Assembly (NCBI GenBank): GCA_016287815.1
Contig: JAEEWW010000003.1
Span: forward strand, 17,483-81,482
Direction of reading: 5' to 3'
Length of the DNA stretch: 64,000 bases
DNA from: Treponema sp.
GTDB taxonomy: Bacteria; Spirochaetota; Spirochaetia; Treponematales; Treponemataceae
The notes below the pieces were generated by a model. The model was not told where the DNA came from and made no database searches. It saw only the letters and a list, made by a program, of their open reading frames with translations. Below are positions 1 through 64,000 of this stretch, piece after piece. Made by a program: the position numbers and the translations under genes. Within the stretch, counting starts at the first letter, position 1. Every line of letters starts with the position of its first letter.

Positions 1-824
1 TATGCTTTGCCTAAAAGTACGCCCTGCGCGTTGAAATTGCTTTTCGACCTTTCGCCTGTGTGCCGGGCAATGTTGTTTATGTCAAGGCATTCGCTTCCGT
101 CGCTCATGTAGGCAAGCTGGTCATCAACTTCGGCCTCTTTTCCATTAAGATAAGACTTTAAGGCAAGCCATGATTTTTCTGCACCAAAGTTTGCACGAAC
201 GACAGAAAGTTTTGCATTTTTTGCATTGCATGAAACAATGTCACTTGCAAAGATAACGTTCTTGTCTAAAAACTGTGCGTGACTTATTTTTACGCTGGCA
301 TTTTCGTCCAGAAGGCAGACAATTCTGACAGCTGCAAAAGCAGGTTTGTTTTTTCCGTCTGAATTTTTATCTGCATTTTTATCTGTTGTATTTGAAGAAA
401 AATCAAAAACAAAGTTCGAAGCAGTGTTTTTTTCTGCCTGAATAACAAAAAGTCCCGCGTATTCATCCGATGGCCCAAGTTCCAGCTTAATCAGCACGCT
501 TTTTTCGATGCCACAATCAGCGCCTATCTGCGCGCCGGTATTTTCTTTTACAGAAAAAATCTTTGTTTCAACATTCTGGTTTTTAAACCATTCACAGAAT
601 GTGTTTCCGAGCGCGCCTTCAATTTCTTTTCCTGAAACAAGCTTTTCAAGCTTGCTGAAATCACCGTCAGAAACGCTCACGTTTTGTGCATTGTTTTGTA
701 TATTAAGCTTTCCTTTTCCGTTGAGCTTTTCCGGAGCAGGAATTGAGGATTCGTTTATTTTTAAGTAACACCAGGTTTTTACTGGAAGTGCGCTTGCATT
801 TATCGTAATCATTTTGTTTTCCAT
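1..824 (-). CDS. sufD: Fe-S cluster assembly protein SufD (3' part runs off the left edge of the window)
   Basis: Open frame read by eye on the minus strand from ATG at 824 to the window edge (MENKMITINASALPVKTWCYLKINES...); the start overlaps the sufB stop; position in sufC-sufB-sufD order. Not in the ORF track because it is truncated. Confidence 0.8.
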   Translation of the reverse strand, partial: MENKMITINASALPVKTWCYLKINESSIPAPEKLNGKGKLNIQNNAQNVSVSDGDFSKLEKLVSGKEIEGALGNTFCEWFKNQNVETKIFSVKENTGAQIGADCGIEKSVLIKLELGPSDEYAGLFVIQAEKNTASNFVFDFSSNTTDKNADKNSDGKNKPAFAAVRIVCLLDENASVKISHAQFLDKNVIFASDIVSCNAKNAKLSVVRANFGAEKSWLALKSYLNGKEAEVDDQLAYMSDGSECLDINNIARHTGERSKSNFNAQGVLLGKA

Positions 825-2230
825 CAGCCGATTGCTCCTTCCATTTCAAGTTTGATAAGGTTATTCATTTCTACGGCGTATTCAAGCGGCAGTTCTTTTG
901 CTACAGGATTTGCAAAGCCTGTTACTATCATCTGTCTTGCTTCTTCTTCGCTTATTCCGCGGCTCATCAGATAGAAAATTGCATCTTCAGAAATCTTTCC
1001 GATTTTTGCTTCGTGACCTAAATCAGCATCGCTTGTACGTACATCCATTGAAGGAATTGTGTCTGAGCGCGAAATGTTGTCGAGCATGAGCGAAGCACAG
1101 CTTACAGAAGATTTTGCGCGCTTTGCGTTTTCTTTTATTTCGATTGAGCTTCGGAAGGTATTTTTTCCGCCGCTTTTAGAAATTGATTTTGCATTTACGA
1201 ACGAGGTTGTGTCTTTTCCGATATGGACAACGCGCGTTCCTGTGTCTAAGTCCTGTCCGTTGCCTGAGAAGGTAATTCCTGTGTATTCGCTTTTTGAGCG
1301 GTCACCTTTAAGAATACTGGTCGGGTAGAGGTAAGAAGTGTGAGATCCGAACGAGCCTGAAATCCATTCGATTGTACCGCCTTCTTCTACGATTGCACGT
1401 TTGGAGTTAAGGTTGTACATGTTTTTTGACCAGTTTTCAATCGTTGAATAGCGGACGGTAGAATTTTTTCCGACATAGATTTCTACGCAGCCTGCGTGCA
1501 GGTTTGCAACATTGTATTTAGGTGCTGAACAGCCTTCAATAAAGTGAAGGTATGCGTCATCGTCAACGATAATAAGCGTATGTTCAAACTGTCCGGCTCC
1601 TGCTGCATTTAAGCGGAAATAGGATTGAAGCGGAATGTCTAAGTGTACGCCTTTAGGAACGTATACAAAGGAACCGCCTGACCATACTGCACCGTGCAGA
1701 GCCAGGAATTTATGTTCATTTGGCGGCAAAAGATGCATGAATTTGCTTCTTGCAAGTTCTGCGTATTCGCCTGTAAGGCCGCTTTCTATGTCCGTGTAAA
1801 TTACGCCCTGTTCCTGAACTTCTTTTTTTACATTGTGGTAAACAAGTTCTGAATCGTATTGAGCGCCAACACCTGCTAAGGCTTCGCGCTCTGCCTGAGG
1901 AATTCCTAAGCGTTCAAAGGTGTTTTTTATGTCTTCAGGAACTTCTTCCCATTTGCCTTTCATGCTTGTGTTGGCACGAACATAGGAAGAAATTGAATCC
2001 ATGTTAAGTCCTTCAAGGGAAGGTCCCCAGTCCGGCACCGGAATTGAATTGTATAGTTCAAGCGATTTAAGACGGAATTCTTTCATCCATTCAGGATCGT
2101 TTTTTTCTTTTGAAATTGTTTCTACTATTTCCTTTGTAAGTCCGTTTTCAAGGCGATAAAAGTCTTTTTCATCGTCCTTAAAGTCGTACATACTGCGGTT
2201 TATATCATCAATCTGTGATTTCTTCTTCAT
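824..2230 (-). CDS. sufB: Fe-S cluster assembly protein SufB
   Basis: 468 aa; SufB-like C-terminal core (FVNAKSISKSGGKNTFRSSIEI..., SCASLMLDNISRSDTIPSMDVRTSDADLGHEAKIGKISEDAIFYLMSRG). Confidence 0.97.
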   Translation of the reverse strand: MKKKSQIDDINRSMYDFKDDEKDFYRLENGLTKEIVETISKEKNDPEWMKEFRLKSLELYNSIPVPDWGPSLEGLNMDSISSYVRANTSMKGKWEEVPEDIKNTFERLGIPQAEREALAGVGAQYDSELVYHNVKKEVQEQGVIYTDIESGLTGEYAELARSKFMHLLPPNEHKFLALHGAVWSGGSFVYVPKGVHLDIPLQSYFRLNAAGAGQFEHTLIIVDDDAYLHFIEGCSAPKYNVANLHAGCVEIYVGKNSTVRYSTIENWSKNMYNLNSKRAIVEEGGTIEWISGSFGSHTSYLYPTSILKGDRSKSEYTGITFSGNGQDLDTGTRVVHIGKDTTSFVNAKSISKSGGKNTFRSSIEIKENAKRAKSSVSCASLMLDNISRSDTIPSMDVRTSDADLGHEAKIGKISEDAIFYLMSRGISEEEARQMIVTGFANPVAKELPLEYAVEMNNLIKLEMEGAIG

Positions 2231-2297
2231 ATAAAATCCTAATCTTTATGCTACTATGCTGCGGCTCGCATTTTTGCTGCGTTACAGGCACAGTCTT

Positions 2298-3044
2298 TTA
2301 CGCGGTTAAAAAGCGTTCAAAACCGTTTTTGTTGATTTCTTCTACAAGTTCAGCACCGCCGGTTTCTACAATGTGACCTTTTACAAGCACATGCGCATAG
2401 TCTACTTTAAGGCTTTCAAGAATCTTTGTGCTGTGTGTAATAATCAATAATGCGCCGTCATCTTTCTGCTGGTATGCTTCAATTCCCTTGGAAACTGTGC
2501 GGACTGCGTCAACGTCAAGGCCGGAATCTGTTTCGTCAAGAATTGCAAACTTTGGCTCAAGCATTAAAAGCTGTAAGATTTCTGCCTTTTTGCGCTCTCC
2601 GCCGGAAAAACCTACGTTTAAGTCGCGGTCTGCATAAGAAAAATCCATGTTCAAAAGCTTCATCTTTTCTTCCATGGTTTTACGAACCTGAAAAAGATTC
2701 TGTCTTTTGCCGGTTATCTGTTCCATTGCGCTGCGGATGAACTTTGTTACCGTAATGCCTGGAATTTCTATCGGGCTCTGGAAGGTCATAAACATTCCGA
2801 GCTTTGCGCGCTTGTCCGGGCTGTATTCTGTTATGTCTTCGCCGGAAAATATAATCTTTCCGCTGTTTACTGTGTATGAAGGATGTCCCATTAAGACGTT
2901 GCCTAAGGTTGATTTTCCGGCTCCGTTAGGCCCTAAAAGGATATGTGTTTCGCCAGGTTTTATTTCCAAATTGATTTTTGAAAGAATCTGTTTTTCTTTG
3001 ATGCCGGCAGACAAATCAGCTGCGGATAGTAAAATGTTTCCCAT
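2298..3044 (-). CDS. sufC: Fe-S cluster assembly ATPase SufC
   Basis: ABC ATPase with Walker A GPNGAGKST, signature FSGGERKKAEILQ, Walker B FAILDETDSGLD; adjacent to sufB. Confidence 0.97.
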   Translation of the reverse strand: MGNILLSAADLSAGIKEKQILSKINLEIKPGETHILLGPNGAGKSTLGNVLMGHPSYTVNSGKIIFSGEDITEYSPDKRAKLGMFMTFQSPIEIPGITVTKFIRSAMEQITGKRQNLFQVRKTMEEKMKLLNMDFSYADRDLNVGFSGGERKKAEILQLLMLEPKFAILDETDSGLDVDAVRTVSKGIEAYQQKDDGALLIITHSTKILESLKVDYAHVLVKGHIVETGGAELVEEINKNGFERFLTA

Positions 3045-3195
3045 AGAAACTCCGTGTATTATAATTTTTGAACGTTTTGTTCTGTTAAGGAGGGCAGAAA
3101 AAGCAGCCCTTGTAACTTAGAATATACTGAAAAAATACATAATAATCAATCAAAAAACTGGCGGTTTGGTAGGTTAATCGTCGGTTTTGCCAGTA

Positions 3196-3227
3196 CAAAA
3201 AAAATATGCGCCAGCTTGTGGCGCATA
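3196..3227 (-). terminator. Rho-independent terminator downstream of glgC
   Basis: TATGCGCCA-GCTTG-TGGCGCATA hairpin at 3205-3227; on the minus strand it is followed by a T run. Confidence 0.8.
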
Positions 3228-3272
3228 CGATAAGTTTTTTGAGTAAGGATAATAAACCTGTATTTATTCTGT

Positions 3273-4565
3273 TTAGATTACTGTTCCGCTTGGAATTGTA
3301 ACGCCTTTTCGTATTACTACGATTCCATCAGAAACATAGAATAATCCGTGGTCACCGTCTTCGTATTTTTTCCCGTCTACGTTAATGCGGCAGTTATCTC
3401 CTATGCAGGAGTTTTTATCGATAATTGCTTTTGCAATCTTACAGTTTTTACCGATTCCCATAAGCGGAACGCCTTTTTTGATTTTATTTTCTTTGTCAAA
3501 ATAAGATTCGTAAAAGTCGCTACCCATTGTAATTACTCCGTCCAATTCCGTGCCGGATTCAATTACAGAACGGATTCCGATTACAGAATGATTGATTTTA
3601 GCCCTTGTAATTACACAGCCTTCTGCTGCTGTAGAATTTTTAAGCACGGCTTCGTTAAGTTTTGAAGGCGGAAGGTTACGCAGTGTTGTGTAAATCGGAC
3701 CGTTTTCATCATAAAAGTTAAACGGTGGATTTATATCTGTAAGTGCAAGTGTTGCATTGTAAAAACTTTCGATTGTTCCGATATCTTCCCAGTAGCCGTT
3801 GAAAATATATGAATTAATATGTTTTGTGTTTACAGCCATCGGAATAATTTCTTTTCCGAAGTCCGTATAGTCATTGTTTTTAAGAAGTTCTTCCATTACC
3901 GGAGCGTTGAAAATGTAAATACCCATAGAGGCAAGGTATTCTTTTTCTTTCGGTAAATCTCCTCTTGTTTTTGCAGGAATTTTCCATTCGTCGATATTTA
4001 AGTCTTTGGCAGGTTTTTCCATAAATTCAGAGATGCGGCGGTTAGAATCAATTTTCATAATTCCGAAGCCTGAAGCATCCTTGCGGTTTACGGCTGTTGC
4101 TGCAATTGTAATGTCTGCCTTTGAATCAAGGTGTGCCTGCATGAATGCGCGTAAATCCATGCGGTAAAGCTGATCACCGGAAAGAATTATATAGTGTGTC
4201 GGATTCTGGGATTTAAAGTGAATGAAATTTTTTCGGACAGCATCTGCCGTTCCTTCGTACCAGCCTGAAGAATTTTCCAAAGTCTGTTCGGCTGCAAGAA
4301 TTTCAACGAATCCGCCTGAAAAGCGGTCAAAAGTATAGGCCTTGGAAATGTGCATGTGCAAAGAAGCAGAATTGAACTGTGTTACAAGATAAATCTTTTT
4401 ATAGCCTGAATTTATACAGTTAGAAATCGGAATATCTACAATTCTGTAGCGTCCGCCGAACGGAACTGCCGGTTTAGAACGTTCTTTTGTAAGTGGATAA
4501 AGTCTTGTGCCTTTGCCACCGCCTAAAATAATTGCTGCAACCCTGATTTCATCAATTTCTGCCAT
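3273..4565 (-). CDS. glgC: Glucose-1-phosphate adenylyltransferase
   Basis: 430 aa; N-terminal AAIILGGGKGTRLYPLTKERSKPAVPFGGRYRIVDIPISNCINSG; GlgC signatures (WYEGTADAVRKN, YWEDIGTI). Confidence 0.97.
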   Translation of the reverse strand: MAEIDEIRVAAIILGGGKGTRLYPLTKERSKPAVPFGGRYRIVDIPISNCINSGYKKIYLVTQFNSASLHMHISKAYTFDRFSGGFVEILAAEQTLENSSGWYEGTADAVRKNFIHFKSQNPTHYIILSGDQLYRMDLRAFMQAHLDSKADITIAATAVNRKDASGFGIMKIDSNRRISEFMEKPAKDLNIDEWKIPAKTRGDLPKEKEYLASMGIYIFNAPVMEELLKNNDYTDFGKEIIPMAVNTKHINSYIFNGYWEDIGTIESFYNATLALTDINPPFNFYDENGPIYTTLRNLPPSKLNEAVLKNSTAAEGCVITRAKINHSVIGIRSVIESGTELDGVITMGSDFYESYFDKENKIKKGVPLMGIGKNCKIAKAIIDKNSCIGDNCRINVDGKKYEDGDHGLFYVSDGIVVIRKGVTIPSGTVI

Positions 4566-4676
4566 TTTTTAATCTCCTGCGCCGGTTTGCCCGAACGGTT
4601 TTTGTGGTTTTGTTTAATTTATAAGAAAATTATAAATCCATATTTTAGATTTTACAAATAAATAAAAAAGAATTAG

Positions 4677-4703
4677 TTAACAACAATTTTGAAATTCCGA
4701 TAA
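4677..4703 (+). promoter_or_regulatory. Candidate sigma-28 (FliA)-type promoter for the flagellar rod genes
   Basis: TTAA-N15-TCCGATAA, resembling TAAA-N15-GCCGATAA, about 43 bp upstream of the ATG at 4747. Confidence 0.4.
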
Positions 4704-4746
4704 TTATAGTAAGGAAATAAACTCCTATAAGGCAGGTAATAAAGAG

Positions 4747-5547
4747 ATGATACGCGGATTGTACACAGGCGCAAGCGGAATGAATGCACAGCAGCACAGA
4801 CTTGATGCAATTTCTAATAATCTGGCAAATGTTGATACGGCAGGCTATAAGCGCGATGTAACGGTCAGCAAATCTTTTTCTGAACTTTTAATAAGAAGAT
4901 GTGACGCTGACGGAGTTTATACAACAACTTTTGGTTCAGCAGACGCAGCCCCGGTTGTCGGAAAACTTGGTTTGGGCGTAGAAGCCAATGAAAATTATAC
5001 GGATTTTCAGCAGGGCTCTTTCCGCCTGACAGATGCAAATACTGATTTAGCTTTAAGCGGTGAAGGTTTCTTTGCCGTCATGACACCTTATGGTGAACGT
5101 TATACACGCAACGGAAACTTTTTTGTTGGTAAAGAAGGAATTCTTGAAACTAAAGACGGTTATCCTGTTCTTGGTGAAAACGGTTTGATTCATGTTTCTG
5201 ACGATCAGTTTAAGGTTAATGAAAACGGTATGATTTATAACCTTGCAGATAATTCTGTAATAGACAGATTCCGTACTGTTCGTTTTGATAACGAACGTTA
5301 TTTACAGAAAATGGGTTCAAGTCTTTATGCTTCTAACGATATTTCTGGAGAAGCATATATTGCAGAAGGCGATGAGCGTCCGACTTTTTTGCAGGGCTAT
5401 ATGGAAACCAGCAACGTAAACGTTGTAAATGAAATGGTTCAGATGATAGAAGTTAACCGTGCTTACGAAGCAAACCAGAAGACGATTCAAAGCCAGGATA
5501 CGATGTTAAGCAATTTGTGGTCTCGCGTTGCCACACGCCGCGGATAA
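4747..5547 (+). CDS. Flagellar hook-basal body (rod) protein, FlgF/FlgG family
   Basis: N-terminus MIRGLYTGASGMNAQQHRLDAISNNLANVDTAGYKRD; C-terminus SNVNVVNEMVQMIEVNRAYEANQKTIQSQDTMLSN. Confidence 0.93.
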   Translation: MIRGLYTGASGMNAQQHRLDAISNNLANVDTAGYKRDVTVSKSFSELLIRRCDADGVYTTTFGSADAAPVVGKLGLGVEANENYTDFQQGSFRLTDANTDLALSGEGFFAVMTPYGERYTRNGNFFVGKEGILETKDGYPVLGENGLIHVSDDQFKVNENGMIYNLADNSVIDRFRTVRFDNERYLQKMGSSLYASNDISGEAYIAEGDERPTFLQGYMETSNVNVVNEMVQMIEVNRAYEANQKTIQSQDTMLSNLWSRVATRRG

Positions 5548-5561
5548 TCAGGAGAAAATAA

Positions 5562-6356
5562 ATGGTACGAAGTTTATGGACAGCAGCAACAGGAATGAAC
5601 GGACAGCAGTCAAATATTGACGCTATTTCACATAACCTTTCCAATGTAAACACAACCGGCTATAAACAGCAGCGGGTTGAATTTGAAGACCTTATCTATC
5701 AGAACATAAAAACTGCCGGAACTCCTGCTACAGAAGATACTGTTAATCCTGTAGGAATTCAGCAGGGAGCCGGTGTTAGGGTAGGTGCTACACAGCGTGT
5801 ATTTACTCAGGGCTCTTTGCAGAATACCGGAGTTGATACAGACCTTGCAATTGTTGGAGACGGTTTCTTCCGTGTGCAGAAATACGACGGAAGCTATGCC
5901 TATACCCGTGACGGTACATTTAAAGTTGATATGACTGGTCAGCTTGTAAATAACAATGGTCTTCGCGTAATGCCTGAAATTATTCTTCCTGAAGGATATG
6001 ACATTCATACTCTTGCAATCAGCGATGACGGTCGTGTAACAGTAAAAATAAATGGTGAAAAAACACCTACTCTTGTAGGACAGATGGAACTTTACCGTTT
6101 TCCGAATGCAGTAGGCCTTAAAGCCAACGGAGACAATCTTTATACAGTAACAAACGCAAGCGGACAGCCGATTGCCGGTCGCCCGGGATATGAAGGTATG
6201 GGTGTTACAAAGCACAAGTTTGTTGAAATGTCCAACGTTTCTGTTGTAAACGAAATGGTTCAGATGATTGTAGCACAGCGTGCTTACGAATTTAACAGTA
6301 AGGCAATTCAGACAAGCGATACAATGCTTAATACAGCCGTAAACCTTAAACGCTAG
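5562..6356 (+). CDS. flgG: Flagellar distal rod protein FlgG
   Basis: MVRSLWTAATGMNGQQSNIDAISHNLSNVNTTGYKQQRVEFEDLIYQ; C-terminal EMVQMIVAQRAYEFNSKAIQTSDTML. Confidence 0.96.
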   Translation: MVRSLWTAATGMNGQQSNIDAISHNLSNVNTTGYKQQRVEFEDLIYQNIKTAGTPATEDTVNPVGIQQGAGVRVGATQRVFTQGSLQNTGVDTDLAIVGDGFFRVQKYDGSYAYTRDGTFKVDMTGQLVNNNGLRVMPEIILPEGYDIHTLAISDDGRVTVKINGEKTPTLVGQMELYRFPNAVGLKANGDNLYTVTNASGQPIAGRPGYEGMGVTKHKFVEMSNVSVVNEMVQMIVAQRAYEFNSKAIQTSDTMLNTAVNLKR

Positions 6357-6431
6357 TTTTAGGACTTTGTAATGAAATCTGCGGCGGTAAATGAACGGAA
6401 TATTGTGCGGGAATAAAATAGAGGGGAATTT

Positions 6432-6944
6432 ATGACAATCGGACAAATTGCATCTTCACAGATTTATGGAACAGAAGCGATTCAATCGGGTAAAATCCGC
6501 AGTGAAAAAAGCATGTTTGAAAATCTTCTTTCTGAAATAAAAACAGAAAAATATGAAGGAGTCGGAAAAAACGTTTCTTCTAGTCAGATTGTCGAAAAAG
6601 GTCACATAAACGGTGATTGGAACCGCGGTTTTGCAGGAACTTATACAGCCGAAAGTGACAAAAACTCTTTACCGCAGGGAGCTGCCGCAAATTCAGCATT
6701 CCGTCCTTCAGATAAAAAAATTGACAGAACTAGCAAACTTTACGAAAAATCACTGGAACTTGAATCTTATTTTGTAAAAATGCTTGTTTCTTCTATGCGC
6801 AAAACAGTCGTAAAGGCCAACGGAAATTCCAACTATGCCCAGTCAATGTACGAAGACATGATGTACGACGAATACACAAACGCCCTTACAAAAAATGCAC
6901 ACTTCGGCATTGCAGACCAGATTTATCTGGAACTGAATGTGTAA
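6432..6944 (+). CDS. Flagellar rod-binding protein, FlgJ N-domain-like
   Basis: C-terminal ESYFVKMLVSSMRKTV...YEDMMYDEYTNALTKNAHFGIADQIYLEL; follows flgG. Confidence 0.8.
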   Translation: MTIGQIASSQIYGTEAIQSGKIRSEKSMFENLLSEIKTEKYEGVGKNVSSSQIVEKGHINGDWNRGFAGTYTAESDKNSLPQGAAANSAFRPSDKKIDRTSKLYEKSLELESYFVKMLVSSMRKTVVKANGNSNYAQSMYEDMMYDEYTNALTKNAHFGIADQIYLELNV

Positions 6945-6980
6945 ATAAGTTCAAACAGACACAGAATTTCACATTCAAAC

Positions 6981-7400
6981 TTACACAACATCAACTTTAT
7001 CAACTACAAGATAACTTCGCATTATTCCGTCTTCTTCTCGGACGATAAACGTTCCTTCAACTTCAATTTCTGTTAAATGCTTCGGGAACTTTATTGATTT
7101 TTCGGCTTTTAATAAGTCAAAGCCGGCTGAACAGCAGCCTGCAATATCATTTACGATTATGCATTGAAAAAGCGGCCCTTCATTAATGTCTTTATTTTCG
7201 TAATATGTACCGCGCATCTTGATTCTTGTGCCGTTAAAATTTTCGGCTTCCATCAGCATGTTGTAAACCTGCGCATAAAGAATCGTTGTACCGAGTTTTG
7301 TTAAATCAAGTGTCTTTTTTGAATTTGCTGCCGGTGCTGCAGAAACACAAAGGTTTACGAATAACAAAAATCCTGCTGCAAATATAATTATTTTTTTCAT
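6981..7400 (-). CDS. Putative secreted protein of unknown function
   Basis: 139 aa with N-terminal signal peptide-like sequence (MKKIIIFAAGFLLFVNLCVSAAPA). Confidence 0.6.
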   Translation of the reverse strand: MKKIIIFAAGFLLFVNLCVSAAPAANSKKTLDLTKLGTTILYAQVYNMLMEAENFNGTRIKMRGTYYENKDINEGPLFQCIIVNDIAGCCSAGFDLLKAEKSIKFPKHLTEIEVEGTFIVREEDGIMRSYLVVDKVDVV

Positions 7401-7432
7401 ATTAATCCTGAAATAAATCCGCGAGTATACTA

Positions 7433-10400
7433 TTAACAGAATGAAGTAATGTCAATTTCCTTTCCGTAGCGAAGATAAAAAAGGCAGACCTTTATTTTTT
7501 CAGCCGGTACGTTAAAAAGTTCTGATGCTGCAAGTCTGTAACATTTTTGCTGTTCATAATATTTTTCAGGAATGATTTTTTCATCTGTTTTGTAGTCTAC
7601 AATAAGATAAGAGTTGTCCGGATTTTTTATTATTAAATCCATTGTTCCGCGGATAATTTTTCCATTAAAGCTGTGAAGGAATTTATATTCTGCCTTGTGC
7701 CATGTTGAGTTTTTTAAAGCAGAACCGCAGGCGGATCCGGTAAAATATTCAGTCATTTTTCTGCAGGTTTGTGCAATTTTTTCAAGCTGTATGGAAGTCA
7801 GCTGTCCTTTATAATTTGAAGGTACAAAGAAGTTTTCAGGCGTAATTCCGTTTGCAAAGGCTTCAAGATAGGCGTGGGCTAAAGTTCCAAAATCATTAGC
7901 ACTGAATCCTTTTTTTGAAGTTTGCTCCAGAAGGGAAGTTAACTCTGGAAATATAATTTTGTCAGCGGAAATTTCATCCGTATTAGAAAAGTCGGATTTT
8001 TCGAGCGAACTTGGCGAAATGTATCTTGATTCAATTATTTCTTTTTTTATTACAGAGTTTTCATTTATTTCGCTGTATTTGCCCGCGGCTTTACTGATAA
8101 ATTCAAGTTTTTCGTTAAGATTATTCTTTCTCTCAGCAGAAATGCTCTTAATTAGTTCAGTTTTGTATACAGGTTCAATTGAATTATAGTCAAATTCCGG
8201 AAGAATTTCGTCATCTTTTGCAAAAATTGTTTTGCCGCGGGCAAATTCGCTGTCGCCTGTAATTTCAGGATAGTAAAATTTCAATATTCTTTGCAGGCAG
8301 TTTTCAGATGCAGTTTGCTTATCTTCATCCGATTTTTTATCTTTTGATTTTGTATCCTTTGGCTCAGAAAAAGATCCTGTAATATAAGCTTCATGTTCTG
8401 CGCGCGTAATTCCAACATAAATTAACCGAAGGAATTCTGCCATATTCTTTTTACGTTCTTTTTCACTTTGAAGCAAATAAAAATAGTTACTTTTTTTGCC
8501 GTTAAGGTTTACCGTAATTCCGAATTCATCATCAAAAAATACCTGCTGCAAATCCGGTCTTGGCTGCGGATTCTTAAAACAGCCGAGTACAAAAACTACT
8601 TTAAACTGCAAGCCCTTGCTTTTGTGAATCGTCATTATTTTTACGGCATCACGTTCTTCCATAGGATAGCTTATGTCGCTGTCTTCAATGCTGCTAGAAT
8701 CCCCTAAAGCCGAAGTTTCCTTATCTTTTTCTATTGAAAGCTGATCAACTAGCCATGTTAAGCCGTAGCCGTTTTCGTCAGCCTGCCGGGCAATTTCAAA
8801 AAGCAAGTCATATTGTTCGCCGTAAAGAGAAACTGTTTTGTTCCACATTGTTTCGTAGCGGTAGCCGTATTCATACCATAGTTTTGTAATTACCTGCGTA
8901 AGCGGGTGGCTTAAAGAAAATTCTGTAAATTCTTTTTGAAGTTCAATTGCTGCCTGATATTTTTTATTTTCTGCCGCGCTTATATTTAATTCCGCCGTAA
9001 AATCTGAATTTAGTCGGGCAATAATTTCTTCAACGGATTTTTCTGAAAGATTTACAAACGGTGAACGCAAAAAAGACGCAAAACTGAGCGTGTCTCCAGG
9101 ATAAACGCAAAGGCGCAAAAAATTATATATATCATTTACCGGTGCTTCGGCAAAAATATTTTTCTGTGCATCGGTTGTATACTGAATGCCTGCGCGGTTT
9201 AAATATCTTGTTAAATATTTTCTGTTTGTGCGCGAACGGTCAAGAATTGCAATGTCCCTGTACTGAAGTCGCTTTCCGTCCGGAAGCGTTTTTCCAACCA
9301 GTGTAAGAATCTTGTGCGCAATAAAATATGCTTCCTGATCATTGGCAGAAATAAAGGCATCTTTTTCAGATTCTGCTTCTATGCCGTCTTTTTTAAGCCG
9401 CTTTAGAATTGGTTCTACATTTGAATTGTAAATGCAGAAGTGCAGTGGAATGAAATAATTTTCTGCCGCCTTCTTTCTGTCATTATCTTCCTCTAAAGCC
9501 GGATTTTTTAGCGCTGCATTGTTTTCTGCAAATGCTGCTTCAAAATCTTCTGCAGGATTTTCCGGGAATACCCAGAATTGAGGATTAGAATCATTTATTC
9601 TGTCACGCTGCAAAACTTTTTTTAACGAGCCGTTTTTATTTGATTCGGCATAGCCGCCAAAAATCTGGTTAAACGCTTTTAAAAGATTTTTTGACGAACG
9701 GTAATTGTAGACCATTTGAAGCGGCTCTACATTCAAATCTTTTGCAAGCTGTTTAAAAACTGAAACATCTGCTCCGCGGAATTTATAAATAGACTGTTTT
9801 TCATCGCCGACAAAAAACAGCTTACCCTTGTTGTTCCCGTTTTTATCCTGTTCGTTCAGAATAAAAAGCAAATCGCGGTTTTTATTATTATTGTCCTGAA
9901 ATTCGTCTATCATTATTGCCTGATAGGCTTTCTGTTCCTGAAGCCTTAAATCTTCCTGTTCGCATAAAGCTTTTAATGCCAGTTCCGAAACATCTTTAAA
10001 AGAAAGTTTTCCCGAACTTCGCTTAAGCGTGTTTACCTGAACAAGCAGTTTGTCAAGAAGTTCAAGAAGCCGCCTTATGTTTTTTAATTCAAGAATATAA
10101 GAGGCAATTGGTGCTATTTTAGTATTTATTAAATAAGGAAGCCCTGAATCTTTATTAAAAAGTGCCTGTAAATCGCGTGTGTAGCCTGCAAGCCTCTGAC
10201 TAAAGCATGCAGATTTAAGCCAGCTGTAAAAATCAGATACAGAAGCAAGAGTTTCTTCGCTTTCCAGGTTTTCAGCTGTAAGTTTTGCAGGCTGAGGAAG
10301 ATTTAAAAGCAAATTGCTTTCTTCGTATTTATCAAGCGGAAGAAATTTTTTAAGTTCAGAAAAATATGGGGTATCTTTTTTAGAAGGATAAAGCTCTGCG

Positions 10401-11101
10401 GCAACGTTTATAATATTTGCAAGTATTGTGTTAAAAGAGCCTTCGTCATTGCGGGCAAAAAAACTGTTCCATTCATTGCAAAGCCACTCTTTCTGTTTTT
10501 CAAGTTTTTCTTCAAAAAAGAAGGCAGAATCAACTATGGAAGTATAGTTTAAGATTGTGTCAGTAAAAAGTTTTTTTGCCGCATGCTGGAAATTTCCGGG
10601 CGGTGCAAAAAGCTGGATTGCTGTATCATTGCGGTTTTCCATAATAAACGGAAAGGCAATGTTTTCAATTTCTTTTGCCATGTCCGCTGAACCTGTAGAA
10701 AAATCCGGGCGGATTCCATAACGGTTTGCAACCTGCCGTACAACAGAACCGCAGTATGAATCCAAAGTCTGAATATTTGATTCAGCAAAATTTTCTACGG
10801 CTTTTTTTGCCCGTTGCTTTTCTTCTGCCGGCGTTTCAGGATGTTCTGCAAAAAAACTTAAGATTTCATAAATTCGCTGATACATTTCTGAAGCAGCTTT
10901 ATTTGTAAAGGTTAATGTTAGAATCTGTTCGACAGGAATATTCTTGCTCATTACAAGCCATGCAAAACGTGTTGCAAGAACCTGTGTTTTTCCGGAACCT
11001 GCGCCGGCAGAAACAATTGTGTTGCCTTCGGCACAGCATGCTTTTTTCTGCTGGTCATCGAGTTTTTTATCAAGTAAATCAAGATATTCATAGTTATTCA
11101 T
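7433..11101 (-). CDS. addA: AddA-like UvrD-family helicase/exonuclease subunit
   Basis: 1222 aa; Walker A VSAGAGSGKTQ, IMIDEFQDNN, VGDEKQSIYKFRGAD, MTIHKSKGLQFKVVF, IYVGITRAEHEAYI; C-terminal PD-(D/E)XK nuclease motif GTMDLIIKNPDNSYLIVDYKTD. Confidence 0.9.
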   Translation of the reverse strand: MNNYEYLDLLDKKLDDQQKKACCAEGNTIVSAGAGSGKTQVLATRFAWLVMSKNIPVEQILTLTFTNKAASEMYQRIYEILSFFAEHPETPAEEKQRAKKAVENFAESNIQTLDSYCGSVVRQVANRYGIRPDFSTGSADMAKEIENIAFPFIMENRNDTAIQLFAPPGNFQHAAKKLFTDTILNYTSIVDSAFFFEEKLEKQKEWLCNEWNSFFARNDEGSFNTILANIINVAAELYPSKKDTPYFSELKKFLPLDKYEESNLLLNLPQPAKLTAENLESEETLASVSDFYSWLKSACFSQRLAGYTRDLQALFNKDSGLPYLINTKIAPIASYILELKNIRRLLELLDKLLVQVNTLKRSSGKLSFKDVSELALKALCEQEDLRLQEQKAYQAIMIDEFQDNNNKNRDLLFILNEQDKNGNNKGKLFFVGDEKQSIYKFRGADVSVFKQLAKDLNVEPLQMVYNYRSSKNLLKAFNQIFGGYAESNKNGSLKKVLQRDRINDSNPQFWVFPENPAEDFEAAFAENNAALKNPALEEDNDRKKAAENYFIPLHFCIYNSNVEPILKRLKKDGIEAESEKDAFISANDQEAYFIAHKILTLVGKTLPDGKRLQYRDIAILDRSRTNRKYLTRYLNRAGIQYTTDAQKNIFAEAPVNDIYNFLRLCVYPGDTLSFASFLRSPFVNLSEKSVEEIIARLNSDFTAELNISAAENKKYQAAIELQKEFTEFSLSHPLTQVITKLWYEYGYRYETMWNKTVSLYGEQYDLLFEIARQADENGYGLTWLVDQLSIEKDKETSALGDSSSIEDSDISYPMEERDAVKIMTIHKSKGLQFKVVFVLGCFKNPQPRPDLQQVFFDDEFGITVNLNGKKSNYFYLLQSEKERKKNMAEFLRLIYVGITRAEHEAYITGSFSEPKDTKSKDKKSDEDKQTASENCLQRILKFYYPEITGDSEFARGKTIFAKDDEILPEFDYNSIEPVYKTELIKSISAERKNNLNEKLEFISKAAGKYSEINENSVIKKEIIESRYISPSSLEKSDFSNTDEISADKIIFPELTSLLEQTSKKGFSANDFGTLAHAYLEAFANGITPENFFVPSNYKGQLTSIQLEKIAQTCRKMTEYFTGSACGSALKNSTWHKAEYKFLHSFNGKIIRGTMDLIIKNPDNSYLIVDYKTDEKIIPEKYYEQQKCYRLAASELFNVPAEKIKVCLFYLRYGKEIDITSFC

Positions 11102-14100
11102 CTATCTTTTCTCCGGAAACGTCAAAAGTGGTTCTGCATACTGTTTTAAAACTGCATGAAGTACAGGTTTCGTATGGTTTTATTCCCATTTCTTTTAATG
11201 AAAAATCCATTTTTGAAACTTTTTCTGCAAATACGTCACAATAGCGCAAAAAACATTTTAAGGTGGCTTCATATTCTTCAGGAGATACGGTTGTAAGTTT
11301 TTTGTCCGGATCGAACGGTTTTGCGCTTTCATCTACAACCTTTAAAAAGTACCTGTCTTTTATTGAAAAAAAATACCCGCGCGAGATTTTTGCTTCGCTG
11401 TGGTTTTCATTCCATAAAGTGATATAGGCTGCCATCTGAAAATTAGAAAGTAATTTTTCGCCTGTCAGCAAAGAACCGGCAAGATTAGAATCAGGCCTTA
11501 CAGTACAATCCTGAATTTTAGGAAAGGCACTGCTGCTTTTTGCTGAACTTTTATAATCGACTATTGAAACATTTCCGTTTTCGTCAGTTAAAATACAGTC
11601 AATCTTTCCTGTTATGTAATAGCCTGCGTCAGCGCATTCTGTATCGCAAGATGTACTATTGTTATCGCCAGCTTTTGCGCTGCATGATTTACCTTTGCAG
11701 TTAAGCCAGCTTTCGGCATCATAGACAATGTGTCCGCCAAATCCTTTGTTTTCGCCCTGGCAGAAAACACGCATTACTTCAAGAATTTCAGCGGTATAGG
11801 ATTCAATTTGAGAATCAAGCACAGTAAGGGCAATAGGGCTGTCTTTAAAATTCTGTTCCGGCGATAAAAAAGCCTGTTTTACGCATTTTGTTACAAGAGG
11901 CTTTATAACTGTTTCTTCGTCCGGAAGTTTCCCTTCGGAATTGGTTACAGGAAGTTTTTTTCCTTTAAATTCTTTCATAAAAAGTTCAAGAATTTTATGA
12001 AGAATGTTTCCGTTATCATAATTTGAAAAAAGTTCTGTATCCAGAGAATCTTCTTCTATATTAAGAACCTGATTTAAAACCCATCTGCGCGGGCACTTGA
12101 AAAACGCATTTAAATCACTTGTTGAAATATGAAGGTTTTCAGGTGTTGGAAGAGGTTTAGTATATTGTCCGCGTTTTTTGCAGAGTTTTTCAGTTATTAT
12201 CGATGATATGTTTTTGACAGAGGAAGCTCCTATTCCATCGATAAAAAGATTTTTACCGGACTTTGCGGAGCCTTGCGTAGAAAGACTTTCAACCGTTTCC
12301 TCGGAAGCTATATTCCGTTTCTGCCACATTTCAAACGTTGATTTCTGATTTTCTGTAATTTTTGCAGGAAAATCCGCGCGTCCTATAAAATAATCTTTTT
12401 CCTGCGTTATAAAATCATTTTCTTCCTGTTTTATTTCTTCTGCCTGATTTTTTTCTTTTGAGCTTACAAAAAAACTGTGTGGAATTGTAAAGCCTGAAAA
12501 TCCCTGTTCGGCAGAAGAAAAAAATGCCTTGTCCTTTGCGTAAAGCTTAATAAAAGCCGTACTTGCAATGTCTGAATCAATAAGCCCGAGGGATTTTCTT
12601 TTTTCTTTATTTAAGAAAGTTAAATGCTTGTTCTGCACGGTAAGCGCTTTCTGGTTTGCGTTTATTACAAACTGATATTCAAAAGCGGCGCACGAAGCGA
12701 CTTTATAGTCAAAAACAGAAATGCCTTCGGTAGAATGCTGCATCTGGTAAGTTTTTGTTTCAATGTGAGTTATAAAAAAACTGAACGGATTTTTTATATG
12801 GATATCATAGCTTGTTTCTATATCAATCAGGCTGGAAAGTTCAGCAAGACACTGTCCTAAAATCAAATCCGATTGTTCGCTGAAGTTGTCTTTTGCTAAA
12901 AGTGTTTCGCGGAAGTTGAACCATGCAAGGCGTACGTCAGAAAAGGTTTTTGCCGTACTGAAATTCAATACACATTTTTTTAATTTTCTGTAAAGTGCAA
13001 GTTCCCTTTCTGTTGTATTGCCTGAAATTCCTGAAGAAAGCGAAAGCTCCCAGACATCAAGTAATTTTGTATCGTCCGGGGAATTTTTATAGCTGTAAAG
13101 GCATTTACGATTAAAGCCTTCGCGAATCAGGTTTTCATTACATTCTTTTTCCAGCCACGGAACGTACATGTCGGTAAGTAAAGTGCGTACGCTGTCGTAA
13201 GAAAAATTATTGTCGATGCATGCTTTTATTTCGTTAAAAATCTGACCTGCACAGCTTTTTGTATATGAAGAACCTGAACGCATAATATATGGAATTGAAT
13301 ACAGTTCGAGCTCTCGTTCGACATACGGTTTTAGAGTTTGAATTTCAGGTACGTTTAGTGCAATTGAAGTCCACGGAACATTGTTTTTATCATGCAGTTC
13401 GCGGATTTTTAATGCTGCTTTTCTAAGTTCTGTCCGTGCATTTGAATAAGTAATGATTTCAGGCCGGCATTCGACATTTTGTGTATATTCGGCATTTTTG
13501 GCGTTACCTGTAATTTTGGTGTTGCCAGAGTTGGCGACATCTATCGTTGAAATTAGCGTAAGGTTTGGAGCTTTTGCAAAAGGTTCCTTATAATCTGCAA
13601 AATCTTCCAGAAGCTCAGGGAAGAAAAGAATGAAATGCGGTGTGCCGCCTGTACCCGCCACGTTATCAATCCCTCCGCCTTCTGTTTCAGTTCCGGCTTC
13701 ATTTTCAGTTCCGGATGAAAAATCAATTTCTTCCCATGAAGGTTCAAATAGATGATTTTCTTCAAGAAATTTTTTATATTCCGTGTATAGAAAAAGCAAA
13801 TCCTGATTTTCTTCATCTTTCAGGCTGTTTTCAAATTTTGTTTTATCGGCTTTATCAAAGTATTTTTTCCATGTGCCAAGCGAAGGAAGAATCGAAGAAA
13901 TCCAAGAGTAGAAAGAATCAGAAGTCTGTACATATTCGCTTGTAATGATTTTTTTTAAAAGAGGTTCTTTATTGGCTGCAATACATGCCTTGTTGCTTTC
14001 TATAATCTGCATTGCAAAAATCTTTCGCAAAAGCGAAGGAACTGCGTTTGCATCTTTTTTGCGGATTTTTATGTTTGAACCTTTGAAAGAATCCCAGGCA

Positions 14101-14279
14101 ATAAAGCGCTCTGCAGGTACTGCTTTTTGCTGTGTTTTTGTAATAACCCATTCAGCCCAGCTTGTTGCATCAATATCGGTCGGAAAAACAAAAAATACAT
14201 TTTCGTTTTTTATATTCTGTGTAAGTGCATTTTTTATTAAATCTAAAATTGAATTAGCGGAATCTGACTTTTCTTTCAT
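11094..14279 (-). CDS. AddB-like nuclease subunit (PD-(D/E)XK with Fe-S cysteines)
   Basis: 1061 aa overlapping addA by 8 bp; FFKCPRRWVLNQ, GKIDCILTDENGNVSIVDYKS, CTSCSFKTVC consistent with AddB-type Fe-S/nuclease domain. Confidence 0.8.
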   Translation of the reverse strand: MKEKSDSANSILDLIKNALTQNIKNENVFFVFPTDIDATSWAEWVITKTQQKAVPAERFIAWDSFKGSNIKIRKKDANAVPSLLRKIFAMQIIESNKACIAANKEPLLKKIITSEYVQTSDSFYSWISSILPSLGTWKKYFDKADKTKFENSLKDEENQDLLFLYTEYKKFLEENHLFEPSWEEIDFSSGTENEAGTETEGGGIDNVAGTGGTPHFILFFPELLEDFADYKEPFAKAPNLTLISTIDVANSGNTKITGNAKNAEYTQNVECRPEIITYSNARTELRKAALKIRELHDKNNVPWTSIALNVPEIQTLKPYVERELELYSIPYIMRSGSSYTKSCAGQIFNEIKACIDNNFSYDSVRTLLTDMYVPWLEKECNENLIREGFNRKCLYSYKNSPDDTKLLDVWELSLSSGISGNTTERELALYRKLKKCVLNFSTAKTFSDVRLAWFNFRETLLAKDNFSEQSDLILGQCLAELSSLIDIETSYDIHIKNPFSFFITHIETKTYQMQHSTEGISVFDYKVASCAAFEYQFVINANQKALTVQNKHLTFLNKEKRKSLGLIDSDIASTAFIKLYAKDKAFFSSAEQGFSGFTIPHSFFVSSKEKNQAEEIKQEENDFITQEKDYFIGRADFPAKITENQKSTFEMWQKRNIASEETVESLSTQGSAKSGKNLFIDGIGASSVKNISSIITEKLCKKRGQYTKPLPTPENLHISTSDLNAFFKCPRRWVLNQVLNIEEDSLDTELFSNYDNGNILHKILELFMKEFKGKKLPVTNSEGKLPDEETVIKPLVTKCVKQAFLSPEQNFKDSPIALTVLDSQIESYTAEILEVMRVFCQGENKGFGGHIVYDAESWLNCKGKSCSAKAGDNNSTSCDTECADAGYYITGKIDCILTDENGNVSIVDYKSSAKSSSAFPKIQDCTVRPDSNLAGSLLTGEKLLSNFQMAAYITLWNENHSEAKISRGYFFSIKDRYFLKVVDESAKPFDPDKKLTTVSPEEYEATLKCFLRYCDVFAEKVSKMDFSLKEMGIKPYETCTSCSFKTVCRTTFDVSGEKIDE

Positions 14280-14328
14280 AGTTTCAAAAAGTATAGCATA
14301 AAAAATGCTGATAAGCTATTATAAATGT

Positions 14329-15858
14329 ATGTCCAAAATACAATTACCATTGAACTTGAACGGTGTACATCTGCACTTTGTCGGTATAAAAGGAACCGGC
14401 ATGGCAGCCCTTGTTGAAATTGCCCATAAGCGCGGAGCTGTTATTACAGGAAGCGATGTATCTGAACGTTTTTATACTGATGAAATTCTTGAAAATCTTG
14501 GAATTAAGGCAAAGCCTTTTTCTGAAGGAAATATAAATGATTCCATACAGTTTGTAATCTATTCTTCTGCATATAATGTTTCAAAAAATCCTGATTTAAA
14601 AGAAGCCGTAAAGTGCGGAATACCTATGATGCTTTATTCAGAAGCATTAGGAAGCCTTTCAGAATCGGCTTATTCAAGCGCGGTCTGTGGCGTTCATGGA
14701 AAGACAACAACAACAGGTCTTGCAGGAACCATTCTTGAAAATCTTCCGTTGCCTTGCCAGATTCTTGCAGGCAGCAGAATAAGCTCATTTGGCGATTCCT
14801 GTACGGTTACAAATGCGGCATATACAGACAAGGCTGAACAGAAAAAATACTTTGTTGCAGAAACCTGCGAATATCAGCGGCACTTTATGGCGTATTCGCC
14901 AAAAAAAATAATTTTAACCAGCGTAGAAAGTGACCATCAGGATTTTTATCCGACTTATAACGACATCCGCGATGCATTCGTTGATTTTATCTGCAAATTA
15001 CCGGAAGGCGGTCAGCTCATTTATTGTGCCGATGAAAAAGGTGCCGTTGAAGCCTCTGAAATTGCAGCTAAGCGCAGACCGGACATAAAAATGATTCCTT
15101 ATGGTGAAGCTGCCGTAAATAAATCATCTGAAAACAGCGGTGCAATAACCGGCTATAAACTGACTTTCGGCAATGTTGAAAACGGTTTTCAGACATTTAA
15201 TATAGAAGGACTTGGCGATTTTAAACTTTGCGTTCCGGGAAAACATCTTGTCCGCAATGCATGTGCGGCAATTGCATTATCGTGCGAACTTCTAAAAGAA
15301 GCAGGCTTAAATCCTTTTGATTATATTGAAAAAATCCGCGAAGGCGTTGCTTCGTTTAAAGGCGGAAAACGCCGCAGCGAAGTTACAGGCATTACAAAAA
15401 ACGCCTGTGGAGATTCTGTCATTTTTATAGATGATTACGCTCATCATCCAACGGCAATAAAAACAACTCTTGCTGGCTACCGCGATTTTTACAAAGGCAG
15501 AAAAATTATAGTTGATTTTATGTCGCATACGTATTCAAGAACTGCCTCATTATTCGATGAATTTGCATTCAGTTTTGATTCTGCTGATAAAATCATTCTT
15601 CATAAAATTTATTCATCAGCCAGAGAAAATGCATCGGATTTTTCTGTAACAGGCAGAAAATTATATGAAAAGGCTAAAGAAAGGTATACGGATATTCATT
15701 ATTTTGAAGAAATCCTTGACGCAAAGCCTTTCCTGCTTGAAGAATTAAACAAAAAAGCCGGCGAAAAATATCCGGAAGGCTATTTATTCGTAACTTTAGG
15801 TGCCGGTGATAACTGGAAGATTGGTAAAGCTCTTTTTGAAGAACTTTCAAAAAAATAA
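14329..15858 (+). CDS. murC: UDP-N-acetylmuramate--L-alanine ligase (Mur ligase family)
   Basis: HFVGIKGTGMAALVEIA, GVHGKTTTT, FIDDYAHHPTAIKTTL; start moved to the internal Met (MSKIQLPLN). Confidence 0.85.
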   Translation: MSKIQLPLNLNGVHLHFVGIKGTGMAALVEIAHKRGAVITGSDVSERFYTDEILENLGIKAKPFSEGNINDSIQFVIYSSAYNVSKNPDLKEAVKCGIPMMLYSEALGSLSESAYSSAVCGVHGKTTTTGLAGTILENLPLPCQILAGSRISSFGDSCTVTNAAYTDKAEQKKYFVAETCEYQRHFMAYSPKKIILTSVESDHQDFYPTYNDIRDAFVDFICKLPEGGQLIYCADEKGAVEASEIAAKRRPDIKMIPYGEAAVNKSSENSGAITGYKLTFGNVENGFQTFNIEGLGDFKLCVPGKHLVRNACAAIALSCELLKEAGLNPFDYIEKIREGVASFKGGKRRSEVTGITKNACGDSVIFIDDYAHHPTAIKTTLAGYRDFYKGRKIIVDFMSHTYSRTASLFDEFAFSFDSADKIILHKIYSSARENASDFSVTGRKLYEKAKERYTDIHYFEEILDAKPFLLEELNKKAGEKYPEGYLFVTLGAGDNWKIGKALFEELSKK

Positions 15859-15870
15859 GGAAGAAAAACT

Positions 15871-16740
15871 ATGACAAGCATGACAGGCTACGCCTATAAA
15901 GAAATTTCAAACGAACAGGCAAATATTTCTGTAGAAATAAAATCCGTTAATTCAAGATATCTTGATTTATCTATAAACCTTCCGCCTTATCTAAGCCAGC
16001 TGGAAAATCGTTTAAGAGCCCTTGTTTCAGAAAAAGTTCAGCGCGGAAAAGTTGATGTATTTATCCGTGTAAAAAACTTTATTTCAAATGAAACCGTAAC
16101 TGCTGATGTTGAAGCGGCAAAGTCATTTTATGCAGCATTACAAAAAGTTGCCCATGCACTTGGAAAGTCTGACGATGAAATTCCTCTTTCCCTTGTAACG
16201 GCTCAGAACGGAGTTTTAATCGTAAATCAGGAATACGATGTAGAAAAGTATTGGGCTAGCCTTGAACCTGTTTTTATTGAAGCACTTGATACTTTTATTG
16301 CCGACCGCAAAAGGGAAGGTGAAAACCTTTACAAGGACTTGCTTGAAAAGCTTGAAAAACTTGAAAAATGCGCGGCCTTTTTTAAGGAATGGCAGCCGAA
16401 AATGGAAGGCTATTTTAAAGACCTTATTACTAAAAAGTTTAATGAACTATTAGGCAGCGAAATCGATGACCAGCGTGTTATGACAGAAACTGCAGCAATG
16501 CTTGTAAAATATACGATTAACGAAGAAATCGTGCGGCTTTTAAGCCACCTTTCTGCATTGCGCAATGAAATGGCAAATAATCCATTCCCCGGAAAGAAAA
16601 TGGATTTTATCTGCCAGGAAATTAACCGCGAAATCAATACCATAGGCAGTAAAAATCAGTTTGCAGAAGTTGGTGCAATGGTTGTAACTGCAAAAGATTC
16701 TATAGAAAATATCCGTGAACAATCCCGTAATGTTGAATAA
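15871..16740 (+). CDS. YicC family protein
   Basis: MTSMTGYAYKE...SVNSRYLDLSINLP...; C-terminal GKKMDFICQEINREINTIGSKN...VTAKDSIENIREQSRNVE. Confidence 0.95.
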   Translation: MTSMTGYAYKEISNEQANISVEIKSVNSRYLDLSINLPPYLSQLENRLRALVSEKVQRGKVDVFIRVKNFISNETVTADVEAAKSFYAALQKVAHALGKSDDEIPLSLVTAQNGVLIVNQEYDVEKYWASLEPVFIEALDTFIADRKREGENLYKDLLEKLEKLEKCAAFFKEWQPKMEGYFKDLITKKFNELLGSEIDDQRVMTETAAMLVKYTINEEIVRLLSHLSALRNEMANNPFPGKKMDFICQEINREINTIGSKNQFAEVGAMVVTAKDSIENIREQSRNVE

Positions 16741-16762
16741 GCTTTTGTAATTTGCTTTTTTT

Positions 16763-16798
16763 GCCGGACAGGAAATCCTGATTCCGGCTTTTTTTTTA
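16763..16798 (+). terminator. Rho-independent terminator after yicC
   Basis: GCCGGA-CAGGAAATCCTGAT-TCCGGC followed by TTTTTTTTT. Confidence 0.85.
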
Positions 16799-16974
16799 AT
16801 TGCAGGTGTCATTTGATGTACAGGTTTGGTAACAATTTGAGATACGTCTGTTTGATTTTTGAATCACAGTAGTTATTTTATGTTCGACTTTGAAGTATAT
16901 TGCATATTTTTGAATGTAATAATGAACGAAAATGGTTGACTTTAAACGTATTTGTGCTAGTATGTTTATAGCAA

Positions 16975-17310
16975 GTTATCCAGAAGCTAAGAAACGCTAC
17001 GGAGAAATTGCAGATTATAAAGAACTTGGCGGAAAGGATGACGGGGAAAAGGTTGTACTCCTTATCAATTATCTTTGCAAGATGAATGATGACCTTAAGA
17101 TTCCGCACTGTATCAAATACTACGGTATAGACAGCTTTCCAACCGCTGTAGGTTTTGTTCTAAGAAAAAGTATTTCTCAGAACGCCTGCCGGAAATTGCA
17201 AAAATGCTATAGCCGATGCATGTACAGGATCCGCTCCTCGTCAGCCAGGTCAGAAAGAAATGGAAGAACTGCTTAAGTGCTGTTACTGCGACACTGACGT
17301 AAACTTCTAA
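16975..17310 (+). pseudogene. Degraded C-terminal fragment of an AdhE-type/iron-containing alcohol dehydrogenase
   Basis: Frame 1: YPEAKKRYGEIADYKELGGKDDGEKVVLLINYL; after frameshifts: KKYFSERLPEIAK and NAIADACTGSAPRQPGQKEMEELLKCCYCDTDVNF*, matching an AdhE C-terminus. The rest of the gene is absent upstream. Confidence 0.8.
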
Positions 17311-17377
17311 TTTAAAAAAGAAAACCGGATTTGTTTCACAGTTTGTGATGACAATTCGGTTTATACGCCTTCTTTTT

Positions 17378-17408
17378 AACCGGTCACATTGTTGACCGGT
17401 TTTTTTAT
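17378..17408 (+). terminator. Rho-independent terminator
   Basis: AACCGGTCA-CATTGT-TGACCGGTT perfect 9-bp stem followed by a T run. Confidence 0.85.
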
Positions 17409-17465
17409 GTCTGTCCATCTGTCCTTGCTTCAGGGACTCCTAAGTAATTCCCGGAACCAATCAGT

Positions 17466-18476
17466 CTATTTGAAAATATTATTTTCTTTGCTTTCATTAA
17501 TGTCCTTTTTTATTTTTGCAATGTAGTTTGAAACCTGCCTTGTTGACATTCCTATTACGCGTGCAATGGCTTCATCGCTTGGGCATATTTTAAATCTATT
17601 GTTAAAAATCATCTGATTTTTATCTTTCCAGGCTTTTGTGTGCGTTAAATATTTTTCTTTAATTTTTTCATACCACGGAGATTCTTTTTCAAGTGCAGAA
17701 AGAATTAATTCATATTTTCGGTGATAAAAATATGAATTATCGCGAGTCCTTAAAAAACTTATTCTGATTTGTTCTTTTTGTTCAAGTTCCTGACACAATT
17801 CTTCGATTTTTTCTTTCAGCTGATTATTTTTATATCCGCAAAACTTAGTCACATATTCAATCTGATTTTCTTTAATGTAATAACAGGCTTTTAGGGCTAA
17901 AATCGTAAGTTTTTTCTGTTCTGTTGTTTTTCCCGGCCAAAATAAGGACTCTTTGTTATTTGTTGTTCTTGGCTTTGCTTTTTTCATAGAAGATTTATTT
18001 AACTTTTCAAAAACCAGCTCTTTTTCAATAACATCAGGATTATGGGCTATTTTATACTTTATCAGTTTAGGCAGATTTTCATCAGTTTCTATACAATCGT
18101 AACCGTTGCAGGCTTCCCCTGCATTATAATTGTCTATTATTTCCTGGAACAGCATCCATGACTGACAATTCAGCGTATGCTTTGTATAATCGTATTTTTT
18201 AGAATCCCTTTTAAATGAATTATATGTATTGTGAACATAAAGCTTAAAAAACGTATGAAAAAGGCTGATTTTTGGATCATATCGTTCAATCAGTTTTTTT
18301 ATTTTGGGCTGAAGCTTCATTATTAAATCACTTCTAAGATCGGCAGATGTTTTTTCACCCGTGTATTTGTATAAGTTAAAATAAACTTCTGTTAAAAGTA
18401 ACCATGCTGCTTTTTCAAATGTAATTTCTTTGTTCTTTACTTTTTCAGGGATTTTGTTGATTTCCTCGTACGTCAT
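17466..18476 (-). CDS. Sigma-70 region 2-like protein with C-terminal HTH; putative transcription factor
   Basis: SDLIMKLQPKIKKLIERYDPKISLFHTFFKLYVHNTYNSFKRDSKK resembles sigma region 2; C-terminal SDEAIARVIGMSTRQVSNYIAKIKKD looks like an HTH. Start chosen at MTYEEINK, preceded by GGAGG. Confidence 0.55.
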   Translation of the reverse strand: MTYEEINKIPEKVKNKEITFEKAAWLLLTEVYFNLYKYTGEKTSADLRSDLIMKLQPKIKKLIERYDPKISLFHTFFKLYVHNTYNSFKRDSKKYDYTKHTLNCQSWMLFQEIIDNYNAGEACNGYDCIETDENLPKLIKYKIAHNPDVIEKELVFEKLNKSSMKKAKPRTTNNKESLFWPGKTTEQKKLTILALKACYYIKENQIEYVTKFCGYKNNQLKEKIEELCQELEQKEQIRISFLRTRDNSYFYHRKYELILSALEKESPWYEKIKEKYLTHTKAWKDKNQMIFNNRFKICPSDEAIARVIGMSTRQVSNYIAKIKKDINESKENNIFK

Positions 18477-18766
18477 TTTTGCCTCCGGAAAACTTTTTAT
18501 TTTGTAAAAAACGAAAAGCAAAATGCGTGCCAACGAATAGTAAATGTTAAGAAAACTTAAGAAGAGAATAATATGAGTTTTGAAAGAAAGACTTTAATTT
18601 ATTATATTATAAGTAAATAATTGCTTGAGTAAGATAATTTTGATTTTAAAAGACAGATAAAATAAAGCAAATTTATAATGTTTTATGTTTACAGAATATT
18701 ACATTTTTTTTTATAACAAAAATAATTGCGAAAATTAAAATATATATGAAAAAAAATGTAATTATC

Positions 18767-19753
18767 TTACAAAACCCGTGCAAACTTTTTAATGATTTCG
18801 GGAATCAGGGTTTCAAGCTTACCTTCAACGCTCATTCCGGAAGCATTTTTGTGTCCGCCACCGCCAAAAGAAGCTGCAATTTCGCTAACGTCTACTTTGT
18901 CGCGTGAACGGAAACCTGCCGTACAGGAATGTTCGGTTTCCTGCCGTACAAATGCTACGGCTTCAACACCTTCTATAGAAAGTAACAGCTGATACAAAGC
19001 ATCAGAATCTCTGCCGTCTGCACCGTATTTTCTAGTATCTTCCATGGTTTCAGAAGTTAATATAAGTTTTCCGTTGCAGTAACGTTCAGCGGTCAAAAGA
19101 AGTTTACCTAAAAGTTTGCGTGTAAGGTATGGTTTTCCGCTGGTAATTTCATCATAGGTTGTTCTTGGATTGGCTCCGGCTTCTACCATCCTTGCTGTTG
19201 CCTTAAAAACTTCAGAAGAATCTGTAGTTAAAAACCTGAAAAAACCTGTATCAGTTGCCATCCCTGTAAAAAGAATGTCAGCCGCTGTTTTATCCAAAGC
19301 ACCGACTACGCCTTCATAAAGCATCTGAACTATGCATGAGGCAGCAGGTGCTGTAGGATCTATAATTGCTGTAAAACCTTCTTCAACGCCTGAAGTTTTA
19401 TGATGATCTATTACAAAGGTATCAAAACCTTTTAAATCGCCGTCAATTTCGCCAAGACGTGAAATTTCTGAACAGTCAACAATTATTAAACCTGTCTGAT
19501 TTCGCTCTTCCTGAGAAAGAAAATCCATTGTTGAAGAAAAAAGATTTTCTTTATCCTTAATTTCCTGTCTTTTAAAAGGACCTGCAGAAAGAAGCTGATA
19601 GGGCTTGCCTTTTTTTTCAAGAATCCGGGCAACTCCAAGACTGCTTGAAACCGCATCGCCGTCAGGATCTTTGTGACCGGCTACAAGAAAAAAATTGTGA
19701 TTATCTATAAACGAGTTAAAAGAATCAATCTGTGCTTTAGTAAGAATTTTCAT
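18767..19753 (-). CDS. DHH/DHHA1 phosphoesterase, NrnA (nanoRNase/pAp phosphatase)-like
   Basis: GHKDPDGDAVSSSLG, IDHHKTS, C-terminal SFGGGGHKNASGM. Confidence 0.93.
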   Translation of the reverse strand: MKILTKAQIDSFNSFIDNHNFFLVAGHKDPDGDAVSSSLGVARILEKKGKPYQLLSAGPFKRQEIKDKENLFSSTMDFLSQEERNQTGLIIVDCSEISRLGEIDGDLKGFDTFVIDHHKTSGVEEGFTAIIDPTAPAASCIVQMLYEGVVGALDKTAADILFTGMATDTGFFRFLTTDSSEVFKATARMVEAGANPRTTYDEITSGKPYLTRKLLGKLLLTAERYCNGKLILTSETMEDTRKYGADGRDSDALYQLLLSIEGVEAVAFVRQETEHSCTAGFRSRDKVDVSEIAASFGGGGHKNASGMSVEGKLETLIPEIIKKFARVL

Positions 19754-19832
19754 ATAGTCCTAAAAAAAATGAGTAAAATCCGTTATTATCACTGTAAGAA
19801 TATATATGCATACAGTGCATAACGGCAACTTG

Positions 19833-20777
19833 TTAGATTAAGCCCAACATTATAGCTTTTATAGTATGCTTCCTGTTTTCTGCTTCATCCCAAACACGGC
19901 TGGCTGTGCTTTCAAATACTTCTTCAGTAACTTCCTGTTCCTTTACAGCCGGAAGACAATGCATAAAAATAGTACTTGAATCTCCGGTTTTAGCCATAAG
20001 ATCAGCATTTACCTGATACGGACGCAAAAGGGCAGTTCTGTGCTCTTTAAGTGATTCTTCACCCATGGAAACCCATACATCAGTATAAAGACAGTTTGAA
20101 CCTTTTACGATTTCCGGGTTATCACTTATTTCAATTTTTGCACCTGATTTTTCTGCAAAAGGCTTGCAGATTTCCTGAATCTGTTTGTCCGGGAAAAGTT
20201 CTGTCGGGCTGAAGATAGAAAAGTTTACTCCAAGTTTTGCACAAATAAGCATAAGGCTTCTTGCAACGTTATTTCTTCCGTCTCCGCAGAAAGTCATTTT
20301 AAGACCTTTAAGGGATTCAAAATTTTCTTTTAAAGTGAGCATATCGGCAAGAGCCTGAGTAGGGTGGAATTCATCGGTCAAACCATTGATTACAGGAATT
20401 CCTGAATATTTTGCAAGTGCTTCAACATGTTCCTGTTTAAAACCGCGGAATTCAATTGCGCTGAACATTCTGCCCAAAACTCTGGCTGTATCTTCAACAC
20501 TTTCTTTTCCGCCTAGCTGAATGTCCTGTGTTGAAAGAAAAACAGGATGACCGCCTTCTTCTCCAAAAGCTGTTTCAAATGAACATCTTGTACGGGTAGA
20601 ACGTTTTTCAAAAATTAAAGCAATGCTTTTACCTAAAAAACGCTGATGGATTTCGCCGCGATGTGATTCAGCTTTTACCTGTGCTGATAAATCCAGTAAA
20701 GCCAGAATTTCTTCCGGAGTCCAGTCAATCCAGTTAAGCAGCGAGCGGCCTTTAAAAGGTGCTTTAAAATTTTCCAT
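19833..20777 (-). CDS. argF: Ornithine carbamoyltransferase
   Basis: FEKRSTRTRCSFETAF, NGLTDEFHPTQALADMLT, FMHCLPA, VWDEAENRKHTIKAIM. Start moved to MENFKAPFKG with GGAGG upstream; the longer ORF reads through a tRNA. Confidence 0.95.
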   Translation of the reverse strand: MENFKAPFKGRSLLNWIDWTPEEILALLDLSAQVKAESHRGEIHQRFLGKSIALIFEKRSTRTRCSFETAFGEEGGHPVFLSTQDIQLGGKESVEDTARVLGRMFSAIEFRGFKQEHVEALAKYSGIPVINGLTDEFHPTQALADMLTLKENFESLKGLKMTFCGDGRNNVARSLMLICAKLGVNFSIFSPTELFPDKQIQEICKPFAEKSGAKIEISDNPEIVKGSNCLYTDVWVSMGEESLKEHRTALLRPYQVNADLMAKTGDSSTIFMHCLPAVKEQEVTEEVFESTASRVWDEAENRKHTIKAIMLGLI

Positions 20778-20830
20778 AAGAAATCTTCCTCCGTACAAAA
20801 AAATAAAGACCTGCTGTATGGCAGGTCTAT

Positions 20831-20903
20831 TAGCGACAATTGGGATTGAACCAATGACACTACGGATATGAGCCGTATGCTCTACCAACTGAGCTATGTC
20901 GCC
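20831..20903 (-). tRNA. tRNA-Met (CAT; could be tRNA-Ile2 if the anticodon is lysidine-modified)
   Basis: GGCGACATAGCTCAGTTGGTAGAGCATACGGCTCATATCCGTAGTGTCATTGGTTCAATCCCAATTGTCGCTA; 73 nt cloverleaf; anticodon loop CTCATAT. Confidence 0.95.
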
Positions 20904-21044
20904 GTGATGTTTGATAATATAACAAAGAATAAATCTTTGTGTCAAGTAGCTTTATAATAAAAGTTTTGTTTAGAAGAAGGCCAGATGCGCAATGCTTTGC
21001 AGCGCATATAGAACAATACGTACAGCTTTTATATAATATACAGC

Positions 21045-21665
21045 ATGAACTATATAAAGGATTTGCTTAACATATATTTTGTATTTGCAAAAATCGGCAG
21101 CGTAACGTTTGGCGGCGGAATGGCAATGCTTCCGATTCTTGAGCGTGAGCTTGTAGATAAACGCCACTGGACAGAACCTGAAGAACTTCTTGATTTTTAT
21201 GCCGTAAGCCAGTCAACTCCTGGAATTATTGCAGTAAACGTTGCAACATACATTGGTTACAAGCGGCTGGGCTTTTGGGGCGGTGTACTAGCAACAATTG
21301 GTGTCATAACGCCGTCTATTGTAATTATTTCAATTCTTGCAGCCTTTATCGGATCAATAGATAAAATTCTTTGGGTAAAGAGTGCCTTAAAAGGTATTAA
21401 CATAGCAGTTGCCGCAAATTTAACTTACGGCACAATAGGCTTTGCAAAAAAAGCCGTTAAAAATGCTTTGGGCGTTTTCCTGTTTCTTGCAGCTTTTTTT
21501 GTAATTTTTATATTCAATATTTCAACCGTATGGATCATTTTTGCAGCAACTGCAATCGGGTTGTGCCAGCATTTTTATGTAAATCGTCCTTCCGTTCAAA
21601 AATCAGCTGAAAAAGAAGTTGATGCAGGCGATTTGAAGAATCCGTCAAATGGAGGCAAAAAATAA
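21045..21665 (+). CDS. Chromate transporter, half protein 1
   Basis: KIGSVTFGGGMAMLPILERELVDKRHW...STPGIIAVNVATYIGYKRLGFWGG, ChrA family. Confidence 0.93.
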   Translation: MNYIKDLLNIYFVFAKIGSVTFGGGMAMLPILERELVDKRHWTEPEELLDFYAVSQSTPGIIAVNVATYIGYKRLGFWGGVLATIGVITPSIVIISILAAFIGSIDKILWVKSALKGINIAVAANLTYGTIGFAKKAVKNALGVFLFLAAFFVIFIFNISTVWIIFAATAIGLCQHFYVNRPSVQKSAEKEVDAGDLKNPSNGGKK

Positions 21666-22246
21666 TGATTCCTTCTCAGTTAGAACTGTTTTGCATTTTC
21701 TTTTATGTTGGACTTTTTACAATAGGCGGCGGACTTGTTGCAATTACTTTAATGCAGCAAACCATAGTTGATAAAGGTTATATAACTCCAGATATTTTCT
21801 ATAACATGGTAGCAATATCTGAATCTACTCCAGGTCCAATCGGAATGAATATGGCAACCTATATCGGTTATAATTTTTACGGGATTCCGGGGGCTATTAT
21901 TACAACTTTTGCGCAGGCATTACCGTCTTTAATTACTATTCTTTTAATCGCATATTTTCTGACTAACAAATTCAGCGAAAATCCTGTGGTAAAAAGCGTA
22001 TTTAAAACATTACGTCCGGCAACCTGTGGATTAATCCTGTTTGCTGCAGTAAAAGTGTTTGTGCTTGCCCTGATGAACATTCCGCAGGAATTTACTTCTG
22101 TATTAAGTCCGGCAGGTTTTGTATCACTTTTTAAATGGCCATGCGTAGCTTTTTATGCTGTTGCAACAACATTGCTTTTTAAGACTAAAATTCATCCTGT
22201 ATTGATTGTACTTGCTGGTGCGCTTTTCGGTGTACTTTTCCTGTAA
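21665..22246 (+). CDS. Chromate transporter, half protein 2
   Basis: [26 protein letters not shown]...[26 protein letters not shown], ChrA family; overlaps the previous gene. Confidence 0.93.
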
Positions 22247-22266
22247 AAAAAGATATAATAAAAGCT

Positions 22267-22968
22267 ATGAGTACACACATTAATGCAAAAGATGGAGATA
22301 TTGCTCCTTTAGTCCTTTTGCCGGGCGATCCGCTCCGCGCAAAGTTTATAGCAGAGAACTTCCTCGAAAATGCCGTTTGCTACAACGAAGTTCGTGGAAT
22401 GTATGGTTTTACAGGAACATATAAAGGCAAAAAAGTTTCTGTTCAGGGAACAGGAATGGGACAGCCTTCATTATCAATTTATGTTACTGAACTTTTCCAG
22501 TTTTATAACGTACAGAAAGCAATCCGCGTAGGAACAGCCGGTGCCGTACAGCCGCAGACAGAATTGCGCGATACAATTCTTGCAAGTGCAGCCTGTTCAG
22601 ATTCTTCATTGATTACACAGCGTTTTGGAAACCTTCATTTTGCACCGTATGCAAGTTTTAACCTGCTTTCAAAAGCAGCTCAGGTAGCTGAAGAAATGAA
22701 AGTTCGCTATGCAGTAGGTCCTTGCGCTTCAAGTGATTTATTCTATGACGATAATGAAAACTGGAAGACCTGGGCAAAATACGGCGTTCTGGCAATAGAA
22801 ATGGAAGCTGCTGAATTATACACACTTGCTGCAAAATTCGGACGCGAAGCTCTGGCAATTCTTACAATCAGTGACCACATTTTGAAAGGTGGTGCAACAA
22901 CTGCAGAAGAGCGTCAGCTTACTTTTAAAAATATGATTAATATTGCATTGGATACAATTACAGCATAG
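22267..22968 (+). CDS. deoD: Purine-nucleoside phosphorylase (DeoD type)
   Basis: [69 protein letters not shown]. Confidence 0.96.
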
Positions 22969-22994
22969 TTGCTGTTTATCAGGGGGAATAAAAA

Positions 22995-23906
22995 GTGAAA
23001 CCTACATTATTGGTTCTTGCAGCTGGAATGGGCAGCCGCTATGGTGGAGTAAAACAGATAGATTCTGTTGGTCGCAACAATGAATGTCTTTTGGACTATG
23101 CAACTTATGACGCAAAAAAATGCGGATTCGGAAACGTAGTTTATATTATCCGCAAAGATATTGAACAGGATTTCCGCGAACGTCTTTTTGACCGCGTTGC
23201 AAAAAACTTTGATGCTTCTTATGTTTTCCAGACACATGATTCTCTTCTTACAAAAGAACAGATTGAAATTTCTGCAAACCGTAAAAAGCCGTGGGGAACA
23301 ATTCACGCTTTGCTTTGTGCAAAAGATAAAATCAACGCGCCTTATGCAGTAATCAATGCTGATGACTACTATGGCCGTGATGCTTTCCAGACATTGGGAA
23401 ATTATCTTTCTTCAATTTCTAATGACAGCACAGAACATGCAATGGTTGGCTACGTTCTTGGCAATACAATGAGCAAAAGCGGTTCAGTTTCACGCGGTGT
23501 ATGTACTGAAGAAAACGGCTATCTTAAAACAATCGTTGAAAACTTAAAAATTTATTATGAAGGCGACAAAATAATCAGCCTTATAGACGATAAAAAAGTT
23601 GAAATGACCGGTAAAGAATGGGTAAGTATGAACTTATTCGGCTTTACTCCTTCTGCATTCGATCAGTTTGAACTTTACTGGGAAAACTTTATTAAAAATA
23701 ACGTTACTTCCGAAAAAGCAGAAGCTCTTCTTCCTGTAGCGGCAGGTGAACTTATTACCAACAAAAAGGGCAGCATAAAGATGTTCACTTCTAAAGAAAA
23801 CTGGTTTGGTATGACATATCCTGAAGACCGTGCAATCGTTAAGGAAGAAATTGCAAAGAAAATCGACAGCGGTTACTATCCGGAACAGCTCTGGGAGAAG
23901 AACTGA
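22995..23906 (+). CDS. Sugar-phosphate nucleotidyltransferase family protein
   Basis: TLLVLAAGMGSRYGGVKQ; AVINADDYYGRDAF. Confidence 0.85.
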   Translation: MKPTLLVLAAGMGSRYGGVKQIDSVGRNNECLLDYATYDAKKCGFGNVVYIIRKDIEQDFRERLFDRVAKNFDASYVFQTHDSLLTKEQIEISANRKKPWGTIHALLCAKDKINAPYAVINADDYYGRDAFQTLGNYLSSISNDSTEHAMVGYVLGNTMSKSGSVSRGVCTEENGYLKTIVENLKIYYEGDKIISLIDDKKVEMTGKEWVSMNLFGFTPSAFDQFELYWENFIKNNVTSEKAEALLPVAAGELITNKKGSIKMFTSKENWFGMTYPEDRAIVKEEIAKKIDSGYYPEQLWEKN

Positions 23907-24754
23907 TGCTAAAGCTGAATCCTATTCTTTCGGAGAAAATCTGGGGTTATGAGCAGTGGATTGCTTCTACGCACCCGGATGGCCGGCAGAAGGATTTTTT
24001 TGAAGCACTGGGTAAAGAGTATCCTTTGCTTGTAAAAGTTATTCAGGCCAATGATACTCTTTCCGTGCAGGTTCATCCTGATGATGAACAAGCCCGTTTG
24101 CTTGAAAATGATCCTCGCGGAAAGACTGAATGCTGGTATGTTCTTCATGCAGAACCCGGTGCAAAACTTGTTTTCGGGCTTAATAGAGAGTATTCGACCT
24201 TAGAGCTTAAAAAAGCAATAGATGAAAAATCTCTTGAATCCTGCCTTAATTCTGTTGAAGTTTATGCAGGGGATTTTATTTTTATTCCTTCAGGAACTGT
24301 TCATGCAATCGGAGGCGGGCTTCGTCTGCTTGAAGTTCAGCAGTCTTCCAATATAACTTACCGTCTTTACGACTGGGGAAGACCCCGCGAACTTCATGTA
24401 GAAAAAGGTTTAAAAGTAATTAAAAACCGAGGACTTCAAAATCCTGTTAAATTTTCCGGCAGTTTTGACTGTGAATATTTTACGCTTGAAGAAGTTAGCG
24501 TAAATGGAAATTACGAATATTTTGTGCCGCAGGCTAAAGATAATGAACCTTATAACTGGCAGCTCTTGTTTGCTCTGGATGGTTCCGGTAAAGCAGAAAG
24601 CTCTGCATCCTCTGAAAGCGAAAATGAGGCTGGCGGCACTTCCGTCTCCTATAATTTTGCAAAAGAAGATATTTTTGCTGTTGCACCAGGTGAAAAAGTT
24701 AAAATCTCCGGAAATTATCGCTTAATGAAAATTATCTGCAAAAAGCAGGCTTAA
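23906..24754 (+). CDS. manA: Mannose-6-phosphate isomerase, class I
   Basis: SEKIWGYEQW, VQVHPDDEQA, GKTECWYVL, FIPSGTVHAIGGGLRLLEVQQSSNITYRLYDW. Confidence 0.95.
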   Translation: MLKLNPILSEKIWGYEQWIASTHPDGRQKDFFEALGKEYPLLVKVIQANDTLSVQVHPDDEQARLLENDPRGKTECWYVLHAEPGAKLVFGLNREYSTLELKKAIDEKSLESCLNSVEVYAGDFIFIPSGTVHAIGGGLRLLEVQQSSNITYRLYDWGRPRELHVEKGLKVIKNRGLQNPVKFSGSFDCEYFTLEEVSVNGNYEYFVPQAKDNEPYNWQLLFALDGSGKAESSASSESENEAGGTSVSYNFAKEDIFAVAPGEKVKISGNYRLMKIICKKQA

Positions 24755-24820
24755 AAAGAATTTAGTTTTTTGTCAAAAACTATTATAAAGATTGCCCGCC
24801 GAATTTCGTTTTTCTGAAAA

Positions 24821-26227
24821 TTAAATGTTTGTTTCAGAAGGCTGAAGTTTAGGCGGGTTTTCTTTTTGTATTTCGTCATAAATCATGCAGCCTTTTTTAC
24901 CGTTTTCTTTTACAGCATACAACGCATCATCGGCTTCCCGCATTAATTGCTTTGAAAAACCGGTTTCAGAAAAAGAACAGCCAACACTTACAGAAAGAGG
25001 TTTAATTCCGCCTTTTACAGCTATAAGTTTTGCATTTACAGATACAATTTTCTGTTTAATTGTCATGCTTGAAGTTTTTTGAAAATTCGGAAGCAAAGCA
25101 GCAAATTCATCGCCACCGATTCTTGCTATGTAGTCATTTGTTCTGAAAGTTTCTTTTAATATTCTTGCAAGTTCCTGCAGTGCAGTATCACCGCCTGAAT
25201 GCCCGTAAGTGTCATTTATATACTTAAAATTATCCATGTCAATCATAAGAAGGGCTACCGGCTGTCTTGTTTTTGAAGAATTCTGGCAGACTTTTTCAAA
25301 GGCTCTGCGATTTAAAATACCGGTTAAAGTATCGTATTCTGCCTGAATAATTAATGCCTGTTCTGTCTTTAATTTCATATCATAAATTTCATTATAACGT
25401 GTTGCAAGCCGTCTTATTTCAAACGAGCCTATTACATCAAGTTTTTCATTTTCATCAAGCTTTGTAATAAATTTTTCCAGCGGCTTTGATATATAGCATA
25501 TGAGGAAAATAAAAATAGAAATACAAACTATTATTAATAAAAGATACAAAAGCCTTAGCTTAGTTATGTTTACACCTAAATCAACGGACTGCATGTCAAT
25601 TTCTTTCTGCATCTGTTTTTCCATTGAGTCAATTACAAGAGTACAGTTTTCAGTAACTTTCTGCTTTTGAACTATGTATCCGCTGCTGAATAAAAGAGAA
25701 ATTGCCCTTTGTTTTAAGCCTTCAGGTGATAGAGCTTTATCCATGCTGTTGACTTCAATTTCATTTATTATTCCGGGCAGATTTTTATCGTTGAGTGCCC
25801 GATAAATAAGGCGCATCGCATACATGTCCATATCTGTTAAAGTTTTTACCTGCCGTATTGCAACTTTTAACTGCTGAAGGGTAGTGTCCTGCGCTGAATA
25901 TACGGAACTCATGGTTTCGAGAGCTTTTTCATAGGTTTTTGTATCTGTAATTTCTTTTATGTATGAAATTGCATATTCATCTCTTTGTGTAATAACAAAA
26001 AGCCGTGCCTGTTCTGTCAGCAGGTTAGAAGCGTTTGTTATTTGTTCAGAACATCGCTGGCAAATTACGAATTTTTTTAGAGTACTTTCAAGAACATTGA
26101 ATTTTGTTTTTACAAGTGTAGAAATGTATAAAATACAGCCAAATACAATTGCTGTAAGTATAAGAACAATTACATTAACTGTTCTTATTTTTATTCCGGT
26201 GCCATTCACTTTCTGAGCTTCATTCAT
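24821..26227 (-). CDS. Membrane-associated diguanylate cyclase (GGDEF)
   Basis: Two TM segments flanking a helical periplasmic region; DTLTGILNRRAFEKV, RIGGDEFAALLP intact active site. Confidence 0.92.
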   Translation of the reverse strand: MNEAQKVNGTGIKIRTVNVIVLILTAIVFGCILYISTLVKTKFNVLESTLKKFVICQRCSEQITNASNLLTEQARLFVITQRDEYAISYIKEITDTKTYEKALETMSSVYSAQDTTLQQLKVAIRQVKTLTDMDMYAMRLIYRALNDKNLPGIINEIEVNSMDKALSPEGLKQRAISLLFSSGYIVQKQKVTENCTLVIDSMEKQMQKEIDMQSVDLGVNITKLRLLYLLLIIVCISIFIFLICYISKPLEKFITKLDENEKLDVIGSFEIRRLATRYNEIYDMKLKTEQALIIQAEYDTLTGILNRRAFEKVCQNSSKTRQPVALLMIDMDNFKYINDTYGHSGGDTALQELARILKETFRTNDYIARIGGDEFAALLPNFQKTSSMTIKQKIVSVNAKLIAVKGGIKPLSVSVGCSFSETGFSKQLMREADDALYAVKENGKKGCMIYDEIQKENPPKLQPSETNI

Positions 26228-26288
26228 AATATAAATTATACACCTTTTATATAAATATCAGTTAGAAATTAACTAATTATATCATATT

Positions 26289-27641
26289 TTAATAAAATTT
26301 ACAGCCATGTTTGCCGGCTTCTTTTACCTTATAAAGGGCTTCATCAGCATTTTTAAAAAGCTGATCAGAAAAGCCTTTGTCTGAAAAAGCAACGCCAACA
26401 CTAACTGAAACATTTTTTATATCATCTGCTATTTCGCTAAGTTTATTGTTTACAGAATTAATTTTTTGATTTATAGAATCCTTAGCAGATTTTTTACAGT
26501 TTATCATAATAACGGCAAATTCATCACCGCCGATTCTTGCTATATAGTCATTGGTTCTGAATGTTTCTTTTAAGATTCTGGCAAGTTCCTTTAATGCGGT
26601 ATCTCCTCCGGCATGGCCATAACTGTCGTTTATATTTTTAAAATTGTCCATGTCGATAAGAAGTAATGCAACCGCAAGTTCATTGTATTCAGGTTCTGCG
26701 CAGATTCTATCAAATGCTCTTCTATTTAGTATTCCCGTAAGCTCATCATATTCGGCTTTTATTATAAGATTCTTTTCACGGTTTGCTTTTATATTATGTA
26801 GCTCATTATAGCGCTCTGAAATTTCAACTAATTCAAAAGCACCTTTAAAGTTAAGGGTTTCATCATTTTTTATCTGTTCTTTTATTTTTTTAAGCGGATT
26901 GATTATAAGAACAATGAACAAAACAAAAATCAGAACTGTAGCGATAAGAAGAATAAAATAAGAAAGTCTGAGCCTTTTTAAGCTTTCACCCAGTTCATAT
27001 GTTTTGTCGGAAAACTCTTTTCTGATTTGCTGTTCAACCGCTTCAATGGTCAGTTCAAAATTTTCATATATACGATCTTTTTGACTTACATAGCTATAAT
27101 CAAATAATAGATTCATTGCAATATTTATCTGTTCAGCTTTAGATAGATTTTTGTGTTCTGGCTTTATTTCAATATTTTCGATTTCTTTCAGAAGATTTTT
27201 ATCATTCATTGAGTTATAAGTAAGTCGGATGGCATAAATTTCAATCTCAGCTAATTTTCCTAACTGAACAAAGATGTTTTTTAGCCTTTTTATTGCCATG
27301 GGATTTGAATTACATTCATTTTCTATTGAATCAACGGCCTTTGTCATTGTCTGGGCATAAAAAATTTCATGTATATATGACTTTGCATACTGTTCTTTTT
27401 GAGTTGCAACAAAAAGCCTTGCCTGTTCAGTAAGGAACTCTGTTCTTTCACGTAAAATATTTGAATCTTTTTCACAGATTTTTACTTTTTCAAAAATGCT
27501 TTCCATCGCAAAAAATTCTTCTTTAACCTTATTTGAAATATAAAGAATAAAGCAGAATACAATTGCCGTAATAATAATGGAAATTATATTTATAAATCGA
27601 ATTTTTATTCCGTGTTTTGTTTTATGCCCTGAAGTTTTCAT
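26289..27641 (-). CDS. Membrane-associated diguanylate cyclase (GGDEF), paralogue of the neighbour
   Basis: DELTGILNRRAFDRI, RIGGDEFAVIM; same architecture as 24821-26227. Confidence 0.92.
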   Translation of the reverse strand: MKTSGHKTKHGIKIRFINIISIIITAIVFCFILYISNKVKEEFFAMESIFEKVKICEKDSNILRERTEFLTEQARLFVATQKEQYAKSYIHEIFYAQTMTKAVDSIENECNSNPMAIKRLKNIFVQLGKLAEIEIYAIRLTYNSMNDKNLLKEIENIEIKPEHKNLSKAEQINIAMNLLFDYSYVSQKDRIYENFELTIEAVEQQIRKEFSDKTYELGESLKRLRLSYFILLIATVLIFVLFIVLIINPLKKIKEQIKNDETLNFKGAFELVEISERYNELHNIKANREKNLIIKAEYDELTGILNRRAFDRICAEPEYNELAVALLLIDMDNFKNINDSYGHAGGDTALKELARILKETFRTNDYIARIGGDEFAVIMINCKKSAKDSINQKINSVNNKLSEIADDIKNVSVSVGVAFSDKGFSDQLFKNADEALYKVKEAGKHGCKFY

Positions 27642-27647
27642 AGCCCG

Positions 27648-28319
27648 CTATTTTTTGTGAAGTTTTGAAAAATCAATATATGCATAATCTGCACGCCATG
27701 TTGCAAAAATATTATGCTCATTTGGATTTTCAGCATATTTAATAATTTCATAGCTGTTTTTGCCCTGGTATGCCCAGTTTCCGCCGATGTTATAAAGCTT
27801 GCTTTCATCCCAGCCAAGTTTTATAAGCAGAGCTTTTGTCATTCCAGCATAACCGCCGCCACCGCACATTAAAAAAATAACCTTATCCTTCGGGAACAAA
27901 TCTTCCAGAATCATAAGGGATTCATCGTAATTCGCAGTTGCAGTTTCTATATTTCCAAAACTGTCCCATGTTAATGTATAAAGTGTATTTCCTTTATACG
28001 CTCCTTTTACAGGAAGTTCAGAAAGGGAAGCAAGGAAAGGATATGGAACGATTTTAAAACCTTTTATTGTTGCATCCAGATCCGGATTTCCGCCGATAAA
28101 AACATAGTCGGCCGGATCAAACAGCATGCGCATGTCGCGATAAGCAACATCACTTCTGCCAAGATAATTATCAATTGTCATTATATTTATATTCCGGTCT
28201 ACACCGAACATTGATGTCGGGTCTGGAGAACTTGCAGGAAGCGGCTTTTCCTTATCACATCCTGAAATAAAAATTAATGATGAAAAACTCATTGCAATAA
28301 ATAATCTTTTAATTTTCAT
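27648..28319 (-). CDS. Rhodanese-like lipoprotein
   Basis: Lipobox FISGC; FLMCGGGGYAGMTKALLIKLGWDESKLYNIGGNWAYQG resembles a rhodanese active-site loop. Confidence 0.7.
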   Translation of the reverse strand: MKIKRLFIAMSFSSLIFISGCDKEKPLPASSPDPTSMFGVDRNINIMTIDNYLGRSDVAYRDMRMLFDPADYVFIGGNPDLDATIKGFKIVPYPFLASLSELPVKGAYKGNTLYTLTWDSFGNIETATANYDESLMILEDLFPKDKVIFLMCGGGGYAGMTKALLIKLGWDESKLYNIGGNWAYQGKNSYEIIKYAENPNEHNIFATWRADYAYIDFSKLHKK

Positions 28320-28517
28320 TTTATCCTCACTACTTCATATTTTATATATCTTTAAAAATTTCGCAACAACGTTTACAAAATAAATTATATAGTATTTCCG
28401 TCAAAAAACAGCATTAATACTTTTGTGATTGACGAAATATTATATAGTTGAATTCTTTTTTAATATATGATATTACTATAATATTCAGTTTGTATTTCAA
28501 ATAATTAAGGAGTTCCC

Positions 28518-29261
28518 ATGTCAGGACATAGTAAATGGGCCACCATTAAACACGCAAAAGGCCTTGCAGATGCTAAACGTGGTAAAATTTTTACAAAGTT
28601 TATTAAGGAAATTTCTATTGCAGCTCGTATGGGTGGTGGAGATCCTAACTCTAACCCAAGACTTCGTACAGTTATAATTAAAGCACGCGCTGCCAACATG
28701 CCAAAAGATAATATCGAACGTGCCATTAAAAAAGGTACTGGTGAAGACGGCGGAGCAGCTTACGAAGAATTCGTATATGAAGGATATGCTCCTGGCGGTG
28801 TAGCCGTAATGGTTGAAGTTCTTTCAGATAACAAAAACCGTGCAGCAGCTGACGTTAAAAACATTTTCTCAAAGAGCGGCGGAAACCTTGGAACTTCTGG
28901 TTCTGTTTCTCGTATGTTCCAGAGAAAAGGTACTATTGAACTTGATGCGGAAAAAGTAAGCGAAGACGAAGTAATGGAAGTTGCTTTGGATGCTGGCGCT
29001 GATGATATCGTTAATGAAGACGGTGTAATTACTGTTACAACAACTCCTGATGCATTCTCTGCTGTAGCAGATGCACTTGCAGCTAAAGGTTTTGAAACAC
29101 TTTCTGCAGATGTTGGTCTTGTACCGGATGCATATACACCTGTTGATAAAGAAACAGCAGCTAAAGTTCAGAAAATGATTGATAAACTTGAAGACAATGA
29201 TGATGTTCAGAACGTTTATCACACAGCTGAATATCCGGATGATTTTGAACCGGAAGCATAA
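28518..29261 (+). CDS. yebC: YebC/PmpR family protein
   Basis: MSGHSKWATIKHAKGLADAKRGKIFTKFIKEISIAARMGGGDPNSNPRLRTVI. Confidence 0.97.
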   Translation: MSGHSKWATIKHAKGLADAKRGKIFTKFIKEISIAARMGGGDPNSNPRLRTVIIKARAANMPKDNIERAIKKGTGEDGGAAYEEFVYEGYAPGGVAVMVEVLSDNKNRAAADVKNIFSKSGGNLGTSGSVSRMFQRKGTIELDAEKVSEDEVMEVALDAGADDIVNEDGVITVTTTPDAFSAVADALAAKGFETLSADVGLVPDAYTPVDKETAAKVQKMIDKLEDNDDVQNVYHTAEYPDDFEPEA

Positions 29262-29280
29262 TAGCTTTTATTGATTGAAT

Positions 29281-29314
29281 GGCACCTCGCTTTTTTGCAA
29301 GGTGCTTTTTTTTT
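29281..29314 (+). terminator. Rho-independent terminator between yebC and ruvC
   Basis: GGCACCTCGC-TTTTTT-GCAAGGTGC followed by TTTTTTTT. Confidence 0.75.
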
Positions 29315-29330
29315 GCAGAAGGCAGAATTT

Positions 29331-29825
29331 ATGAAAAAAAGGCGTATTTTAGGAATAGATCCGGGTTTAGCTTCCACAGGTTTTGGAATAATAGATTATG
29401 AAGATAATCGTATGAAACTGGTTGCTTATGGCGTAATAGAAACAAAAGCAGAAGAAAAGCACGGTACGCGCCTTGTTGCAATTTACAACAAACTTTGTGC
29501 TGTTATTTCTGAATATCAACCAGCGGAAGCTGCAATGGAAACCTTGTACTTTGCAAAAAATGTAACCAGCGCAATGGCAGTTGCAGAGGCAAGGGGAGTT
29601 GTTGCTTTATGCCTTGCCCAGCATTGTATTCCGTGCGGAGAATATACTCCAAACCAGATAAAACAGTCTGTAACAGGAACCGCAGGCGCTGATAAAAAAC
29701 TTGTAGAAAAATATGTAAAACTTCTTTTAGGTCTTGAAACAGAGCCTAAACCAGATCATGCTGCCGATGCATTGGCAGGTGCAATTACACATTTGAATTT
29801 TTCATCTGTTTTACAACGTCTCTGA
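29331..29825 (+). CDS. ruvC: Holliday junction endodeoxyribonuclease RuvC
   Basis: RRILGIDPGLASTGFGII, AAMETLYFAKN, DHAADALAGAITH; start moved to MKKRRIL because the longer ORF reads through a terminator. Confidence 0.96.
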   Translation: MKKRRILGIDPGLASTGFGIIDYEDNRMKLVAYGVIETKAEEKHGTRLVAIYNKLCAVISEYQPAEAAMETLYFAKNVTSAMAVAEARGVVALCLAQHCIPCGEYTPNQIKQSVTGTAGADKKLVEKYVKLLLGLETEPKPDHAADALAGAITHLNFSSVLQRL

Positions 29826-30894
29826 CTAAGGCGCTTTTTCCTTTTTTCATAATCAAAGCCCTGCCGTTTTTAATAACAACAACGACATTTTTGATTCCGC
29901 AAAGCGCAACCGGCATGTCAGAATAGATGAAATTTCCTTCGCTTTCAATTTCTACTGCTTTACCAACATTGTGATTAAAAAGTTTTTCAAATGCATCCCA
30001 GCTGCCAATATCGTCCCAGTTGAATGTTGAACGTACGGCACAGGCAATGTCTGTTTTTTCGGCAACAGATTTATCGATTGCAATAACAGGAACGTTTTTA
30101 TACGCTTCATCCATTGCCTTCCATGAAGCAACATATTTAAAACCGTTTACTTCTTTAAAAACTGGTGCTTTACCATTTGGAATGTTTTCAAATGCGGTGT
30201 AGGCGTCTGTCTGATGTTTTTTAAGTTCATTTATTAAAGTGCTGCATGTAAATCCAAACATTCCGCTGTTCCACCAGTAATTGCCGGATGCAAGATATTC
30301 AGTTGCAGTTTTTAAATCAGGTTTTTCAACAAATTTTTCAATTTCGAAAACTGAACCGTCTGAATTGATAGATTTTCCGGTTTTTATGTAACCATAACCC
30401 GTTGCAGGTTCTGTCGGCGGAATTGCAAAGCATAGGAATTTTCCTTCTTTTGCAGCTTGAGAAGCTTTTTCACAATCAGAAACAAAATTTTCAATAGGTG
30501 TAATTATGTGGTCGCTTGTTAAAACAAGTACAAGAGGCTCTGTTTCTTTTGAAAGCTGTTTTAAAAAATGGCAGGATAAAATAATAGGGGCCGTTGTCTG
30601 CTTCGGTTCGGTTTCCGGAAGTATATACAAATCTTCTTTTAATTTTTTCTGGTCTTCCAAAGAAAGTTTTGGAAGAAGGCTTTTACAGTGTATGGAAACA
30701 GTTTTGTAAATATCTTTTCTTGTTACAATAACTATTTTTCCTTTTGGTTTTATTGCAAGTGCACGCTGAATTGAAGTTTGCAGAAATGAAACGTTTCCTG
30801 CTATTTTCATAAACTGTTTTGGATGGTCTGAGCTTGATGCAGGCCATAATCTTTCACCAAAACCACCTGCAAGAATTACAACATCAGTAAACAT
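29785..30894 (-). CDS. manC: Mannose-1-phosphate guanylyltransferase
   Basis: VILAGGFGERLWPASSSDHPKQF, TSDHIITP, FVEKPD, WNSGMFGF, FNWDDIGSWDAF. Confidence 0.95.
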   Translation of the reverse strand: MFTDVVILAGGFGERLWPASSSDHPKQFMKIAGNVSFLQTSIQRALAIKPKGKIVIVTRKDIYKTVSIHCKSLLPKLSLEDQKKLKEDLYILPETEPKQTTAPIILSCHFLKQLSKETEPLVLVLTSDHIITPIENFVSDCEKASQAAKEGKFLCFAIPPTEPATGYGYIKTGKSINSDGSVFEIEKFVEKPDLKTATEYLASGNYWWNSGMFGFTCSTLINELKKHQTDAYTAFENIPNGKAPVFKEVNGFKYVASWKAMDEAYKNVPVIAIDKSVAEKTDIACAVRSTFNWDDIGSWDAFEKLFNHNVGKAVEIESEGNFIYSDMPVALCGIKNVVVVIKNGRALIMKKGKSALVRDVVKQMKNSNV

Positions 30895-30962
30895 AAATTG
30901 TCTCCGTGAATAAACTAAATCGAAATCAAATTAAAAAAGTACGCGTTTCAATTACAATAAAA

Positions 30963-31682
30963 TTATAATTGTTCAAATACAAAATTACAGAATGTTTTTA
31001 TTCTGTTCATAAATGAAACTTCAATCCGCTTTTTCAAAAAGAAAAGAGAAGGGGCTTCAACGCCGCCAATTCCGTATAAAATCCAGTTATCGCCTTCCTG
31101 ATAGATTATGATAACTGAGCGCATGTTTTTCTTTGAAATACATTTTACGCCATTAACATATAATTTATTAAGATTTGTATTTTTATATAGCAGAAAATCT
31201 TTATTTTTTAATATTGTAATGTCCGTATCGATGTTTCCAATAGGCGGCATTTCAAGCATTGCAATGATATGCTCTTTATTATCGTTTATTTCATGCGAGT
31301 CAATTTTACCGTCTTCATACAAATCAAAATAGCATTCATGCCGTTCTGACCAGTATGGAATTCCAACATAGGAAGGAATATCTACCAGAATATCACGTGT
31401 TTTTTCTATAATGTCTTCATTTCCCTTTATAGGACGAATCTGAATAACTTCAGCAAGATAAGCTGGATCTAAATCAACGATTTCCTTAATTTCTGCTGCA
31501 ACAAGTTCATTTTTTGTTTCAAGACACATTTTCTTTGCAGACGGAGTTTTATGAATAACGATTTCCCCTGCGTTCAGTTTTGCAAGTTCATCTTCAGAAA
31601 GATTTTTATTAAAGGGAAGACAAAAAGAATTTGCGCAAACAGCCGATACAACCGTTATTGTTAATAATAATTTTTTTACCAT
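30963..31682 (-). CDS. Putative secreted protein of unknown function
   Basis: Signal peptide-like start MVKKLLLTITVVSAVCANSFC at 31682. Confidence 0.6.
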   Translation of the reverse strand: MVKKLLLTITVVSAVCANSFCLPFNKNLSEDELAKLNAGEIVIHKTPSAKKMCLETKNELVAAEIKEIVDLDPAYLAEVIQIRPIKGNEDIIEKTRDILVDIPSYVGIPYWSERHECYFDLYEDGKIDSHEINDNKEHIIAMLEMPPIGNIDTDITILKNKDFLLYKNTNLNKLYVNGVKCISKKNMRSVIIIYQEGDNWILYGIGGVEAPSLFFLKKRIEVSFMNRIKTFCNFVFEQL

Positions 31683-31701
31683 ATCGCCTGAATTATAACT
31701 T

Positions 31702-31754
31702 TTCAGACAGATTTTTGCAACCTTCGTAAAAATCGCTGTAAAAATCTGTCTGAA
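31702..31754. repeat. Perfect 15-bp inverted repeat with 23-nt loop
   Basis: TTCAGACAGATTTTT (31702-31716) and AAAAATCTGTCTGAA (31740-31754). Confidence 0.9.
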
Positions 31755-31779
31755 TTTCAATGTGCCAGATACGCTATAT

Positions 31780-33174
31780 TTATTTTTTTAGCCATTCCGG
31801 TATGTAATCTTTTGTATTTTCAAGCATTGAATTAAAAAGAGTGCGGCATTCTGATTCAGAAATAAGCTTTACAGCCGGATCGTTTCTGAATGCGCGGAAA
31901 ATCATTTCTCTGTTGCGATTTTTCCAGCCTTCGATAATCGTTTCATGATTATAAACATGGCGCATAACCAGATTCTGTACAGGATATGGAAGTTTACCCG
32001 CCATGACAGGTCTGATTTCTCCATCACGGAACACTGCGTTTGTTTCTACGACAGCACCCAGAGGAACGTTTTCCATCTGACCGATATTCGGAATATTTAC
32101 GTTAGTTACAAGAGTTTCAAAACCGAGTAATGCTTTAAGTTGTCTTACGCCTTCTTCTCCAGAAGCAATTATTTCAACTTTTTCTTTGCCTTCATAGATT
32201 CTGTCACTTTTTTCCTGAAGGAATTTATCGTGTTCTTTTCTCCAGCTTACAGGAGTTAAAGTAAAGCCCCATCTTTCTACCATTTCCTGTGACTGCAAGT
32301 ACCATTGAGGAACAAATTCTGCAAGATGCCTGTCACCGGCAGCTGCAATAATTCCGAACTTTCTGAACAAATCAATCTTTACCATCTGTCTTGAAAGGAA
32401 ATTCTTGTTAAGCCAGTTGGCTTCTTCGCCTGAATCCCATCCTGTTTCTGCATATTTTTCGCAGAATTCTGCGTAAAGAGGGAATAAATCCTGTCCTTTG
32501 CAAACAGCTTTGTCAATCCACGTAAAATGATTTATTCCAAGAACATTTGTTTTTATATCAGCCCTTGTAATTGAACTGTCTCCTGTTTTTTTGCGGACAA
32601 TTTCTGCCAGAAGTTTCTGTGTTCCGAATACCTCATGGCAGCAGCCAAACGCCTTAATTTCGGGGAATGCAGCGTACATCATCCTGACACAAAGAGTCAT
32701 TGGATTTGTATAATTTATTACCCATGCATCAGGACAGAATTCTTTAATTTTTAAGGCAAGGTTTTCATAAATCGGAAGGGTACGCATTGCCCTGATTATT
32801 CCTCCCGGTCCTGCCGTATCACCTACAGACTGATAAATTCCATATTTCTCAGGTTCATGAACATCGCTTTCCATTTCATCAAATGTAGCAGGAAGAATTG
32901 AAGCTATTACAAAGTCTGCTCCAGAAAGGGCTTCTTCCAATGTTTTTACAGCTGTATATTTCCACGAACTTTTTGTTTCCGGAAATTCAGCAAGCGAGTT
33001 TCCGATTTTTTCATTTCTTTTTGCACGTTCAAAATCAATATCATAAAGGGCAATCTGACCGTTCATCTGCTCTTCAGGAGCTAAATCTGCCATCAGTCCC
33101 CATGCCCAGCCGCGGGAACCGCCGCCAATATATGCAATTTTGATATCATAAGCTTTGTTGTTTTTGTAATACAT
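31780..33174 (-). CDS. Glycoside hydrolase family 4 (alpha-glucosidase/alpha-galacturonidase-like)
   Basis: IKIAYIGGGSRGWAWGLM (NAD-binding), INYTNPMTL, GCCHEVFG, GINHFTWI, GH4 motifs. Confidence 0.88.
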   Translation of the reverse strand: MYYKNNKAYDIKIAYIGGGSRGWAWGLMADLAPEEQMNGQIALYDIDFERAKRNEKIGNSLAEFPETKSSWKYTAVKTLEEALSGADFVIASILPATFDEMESDVHEPEKYGIYQSVGDTAGPGGIIRAMRTLPIYENLALKIKEFCPDAWVINYTNPMTLCVRMMYAAFPEIKAFGCCHEVFGTQKLLAEIVRKKTGDSSITRADIKTNVLGINHFTWIDKAVCKGQDLFPLYAEFCEKYAETGWDSGEEANWLNKNFLSRQMVKIDLFRKFGIIAAAGDRHLAEFVPQWYLQSQEMVERWGFTLTPVSWRKEHDKFLQEKSDRIYEGKEKVEIIASGEEGVRQLKALLGFETLVTNVNIPNIGQMENVPLGAVVETNAVFRDGEIRPVMAGKLPYPVQNLVMRHVYNHETIIEGWKNRNREMIFRAFRNDPAVKLISESECRTLFNSMLENTKDYIPEWLKK

Positions 33175-33277
33175 AATAAAACCTCTTGATTTTATTTTAG
33201 CATAAGCTGAAAATTGTACATAAAAGAAAAAAGATTAGTTTTATTAAAAAACAGTGCAAAGAAAGTTCTGATTAATA

Positions 33278-34933
33278 CTATTCACGGTTAGTCTTAAAGA
33301 TTTTTTCCCTGTATTCACTTGGTGTATATCCGGTTTCTTTGCGGAACATCTGGCTAAAATATGACGGATTGCTTCCGAAACCGGTTTTATATGCTATTTC
33401 TGCAATAGATAAATCTATATCTTCCATAAGTTCTTTTGCAATTTCCATCCGTTTTTCAAAAAGAAATGTAGAAAATTTTTGTCCGGTTTCTTTTTTAAAT
33501 AGTTTTCCAAGATAATCAGGATTCATGTAAACTTCTTCCTGGGTAACTTTTAGCAGCGATAAGGCAGAATCTGAATAGTTTTTATTTACATATTCTATTA
33601 CTTTACGTATTTGCTTTGTATAATTTGTACTGAAAAGTTCTTTTTGTTTTTTAATAATCGAAGATACTGATTCTTTAGCTGCAAGATAAAGATTTTCAAA
33701 GTTCTGTGCTTTTGTAATTCTGTCTACATTGATTATTTCAGGCAAATCTGAATCTTTATAGAATTTAGTCTTTGTAATATACGAAAGAAAAAAAGTAAGC
33801 GTTAGTTTTTTTACTGTTTCAAATGAATACATCTTTTTTGCACAGATTAAGGCTATCTTTTTGAGTTCTTCAGTTATTTCTTTTTCAGAAATTTCTGTTT
33901 CTGTAAGATTAAAGATTTTTTCACCAAGTTCTTTATAATGAGCATTTACATTTTCTGCATCTGGTGTTTTTGAAAATTCAATTTTTTCTGTATAAACTGC
34001 ATTTCTGTCCTTAAAATAATAAAGCAGGCAGAGTGTTTCTTTTACTTTTTCAAATACTTCTTTTGAAGAATCAGGTGTAAAAAGTTCGCTTATTATTACA
34101 GGAAATTTTCCTGCGATACACGTATTTTCAAAAGAGTCCGTATCAGGTTTTGTTTCTGAAAGTGTTGAAGTCGTTTCTGGAAGTTCTGTATCTTTATCTT
34201 GATCAGAAATCCCGGAAAGTTGATTTTTTATTTTTTCAAAGACACTTAATGAATCAGAGCAACTTGTTTTTGATTGTGAAGAAATAAGCACAAAGATGTG
34301 GCTTTCCTTATAAAAACACACGGAATTATCGATAAAAGATTCTATTTGAGAAATAGCAGAAAATAATTTTTGAGAAGTAACTTTACTTTTTGTTTTGCTA
34401 TACAGAAAATATGGAAGAACAAAAAGCCTAAAATGTCGTTCTGTATTTATCCCAAGATATTCTTTTATCTGAGAGAAATCTGTTTTGCCTTCAAACCAGG
34501 AGCAGAGTATGCTGTTTTTAGTCTGAATAGAAAATTCTCTGTCTTTTTTATTACTGTCAACTTTATTACAGACTTTCTTTATTGTTTCAAAGATTTCTTT
34601 ATTTCCGCACGGTTTTAAAATATATTCGCAGACTCCATTTCTTATTGCGCTTTGTGCATAAGAAAAATCATCATAACTTGAAAGAATTATAAACTCGCAT
34701 GGAATATTTTTCTTACGGCATTCGGTTATAAGTTCAATACCGGAAAGTTCCGGCATAATAATATCGGTAAGTACAATATCTACATGATTTTCTTTGGAAC
34801 ATACAGCTTCAAGAGCAGCTTTGCCGTTCCGTGCAGTAAGGATATTTACATTCTCGCCGAATTCTTTTTTAATGCTTCCGGCAATTCCGTCCCTTATAAT
34901 TTTTTCATCGTCTGCTACAAGTATGGTTTTCAT
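33278..34933 (-). CDS. Response regulator with AraC-type DNA-binding domain (YesN-like)
   Basis: Receiver KTILVADDEKIIRDGI...DIVLTDIIMPELSG; C-terminal AraC HTH IAEIAYKTGFGSNPSYFSQMFRKETGYTPSEYR. Confidence 0.95.
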   Translation of the reverse strand: MKTILVADDEKIIRDGIAGSIKKEFGENVNILTARNGKAALEAVCSKENHVDIVLTDIIMPELSGIELITECRKKNIPCEFIILSSYDDFSYAQSAIRNGVCEYILKPCGNKEIFETIKKVCNKVDSNKKDREFSIQTKNSILCSWFEGKTDFSQIKEYLGINTERHFRLFVLPYFLYSKTKSKVTSQKLFSAISQIESFIDNSVCFYKESHIFVLISSQSKTSCSDSLSVFEKIKNQLSGISDQDKDTELPETTSTLSETKPDTDSFENTCIAGKFPVIISELFTPDSSKEVFEKVKETLCLLYYFKDRNAVYTEKIEFSKTPDAENVNAHYKELGEKIFNLTETEISEKEITEELKKIALICAKKMYSFETVKKLTLTFFLSYITKTKFYKDSDLPEIINVDRITKAQNFENLYLAAKESVSSIIKKQKELFSTNYTKQIRKVIEYVNKNYSDSALSLLKVTQEEVYMNPDYLGKLFKKETGQKFSTFLFEKRMEIAKELMEDIDLSIAEIAYKTGFGSNPSYFSQMFRKETGYTPSEYREKIFKTNRE

Positions 34934-36732
34934 TTTAACAAATCTTTTACTACATTCTGTACGCTAATTTTGCTAAAAGCAAGCGGTAATTTTATTTTAA
35001 TGCACAATCCGGTCAAATTTGTGTATTCAACGGCATTTTCCGCTTTTAATCCATACTGACTTCCAAAAATTATCTGCAATCTTGAATGAATGTTTGAAAG
35101 CCCCAGATGTTTTTCAGAATCTTCAGTTTTCTCTTCCAGTAAGGATTGTATTTTATTAATATCAAATTCATTGCCGTCATCGCAGACTAAAATATAAAAA
35201 TCATTTTCATGTTTTTCAAACAGAATGTTTACATGGCAAATAGAATCGTTTTTTTCTATGTTGTATTTAATTGCGTTTTCAATCAATGGCTGTAATGTAA
35301 ATTTAGGAATAAGGCAGTTTTTTAGTTTATCATAATCTTCAATATTGAATGAAAGCCTGTCTTCAAATCGTATTTTTTGAATTGCTATATAATCCTGAGC
35401 AATCCGAACTTCTTCTTCAAGAGTTATAATATCTTCTTTTTTTATTGAAGCCCTTAAAAGATTGCTTAACGAAAGAACCATCTGTGCAAGTTCCTGGTCA
35501 TCATCGGAAACGGCCTTCCACCGTATGTTTTCCAGCGTATTATATAAAAAATGAGGATTTATCTGTTTTTGTAAAAGCCTGTATTTTGTTTCTGCAAGCG
35601 AAATCTGTTTTGCATAAACTTCTTTTATCAGATAATTTATTTTGTCAGTCATTATATTATAACTTTCATAAAGTTCCCTGATTTCTGAAATACGGCTTTT
35701 CTGCTCATTTTCTGCAAACCTGATAAAGGTTTCATCTTTCGCCATTTTCATGTGGACAGAAATTTTGTGAACCGGCTCGGAAATTCTTTTGGAAAAATGA
35801 AACTGCAGGAGCATTATTAAAAACAGAAGAACTAAAATTAACAGCAGCAGGTTTGCGGTAATAAGAACAATTCTTTTTATAAGTGGTGTAAAATTAAGAA
35901 TGTTTACAAAAATCCAGCCTTCTATATTTGAATATGCAATATGAATATATGTATTTTTGATTTTGTACATGTCCTGCACAGCTGATTTTTTATCTATTGT
36001 TTCTGTAAGGATATTTTTAATTACTTCCGGCAAAGCTGTTATATTATTTTCATTAAAAACCTGTCCGTTTATGTAACATAAAAGCTCTGAACTATAAAAG
36101 CTGTTTTCAGGTTTTTCTGAGTACAAAAGAGAAGTGTTAAGGGAAAAAACAAGGACACCATAATCAGAAAAGGAATTTGCCGTTTTAGTTGAACGAATTA
36201 CTTTTGCATAGATAATATTTTGAGAATTTTCAGGATCAACCATCCATATTGATTTTTCCGGGGATTGTAAGGCAATATTTCTTGCTTTGTTTATAACCTG
36301 ACTTGAAGGTTTGTTTGTACCGCCTGTATACAAAGTTATTTTGTAATTGTTTGAAAAAATAAAGTAAGTTGAACTTATTGAACTTCTGTTTATGGTTGTA
36401 GAAAGAAGATTATTGCTAAGTTCAAGCATTGCTTCATAGCCTTCGTATTCTTCAGAATTGCGTAAATAATCCCGAATATTATTTTGCACTACATAGCTGT
36501 TTTGAAAATCCAGAGAAAACTGTTCTATTTCAGAAAGGCTTCTTTCAAGATTAAAAATATAATAATCTAAGCCTTCCCGTGAACTTTGAACAATCATGGA
36601 TTTAAAACTATGAATAATTATCTGCGAAAAGATAAGAATCAGAATTAAAAAAGCGGTTGTTAAAAGTATTATTGTTCTTGAAAAGTATTTTTTTATCGAA
36701 AGTATAGTTTTTTCTTTTTTATTATTCAGCAT
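34930..36732 (-). CDS. Sensor histidine kinase (YesM-like, HisKA_7TM-less His_kinase type)
   Basis: TM segment, HAMP-like, YRLLQKQINPHFLYNTLENIRW phosphoacceptor, PKFTLQPLIENAIKYNIE; overlaps the response regulator start. Confidence 0.94.
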   Translation of the reverse strand: MLNNKKEKTILSIKKYFSRTIILLTTAFLILILIFSQIIIHSFKSMIVQSSREGLDYYIFNLERSLSEIEQFSLDFQNSYVVQNNIRDYLRNSEEYEGYEAMLELSNNLLSTTINRSSISSTYFIFSNNYKITLYTGGTNKPSSQVINKARNIALQSPEKSIWMVDPENSQNIIYAKVIRSTKTANSFSDYGVLVFSLNTSLLYSEKPENSFYSSELLCYINGQVFNENNITALPEVIKNILTETIDKKSAVQDMYKIKNTYIHIAYSNIEGWIFVNILNFTPLIKRIVLITANLLLLILVLLFLIMLLQFHFSKRISEPVHKISVHMKMAKDETFIRFAENEQKSRISEIRELYESYNIMTDKINYLIKEVYAKQISLAETKYRLLQKQINPHFLYNTLENIRWKAVSDDDQELAQMVLSLSNLLRASIKKEDIITLEEEVRIAQDYIAIQKIRFEDRLSFNIEDYDKLKNCLIPKFTLQPLIENAIKYNIEKNDSICHVNILFEKHENDFYILVCDDGNEFDINKIQSLLEEKTEDSEKHLGLSNIHSRLQIIFGSQYGLKAENAVEYTNLTGLCIKIKLPLAFSKISVQNVVKDLLK

Positions 36733-36907
36733 ATAAAAATTCCGTTATTTCAGCAGCACCCGAGTTTCTTTACTCTGTTATTTTATAGTTTTGCTCTGTT
36801 TTTTTTATAACACAAATTTTGAAATGAAAGCAATAATTAAACTGTCACTTCAAGAATTGAAATCCTCAGGGAAAAAAATTGCGAAGCGGCTTTCAAAAGG
36901 AGGAAAC

Positions 36908-38215
36908 ATGAAAAGTATTAATTGGAAAAAATCATTTTTGTTGATTTCAATTATAGTAATTTTTGCAGGATGCACGGCAAAAAAAGAGGCAAAATCTGCT
37001 GCTCAGAATGAACCTGTAACTTTACGCATAGCATGGTGGGGGTCTCAAAAACGGCATGATGCAACTCTTGCAGTTCTTGATCTTTATACAAAGAAAACAG
37101 GCGTTCAGTTTGAAGCTGAATTTCTGCCGTTTGACGGATATTTTACAAAATTAAATACGCTGGCTGCAGCAAAGAATGTATGGGATATTTATCAGCTTGG
37201 AAGCAACTTTCCAAATTATGCAGAAAGCCTTGAACCGCTTGACCCGTTTGTAAAATCTGGAGCAGTTGATGTTTCTCAGATTGGCGAAGGAATTCTTTCT
37301 ACAACAAGACTTGGCGGTGACGGAGATTTACTGGGAATTTCCATAGGCACAAATACTTACGGCATTGCCTATGATCCTGAAATGTTCCAGAAAGCAGGTG
37401 TTCCGGAACCAACAGAAACATGGACATGGAAAGATTATGAAAAAGCATGTTTAAAAATCCACGAAAAACTTGGTGTATATGGTTCTTCAAAACTTGATGA
37501 TTTTATTGCAGGAGGAAAGGTTCGTATTCCGCAGCATGATAAAAATCAGGGATTGTTCAGCAAGGACGGAAAAAGCCTTGGATACACGGATGATTCTCCT
37601 ATAGTTGATTACTGGAAAATCAGAAAAACTCTTGTAGATGCAAAAGCTTATCCTGATCCAGGCCGAATCTATGAAATTAAAGATATAGAAAGTGATTTAC
37701 TTGTACGCGGTGAAGCTGCAATGACATGGGTAGCCAGCAATCAGTTTATTTCTCTTTGCTCAGCTGCAAAACGTCCGTTAAAAATGGCAGTCGTTCCGCG
37801 GGAAAAAGAAAATTTGCCGCTAGGACTTGATATGCAGTCTTCCCAGCAGTTTGGTGTTTACAGCGGTTCAAAGAATAAAGAAGAAGCTGCTAAATTTATA
37901 AGTTTCTTTGTTAATGATATTGAAGCAAACAGAATACTTCAGGGAGAGCGCGGCGTTCCGGTTTCTACACCTGTACGTACCGATCTTGAAACTTTCCTTA
38001 ATAACGAAACACAAAAAGAACTTTATTCATTTATGACTGTAATGTCACGTAATGCCAGCATGGAAAAAAACTTTGACGTTCCATGTCACGATGAAATTAA
38101 AGACCTTTACTGGAGAATCGAAGATAAAGTTGCTTTCGGTAAAGCTACTCCAGAAGAAGCTGCGAAAGAATTCCGCAGGGAAGCCGAAGCAATCTTTGCA
38201 AAAACATTTAAATAA
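36908..38215 (+). CDS. ABC sugar transporter substrate-binding lipoprotein
   Basis: Start MKSINWKKSFLLISIIVIFAGC (lipobox) after AAAGGAGG; SBP family 1 features. Confidence 0.92.
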   Translation: MKSINWKKSFLLISIIVIFAGCTAKKEAKSAAQNEPVTLRIAWWGSQKRHDATLAVLDLYTKKTGVQFEAEFLPFDGYFTKLNTLAAAKNVWDIYQLGSNFPNYAESLEPLDPFVKSGAVDVSQIGEGILSTTRLGGDGDLLGISIGTNTYGIAYDPEMFQKAGVPEPTETWTWKDYEKACLKIHEKLGVYGSSKLDDFIAGGKVRIPQHDKNQGLFSKDGKSLGYTDDSPIVDYWKIRKTLVDAKAYPDPGRIYEIKDIESDLLVRGEAAMTWVASNQFISLCSAAKRPLKMAVVPREKENLPLGLDMQSSQQFGVYSGSKNKEEAAKFISFFVNDIEANRILQGERGVPVSTPVRTDLETFLNNETQKELYSFMTVMSRNASMEKNFDVPCHDEIKDLYWRIEDKVAFGKATPEEAAKEFRREAEAIFAKTFK

Positions 38216-38252
38216 GAATCAATCTAAAAATTGTTAAGCTGGTTTGCACTCC

Positions 38253-38292
38253 TATCTGGCGCCTGTCCGACAGGTCGGACAGGCGCCAGATA
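38253..38292. repeat. Near loop-less 19-bp perfect stem-loop between substrate-binding protein and permease genes
   Basis: TATCTGGCGCCTGTCCGAC-AG-GTCGGACAGGCGCCAGATA; flanked by AAGCTG...CAGCTT outer arms (38236-38302). Confidence 0.95.
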
Positions 38293-38323
38293 AATCAGCT
38301 TTTCATAACAACAGGGAGTTTTT

Positions 38324-39259
38324 ATGACCATTTCCTTTAACAATACATTTAAGTCTAGCAAAATAAAAAAATTTTTAAACAGTGACAATACCGTAGGTTA
38401 CTGTTTTGCTTCTCCGTTTATCATAGGATTTCTTGGTTTTGTAGTAATTCCTATGCTTGTATCTTTATATTTTTCATTTACAAAATATAACATCAGAACA
38501 TCACCAAAATGGATTGGCTTAGATAATTTTATCAGAATGTTTACCGCTGACAGGCGTTTTTATAAATCACTTTGGGTTACATTCAAATATGTAATTATAG
38601 CCGTGCCTTTAAAACTTGCTTTTGCGCTTGTAATTGCATTTATTCTTACTAAGAAAACAAAACTTGAAAGCGTTTTCCGTGCAATTTATTATTTACCTTC
38701 ACTGATTGGCGGCAGCGTTGCCGTTACACTTGTATGGAAAGAATTATTTTCTTCCACGGGATTTATAAACACATTTCTTTCAAAAATTGGAATAACAGGT
38801 CTTTCATGGTTTGGTGATGAGCGCCTTGCATTATGGCCGCTGATTCTTCTTACCGTCTGGCAGTTCGGTTCTTCAATGCTGATTTTTGCAGCCGGACTGA
38901 AACAAATTCCTGTAACTTATTATGAGGCCGCCCAGATTGACGGGGCAGGCAGCGTAAAAATATTTTTCAATATAACTTTACCTCAGCTTTCACCAATTAT
39001 TCTGTTTAATCTTGTTATGCAGGTAATCTCAGGATTTATGACATTTACCCAGTCTTATATTATTTCTGGCGGTTCAGGACGGCCAAATGATTCCACAAAT
39101 TTCTTTGCACTTTATATCTATAATAATGCATTTTCCTATTTTGATATGGGCTATGCAAGTGCAATGGCCTGGGTACTTCTTATTATTATTGCCGTCATAA
39201 CCCTTACAATTTTTAAGACTTCAAAAACATGGGTTTTTTACGAATACAAAGAAGATTGA
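38324..39259 (+). CDS. ABC sugar transporter permease (MalF-like)
   Basis: GYCFASPFIIGFLGFVVIPMLVSLYFSFTKYN; EAAQIDGAGSVKIFFNITLPQLSPII (EAA loop). Confidence 0.94.
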   Translation: MTISFNNTFKSSKIKKFLNSDNTVGYCFASPFIIGFLGFVVIPMLVSLYFSFTKYNIRTSPKWIGLDNFIRMFTADRRFYKSLWVTFKYVIIAVPLKLAFALVIAFILTKKTKLESVFRAIYYLPSLIGGSVAVTLVWKELFSSTGFINTFLSKIGITGLSWFGDERLALWPLILLTVWQFGSSMLIFAAGLKQIPVTYYEAAQIDGAGSVKIFFNITLPQLSPIILFNLVMQVISGFMTFTQSYIISGGSGRPNDSTNFFALYIYNNAFSYFDMGYASAMAWVLLIIIAVITLTIFKTSKTWVFYEYKED

Positions 39260-39285
39260 TTTTTGATTTTTTATGGGAGAAAAAA

Positions 39286-40122
39286 ATGATAACTAAAAAA
39301 TATTCTGTTGCTGGTACAGTTTTTATAATGCTTTTCGGAATTATTATGATTTATCCTGTAATCTGGATGATACTGGGGTCATTTAAAGATAATTATCAGA
39401 TTTTAAATGAATCTACAAAACTTTTCCCATCACAATGGATTTTTTCCAATTATTCTACCGGCTGGAAGGGATACGGAAAATTTTCATTTGGAACTTTTTT
39501 TAAGAATTCTTTTTTTGTTTCAATTATTTCAACAATAGGAATGACCTTTTCTTCTGCAATGATTGCCTATGCATTTTCCCGCGGAAAATTTAAAGGCAAA
39601 AAGTTTTGGTTTGCCTGCATGATAAGCACAATGATGCTGCCAAGTCAGGTAATCCTTATTCCTCAGTTTGTAATATTCCAGAAATTAAACTGGGTAAACA
39701 CATTTATACCGCTTATTCTTCCTATGTTTTTTGGGAGTGCCTTTTTTATTTACATGATTATGCAGTTTATGGCAGGGCTTCCAAAAGAATTAGATGAAGC
39801 CGCTTACATGGAAGGATGTTCCAAATATTCAATTTTTTTCAAAATAATTTTCCCGCTCATATCACCAGCTCTTATCAGCACTTTTATCATTCAGTTTTAT
39901 TGGAAATGGGATGATTTTATGGGACCTTTAATCTATTTAAGTCGTCCTGCAAAATACACTGTTTCTCTGGCAATTAAGATGTTTGCGGATGCAAGCTCCA
40001 AAACAGATTATGGTGCAATGTTTGCAATGTCAACCTTGTCTTTAATCCCTGTTTTTTTGATTTTTCTTTTCTTCAATAAATATCTTATGGAAGGAATCAG
40101 TACAAGCGGTCTGAAAGGTTAA
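39286..40122 (+). CDS. ABC sugar transporter permease (MalG-like)
   Basis: MIYPVIWMILGSFKDNYQI; ELDEAAYMEGCSKYSIFFKIIFPLISPAL (EAA loop). Start chosen at MITKKYS. Confidence 0.94.
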   Translation: MITKKYSVAGTVFIMLFGIIMIYPVIWMILGSFKDNYQILNESTKLFPSQWIFSNYSTGWKGYGKFSFGTFFKNSFFVSIISTIGMTFSSAMIAYAFSRGKFKGKKFWFACMISTMMLPSQVILIPQFVIFQKLNWVNTFIPLILPMFFGSAFFIYMIMQFMAGLPKELDEAAYMEGCSKYSIFFKIIFPLISPALISTFIIQFYWKWDDFMGPLIYLSRPAKYTVSLAIKMFADASSKTDYGAMFAMSTLSLIPVFLIFLFFNKYLMEGISTSGLKG

Positions 40123-40123
40123 A

Positions 40124-42256
40124 ATGGCAATAAATAGAAAAAGTCTTGTAGAATCTCATAATCCTGTTCTTAAAAACATAAATACAGCATCTCCTTTTTC
40201 GGTTGGTAACGGAGAATTTGCATTTACTGTTGATGTAACAGGATTACAATCACTTTATTCTCTTTATAAAAAGCAAAATGTTCCTTTATGCACTATGAGT
40301 CAGTGGGGCTGGCACTCAAGTCCCGATTCAAACGGGAAATTTTATACTTTTGATGATGTAGTAAAAACAGAATATGATTTTGCTTCCGGTAAAAAAGTTT
40401 ATTATGCTTCCAAAAAGAAGTCAGGTAATGAAGAAGTATATACATGGTTAAGACAGAATCCTCATAGAATGAATCTGTCAGAAATCGGCTTTTTGCTGGA
40501 TGAAAAACCAATACAAGAAACAAATCTTTCAAAAATTAAACAGACTCTCCGATTATATGACGGAATAATAGAAAGTTCGTATCATCTTAAAAACATACCT
40601 GTTAAAGTATATACAGCTGTAACTCCCGACAACGACACAATAATCTGCCATGCTAAAAGTGAATTAATAAAAAGTAAAAGATTAACCTTAAAATTTCATT
40701 TTCCGTACGGAGGCTATGATATTAGCGGAGAAGGCGAGTGTACCACAGGAATGCATTTAGTTGAAAAAATACATAGCGGTAAAAATTTATGGGTTATAAA
40801 AAATATCTGTGACAAGGATGCTTATTATGTCTACTTTTATTCTAGGTCTGATTTTAATGTTAGATTTTGCGATAATGATTTTTTTGTGGATTTTTCTCTG
40901 GAAAATGTAAGTTTTTCAATTACCTTTAAGAAAAATGAATGTGATTATTCTGAACTGAAAAAAAAATATGACTTTATTCCAATTTCAATAGAAAAATTAT
41001 TTAAAAAGACTAAAAAATGGTGGAATAAATTCTGGCAGGAAGGTGGGGCTATAAAACTTTCTAATAGAAAGAAAACCGAAAAATCAGCGGATTTTAATTC
41101 TGCTTCCGATAATTCAACCAGTCTTGCAAATGAATTAGAGCGCCGCCTTGTTCTTTCTCAATATCTTCTTGCAATAAACTGTTCAGGTTCTATGCCGCCT
41201 CAGGAAACAGGTCTTATGTGTAACAGCTGGCATGGAAAATTTCATCTGGAAATGCATCCGCTTCATATGTTATGGTCCGTTTTCTGGAACAGAAGTTATT
41301 TACTTGAACGAAGCATTCCATGGTATCAAAATCATCTTGAACAGGCAAAAAATAATGCATCTTCAAATGGTTTTAAAGGCGCACGCTGGCCAAAACAGGT
41401 TGCATATAACGGAATTGACAGTCCTTCACCAATTTCAGTCCTTTTGATTTGGCAGCAGCCTCATATAATTTTTATGCTGGAAAGTCTTTACAATGTAAAA
41501 AATGCAAAAGAAAAAAAGGCCTTTCTTATAAAATACTGGGATTTAATCCGTGAAACCGCTGACTTTATGGCAGATTATGCTGTCTTTAATCAAAATAAAA
41601 ATTGTTATGAACTTACAGGACCTCTAATTCCTGTACAGGAAGACTATGATGAATGTACTGTAAAAAATCCTTCCTTTGAACTTTGCTCATGGAAAAAGGG
41701 TCTTGAAATTGCCTGTACATGGGCTTTTCGCTTAGGCAATAAAGTTCCTGAAAGATGGAGTTCTGTAAGCTCAAAGCTTGCATTACCGCCAATGGAAGAC
41801 GGGCTTTATACGGCGCATGAAAACTGCCACGATACATTTTCAAATCACGCAAAAGATCATCCTTCCATGCTGTTTGGTTATAGTTTTTTTGCAGATAAAA
41901 ATTTAAAAGCTGAAAATGTTTTACAGACTTTAGAAAAAGTAATGTCTATGTGGGATTATAAAAGTATGTGGGGCTGGGATTTTGCAATGCTTGCAATGTG
42001 TGCAGAACGTCTTCAAAAAACTTCTCTTGCCCTTGATTTCCTTTTGTGTAATTCAGAAAAAAATACTTATGAAATAAACGGAAATAATTATCAAAAATCA
42101 AGAGATGATTTACCGGCATATTTTCCGGGTAATGGAGCCTTACTGCTTGCAGCTGCAATGCTGTTTGCAGGATATAAAGAAGAAGGTGCAACTTTAGTTC
42201 CTGAATACGAAAACCTTCTTGTTGAAGTTGAAAAAATTATTCCTCTTTTTACATAA
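40124..42256 (+). CDS. Glycoside hydrolase, (alpha/alpha)6-barrel, GH65-like
   Basis: SLVESHNPVLKNINTASPFSVGNGEFAFTVDVTG; CNSWHGKFHLEMHPLHMLWSVFWNRSYLLERSIPWY; family assignment from recall of similar proteins. Confidence 0.65.
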   Translation: MAINRKSLVESHNPVLKNINTASPFSVGNGEFAFTVDVTGLQSLYSLYKKQNVPLCTMSQWGWHSSPDSNGKFYTFDDVVKTEYDFASGKKVYYASKKKSGNEEVYTWLRQNPHRMNLSEIGFLLDEKPIQETNLSKIKQTLRLYDGIIESSYHLKNIPVKVYTAVTPDNDTIICHAKSELIKSKRLTLKFHFPYGGYDISGEGECTTGMHLVEKIHSGKNLWVIKNICDKDAYYVYFYSRSDFNVRFCDNDFFVDFSLENVSFSITFKKNECDYSELKKKYDFIPISIEKLFKKTKKWWNKFWQEGGAIKLSNRKKTEKSADFNSASDNSTSLANELERRLVLSQYLLAINCSGSMPPQETGLMCNSWHGKFHLEMHPLHMLWSVFWNRSYLLERSIPWYQNHLEQAKNNASSNGFKGARWPKQVAYNGIDSPSPISVLLIWQQPHIIFMLESLYNVKNAKEKKAFLIKYWDLIRETADFMADYAVFNQNKNCYELTGPLIPVQEDYDECTVKNPSFELCSWKKGLEIACTWAFRLGNKVPERWSSVSSKLALPPMEDGLYTAHENCHDTFSNHAKDHPSMLFGYSFFADKNLKAENVLQTLEKVMSMWDYKSMWGWDFAMLAMCAERLQKTSLALDFLLCNSEKNTYEINGNNYQKSRDDLPAYFPGNGALLLAAAMLFAGYKEEGATLVPEYENLLVEVEKIIPLFT

Positions 42257-42328
42257 GAACCCCTTTAGTAAGTTAGTTTTTACAAGAGCAGATAGAAAAA
42301 TAATTACATAAGAATATGGAGTGAAAAA

Positions 42329-43909
42329 ATGATACATAATCCGATTTTAAAAGGTTTTTGCCCAGATCCAAGTATAGTCCGGGTTGGCAGTGACTACTAT
42401 ATTGCAACCTCAACCTTTGAATGGTATCCCGGTGTAAACTTATGGCATTCAAAGGATTTGCAGCATTGGGAACAGCTTCCATCTCCGCTCAACAGAACAA
42501 GTCAGCTTAATCTTATAGGAAACCCAAATAATACAGGAATATGGGCACCATGTCTTTCATACAGCGACGGTCTTTTTTATCTGGTTTATACCGATGTAAA
42601 AACTCAGAAACGCCCGTATTATAATCTGAATAATTACATTGTAACAGCTGAAAAAATAACAGGCCCGTGGTCAGAACCAGTTTATATAAACAGCACTGGA
42701 TTTGATCCATCTTTATTTCACGATGATGACGGCAGAAAATATTTTATAAACATGCGCAACGGTTTTAAAGGAATTCTTTTGCAGGAATATGATTACAAAA
42801 ATAAAAGACTGACTGGAGAAGTAACAAATATTTTTTCCGGTACTGAAGCAGGACTTACAGAAGGACCTCATCTTTTCAAAAAAAACGGATGGTATTATCT
42901 TTTTGTTGCAGAAGGCGGAACAGGCTATGAGCATCAGGAAACAGTTGCACGCTCGCGTAATATAAATGGACCTTATGAAGTTTGTCCGCATAAATTGATT
43001 TCTTCTTATCATCATCCAGAACTTTTTTTACAGAAAGCCGGACACGGACAGGTTGTACAGGCTCAAAACGGAGAATTTTATTTTGTTCATCTTTGTTCAC
43101 GTCCTGTTTCCGGCAAAGACGGAAAAACTTACAGCATGACAGGCCGTGAAACTGCCATTCAAAATCTTATCTGGGATAAAAACGGCTGGCCTGTAATTAA
43201 AGACGCTGTACCACATGAATTTGTTAAAGGAGTTTCAGAAACAGAAAAATCCGTTGAAAACATGAATCAAATATCAAACGAAAATGCAATTAAAGAAACA
43301 ACGCTGTTTTTCGATGACTTTGATACAAAAGAACTTTTTCCATGCTGGCATTTTATGAGGCGTTTTCCACAAAATTCGCTAAGCCTTTCAGAGCGGAAAA
43401 GTTTTTTAAGATTATACGGAGAGAACTCTATAACTTCCATGCATAATGTAACTTTAACTGCCGTTCCTCGTAAAGAACTTAAATGCCAGGTAAGCACATA
43501 CATGGAATTTAATCCTGTATGCCCTGAACAGGCAGCAGGACTTTGCATGATGTATAATAATGAAAACTTTAATATGCTGTTTTTATCTTCAGAAGATAAC
43601 GGTAATTTGTTCCTTTCAATTTTAAAAATAAGTAAAAACGTTTATAAAAATGCTGAAGATTCCGCAGAAGGAAAAATCCCTGTAAAAAACGGCAAACTGT
43701 ATCTTGGTCTTGATGTTAATGGAATAACTGCACAATTTAAATATTCATATGACGGTAAAAACTGGAAAAATGCATTTGCCCCACTGGATGCAACTCTTTT
43801 TTCTGATGAATTCTGTTCTGGCTTCACTGGAACACATTTTGCAATTTTTTGCCATGATATGACCGGAAAAAGAAACTTTGCTGATTTTGACTGGTTTTCG
43901 ATTGAGTGA
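42329..43909 (+). CDS. Glycoside hydrolase family 43 (beta-xylosidase/arabinofuranosidase-like)
   Basis: NPILKGFCPDPSIVRVGSDYYIATSTFEWYPGVNLWHSKDLQHWEQ; FDPSLFHDDDGRKYF; TEGPHLFKKNGWYYLFVAEGGT; C-terminal beta-sandwich region. Confidence 0.93.
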   Translation: MIHNPILKGFCPDPSIVRVGSDYYIATSTFEWYPGVNLWHSKDLQHWEQLPSPLNRTSQLNLIGNPNNTGIWAPCLSYSDGLFYLVYTDVKTQKRPYYNLNNYIVTAEKITGPWSEPVYINSTGFDPSLFHDDDGRKYFINMRNGFKGILLQEYDYKNKRLTGEVTNIFSGTEAGLTEGPHLFKKNGWYYLFVAEGGTGYEHQETVARSRNINGPYEVCPHKLISSYHHPELFLQKAGHGQVVQAQNGEFYFVHLCSRPVSGKDGKTYSMTGRETAIQNLIWDKNGWPVIKDAVPHEFVKGVSETEKSVENMNQISNENAIKETTLFFDDFDTKELFPCWHFMRRFPQNSLSLSERKSFLRLYGENSITSMHNVTLTAVPRKELKCQVSTYMEFNPVCPEQAAGLCMMYNNENFNMLFLSSEDNGNLFLSILKISKNVYKNAEDSAEGKIPVKNGKLYLGLDVNGITAQFKYSYDGKNWKNAFAPLDATLFSDEFCSGFTGTHFAIFCHDMTGKRNFADFDWFSIE

Positions 43910-44089
43910 AAATCATTTTAAATCCCTAAAATTATAGTGCTAAATCTAAAAAATAGTGCTATATTTTTAGTTGACGGAAAAAGTTTTTTGAAGCATAAAA
44001 AGTGTTTAAGCGGCAGAATGACATTATTTTTTTTCACCTGCATAAAAACTTTCGTACACACAGAACTTAATCCGTAAGCGGAGGAAATA

Positions 44090-45574
44090 ATGAAAATTCT
44101 TATGGTTTCTGCGGAGGCAGTTCCTTTTGCCAAAACCGGCGGCTTGGCAGATGCAGTTTCTGCGTTTGCAATTTCTTTAACAAAGATGGGCCATGACGTA
44201 AAAATTGTTATTCCACGCTATTATAAAATCAACCGTTCTAAATTAAAGCAGCTTGAAGGTCCTATGGCCGTTGCGGCTGGAACTGCCGAAACATGGACTG
44301 CCGTTTATACAACACAAATGCCCGGCTGCGAAAAATTAAGTATTTATTTTATTGACCATGAACAGTGCTTCGGTCGTGATGCTATTTATGGAAATAAACA
44401 GGAACCTGACTTTCACGATAATACTTACCGTTTTGCAGTTTTGTGCCATGGAGCATTTCAGCTTTGCAGAAAACTAAACTGGTATCCTGATATTATGCAT
44501 GCCCATGACTGGTCAGCAGGTCTTGTACCTGTAATATTAAAGCATTTATGCAGAAGGGAAGAGGCTTTTAAGAATACTGCAAGTATTTATACAATCCACA
44601 ACATGGGCTATCAGGGAAAATATTCTAAAAATAATTATCCGGATTTAGGATTGCCTTGGGATTTGTATCACGGTGCAAATTTCGAACAGTATGGTGACAT
44701 AAATCTTATGCAGGCAGCAATTGCATCAGCCGATATGATAACCACTGTTTCACCGACTTATGCAAAAGAAATTCAGACGCCGGAAGGCGGTTTCGGGTTA
44801 GACGGGCTTTTGCGTGTCCGCTCAGACCGGATTCGCGGTATTGTTAATGGGGTAGATACAAAAATCTGGAATCCTCAGACAGACCCGTATCTCCCTGAAA
44901 ACTATTCTGTTACTTCGCTTGAAGGAAAAGCCGCCTGTAAACGTGAATTGCAGGAAACTATGGGCTTTGAAATAAATCCAGATATTCCTGTAATAGGAAT
45001 TGTTACGCGGCTTGCAGACCAGAAAGGTATTGGTCCGTTATTCGGACCGAATTACGGCTGTATGTATACTTTGTGCATGAAACTTAAAGTTCAGGTGGCT
45101 TTACTCGGAAGCGGCGAAAAATGGTGTGAGAATGAAATCCGTTCACTGCAGAGCCGTCTGCCAAACTTTAAGGCAGTTCTTGGCTATAAAGAGGATTTAA
45201 GTCACCTTATAGAAGCAGGAAGTGATTTCTTCCTGATGCCTTCAAAATACGAACCTTGCGGTTTAAACCAGATGTATTCGCTTTTATACGGAACTTTGCC
45301 AATCGTAAGAAGAACCGGCGGTCTTGCAGATACCGTAGAAAATTACAACGAAAAAACAGGCGACGGTACAGGCTTTATGCTTGACAATTTAACCCCGAGT
45401 GCTGTTTTCAATACTGTGGGCTGGGCTTTATACGCATATTACAATAAAAAAGAACATATTAAAAAAATGCAGAAAAAAGCCATGAAGTCCAATTTCAGCT
45501 GGGATACTTCTGCAAACAATTATGTTCAGATTTATAAAACTGCTTTAAGATACGGCTGTGGAAGAGAAATTTAG
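44090..45574 (+). CDS. glgA: Glycogen/starch synthase
   Basis: MKILMVSAEAVPFAKTGGLADAVSAF; HAHDWSAGLVPVIL; PSKYEPCGLNQMYSLLYGTLPIVRRTGGLADTV. Confidence 0.97.
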   Translation: MKILMVSAEAVPFAKTGGLADAVSAFAISLTKMGHDVKIVIPRYYKINRSKLKQLEGPMAVAAGTAETWTAVYTTQMPGCEKLSIYFIDHEQCFGRDAIYGNKQEPDFHDNTYRFAVLCHGAFQLCRKLNWYPDIMHAHDWSAGLVPVILKHLCRREEAFKNTASIYTIHNMGYQGKYSKNNYPDLGLPWDLYHGANFEQYGDINLMQAAIASADMITTVSPTYAKEIQTPEGGFGLDGLLRVRSDRIRGIVNGVDTKIWNPQTDPYLPENYSVTSLEGKAACKRELQETMGFEINPDIPVIGIVTRLADQKGIGPLFGPNYGCMYTLCMKLKVQVALLGSGEKWCENEIRSLQSRLPNFKAVLGYKEDLSHLIEAGSDFFLMPSKYEPCGLNQMYSLLYGTLPIVRRTGGLADTVENYNEKTGDGTGFMLDNLTPSAVFNTVGWALYAYYNKKEHIKKMQKKAMKSNFSWDTSANNYVQIYKTALRYGCGREI

Positions 45575-47565
45575 AATTCGTACCACTGACCTTCAGTCGT
45601 TAAATACCAGTCAACTAAAACCGTTGCAAGTGCAGGATTATACCAGGAAATACTTCCGTCTCTATTTAAAATTATCAGTCTGCTTGAATTACGTTCGATT
45701 TTAAGCGGTAAAGAAGCAGATCGTTTGTAATGAAACTGTTTTTTTGTCTGCAAATTAAAAGACATTATCTGGTCTTTTCCCATATTCGTATAAATGTATG
45801 GAGAAAAAAGCTTTACAAATGAATCAGGATCTTCATCATTTATCTGAAGAATTGTAGAAGACATTTTTGTATCAGGTTCAAATTTAAATAATTCTGTTTT
45901 TGAATTTGCGCTAGAACTTTCCGTAACCCTTATTCCGTAAATTTCATTTTCAGTTTCAGATTTGTTCAGTGAATAAGCAACATTCCCGGACATTGAAATA
46001 GGAACAATTTCCTTTGTTACTGTGTCAACAAAAATAAAAGGACTTTCTGGATTTGTTGCTGCGGATTTTGCAACATAAAGGGAATTTTCATCATATAAAA
46101 GGGCATCCTGTAATCCAGAGCCTTCATACAATGTTGTAATAGAATTGTCTTTTAAATTAAAGACTTTTACAGTTGTATTTCCTTCAAGAATAACAAGTTT
46201 GTCACCAAAAAGACGTAAAGTCTGAATAATTTTCTGCGGAACAAAAAGTTCCTGAGGAGTTTTGTCAGAAAGCTTAATAAGTTCAATCGGCTTTCTGCTG
46301 TTTTTTGTCCACAAAATAATATTGTCATTGTAAGTTAAAATATTAGTCTGATTTGAATTGGCAGCAACTTTATCAACAATACCGTTATCGTACGAAGATT
46401 TATATACAGCATTTCCTGTAAGGAAATAAAAAGATTCACCGGTCTGAGAAATATCGGAAATCCGGTCATACATATTGTCTGTAAGCGGATAAAAAGAAAT
46501 CTGTCTGTTTTCAGAAATAAAATCTGAATTGATTTTATAAATATTTCCGTTCTGTGAGCCCAAAACTATATCATTGCCTGATTTTGCTGCACATACAATT
46601 GATTCACGCCCGGGTAAACGGTTTATTTTTTTTACAAGCTTTGGAGAAGAAACACTGTTGTTGTCAAGATTTTCAAGGACTTTTAAATTATAGAGTTTGC
46701 CGTCAAATTCAAGATAATAAAGGTCTTTGTCAAATTTTCCGCATATCAGAATCGGATTTTTTGCAGGAACAAAGGATGTTTCCATGCCTGTAGTTGCCTG
46801 AACAACGCTTATGCCGTCGTTTGTAGCACCTGCAAAAAATACATTATTATTAAATAAAACTGTTTGCTTAAAACCTGCACCTATGTCAAATTTTGCTTTC
46901 AGGACACCAGTCCGAAGATTATAATATGACAAAAGTCCCGAAGGTGAATAGGTTACAATGCTGTTTTCTGTGGCACTTGAAGTTGCCATAGAAATAATAG
47001 CCTGTGAATTTGAAAGCTTGTTAGGAACTACTGTTCCTGTAGAAGAATTTAAGCATACAACGCCATTTATTGCAGAAGTTCCGACTATAATATAAGTTCC
47101 TTTTTCTGTGTAAGATAAGGATGTAACGGGATTTGCAAAACGTTTGGATGTAAACTTTCGGGTATGAGTTTTCCAGTTCCAGACACTTACACGGTTAATA
47201 AGGCCACCGTCTGTTTCATAAACTGCAATATCACTTCCGTTTGGTGAGCGGGCAATCATTTTTATTTCAAGATCGGAAATCTGATAGTGTTCGCCAACAC
47301 CATCATCAGTCCATTTAATTAAAAAACCGTCTTCACCGGCAGAAAAAAAAGAATTGTCAGCAAAATTTCCTGTTTCCAAAGAAGCAATGGCTGTTACTGC
47401 ATTCTGGTGCGACTGCATGGAAATATGTGACTGTGCAGAAAGATTTGAAAAAAAACAAAATAAAAGCGTACCTAAAAAAAAGTTTTTTACACTTTCTGAT
47501 ATTATCATTTTAAGATAAGATTTATTTGAAAATATAATTGAAGAAGAGTTTAATAATTTTTTCAT
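45571..47565 (-). CDS. Putative exported beta-propeller (WD40-like) protein
   Basis: SHQNAVTAIASLETGNFADNSFFSAGEDGFLIKWTDDG and repeated blade-like segments; N-terminal hydrophobic segment. Confidence 0.6.
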   Translation of the reverse strand: MKKLLNSSSIIFSNKSYLKMIISESVKNFFLGTLLFCFFSNLSAQSHISMQSHQNAVTAIASLETGNFADNSFFSAGEDGFLIKWTDDGVGEHYQISDLEIKMIARSPNGSDIAVYETDGGLINRVSVWNWKTHTRKFTSKRFANPVTSLSYTEKGTYIIVGTSAINGVVCLNSSTGTVVPNKLSNSQAIISMATSSATENSIVTYSPSGLLSYYNLRTGVLKAKFDIGAGFKQTVLFNNNVFFAGATNDGISVVQATTGMETSFVPAKNPILICGKFDKDLYYLEFDGKLYNLKVLENLDNNSVSSPKLVKKINRLPGRESIVCAAKSGNDIVLGSQNGNIYKINSDFISENRQISFYPLTDNMYDRISDISQTGESFYFLTGNAVYKSSYDNGIVDKVAANSNQTNILTYNDNIILWTKNSRKPIELIKLSDKTPQELFVPQKIIQTLRLFGDKLVILEGNTTVKVFNLKDNSITTLYEGSGLQDALLYDENSLYVAKSAATNPESPFIFVDTVTKEIVPISMSGNVAYSLNKSETENEIYGIRVTESSSANSKTELFKFEPDTKMSSTILQINDEDPDSFVKLFSPYIYTNMGKDQIMSFNLQTKKQFHYKRSASLPLKIERNSSRLIILNRDGSISWYNPALATVLVDWYLTTEGQWYEF

Positions 47566-48686
47566 TTTCTACCTGCCAATGATATAAAATACTGTATATC
47601 GCCTGAAATTCCAATAATAAAAAGAAAAGCTATGAATGCAATTCCTATATATTGAACATAATATTGTATTTTTGGCGGAATCTGTTTTCCTATTATAAAT
47701 TCAATTATAGAAAAAAGAACCAGTCCGCCGTCAAGAATCGGAACTGGAAGTAAATTCAATAAAAATAATGAAATGCTGATTAGTGACATAAAATTCAGTG
47801 TATTTGTTATACCGATTTTTATTCCTGCAACAAAACTTTCTTTTACTGTATCGCCAAGCATTGTTGTAATTCTTGCAGGTCCTGAAACCGCATTTTTAAT
47901 TTCAATTCCTTTAAACAAAGTTCTTATGCTTTTTATAGAAACTTTTACAAGTTCAACGGTATCTAAAAAACCTTTTTTTAATGCCGGAAAAAAGGAAAGG
48001 GGGGCAATAAATCTTTTTTCAACCGAACCTGGTGTACTTGTAACCCCGATTTTTCCAGTTCCTGTTGATTTATCCAGTTCAGAGTGTACCGTGAAAGAAA
48101 GTTCCTGATTATCCCGTTGCACAACAATTTGTATATCTTCATCAGGTCTGAAACTGATATTTGAATAAATATCAGAAAAATCAGAAATTTTTATTCCGTT
48201 AATTGATTTTATAATGTCACCTGTCTGCAAACCTCCGTCACGGGCTGCAGAATGAATTTCTGGATATACTTCATCAGCCAGAACAATCTGTGCAGATGGA
48301 GAATAATAAAAAGTTCCGAGTATTGCAATTATTGTTAGTGCAATTACAGAAAATATAAAATTTGAGGCAGGTCCTGCAAATGCTATGAAAGTCCTGCAAA
48401 GCGGATGTATGCCATATAAGGAATCTTTATCTGCCTGAATTTTATTCAATCCGGCTTCCACGGCATTTGAAAAATCTTTTTCACCTTTCATTCCGCAGTA
48501 TCCGCCAAGCGGCAGCAAAGAAATTCTATAATCTGTCTGACCGATTTTCTTATGCAAAAGTACAGGCCCCATTCCAACAGAAAAAGATTCAACCTTTACT
48601 TTGCAAATTTTTGCAGCAATAAAATGTCCTGCTTCATGGATAATTACAAGAAAACAAAGGGAAATAAGTCCGTAAATAACTGTCAA
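47562..48686 (-). CDS. rseP: Site-2 metalloprotease RseP
   Basis: IIHEAGHFIAAKI (HExxH), PDZ domain GDIIKSINGIKI, LLPVPILDGG. Confidence 0.94.
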   Translation of the reverse strand: MTVIYGLISLCFLVIIHEAGHFIAAKICKVKVESFSVGMGPVLLHKKIGQTDYRISLLPLGGYCGMKGEKDFSNAVEAGLNKIQADKDSLYGIHPLCRTFIAFAGPASNFIFSVIALTIIAILGTFYYSPSAQIVLADEVYPEIHSAARDGGLQTGDIIKSINGIKISDFSDIYSNISFRPDEDIQIVVQRDNQELSFTVHSELDKSTGTGKIGVTSTPGSVEKRFIAPLSFFPALKKGFLDTVELVKVSIKSIRTLFKGIEIKNAVSGPARITTMLGDTVKESFVAGIKIGITNTLNFMSLISISLFLLNLLPVPILDGGLVLFSIIEFIIGKQIPPKIQYYVQYIGIAFIAFLFIIGISGDIQYFISLAGRK

Positions 48687-49768
48687 AGCAATTCCTCTGC
48701 ATATTTTCTTGCTTCCGCATCAATAGCAAAAACTTCTTCAAAATCATCCGGCTCTTTTGTCCAGTCTTTTTGCAAAGTTTTTTCCGTTATTTTTGGAATA
48801 TCCAAAAAGCCGATTTTTTTTTCAATAAAAGCCTGTACCGCAACTTCATTCGCCGCATTAAAGGCAATTGTATACCCACAGTTTTTTTCTGCTGCATTAA
48901 ATGCAAGGCGCAGCATAGGAAAATCTTCATAACGAGGCTTATAGAAAGTTAATTCATGGTCGAATAAATCAAATTTCTGCATGAAATTAGGAAGAACTTT
49001 TGGCCAGCTTAAAGCACTTACAATAGGGTGCTTCATATCCGGTTCAGAAATCTGACCATACATAACACCGTCATTTGTCCGTATAAGAGAATGAACAATA
49101 CTTTGTGGATGCACAACAACCTGAATTTTTGAAACAGGTACATGAAAAAGTCTGCATGCTTCAATTACTTCAAGCCCTTTGTTAGCAAGAGTTGCAGAAT
49201 CTATGGTAATTTTTTTTCCCATATTCCATGTAGGATGTTTTAATGTATCTTCAACTGTTACGCCTGCAAGTTTTTCTTTAGGCAAAGTCCTGAAAGGTCC
49301 ACCGCTTGCAGTAATAATAAGGCTTTCAATATTTTCACTTCCGTAACGTTCTACAAGATTAAAAATAGCAGAATGCTCAGAATCAACAGGCAAAATAGAA
49401 CAATTTCGTTTTTTAGCAAGATTTTGAACTAAAGAAGCTGCCATTACGATTGTCTCTTTATTTGCCAGAGCCAGATCAATGCCTGCATCAAGCACCAGAC
49501 GGGAAGGTTCAAGACCGGCAGCTCCTGCAATTCCGTTTACGGCAATGTCAGGTTTTGTTTCATCTAAAAGACGTTTTATTCCGTCGGTTCCTTCAACAGA
49601 AGTTATTGTATATTTACAGTTAAATTCAGATGCAAGTTTTTTTACTTCGTCAATATGTGTGTGTGCACTCAAACCTGCAACACAGAATTCATTTTTCATG
49701 TTGCGGATTACATCCAGAGTGCTTTTACCGATAGAACCGGTACAGCCTAATACTAAAACTCTTTTCAT
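48683..49768 (-). CDS. dxr: 1-deoxy-D-xylulose-5-phosphate reductoisomerase
   Basis: VLGCTGSIGKSTLDVI, ALANKETIVMA, DSEHSAIFN, TASGGPFR, HPTWNMGKKITIDSATLANKGLEVIEA. Confidence 0.97.
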   Translation of the reverse strand: MKRVLVLGCTGSIGKSTLDVIRNMKNEFCVAGLSAHTHIDEVKKLASEFNCKYTITSVEGTDGIKRLLDETKPDIAVNGIAGAAGLEPSRLVLDAGIDLALANKETIVMAASLVQNLAKKRNCSILPVDSEHSAIFNLVERYGSENIESLIITASGGPFRTLPKEKLAGVTVEDTLKHPTWNMGKKITIDSATLANKGLEVIEACRLFHVPVSKIQVVVHPQSIVHSLIRTNDGVMYGQISEPDMKHPIVSALSWPKVLPNFMQKFDLFDHELTFYKPRYEDFPMLRLAFNAAEKNCGYTIAFNAANEVAVQAFIEKKIGFLDIPKITEKTLQKDWTKEPDDFEEVFAIDAEARKYAEELL

Positions 49769-50625
49769 ATTTCTCTGAAAAACAGGAATATAATCATATA
49801 AAATACAGGGCCTGCAAAAATAATGGAATCAATTGAATCAAGCAAACCACCGCGCCCGGGGATAATGCATCCGCTGTCTTTTACGCCAACACAGCGTTTT
49901 ATAACTGATTCAACAAGGTCTCCTAACATTCCCGTTGTAGCGATTAATATTCCCATAAAAATCATTTTTACTACAGAACCAAAGAAAACTTCAGGCCATA
50001 TATATTTTGCAAGAAGGGCAGAGGCAATTGAACCGGCATAGCCGCCAAAAAATCCTGCTAAACTTTTGTTCGGACTTGCTTTAAAAATTCCTCTGTTGTT
50101 TTTTCCAAAAAGCATACCGATTAACCATGCAAGAGAATCACACAGGAAAATCATAAAAAGATAAGTCATGATTAATACAGTTGAATTTTTATAAACTGTA
50201 AGACGTGATACATAGGTAATCAGATAACCGGCATATAAAACAATAAAAGTTGATGTTAAAATATGCTCAATAGAATATGTAAAAGTTTTTGCAGTTAATA
50301 CTTCTGTTGCAAGAATAAGAAGAAAACAAATTAAAAGTGAAAATTCAAGATAATGAAAAGAAAAACCGAATGATGCACAAAGACATGCAACTAACGCCGG
50401 AATTCCGGTAAGAAAATAAACATATACCTTAGGAAACTGTTTGTATTTTTTTTCAAATAAACCGTATACTTCGCTCGAAGAAAAAAGTGAACATAAAATG
50501 ATTACAACATGCAGCAAAAGATGATGGCTTGCAGAAACTGCAACCATTCCTATTACTAAAGGAAGTCCTATAAAAAAAATCAAAAGTCGTTGTACAAGTT
50601 TACTCACTTTGTTCCACCACATCAT
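49765..50625 (-). CDS. cdsA: Phosphatidate cytidylyltransferase
   Basis: SPNKSLAGFFGGYAGS, GMLGDLVESVIKRCVGVKDSGCIIPGRGGLLDSIDS. Confidence 0.95.
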   Translation of the reverse strand: MMWWNKVSKLVQRLLIFFIGLPLVIGMVAVSASHHLLLHVVIILCSLFSSSEVYGLFEKKYKQFPKVYVYFLTGIPALVACLCASFGFSFHYLEFSLLICFLLILATEVLTAKTFTYSIEHILTSTFIVLYAGYLITYVSRLTVYKNSTVLIMTYLFMIFLCDSLAWLIGMLFGKNNRGIFKASPNKSLAGFFGGYAGSIASALLAKYIWPEVFFGSVVKMIFMGILIATTGMLGDLVESVIKRCVGVKDSGCIIPGRGGLLDSIDSIIFAGPVFYMIIFLFFREI

Positions 50626-51338
50626 TTTACAACTACTGCACCGAAGCGCCGGTTGCGATTTTTAAATTCTTCTATATTACTTTTAAACTCTTCTATATTA
50701 TAATCCGGCCAAAGCGTATTTGTAAACACTAATTCTGCATAAGCTGCATGCCATAACAAAAAATTACTTAATCTGTATTCGCCGCCGGTTCGAATAAGTA
50801 AATCAACATCCGGAAGTTCCGGTATATCAAAACTTCCTGATAAATCCTTTTCAGTTATATTTGAAAAATCGAAGTTATTTTTATCTAACTTTTTTATTCC
50901 GCGAAGAATTTCATCTCTTCCGCCATAATTAATGGCAAGAACAACGGTCATTCCAGTAAAATGCTCTGTATCTTTTTTTGCGTTGATTATTTCCTGCTGA
51001 ACGTCTTCAGGTAACGCAGATAAATCTCCGATATGCATAACGCGTATACCGTTTTCTTTATAAAACTCAAACTCTGCACGAAGATGACTTTTTATTAAAT
51101 TCATCAGATAACCGACTTCATCCTGAGTTCTTTTCCAGTTTTCTGTTGAAAAAGTATAGAGCGTTAAATATTTTACACCGAGTGCGGCAGCTGCCTTTAC
51201 TATATTTTTTGCAACCGTAAGCCCTTCTTTGTGACCGAATGTGCGAGGTAATTTTCTTTTTTGAGCCCAGCGGCCGTTTCCGTCCATAATAATACCGACG
51301 TGAACCGGTACGCCAGGATTTATATTTTCAGCTGACAT
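50622..51338 (-). CDS. uppS: Isoprenyl transferase (undecaprenyl diphosphate synthase)
   Basis: VGIIMDGNGRWAQKRKLPRTFGHKEG, YTLYTFSTENWKR-type motif, INYGGRDEI, DVDLLIRTGGEYRLSNFLLWHAAYAEL. Confidence 0.97.
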   Translation of the reverse strand: MSAENINPGVPVHVGIIMDGNGRWAQKRKLPRTFGHKEGLTVAKNIVKAAAALGVKYLTLYTFSTENWKRTQDEVGYLMNLIKSHLRAEFEFYKENGIRVMHIGDLSALPEDVQQEIINAKKDTEHFTGMTVVLAINYGGRDEILRGIKKLDKNNFDFSNITEKDLSGSFDIPELPDVDLLIRTGGEYRLSNFLLWHAAYAELVFTNTLWPDYNIEEFKSNIEEFKNRNRRFGAVVVK

Positions 51339-51886
51339 CAGCCTTCCATTATTTCTTTTTCTTTTGCATCGTAGATTTTATTGATTTCTGCGATGTACTT
51401 ATCAGTTTCTTTCTGAAGGTCATTTTCTGCTGTTTTTAATGCATCTTCAGTAAGTTCACCTGCTTTCTGCTGTTTTTTAAAATCATCGTTTCCGTCGCGG
51501 CGGATATTTCTGATTGCAGTTCTTGAGTTTTCTGCAATACCTTTAATCTGTTTTACCAAATCTTTTCTGCGGTCAGCAGTTAGCGGAGGAATGGAAATGC
51601 GGATTACCTTTCCGTCATTTGAAGGATTTAAACCTAAATCTGCTAAACTGATTCCTTTTTCAATTTCTGCAATTAACGACTTGTCAAAAGGCTGAATAAT
51701 AATTGAGCGGGCTTCAGGAATAGAAATTGTTGCAACCTGATTTAATGGAGATTTTGCTCCATAAGCATTTACACGAACTTTATCAAAAATAGCAGCTGAT
51801 GCACGTCCTGTGCGGATTCCACTAAAAGAATCTTTAAGGGCAGCAATAGTTTTATCCATACGGGCTGAATAAGCTTCAATTGACAT
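51338..51886 (-). CDS. frr: Ribosome recycling factor
   Basis: SGIRTGRASAAIFDKVRVNAYG, IRISIPPLTADRRKDLVKQIKGIAE. Confidence 0.97.
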   Translation of the reverse strand: MSIEAYSARMDKTIAALKDSFSGIRTGRASAAIFDKVRVNAYGAKSPLNQVATISIPEARSIIIQPFDKSLIAEIEKGISLADLGLNPSNDGKVIRISIPPLTADRRKDLVKQIKGIAENSRTAIRNIRRDGNDDFKKQQKAGELTEDALKTAENDLQKETDKYIAEINKIYDAKEKEIMEG

Positions 51887-51909
51887 TTTTATCCTCCATT
51901 ATTATAAAT

Positions 51910-51950
51910 CGTATAAAAAACTGGCGGTGCCTGAGCACCACCAATTTTCT
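51910..51950 (-). terminator. Hairpin plus T run between tsf and frr (terminator or attenuator)
   Basis: Minus strand: TTGGTGGTGC-TCAG-GCACCGCCAG-TTTTTTAT. Confidence 0.65.
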
Positions 51951-51957
51951 AAGTCAG

Positions 51958-52791
51958 TTATTTTCCTAATACGAAAAGAACAGCTTTGTCAAATGACAAT
52001 GTTGCACCTACAGCTTTACCAACTTCTGCAAGTTTAGCTGTAACAGTTTTCTTGTCATCTTTTACGAACATCTGGTCTTCAAAACAGATTTCAGCAAGGT
52101 GTTTGTTAATTTTACCCTGAAGAATTCCTTCTTTAACGTTTGCCGGCTTAGAAGCCATTTTTTCGTCCTGATCCATCTGAGCTTTGAAAATTTCTTTCTG
52201 TTCGTTGATGTAGCTTTCCGGAACATCTTTTTTAGATGTGTATGCCGGTGTGAATGCAGCAATGTGCAGACAGCAGTCGTAAGCAAATGTTTTAACTTCT
52301 TCTGCTGTAGAACCTTTTACTACAACTACGGCACCAGTCTTTTTGTCTGAGTGTACATAGAATGAAGCTGTTGCATCAGAAGGAATATCAATTACTTCTA
52401 CCTTTGCAACTTTCATATTTTCACGGATAGAAATCTTGAGTGGTTCAAGAATTGCTTCGTGTTCCGGTTCAACTTTTGTATAACCTTTTTCAAAAGTTGC
52501 GTCCAAAAGTTTTTCACCAACAGCAATAAAGTCTGTGTTGTTAGCAACGAAGTCTGTTTCACATGTAAGTTCAACAACTGCAATTTTGTTTCCGCTCTGA
52601 CGAACAAAGAGACGTCCTTCTGTTGTAGCACGTTCTGCTCTTTTTGCCATAGCAGCAAGTCCTTTTTCTTTAAGGATTTTTTCTGCTTCTGCAGCGTTTC
52701 CGTTAGCTTCTACGAGTGCTTTTTTGCACTCCATCATTCCTGCTCCAGTTTTGTCGCGGAGCGATTTTACGTCTGATGCTTTAATATCCAT
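51958..52791 (-). CDS. tsf: Translation elongation factor Ts
   Basis: VKSLRDKTGAGMMECKKALVEANGNAAEAEKILKEKGLAAMAKRAERATTEG. Confidence 0.97.
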   Translation of the reverse strand: MDIKASDVKSLRDKTGAGMMECKKALVEANGNAAEAEKILKEKGLAAMAKRAERATTEGRLFVRQSGNKIAVVELTCETDFVANNTDFIAVGEKLLDATFEKGYTKVEPEHEAILEPLKISIRENMKVAKVEVIDIPSDATASFYVHSDKKTGAVVVVKGSTAEEVKTFAYDCCLHIAAFTPAYTSKKDVPESYINEQKEIFKAQMDQDEKMASKPANVKEGILQGKINKHLAEICFEDQMFVKDDKKTVTAKLAEVGKAVGATLSFDKAVLFVLGK

Positions 52792-52809
52792 CGTTAAACT
52801 CCACAGCTG

Positions 52810-53673
52810 TTATTTATAGAGCTTGTCTTCATCAACAAGGTCATCTTTTTCATCAGCTTCAACATCTTCTTCTTTCTGTTCTGTCGGCTGATAGTTAGAA
52901 TAATCAACGATTTCTTCGTCTTCATCTTTCTTAGCTGCGTCTGTAACGATTTCTTCGTCATCATTAAGATTTTCAATAATCTTAAGACCTGCATCGTTAT
53001 CAGCTTCAATTACTGCATTAGCGATGATTGATGTGAACAATGAAATTGCGCGGATTGCATCGTCGTTACCAGGAATAGGGTAGTCAATTCCTTCAGGGTT
53101 GCAGTTTGTATCAACTACAGCGATGATCGGGATACCCATTCTGCGAGCTTCTGCAACAGCAATCTGTTCCTTGTGTGTATCGATAATGAAAATAACTCCA
53201 GGAAGTTCTTTCATTTCTTTGATACCGCCAAGGTTCTTTTCAAGCTTTGCTTTTTCTTTCTGTAAAGCAGAAACTTCTTTTTTTGTAAGGTTTTCAAATG
53301 TGCCGTCAATTTCCATCTTTTCGATTTTCTTGAGGCGCTGAAGTGATTTTTTGATTGTAGAGAAGTTTGTAAGCATACCACCAAGCCAGCGGTTGTTTAC
53401 ATAGAACATGCCGCAGCGTTCAGCTTCTTTCTGAATAGCCTGCTGTGCCTGTTTTTTTGTTCCAACAAAAAGAACTGATTTGCCTGATGAGGCAATTTTG
53501 TGAACAGCATCGTAGCTGTCTTTGATTGCAGCGATAGTTTTCTGCAAATCGATAATGTGGATTCCGTTGCGCTGAGCGAAGATGTACTTCTTCATGCGAG
53601 GATCCCAACGCTTTACCTGATGACCAAAATGTACACCAGATTCAAGCAAACTCTTCATGGTTACAACTGCCAT
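52810..53673 (-). CDS. rpsB: Ribosomal protein uS2
   Basis: [41 protein letters not shown]; start at MAVVTMK with GGAG upstream. Confidence 0.97.
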
Positions 53674-53903
53674 GATTAACTCCTTCACCGGGTAACAAGC
53701 TTTTCTAATAAATATTGCATTTCGTCATCAATTTCCTGTTTTTTTGAAAATTGATAATCATGCGGTGCCTGAAACCCACCTGACTCTGTTACACGTGATG
53801 AAAATTCAGCAGGTCAACTTTAAGTTACCGTATCCGAATGTTTCACCCGGAAAATTCAGAAATAACCGAAAACTCACACAGAGCATCAGCCATTCCGGCA
53901 AAA

Positions 53904-54494
53904 CTATTCTAAAATAGAATAACCTTGCTTTGTTAAAATATCATAAAGATTAGAAATAGGCAAGCCCACAACACAGCTCATGGAACCTTCAATACGATTT
54001 ATAAAGCATGAAGCTACTCCCTGAATCCTGTATCCGGCGGCGGCTCCAAGCCATTCTCCGGTTTTTACATACCAGTTAATTTCTTCGTCACTCATAGATT
54101 TAAAAGTAACTTTTGTAATGTTTGTAGAAGTTGCAATTTCTTTTGTCTTTCCATTATATAAGGCGACTGAAGTAATAACGTCGTGAGTATTTCCCTGAAG
54201 TTCCTTCAAAAAATCAAAAGCCTGCTGTTCAGATTCCGGTTTACCAAAAAGCTTACCATTAAACAGAACCAGAGTATCAGCTCCCAAAACCCACGGAACA
54301 AAACGTTCTTCTGGAATAATTGAAAAACAAGCTTTAACTTTTTTAACGGCAAGAAGTTCCGGAACTTTGTACAGGTTAGATTTATCTACATCAGATTCAT
54401 CAACATCTGGAATTATTACCTGAAATGGAATATTAAGCATTTTTAATATATTCTGTCTTCTCGGTGAAGCAGAAGCAAGTATGATTGATTCCAT
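53904..54494 (-). CDS. maf: Maf-like nucleotide pyrophosphatase
   Basis: ILASASPRRQNILKML, LGADTLVLFNGKLFGKP, GAAAGYRIQGVASCFINRIEGSMSCVVGLPI. Confidence 0.96.
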   Translation of the reverse strand: MESIILASASPRRQNILKMLNIPFQVIIPDVDESDVDKSNLYKVPELLAVKKVKACFSIIPEERFVPWVLGADTLVLFNGKLFGKPESEQQAFDFLKELQGNTHDVITSVALYNGKTKEIATSTNITKVTFKSMSDEEINWYVKTGEWLGAAAGYRIQGVASCFINRIEGSMSCVVGLPISNLYDILTKQGYSILE

Positions 54495-54548
54495 AAAAAT
54501 GAACCTCGCTTGACTTTTTTTTCAAATACTTTTAACGTCATCAAAGAC

Positions 54549-54622
54549 GAGAGATTAGCTCATCTGGATAGAGCGTTGGCCTCCGGAGCCGAAGGTAGCG
54601 CGTTCGAATCGCGTATCTCTCA
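54549..54622 (+). tRNA. tRNA-Arg (CCG)
   Basis: GAGAGATTAGCTCATCTGGATAGAGCGTTGGCCTCCGGAGCCGAAGGTAGCGCGTTCGAATCGCGTATCTCTCA; perfect acceptor stem; anticodon loop CTCCGGA. Confidence 0.95.
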
Positions 54623-54636
54623 ATACATCTTGTAAT

Positions 54637-54677
54637 AAAAAAAGCTGCCCGACAATATCTGAAAGGCAGCTTTTTTT
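54637..54677. terminator. Bidirectional terminator between tRNA-Arg and the 54693 gene
   Basis: AAAAAAAGCTGCC ... GGCAGCTTTTTTT stem with A/T runs on both sides. Confidence 0.8.
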
Positions 54678-54692
54678 ATAAGTCCGTAAGAA

Positions 54693-55385
54693 CTATTTTT
54701 TAACAGATTCAGATCTGAGTTTGTTCAAAAGAGCAAGTGCTTTATTTCTTACAGAAGTAGGATACTTTGTTTCAGCATAAATCTTACTCAAAGATTCAAG
54801 CATAACTGAACGATCGCTTACAGTTGGAGCAAGACGCTCATAAGCATTTATAACTTCAAGAGCCATACTACCGGCCGGGATTCCTGTTCCAATATTATGT
54901 CTGTTTGCAAATGCAATTACATTTACAACTTCATCATTGTCATTTATGCCGATTTTTCCAAGTGAACGAATGGCTGCTGTAATAACCATAGGTTCATTAT
55001 CCTGCAATGCAATCTTTACAAGTGTATTCTTTGATTCTTTTGTTGGAACCTTTGCAAGAATATCGCAGGATCTTTTTCTTACGTCAGGATAGTTGTTAAC
55101 TATACGACCGTTTGTTTTACTCTGTGTTGTAACACCTTCACCTGCAAGCTGATCAAGAGCTGCAGTCATATCCGGTGTAACGCGTCCTGCGTTAACAGCT
55201 TCTTCAAGATATTCAAGTGCTACTAATTTGTTATCTCTTGTGTCAGAATTTGCTAACTCTGTAATTACAACATCTTCTGCACTGCTTAAGTATTCACTTT
55301 CTACCGATGTTTCCTGCTGGGCAAAAACAGCACAGGTAATAAGCAAAACTGAAAGACCTGCTGTAATTTTCTTGTTCAAAACCAT
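54693..55385 (-). CDS. HEAT-repeat-like exported protein
   Basis: Signal peptide MVLNKKITAGLSVLLITCAVFAQ; VKIALQDNEPMVITAAIRSLGKIG repeats. Confidence 0.7.
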   Translation of the reverse strand: MVLNKKITAGLSVLLITCAVFAQQETSVESEYLSSAEDVVITELANSDTRDNKLVALEYLEEAVNAGRVTPDMTAALDQLAGEGVTTQSKTNGRIVNNYPDVRKRSCDILAKVPTKESKNTLVKIALQDNEPMVITAAIRSLGKIGINDNDEVVNVIAFANRHNIGTGIPAGSMALEVINAYERLAPTVSDRSVMLESLSKIYAETKYPTSVRNKALALLNKLRSESVKK

Positions 55386-55503
55386 ATCTCCTCCATGGAA
55401 TAATACCAAAATTATCGGCATTTTTAGCAGAAAAAATTAGTACCCTCTATGATTCGTACTAATTTAAGCATAGATTAAGCTAAAAATACAAAAAATTCTA
55501 ATC

Positions 55504-56076
55504 TTAATCAATAGTTGGCAACTGAACCAGCCATTTACCTTTAGATTTTACAAAGTTGTAATAAACAACTTCTGTTTCGTCATCTTTAACCTGAACTGCC
55601 TTTACCGAATTTGGATTTACATAGCGGATGTGTTCAACCTTGTGGTCAACGCGTGCAGGAATAAAGATATAATTGAAATAATCCATAAGATTCTTTACCT
55701 TAACGTCTTTTCTTGGTAAAAGAGAAGATGCCTTTGCAAGGTGTGATGGATTTTTCCAGTATGTAATAGAATCCGGTTCAACATATGTCTGCCATTTCTG
55801 GAAATCTCTCTTTGTCATAACTGCATCAAGTTCTGCAATTGTAGCCTGAATAGCTGCAAGGTCAGCTTCATAAGTGTTTAAAGAAACTGCCTCACCAGAA
55901 ATCTTACTGATAGCTTTGTTATATTCGGCATTCTCTGTTTCAGCTTTCGGCTGTTCCTGCTGGATTACAGGCTGTTCCTGAACTGGTTCAGGTTCTGTAG
56001 ATTCACAGGAAACCAAAAATAAAAATGCAGAAGCCATAATAGATAATGTAATTGTGTGTTTAATTATATGTTTCAT
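55504..56076 (-). CDS. Putative lipoprotein of unknown function
   Basis: Lipobox FLVSC; 190 aa. Confidence 0.7.
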   Translation of the reverse strand: MKHIIKHTITLSIMASAFLFLVSCESTEPEPVQEQPVIQQEQPKAETENAEYNKAISKISGEAVSLNTYEADLAAIQATIAELDAVMTKRDFQKWQTYVEPDSITYWKNPSHLAKASSLLPRKDVKVKNLMDYFNYIFIPARVDHKVEHIRYVNPNSVKAVQVKDDETEVVYYNFVKSKGKWLVQLPTID

Positions 56077-56128
56077 ATATTAAATGATAATACGCTTGTG
56101 CATTTTCGTCAAACCGATTAGTATGCGA

Positions 56129-56635
56129 ATGATGAATACAGTTGTGTTTCCTGGATCTTTTGATCCTCCTACTTACGGACATTTAAGTATAATAGAACGG
56201 GCTTCAAGAATGTTTGACAGCGTAGACATTGTTGTAGCCGTAAACCCGGAAAAAAAATATTTATTTTCTGCAGAAGAACGGGTAGAAATGCTAAAAAAAC
56301 TTGTAGACTCCTATAAAAACGTTTCTATTCATACTTGCAGCACATTGATTGTCGAATATGCAAAAAAAACAGGTGCCAGGGTTCTTATCCGCGGAATACG
56401 CAATACAAATGATTTTGCATACGAATTTGATCTTTGCGTAATGAACAAGAATTTAAATCCTGATGTTGATACGGTTTTTATTCCTACTGAACAGAGATAC
56501 GCAATTGTCCGTTCAAGTTCAATAAAAGAACTTGCAAGTTTTGGCGGCGACATTTCAGGTATGGTTCCTCCAATCGTTGAAGATGCAATGCTGCGCCGTC
56601 TAAAAGAACAGAAGGAACAAAGCGATAAAAAATGA
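56129..56635 (+). CDS. coaD: Pantetheine-phosphate adenylyltransferase
   Basis: VVFPGSFDPPTYGHLSIIERA, RGIRNTNDFAYEFDLCVMN, YAIVRSSSIKELASFGGDISGMVP. Confidence 0.97.
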   Translation: MMNTVVFPGSFDPPTYGHLSIIERASRMFDSVDIVVAVNPEKKYLFSAEERVEMLKKLVDSYKNVSIHTCSTLIVEYAKKTGARVLIRGIRNTNDFAYEFDLCVMNKNLNPDVDTVFIPTEQRYAIVRSSSIKELASFGGDISGMVPPIVEDAMLRRLKEQKEQSDKK

Positions 56636-56755
56636 ATGCGGGCAGTGAAGAATCACCGCCCGCGTACAGTGCGGCACAAAGCATAGGCTTAAACCGGATG
56701 GCAAATATTGGCGCCGTTGAAACTAAATCTATTTTGACATTTTTTTAAAAAGTGT

Positions 56756-56783
56756 TTGACAAAAATTATTTATACGGTATAAT
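56756..56783 (+). promoter_or_regulatory. Sigma-70-type promoter upstream of rpmF
   Basis: TTGACA-N16-TATAAT. Confidence 0.75.
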
Positions 56784-56860
56784 GCATTGACACTCAGGTT
56801 AAATCTGTTGTAGTATTTTGCCTGTTATATCGAAAAATTATCTTATAGCGAGGTTTAAAT

Positions 56861-57049
56861 ATGGCAGTTCCTAGAGCGAAAACTTCTAAAGCCGTTACTC
56901 GGAGACGCAGAGGCGTAAATATGCATTTGGATACTCCACAGCTTGTTGAATGTAACAATTGTGGAAATCTTATCATGCAGCATCATGTATGCCCAAAATG
57001 CGGTTTCTATCGGGGACGTCAGGTAATCACACCTGAATCTAACGGTTAA
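56861..57049 (+). CDS. rpmF: Ribosomal protein bL32
   Basis: MAVPRAKTSKAVTRRRRG...LVECNNCGNLIMQHHVCPKCGFYRGRQVI. Confidence 0.97.
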   Translation: MAVPRAKTSKAVTRRRRGVNMHLDTPQLVECNNCGNLIMQHHVCPKCGFYRGRQVITPESNG

Positions 57050-57066
57050 TTAACAGGAGACCATTT

Positions 57067-57315
57067 ATGGACGAATTGTTTGGCAAAATCCAGAAGCTTA
57101 TTGCAGAAAAACTGGAAATCGATGAAAGCAAAATCACTTTGGCATCTTCATTCCGTGGAGATTTGGGTGCAGACAGTCTTGATACGTATGAACTTGTTTA
57201 TGCTATCGAAGAAGAACTGAAAGTTACAATTCCTGATGAAAAAGCAAACGAATTTGAAACTGTACAGGATGCATACAATTTCATCAAAGAAGAACTTGCT
57301 AAACAGGGTAAGTAA
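57067..57315 (+). CDS. acpP: Acyl carrier protein
   Basis: DLGADSLDTYELVYAIEEELKVTIPDE. Confidence 0.97.
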   Translation: MDELFGKIQKLIAEKLEIDESKITLASSFRGDLGADSLDTYELVYAIEEELKVTIPDEKANEFETVQDAYNFIKEELAKQGK

Positions 57316-57336
57316 AATCCTGTAAAGGTTTTTATT

Positions 57337-57376
57337 AAACACAGGTGGCCGTTTTGGTAGACCTGTGTTTTTTTTT
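57337..57376 (+). terminator. Rho-independent terminator after acpP
   Basis: AAACACAGGT...ACCTGTGTTT followed by T run. Confidence 0.8.
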
Positions 57377-57470
57377 GCCGAAAATTTAATGTAATTTGAA
57401 CAAATTAATCCGGCAAAGTAATCATTATTTGCCACAAAATAAGCGGCAGACTGATAAGATAGGAAAAACA

Positions 57471-58208
57471 ATGAAACTTTTTTCTGATTACAAATTTGAA
57501 ATTACCAATGAAAGAATGGGAAAGTTAAAAAAATTCTGTAAATCTGTACATATTAATTTCAAAGATTATCATCTGCTTGATCTGGCTTTTCATCACCGTT
57601 CGTGCTCAAATGAAGCAAAAGGTTTTAAGCATCTTAATAATGAGCGGCTTGAATTTTTAGGTGATTCTGTACTTGGAATGGTAACAGCTTCCTATTTATA
57701 TAGGGAATTTCCTGAAACTCCCGAAGGTGAACTTTCTAAGATAAAGGCTTCTGTTGTTTCAGAAAAAGCTCTTGCTCCAATCGCGCTGAAATTTTCTTTA
57801 AATAAACTTCTTGTAATGGGTAAAGGGGCAGAATTAAACGGCGAAGCTGAAAGTCCTTCCATTCTTGCGGACTGCATGGAAGCAATAATCGGTGCATATT
57901 ATCTTGATTCAGGTTATCCTGCAGCAGAAAAGTATGTTCTTTCTTTTATTAAAAATGAAATAACAAAGGTAAAAAACAACCAGGGAATAAAGGACTATAA
58001 ATCAACTTTGCAGGAATATACGCAGAAAAAATATCAGTCTTATCCGGTTTATGAATTATTAGAAAAATCAGGTCCGGATCACGATCAGATTTTTAAGGTT
58101 TGCGTTCATTTAAATAACGTTACTTATGGGCCTGTAAGTGCAAAAAATAAAAAGCAGGCAGAGCAGGAAGCAGCAAAAATTGCCTGTAATCGCCTAGGTA
58201 TTCTTTGA
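57471..58208 (+). CDS. rnc: Ribonuclease III
   Basis: LAFHHRSCSNE, NERLEFLGDSVLGMV, ILADCMEAIIGAYYLDSGY, dsRBD at C-terminus; start moved to MKLFSDYKFE. Confidence 0.96.
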   Translation: MKLFSDYKFEITNERMGKLKKFCKSVHINFKDYHLLDLAFHHRSCSNEAKGFKHLNNERLEFLGDSVLGMVTASYLYREFPETPEGELSKIKASVVSEKALAPIALKFSLNKLLVMGKGAELNGEAESPSILADCMEAIIGAYYLDSGYPAAEKYVLSFIKNEITKVKNNQGIKDYKSTLQEYTQKKYQSYPVYELLEKSGPDHDQIFKVCVHLNNVTYGPVSAKNKKQAEQEAAKIACNRLGIL

Positions 58209-58265
58209 TAAGAATGAGTCACAGTAAAGTTTAACTGTTTTATAAATCCAATAAATTTACCATCG

Positions 58266-58413
58266 TAGCTAAGCTTAACTATGTAATTAGTTAAACTGAC
58301 CTATTTGATTAGGTAAACTTACCTGCTGGCTTAGGCAAACTTACCTAATGTAGTAGGTAAGCTTACCTAGTAGCTTAGGTAAACTCGTCTCACGTAGTAG
58401 CTAAGCTTGCCTA
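58266..58413. repeat. Array of seven 16-bp palindromic units with 22-bp period
   Basis: Unit starts 58266, 58288, 58310, 58332, 58354, 58376, 58398; consensus TAGGTAARCTTACCTA; unit 5 is a perfect palindrome; 6-bp spacers TGTAAT, TTTGAT, CTGGCT, ATGTAG, GTAGCT, ACGTAG. Confidence 0.95.
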
Positions 58414-58611
58414 ATAAATAAATGCAGCTGTAAATATAAACGCGTTCAGTCGGACTGATACATAAAGATTGATGTATATTTATGTATTATCGTAAATATA
58501 TGAAAGCAATTGGCTTATCCAGTCATTTATTCTGTAAATAATAAATCTTGTTTTTCATTTTTAAATATATTATTATCGGTCGGTTTTTTTTATAAAAACT
58601 GATAGATAATA

Positions 58612-58640
58612 TTGACACTTTTTTAATAATTTGTTAATTT
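58612..58640 (+). promoter_or_regulatory. Candidate promoter for tRNA-Gly
   Basis: TTGACA-N17-TAATTT, 35 bp upstream of the tRNA. Confidence 0.5.
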
Positions 58641-58674
58641 AATAGCCGTAACAACGAAAGTTGCTACACACTTT

Positions 58675-58747
58675 GCGGATGTCATATAACGGCTTATTAT
58701 CTCAGCCTTCCAAGCTGATGACGAGGGTTCGACTCCCTTCATCCGCT
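58675..58747 (+). tRNA. tRNA-Gly (TCC)
   Basis: GCGGATG...TCAGC-CTTCCAA-GCTGA...GAGGG-TTCGACT-CCCTT-CATCCGC-T; 73 nt; the D-stem is AT-rich and weak. Confidence 0.9.
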
Positions 58748-58754
58748 CTTTTAT

Positions 58755-58780
58755 AGCTCATCAATTGATGAGCTTTTTTT
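58755..58780 (+). terminator. Terminator after tRNA-Gly
   Basis: AGCTCATCAATTGATGAGCT perfect palindrome followed by TTTTTT. Confidence 0.8.
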
Positions 58781-58825
58781 ATGCCTAAATGCCTGTGTTG
58801 CAATAAGTTAGGCATAAAAAAAGCT
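58771..58825. repeat. Perfect 18-bp inverted repeat with 19-nt loop, overlapping the terminator arm
   Basis: AGCTTTTTTTATGCCTAA (58771-58788) / TTAGGCATAAAAAAAGCT (58808-58825). Confidence 0.9.
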
Positions 58826-58897
58826 TGTCGACTCATTAAAATCAACTCGCAAAAAAACAAAATTTATGATATATTAATATGTAGAAGGAGGTACACT

Positions 58898-59113
58898 ATG
58901 AGTGATAAACAGATAGAATACTCTGTTTTCTGCATCGAAAATGTAGCAAAGCAGCTTGGTAAATCTGGCTCAGAATTATTTCAGATTCTCAATTCTTCAG
59001 GCCTGCTTCATTCATATATCATCCCTTCTTATGAAGCACTTCATACCCAGAGCAAGCAATATATCGTAGATGAAATAATCTCTGTCCTTAAAGAAAGGAA
59101 TCTTGTTGCATGA
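58898..59113 (+). CDS. DUF3791-like small protein (putative antitoxin component)
   Basis: MSDKQIEYSVFCIENVAKQLGKSGSELFQILNSSGLLHSYIIPSYEALHTQSKQYIVDEIISVL; strong SD AAGGAGG; overlaps the next gene by 4 bp. Confidence 0.75.
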   Translation: MSDKQIEYSVFCIENVAKQLGKSGSELFQILNSSGLLHSYIIPSYEALHTQSKQYIVDEIISVLKERNLVA

Positions 59114-59604
59114 AGCTCTACCACGGTTCAACAGTAATTGTAGATAAACCACTTGTTTCTTACGGTCGCGAGAACCTTGATTTTGGCAAAGGCTTTTACA
59201 CAACAAGTATGCAGGGCCAGGCAGAAAAATGGGTTCAGCGTTTTATTTCACTTGGTAAAAAAGGCATCATTAATATCTATAATTTTGATGATGCTGATAT
59301 TCAGAAAGAATACCGCTATAAGAAATTTCCGGAATACAATGAAGAATGGCTTGATTTCGTTCTTGCCTGTCGTGGCGGTTCAAAAGAATATCAGAATTAC
59401 GACATCATAGAAGGCGGTATTGCAAACGATAAAGTCTTCAACACCGTGGAACTTTTTTTCACAGGTCTTATAGATAAATCAACTGCCTTGCAGCGTCTTA
59501 AATTTGAAAAACCGAATAATCAGATTTGTTTTATTAACCAGAAAGTTGTAGATAAGCTTTTACATTTTGAATCCAGCTACGAAGCAGAAGGAGAGCTAGC
59601 ATGA
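59110..59604 (+). CDS. DUF3990-like protein, predicted ADP-ribosyltransferase-fold
   Basis: LYHGSTVIVDKPLV...LDFGKGFYTTSMQGQAEKWVQRF...VFNTVELFFTGLI; H...Y...E arrangement as in ART-superfamily proteins. Confidence 0.75.
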   Translation: MKLYHGSTVIVDKPLVSYGRENLDFGKGFYTTSMQGQAEKWVQRFISLGKKGIINIYNFDDADIQKEYRYKKFPEYNEEWLDFVLACRGGSKEYQNYDIIEGGIANDKVFNTVELFFTGLIDKSTALQRLKFEKPNNQICFINQKVVDKLLHFESSYEAEGELA

Positions 59605-59807
59605 CAGCAGACGCAACTCTTTTGCAAATGAAATACGCACGCATAATTTCTCTTCTGGCAAAAAAAGCAAATATTGATGAAGAAAAAGCTATGGAGCTTT
59701 TTTATAAATCAAATACCTACATACTTATGAGTAAAGGCATAAGCGACTTCCATTGTTTAAGTGATGCCTATCTTGTAGAAGAAATAATGCTGGAACAAAA
59801 AAACTAA
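59601..59807 (+). CDS. DUF3791-like small protein (second copy)
   Basis: EEKAMELFYKSNTYILMSKGISDFHCLSDAYLVEEIMLE; overlaps the DUF3990 gene by 4 bp. Confidence 0.7.
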   Translation: MTADATLLQMKYARIISLLAKKANIDEEKAMELFYKSNTYILMSKGISDFHCLSDAYLVEEIMLEQKN

Positions 59808-59813
59808 TACTAA

Positions 59814-60386
59814 TCACTTATTCCATTCACTATATATTCTTTTAAAATACGCTCCGCCATTTTCCTTAAGCCATTTATTCCACTTTTTATAATTTGGATA
59901 AATCTTAAGCACTTCATCATAAAACTTCTGTGAATGATTCATATGACGGCGGTGGCATAGTTCATGCACAACAACACTATCTAAAACTTCAAGAGGCATT
60001 AACATAAGGAGACAATTAAAGTTTAAGTTTCCATTAATAGAGCAACTTCCCCAGCGAGATTTTTGAAGTCTAATAAAAATTCGGTTATAAGGAATACCAG
60101 AAATTTTTGAATAATACTCTACCCGTTCTGGAATCAAAATTCTTGCTTTTTTCTTAAGATGTCGTATTTCTTCGACAGTTAAAAGGCCCATCGAAAGAGC
60201 TTGTTGTTTTTGTACTTCAACTTTTTCAATTTGTTTTAAAATCCAATCTTTCTTTTCTTTTATAAAATTCTTAGCAACAAACTCAGGAGTACCAAGTGGA
60301 ACTTTTACAATAATACTTTTATTATCAGATACATGAATACTAATTGAGCATCGTCTAGATTTTTGGATAATATAATTCAGTTCCAA
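59814..60386 (-). CDS. YgjP-like (DUF45) zinc metalloprotease
   Basis: VVHELCHRRHMNHSQKFYDEVLKIYPNYKKWNKWLKENG (HExxH plus NHS-x-x-F). Confidence 0.88.
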   Translation of the reverse strand: MELNYIIQKSRRCSISIHVSDNKSIIVKVPLGTPEFVAKNFIKEKKDWILKQIEKVEVQKQQALSMGLLTVEEIRHLKKKARILIPERVEYYSKISGIPYNRIFIRLQKSRWGSCSINGNLNFNCLLMLMPLEVLDSVVVHELCHRRHMNHSQKFYDEVLKIYPNYKKWNKWLKENGGAYFKRIYSEWNK

Positions 60387-60398
60387 AATTGTTCTCTC

Positions 60399-62954
60399 TT
60401 ATAAATATTGATCCAGCTGTTCTTTTATTTTATTCTCTTCTCCCGAACCTTTTGTACTTAATCTCAAAAGAGGCAATCCAATTTGCTCAAAGATAGCATT
60501 CTTCTTTAAGTCTCGTTCTGCCTGTTTTGTTCCCTTTTTATGGTAGTTATAGCCGTCAACTTCTATTCCAAAAAGGATCTCTTTTGTGACTCGATTGAAA
60601 ACTGTAAAGTCCACATGAGCCCAGCTCCGGTTTGCAAAAGTTGAAAGTTCTTCCGGGAGTTCTCCCATATAATTTTTATTTACCACATCTTTCAAAGGCA
60701 TTTCAAAAACAAAACTAAACTTTGAGTATTTAGGTTCTTCAAAGATTTTTGTGAGCAGTGCATTCATTGCATTTTCAGAATCATATTTTGATATTTTGTT
60801 GGCAACCTTAAGATACTTAAACTTAGCCTCAGTATCTTTTGTATAGAAAAAATCAAAAATCGAATTAACTTTACTTTCTTCAACAGTAAAATTGTTGTAC
60901 TGGATATACTTTAATAAAGCAACAAGATTAGAGTTTTCTGGCTGTTCATTTCCGGACAAGACCACTGCAAGTTTTTTCTTTGCACGAGAAATTGCGACAT
61001 TAAGCATATTAGCATCATCTGCAAAACTTGTAATTTCGTTATCAACAGTGGAAATAATAATATTATCTTTTTCACGCCCCTGATATTTATGAACAGTAGC
61101 AGCATCTATTCCTGGTAACTGAGCTCTAATTGCATCTGTCTGATTATTGTAAGGAGCTACAATTCCAAGGTTTGCTTTTTCCACATCAGAGTACTTTGGA
61201 AGAATTTCTTCTTTGATTACATCTATCTGTCTTTGGTTGTAATGGTCCTTACAGAAATTACCTGGAATAGTCTTAATTGCCTCCAGAACATCTAACTCCC
61301 CTTTATCTTCTGTCATTATCAAAAGCTTACCACCATAAAACTGCTGATTACAGAAATTTATAATCTTTGGATGACAACGGTAATGCTCACGAAGTAAAGT
61401 CTGTGGAGTCTCAGGAAGAACTTGTTCTAAAGAAGCCAAGAAACTGTTTATATAATTATATCCTTCTGGCAATCCAGTTTTCTCAAACAATTCTTTTACT
61501 GTTTTCTTCTTGCTTTCCTCTATTACATTTGGAAGCTGCATTTTATCACCGACAATGACTGCATTTTTTGCACAAGATAATGCAAGGGCTCCTGTTACAA
61601 CATCAACCTGTGAAGCCTCATCCATAATTACATAATCAAATAAAAAATCTGTTCCCTGTCCTATTGTTCCTCTTGAAGAGAAAGTTGTACTCAGAATTAC
61701 TGGATATTCATTTGCAAATGCAGCCGGATTAAAATAGATTTCTTTTCCATCTTTGAATTGAGGTCTTTCTACTTTCTTGGAATATCTATTTGCAATCTCA
61801 GAACGTAAAGTTACCAGACATTTATCATATACTTCTTGTGGATTAAATCCCTTTACTATTTTTTCATTGTCAGATAATTCGTTTTCTAATTCTTCTCTTT
61901 TACGTGGATAATATGTTGCTTTAATCGTTTCAATAACTTTTTCAGGCTCTGTCTGCCAGAATTTTGCAGGCCCAAGGCCATAGTTAGTTCTTAATTTAAG
62001 TTTTGTAAAAAAGCCAAGTTTTTCTTTTTCAGAATAAATAAACTGTATATTTTGTAACAAATCCATCAAAACAGAAGAACGATAATTTCTTAATCTTCTA
62101 TTTGGATAAATCTCATGTAAGTCTTTTTCGAAATATCTAGTTTCTGTTTGCAATGAATCTAATTCTGTATGAATTGAAGAAATCTTTTCGTTTGCTTCAA
62201 AATATCTTCCAAGATGTTTAATTTCCTCATCCAAAAGAATAGACATTGTTGGAAGTTGATTTTTCCATTTGGTTAAATACTCTGGATAACACTGCTGCTG
62301 ATTCTGTAAGAATTTTTCGATATTCTCTCGTTTTCCATGTGTTGCACAAATAAACCCAAATCCATATTTTTCAGAAGAAAGCTTTTCATAAACGTTTGCT
62401 GTAGCATCATTATTGTTAGATACAATGAGAACCGTTTTATTGTTCATCAATAAATTTGCAATAATGTTAAGGATTGTTTGTGTCTTACCAGTTCCAGGAG
62501 GCCCTTGAATAATACTCACCTGATTTTTCATGGCAGTCGAAACTGCCTTAAACTGACTATTATTACAACCAAAAGGAAAGATAAGTGATTTTATTCTTTC
62601 TTTTTCTGTTCTTCCTTTGCTTGGATTTAGATACTTTGCTAAAACAGAATTCTCATTTACAAAACGAGATTTTACAAGATTCTTTACAAGTAGATTCTGG
62701 CCATCATCATTTTTTATATCACTGAACTGAGCCATCTGAATAAGATAATCAAAAACAGTTGCCGATTGTTTATCTCGAAGTGTATTTTTAATTATCTGAA
62801 TATCCGAACTTTTGCAAGGGTATGTTTTTCCATCTTTGTATGTAATGAAATAAACATCTTTATTTCGATCGTGTTGTAATCTTGCTATATCATCAGTCTT
62901 ATTTCTTTTACCGTATTTATCTGTAACAAAAATGATATCGTGAAGTTCGTCCAT
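60399..62954 (-). CDS. Superfamily 1 (Upf1/Dna2-like) helicase with C-terminal DUF2726/PD-(D/E)XK-like nuclease domain
   Basis: IIQGPPGTGKTQTILNIIANL, FDYVIMDEASQVD, VGDKMQLPNV, LREHYRCHPKIINFCN, TVHKYQGREKDNIIISTV, NVAISRAKKKL; C-terminal HVDFTVFNRVTKEILFGIEVDGYNYHKKGTKQAERDLKKNAIFEQIGLPLLRL. Start at MDELHD, one base after the HNH stop. Confidence 0.88.
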   Translation of the reverse strand: MDELHDIIFVTDKYGKRNKTDDIARLQHDRNKDVYFITYKDGKTYPCKSSDIQIIKNTLRDKQSATVFDYLIQMAQFSDIKNDDGQNLLVKNLVKSRFVNENSVLAKYLNPSKGRTEKERIKSLIFPFGCNNSQFKAVSTAMKNQVSIIQGPPGTGKTQTILNIIANLLMNNKTVLIVSNNNDATANVYEKLSSEKYGFGFICATHGKRENIEKFLQNQQQCYPEYLTKWKNQLPTMSILLDEEIKHLGRYFEANEKISSIHTELDSLQTETRYFEKDLHEIYPNRRLRNYRSSVLMDLLQNIQFIYSEKEKLGFFTKLKLRTNYGLGPAKFWQTEPEKVIETIKATYYPRKREELENELSDNEKIVKGFNPQEVYDKCLVTLRSEIANRYSKKVERPQFKDGKEIYFNPAAFANEYPVILSTTFSSRGTIGQGTDFLFDYVIMDEASQVDVVTGALALSCAKNAVIVGDKMQLPNVIEESKKKTVKELFEKTGLPEGYNYINSFLASLEQVLPETPQTLLREHYRCHPKIINFCNQQFYGGKLLIMTEDKGELDVLEAIKTIPGNFCKDHYNQRQIDVIKEEILPKYSDVEKANLGIVAPYNNQTDAIRAQLPGIDAATVHKYQGREKDNIIISTVDNEITSFADDANMLNVAISRAKKKLAVVLSGNEQPENSNLVALLKYIQYNNFTVEESKVNSIFDFFYTKDTEAKFKYLKVANKISKYDSENAMNALLTKIFEEPKYSKFSFVFEMPLKDVVNKNYMGELPEELSTFANRSWAHVDFTVFNRVTKEILFGIEVDGYNYHKKGTKQAERDLKKNAIFEQIGLPLLRLSTKGSGEENKIKEQLDQYL

Positions 62955-62955
62955 G

Positions 62956-63984
62956 TTACACTCTCCATCCGCTTTCAAAACCATTAAATACAGCTGAGTG
63001 CCACATTTCTTCTAGTTTAAAATATGAATAACTCTTGAAATCCTGTTTAACTATTGGAAGCTCCATATTGCAGAGTCTACTGTTTCGTTCTTTTATTACT
63101 GAAAAATATCCTTTGTCTGGTAGAATATTACTCTTAGAACTATTACAACGAGGGCAAGCTAAAACAAAGTTCCAGAGTTTATCATCCTTTACAAAACTCC
63201 AAGGAATAAAGTGATCTACTGGACTGGCATTATCAGAAGTTTCTTTTAGAGGCCTTCCACAGTAAAAGCATTTTGTTTGATTGAATTCTATCAAAACGTC
63301 TCTATAGCCAGAAAGATTCTGCCGTTCTGTTGAGGCATCCAGTTTATTTGCAAGTGCATATGAATCCTCTTCAAGATTTGCTTTTTCCAGATACTTTATC
63401 CATTCATAATAATTCTGTTTTTCAAATACAGATTTGTATTTTACTAAAGCTTCGAATACGTCATGATTCAGAGTTATTCCTTCGCTCTTATCTGTTTTAT
63501 TGAAATGATAGAATTGATCATCGGTGTCACCACAAAAAGCACCGACAACATTTTTCATCATTTGTGCTTTTATCTTTTTGGTAATTTCTAATTGCAAATC
63601 AGGCTTTAAACTTTCAAATGGAAATATTAAATTTCTCTCTGAATAGTTAAAATCATATTTATTACAAAAATCATATAGCTCATGTTCAACAGCAGTAATC
63701 TTTCCAGAAGTAACAGCTATCATCTGTTTAAGATGAAATTTTAAAACCAGATTCCAGTATATTTCCGTAAAGCGCACAGCAATACTGTCGTAACTCAAAA
63801 ACATTGAATCCAAATCAACATTAAACACGTTATCCAAAATTGCCTTGAAGAAAGCGAATTTATATGTTGATGTTCTGGCAGTGTTTCCAGATAGGGCCTT
63901 ATTTACAAGGGCAATTACATCTGCTTCAGAAAGTGAGATGAATGGAATATTGTTTGATTTGGAATCCCAGTGTGTTTGGCCCAT
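62956..63984 (-). CDS. HNH endonuclease domain protein
   Basis: CFYCGRPL...PVDHFIPWSFVKDDKLWNFVLACPRCNSSKSNILP (HNH with CxxC pairs). The start is near the window edge and could be different. Confidence 0.85.
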   Translation of the reverse strand: MGQTHWDSKSNNIPFISLSEADVIALVNKALSGNTARTSTYKFAFFKAILDNVFNVDLDSMFLSYDSIAVRFTEIYWNLVLKFHLKQMIAVTSGKITAVEHELYDFCNKYDFNYSERNLIFPFESLKPDLQLEITKKIKAQMMKNVVGAFCGDTDDQFYHFNKTDKSEGITLNHDVFEALVKYKSVFEKQNYYEWIKYLEKANLEEDSYALANKLDASTERQNLSGYRDVLIEFNQTKCFYCGRPLKETSDNASPVDHFIPWSFVKDDKLWNFVLACPRCNSSKSNILPDKGYFSVIKERNSRLCNMELPIVKQDFKSYSYFKLEEMWHSAVFNGFESGWRV

Positions 63985-64000
63985 TTTCTGCTTTATATAT

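What the first reader, a model, noticed from the sequence alone, without database searches (positions are those of the whole stretch)
58266..58413. 22-bp-phased array of seven 16-bp palindromes in the rnc / tRNA-Gly gap
Seen directly: seven units start exactly every 22 bp (58266, 58288, 58310, 58332, 58354, 58376, 58398). The consensus is the palindrome TAGGTAARCTTACCTA, and the 6-bp spacers differ. Fixed length with divergent units and spacers suggests spacing is under selection: 22 bp is about two helical turns, so every unit faces the same side of the helix. A further in-phase degenerate unit may lie at 58222-58237 (CAGTAAAGTTTAACTG). Candidate roles (inference): cooperative operator array for a dimeric regulator, an iteron/centromere-like site, or a series of 6-bp-stem hairpins in RNA. 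It sits at the boundary between housekeeping genes and an accessory toxin/defence-like region. I do not recognise it as a described element.
Basis: partly seen in the sequence, partly recalled or inferred. Interest (0 to 1): 0.78.

Follow-up and report, generated by a model that had tools for sequence, protein, structure and literature searches.

The report
Phased palindrome arrays of HU genes
The seven evenly spaced palindromes are one of seven scattered copies of a DNA array whose counterpart sits directly behind a gene for an unusual HU-type (histone-like) DNA-binding protein, and such gene-plus-array pairs, each with its own palindrome, recur in gut Treponema and Bacteroidota, which points to an undescribed class of DNA-organising elements.

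Summary
In detail: seven 16-bp palindromes start every 22 bp at 58266-58413. The genome carries seven such arrays (4-7 units, 41 units, 221 substitutions against the consensus, no indel), all intergenic. Among 200 genomes of the genus only one other has one. Within the units the half-site nAGnTAAr is almost invariant, and the two halves vary independently, which fits a dimeric protein on duplex DNA better than hairpins.

One array abuts an HU-fold/Ig-like gene (Pfam HU-DNA_bdg + DUF4469) on another contig. This is general. Of 63 such genes, 33 have a significant 22- or 23-bp-phased palindromic array just 3' of the stop codon, against 0/58 upstream regions and 0/99 control genes. The period follows the HU clade. 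Parabacteroides and, with the array upstream of the gene, Reichenbachiella show it too. One orphan array keeps the last 17 codons of the HU gene. So the window array is best read as an orphan copy of an HU-Ig/array module, probably a row of sites for HU-Ig dimers. That binding, and any function, is inferred. I found no description of the pairing in the papers I could search.

The parts
58200..58215 (.). possible degenerate in-phase palindrome ATTCTTTGATAAGAAT overlapping the rnc stop codon (6 of 8 pairs)
58266..58281 (.). array unit 1 TAGCTAAGCTTAACTA
58288..58303 (.). array unit 2 TAGTTAAACTGACCTA
58310..58325 (.). array unit 3 TAGGTAAACTTACCTG
58332..58347 (.). array unit 4 TAGGCAAACTTACCTA
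58354..58369 (.). array unit 5 TAGGTAAGCTTACCTA (perfect palindrome)
58376..58391 (.). array unit 6 TAGGTAAACTCGTCTC (right half-site decayed)
58398..58413 (.). array unit 7 TAGCTAAGCTTGCCTA
58420..58435 (.). in-phase palindrome of another type (type B, AT-rich, AAATGCAGCTGTAAAT); type-B units end most of the seven arrays on one side
   Evidence: whole type-B-like arrays elsewhere:
57471..58208 (+). rnc (RNase III), left neighbour (host gene, not part of the element)
58675..58748 (+). tRNA-Gly(TCC), right neighbour (host gene, not part of the element)

Best explanation
The array is an orphan (solo) copy of the array half of an HU-Ig/array module. In this module a gene for an HU-fold, Ig-fused DNA-binding protein (Pfam PF14848 + PF14734) is followed within a few bases by 4-17 palindromic sites repeated every 22 or 23 bp. 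In this genome the gene lies on contig 70 with a seven-unit array at its 3' end, and six more arrays of the same palindrome, the window's among them, lie in other intergenic gaps. Shown: the arrays, their fixed phase, the half-site conservation, the gene association and the tracking of the period with HU clade. Inferred: HU-Ig dimers occupy successive palindromes on one face of the helix, giving a short ordered nucleoprotein stretch at dispersed sites that can bend, wrap or bridge the chromosome and perhaps control the HU-Ig gene itself. Orphan arrays probably arise by duplication or decay of whole modules.
For: Seven arrays, all 34 adjacent unit pairs at exactly 22 bp, none elsewhere in the genome and none in the reversed-pattern control. 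Half-site positions 2, 3, 5, 7, 10, 14, 15 conserved in at least 40 of 41 units, halves independent (p 0.77). The C70 array overlaps the end of an HU-DNA_bdg + DUF4469 gene (1.4e-13, 2.7e-21); its model matches the HU-like structure 4fmr (1.4e-16) and more weakly classical HU and Borrelia Hbb. 3' regions of 63 HU-Ig genes: 33 significant 22/23-bp arrays; 0/58 upstream, 0/99 control genes (Fisher 1.7e-12 and 3e-17). Median offset of the first unit from the stop codon 8 nt. Period follows protein clade, 3 changes against 9.8 in shuffles, 0 of 500 as low. Dispersed copies also in G066: three loci, one at the HU gene, one next to a decayed HU relative. The orphan array L019 keeps a relic of the last 17 HU codons at the same place (76% DNA identity, E 2e-9). 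Parabacteroides distasonis: 3 of 4 HU-DUF4469 genes with a clear 23-bp array 3'. Reichenbachiella: an HU-HIG gene about 200 bp from a 22-bp array in two genomes.
Against: No binding has been shown. The HU gene lies on another contig than the window array, and the window flanks carry no HU relic. In the period-23 group, HU proteins that look closely alike in the alignment have arrays with quite different palindrome arms, which sequence-specific reading by HU alone does not easily explain. 30 of 63 HU-Ig genes show no significant 22/23-bp array. Type-B arrays in this genome have no HU gene within the stretches read. Some of the 63 loci are near-copies, so the independent count is lower; p-values rest on 60 single-base shuffles (floor 0.016). 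The motif shared with Reichenbachiella was the search criterion. The sweep for HU genes was made after the C70 neighbour had suggested it.
Confidence: 0.62

Rival explanations
1. The arrays work as RNA or as extruded cruciforms: the 3' array is transcribed with the HU-Ig mRNA (or as a separate RNA), folds into hairpins, and HU-Ig binds structure rather than sequence, as E. coli HU does with the REP325-encoded naRNA4 and with cruciform DNA.
For: HU prefers distorted and cruciform DNA and binds REP325 RNA (PMC6907758). Arrays start about 8 nt after the HU stop codon. RNA folds of six of seven arrays are much better than shuffles (z -4.8 to -6.3; the seventh -2.8). Across loci the arms change while symmetry stays.
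Against: In the window's own family changes are single-sided (50 against 5 compensatory) and there is no covariation. Orphan arrays lie on either side and in either orientation of unrelated genes. Any array of palindromes folds well by construction. The covariation seen in other arrays is inflated by the choice of units.
Confidence: 0.2
2. The arrays are a non-autonomous mobile element (minisatellite-carrying MITE like BrickBuilt), and the proximity to HU genes reflects where such elements settle or that they are used as terminators or promoters.
For: Dispersed intergenic copies, variable unit number, shared 68-bp tail of two copies; about 390 bp more in the rnc/tRNA-Gly gap than in the closest relative found; Reichenbachiella arrays sit in a repeated block.
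Against: No common ends apart from that pair, although terminal inverted repeats and target duplications were not examined in detail. It does not explain 33/63 against 0/99, the offset of a few bases from the stop codon, or the tracking of the period with protein clade.
Confidence: 0.1
3. Operator arrays of a conventional transcription factor controlling the neighbouring genes.
For: Dyad half-site with strong conservation; a few arrays lie upstream of genes.
Against: Three of seven arrays lie between convergent genes, so there is no promoter to control; neighbours share no function; the array-HU association stays unexplained.
Confidence: 0.05

Closest known systems
BrickBuilt MITE/minisatellite of Porphyromonas gingivalis (PMC4596501)
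   Same: Dispersed intergenic elements with tandem units of 23 nt, variable unit number, divergent units, limited host range; found in a bacterium of the same phylum as Parabacteroides and Reichenbachiella, where HU-related arrays were also found here.
   Different: Described as direct repeats without spacers, with leader and tail ends and inverted terminal repeats; not linked to HU genes in that paper (one of 19 copies lies next to a PF00216 gene in its Table 1). Whether BrickBuilt is itself an HU array was not tested.
E. coli HU with REP325/naRNA4 (PMC6907758)
   Same: HU-family protein working with tandem palindromic intergenic repeats.
   Different: E. coli HU is small and not sequence-specific, and its genes are not adjacent to REP325; no strict 22/23-bp phase and no private array per HU gene.
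REP/BIME repeats with RAYT proteins (own knowledge)
   Same: Dispersed palindromes with a cognate protein gene flanked by copies of them.
   Different: The protein is an HUH (Y1) transposase acting on single-stranded hairpins; no helical phasing; REP heads (GTAG) are not conserved here.
HU-HIG / HU-DNA_bdg proteins of Bacteroidota (Pfam PF18291, PF14848; structure 4fmr)
   Same: The C70 protein and the Parabacteroides proteins belong to this family.
   Different: No cognate DNA element was known to me, and none was found in the open-access papers searched.

Membership tests
HU-DNA_bdg/DUF4469 proteins (partner gene) | PF14848 HU-like domain followed by PF14734 Ig-like domain, above curated cut-offs | tested here: met
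   (51.4 and 75.9 bits against 30 and 22.6); fold model matches 4fmr
HU-Ig/array module | 22/23-bp phased palindromic array directly 3' of the HU gene | tested here: met
   C70 array overlaps the end of the HU gene; the window copy itself is an orphan on another contig without HU relic
BrickBuilt-like MITE | terminal inverted repeats with target-site duplication | tested here: inconclusive
   flank comparison of seven arrays found no common ends apart from one pair; no strain-level empty sites available
BrickBuilt-like MITE | tandem unit of 23 nt without spacers | tested here: not met
   22-bp unit made of a 16-bp palindrome and a 6-bp variable spacer
REP/RAYT | GTAG-type head next to each hairpin | tested here: not met
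   spacers variable, no invariant tetranucleotide
REP/RAYT | Y1 transposase (RAYT) gene linked to the repeats | not tested
   no family search for PF01797 was made
Hairpin (RNA or cruciform) array | compensatory changes that keep the pairing | tested here: not met
   41 units, p 0.77; 50 single-sided against 5 compensatory changes
Iteron origin | repeats adjacent to a replication initiator gene | tested here: not met
   neighbouring genes are rnc, tRNA-Gly, DUF3791 and DUF3990
CRISPR array | repeats of about 23-47 bp separated by unique spacers of about 20-70 bp | tested here: not met
   16-bp unit, 6-bp spacer
Binding array of HU-Ig dimers | direct, phase-dependent binding of the cognate protein | not testable with these tools
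   needs EMSA or ChIP

The most novel reading that the evidence does not exclude
HU-Ig proteins form a multi-copy, diversifying address system: each gene carries its own phased palindromic array, scatters copies of that array over the chromosome, and its protein coats only those copies to structure the chromosome or to mark self from invading DNA. Arrays change their palindromes quickly while the 22- or 23-bp geometry stays fixed within a protein clade.
Probability: 0.3. Interest if true: 0.93.

Novelty: categorically new. Interest (0 to 1): 0.84.

Why it matters
HU-HIG type proteins occur in many copies in Bacteroidota and in some spirochetes (up to 16 matches per genome in this genus) and have no known job. 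A gene-adjacent array with fixed helical phase would give them a candidate DNA target, make binding directly testable, and could explain at least some unexplained 22-23-bp minisatellites of gut and oral bacteria. It would be an HU-fold protein family with dedicated site arrays, with the array period tied to the protein clade.

Tried and rejected
Exact-pattern scans of viral contigs, and blastn in phage and plasmid collections with the window array, gave no convincing arrays. Weak model hits in other Treponema and in G659 were single units or a 21-bp, coding-like repeat and were dropped. Rfam had nothing at the array. Plasmid matches of the whole region were the tRNA. RAYT/REP, iteron and CRISPR readings were considered and dropped (see the membership table). 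The pooled covariation test over other arrays is not used as evidence for hairpins, because units were pre-selected for pairing. The 2017 paper on HU superfamily clades (Cell Cycle, from memory) is not held; whether it mentions repeat arrays is unknown.

Full report
What is there. The window array is real and exactly phased. Searching the window's own genome found the unit in seven places only, each an array of 4-7 units with 22-bp spacing: contigs 1, 70, 86, 93, 97, 118 and 141 (the window). A pattern of two half-site-bearing units 22 bp apart matched 34 times, which is every adjacent unit pair of the seven arrays, with no match elsewhere and none for the reversed control. Over 41 units there are 221 substitutions against the consensus and no indel.

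What is selected. Positions 2, 3, 5, 7, 10, 14 and 15 are the same in at least 40 of 41 units and positions 6 and 12 nearly so, while positions 1, 4, 13, 16 and the spacer drift. The two halves of a palindrome do not covary (p 0.77), nor do half-sites across a spacer (p 0.91). So each half-site nAGnTAAr is read on its own, as by one subunit of a dimer, and pairing is not what is kept in this family. RNA folds of the arrays are strong, but that follows from any array of palindromes. Most arrays continue in phase on one side with AT-rich palindromes of another type (type B). Whole arrays of a type-B-like palindrome exist elsewhere in the genome and at the 3' end of an HU gene in a relative.

Distribution. 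With a profile of three units (R1) and with the pattern, only one other of 200 genus genomes has an array (five units, drifted half-site TGGCTAAR). In 393 genomes of the phylum no further 22-bp array was seen. In the closest relative found by rnc, the rnc to tRNA-Gly gap is about 70 bp against 466 bp here. An exact scan of 85,000 species genomes hit Bacteroidota only. Reichenbachiella agariperforans has several different 22-bp arrays with related half-sites, and a genome of the same family shares its main block.

The partner. The gene abutting the contig-70 array encodes an HU-like domain plus an Ig-like domain; its model matches the Bacteroides structure 4fmr (annotated as a putative DNA-binding protein) and, more weakly, HU proteins and the Borrelia Hbb-DNA complex. 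Its relatives are multi-copy in the genus (91 of 200 genomes). Loci around those genes, read without any motif assumption, turned out to hold palindromic arrays of period 22 or 23 with other sequences, such as 17 units of CTAAAGCATAATTTAG. Of 63 genes, 45 have 22 or 23 as the best period in the 3' window, 33 of them significant; upstream of the same genes 0 of 58, and 3' of 99 other genes 0, are significant at these periods. The first unit starts a median of 8 nt from the stop codon. Period follows the protein tree (3 changes against 9.8 shuffled). The same layout occurs in Parabacteroides distasonis, where three of four HU-DUF4469 genes carry a clear 23-bp array 3' of the gene. Reichenbachiella has an HU-HIG gene about 200 bp from its array, there upstream of the gene. 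Two Treponema saccharophilum plasmid genes show none or a weak one.

Orphan copies. The palindrome of one HU gene in genome G066 recurs at two other loci with 12 or more and about 35 units. One of these lies behind a decayed HU relative (E 2e-26), and the window genome's array between vapC and groL keeps a relic of the last 17 HU codons. Orphan arrays, such as the window's, are therefore best read as copies or remains of whole modules. The window's own flanks keep no relic.

How it may work. HU dimers are two-fold symmetric and bend DNA (established for the family). Palindromes every 22-23 bp, about two turns, would place dimers side by side on one face. This is the simplest reading and is inferred, not shown. 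Difficulty: in the period-23 group, closely related HU proteins have entirely different arms, while a GCRTAR-like core and the symmetry persist. Either specificity switches fast, or structure is read, as E. coli HU does with cruciforms and the REP325 RNA (PMC6907758). I put direct HU-Ig binding of duplex arrays first and RNA/cruciform second.

Caveats. Several HU loci are near-copies, so independent cases are fewer than 33; shuffles were single-base and few (floor 0.016). The Reichenbachiella match was found by motif, so the shared half-site is not independent evidence, but the HU neighbour is. The literature searched is open-access only.

Noticed in passing
L316:1518-1731, L314:2200-2501, L315:2085-2364 (contigs 11, 122, 144 of the window genome): A second family of 22-bp-phased arrays (ATTGCAAT core), in L314 changing in phase to other palindromes (ATTTGTTCTAACAAAC): mosaic arrays. 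No HU gene within the stretches read.
   Followed up: partly
window 58898-59807: DUF3791 - DUF3990 - DUF3791-like gene trio right after the tRNA-Gly, looking like a small accessory (toxin-antitoxin-like) cassette.
   Followed up: no
window 59814-63984, - strand: Accessory block of a predicted metallopeptidase-like protein, a large helicase/nuclease-like ORF and an HNH-like ORF, possibly a defence island (judged from sequence only).
   Followed up: no
L015:7818-8183: Lone Gp49/RelE-like toxin-type gene without an obvious antitoxin, directly before another copy of the array; PIN (L019) and XRE (L017) genes lie next to further copies.
   Followed up: partly
L247:1105-1755: Another HU-Ig gene of the window genome (contig 42), N-terminally short, with its own 22-bp array of a different palindrome (ATTTACGGTCGTAAGT). 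HU-Ig genes on contigs 30, 114 and 121 show no array.
   Followed up: partly
L208:800-1030 (G659): A 21-bp tandem repeat with GGTAAGCTTAC units, period 21 and open as coding sequence; resembles the unit but is not phased at 22 bp.
   Followed up: partly
L075:495-620 (Tannerellaceae MAG): 22-bp tandem repeat (GATAAATTTACGTACTTAGGCA) with decaying palindromes; possibly an HU-type array in another Bacteroidales.
   Followed up: no
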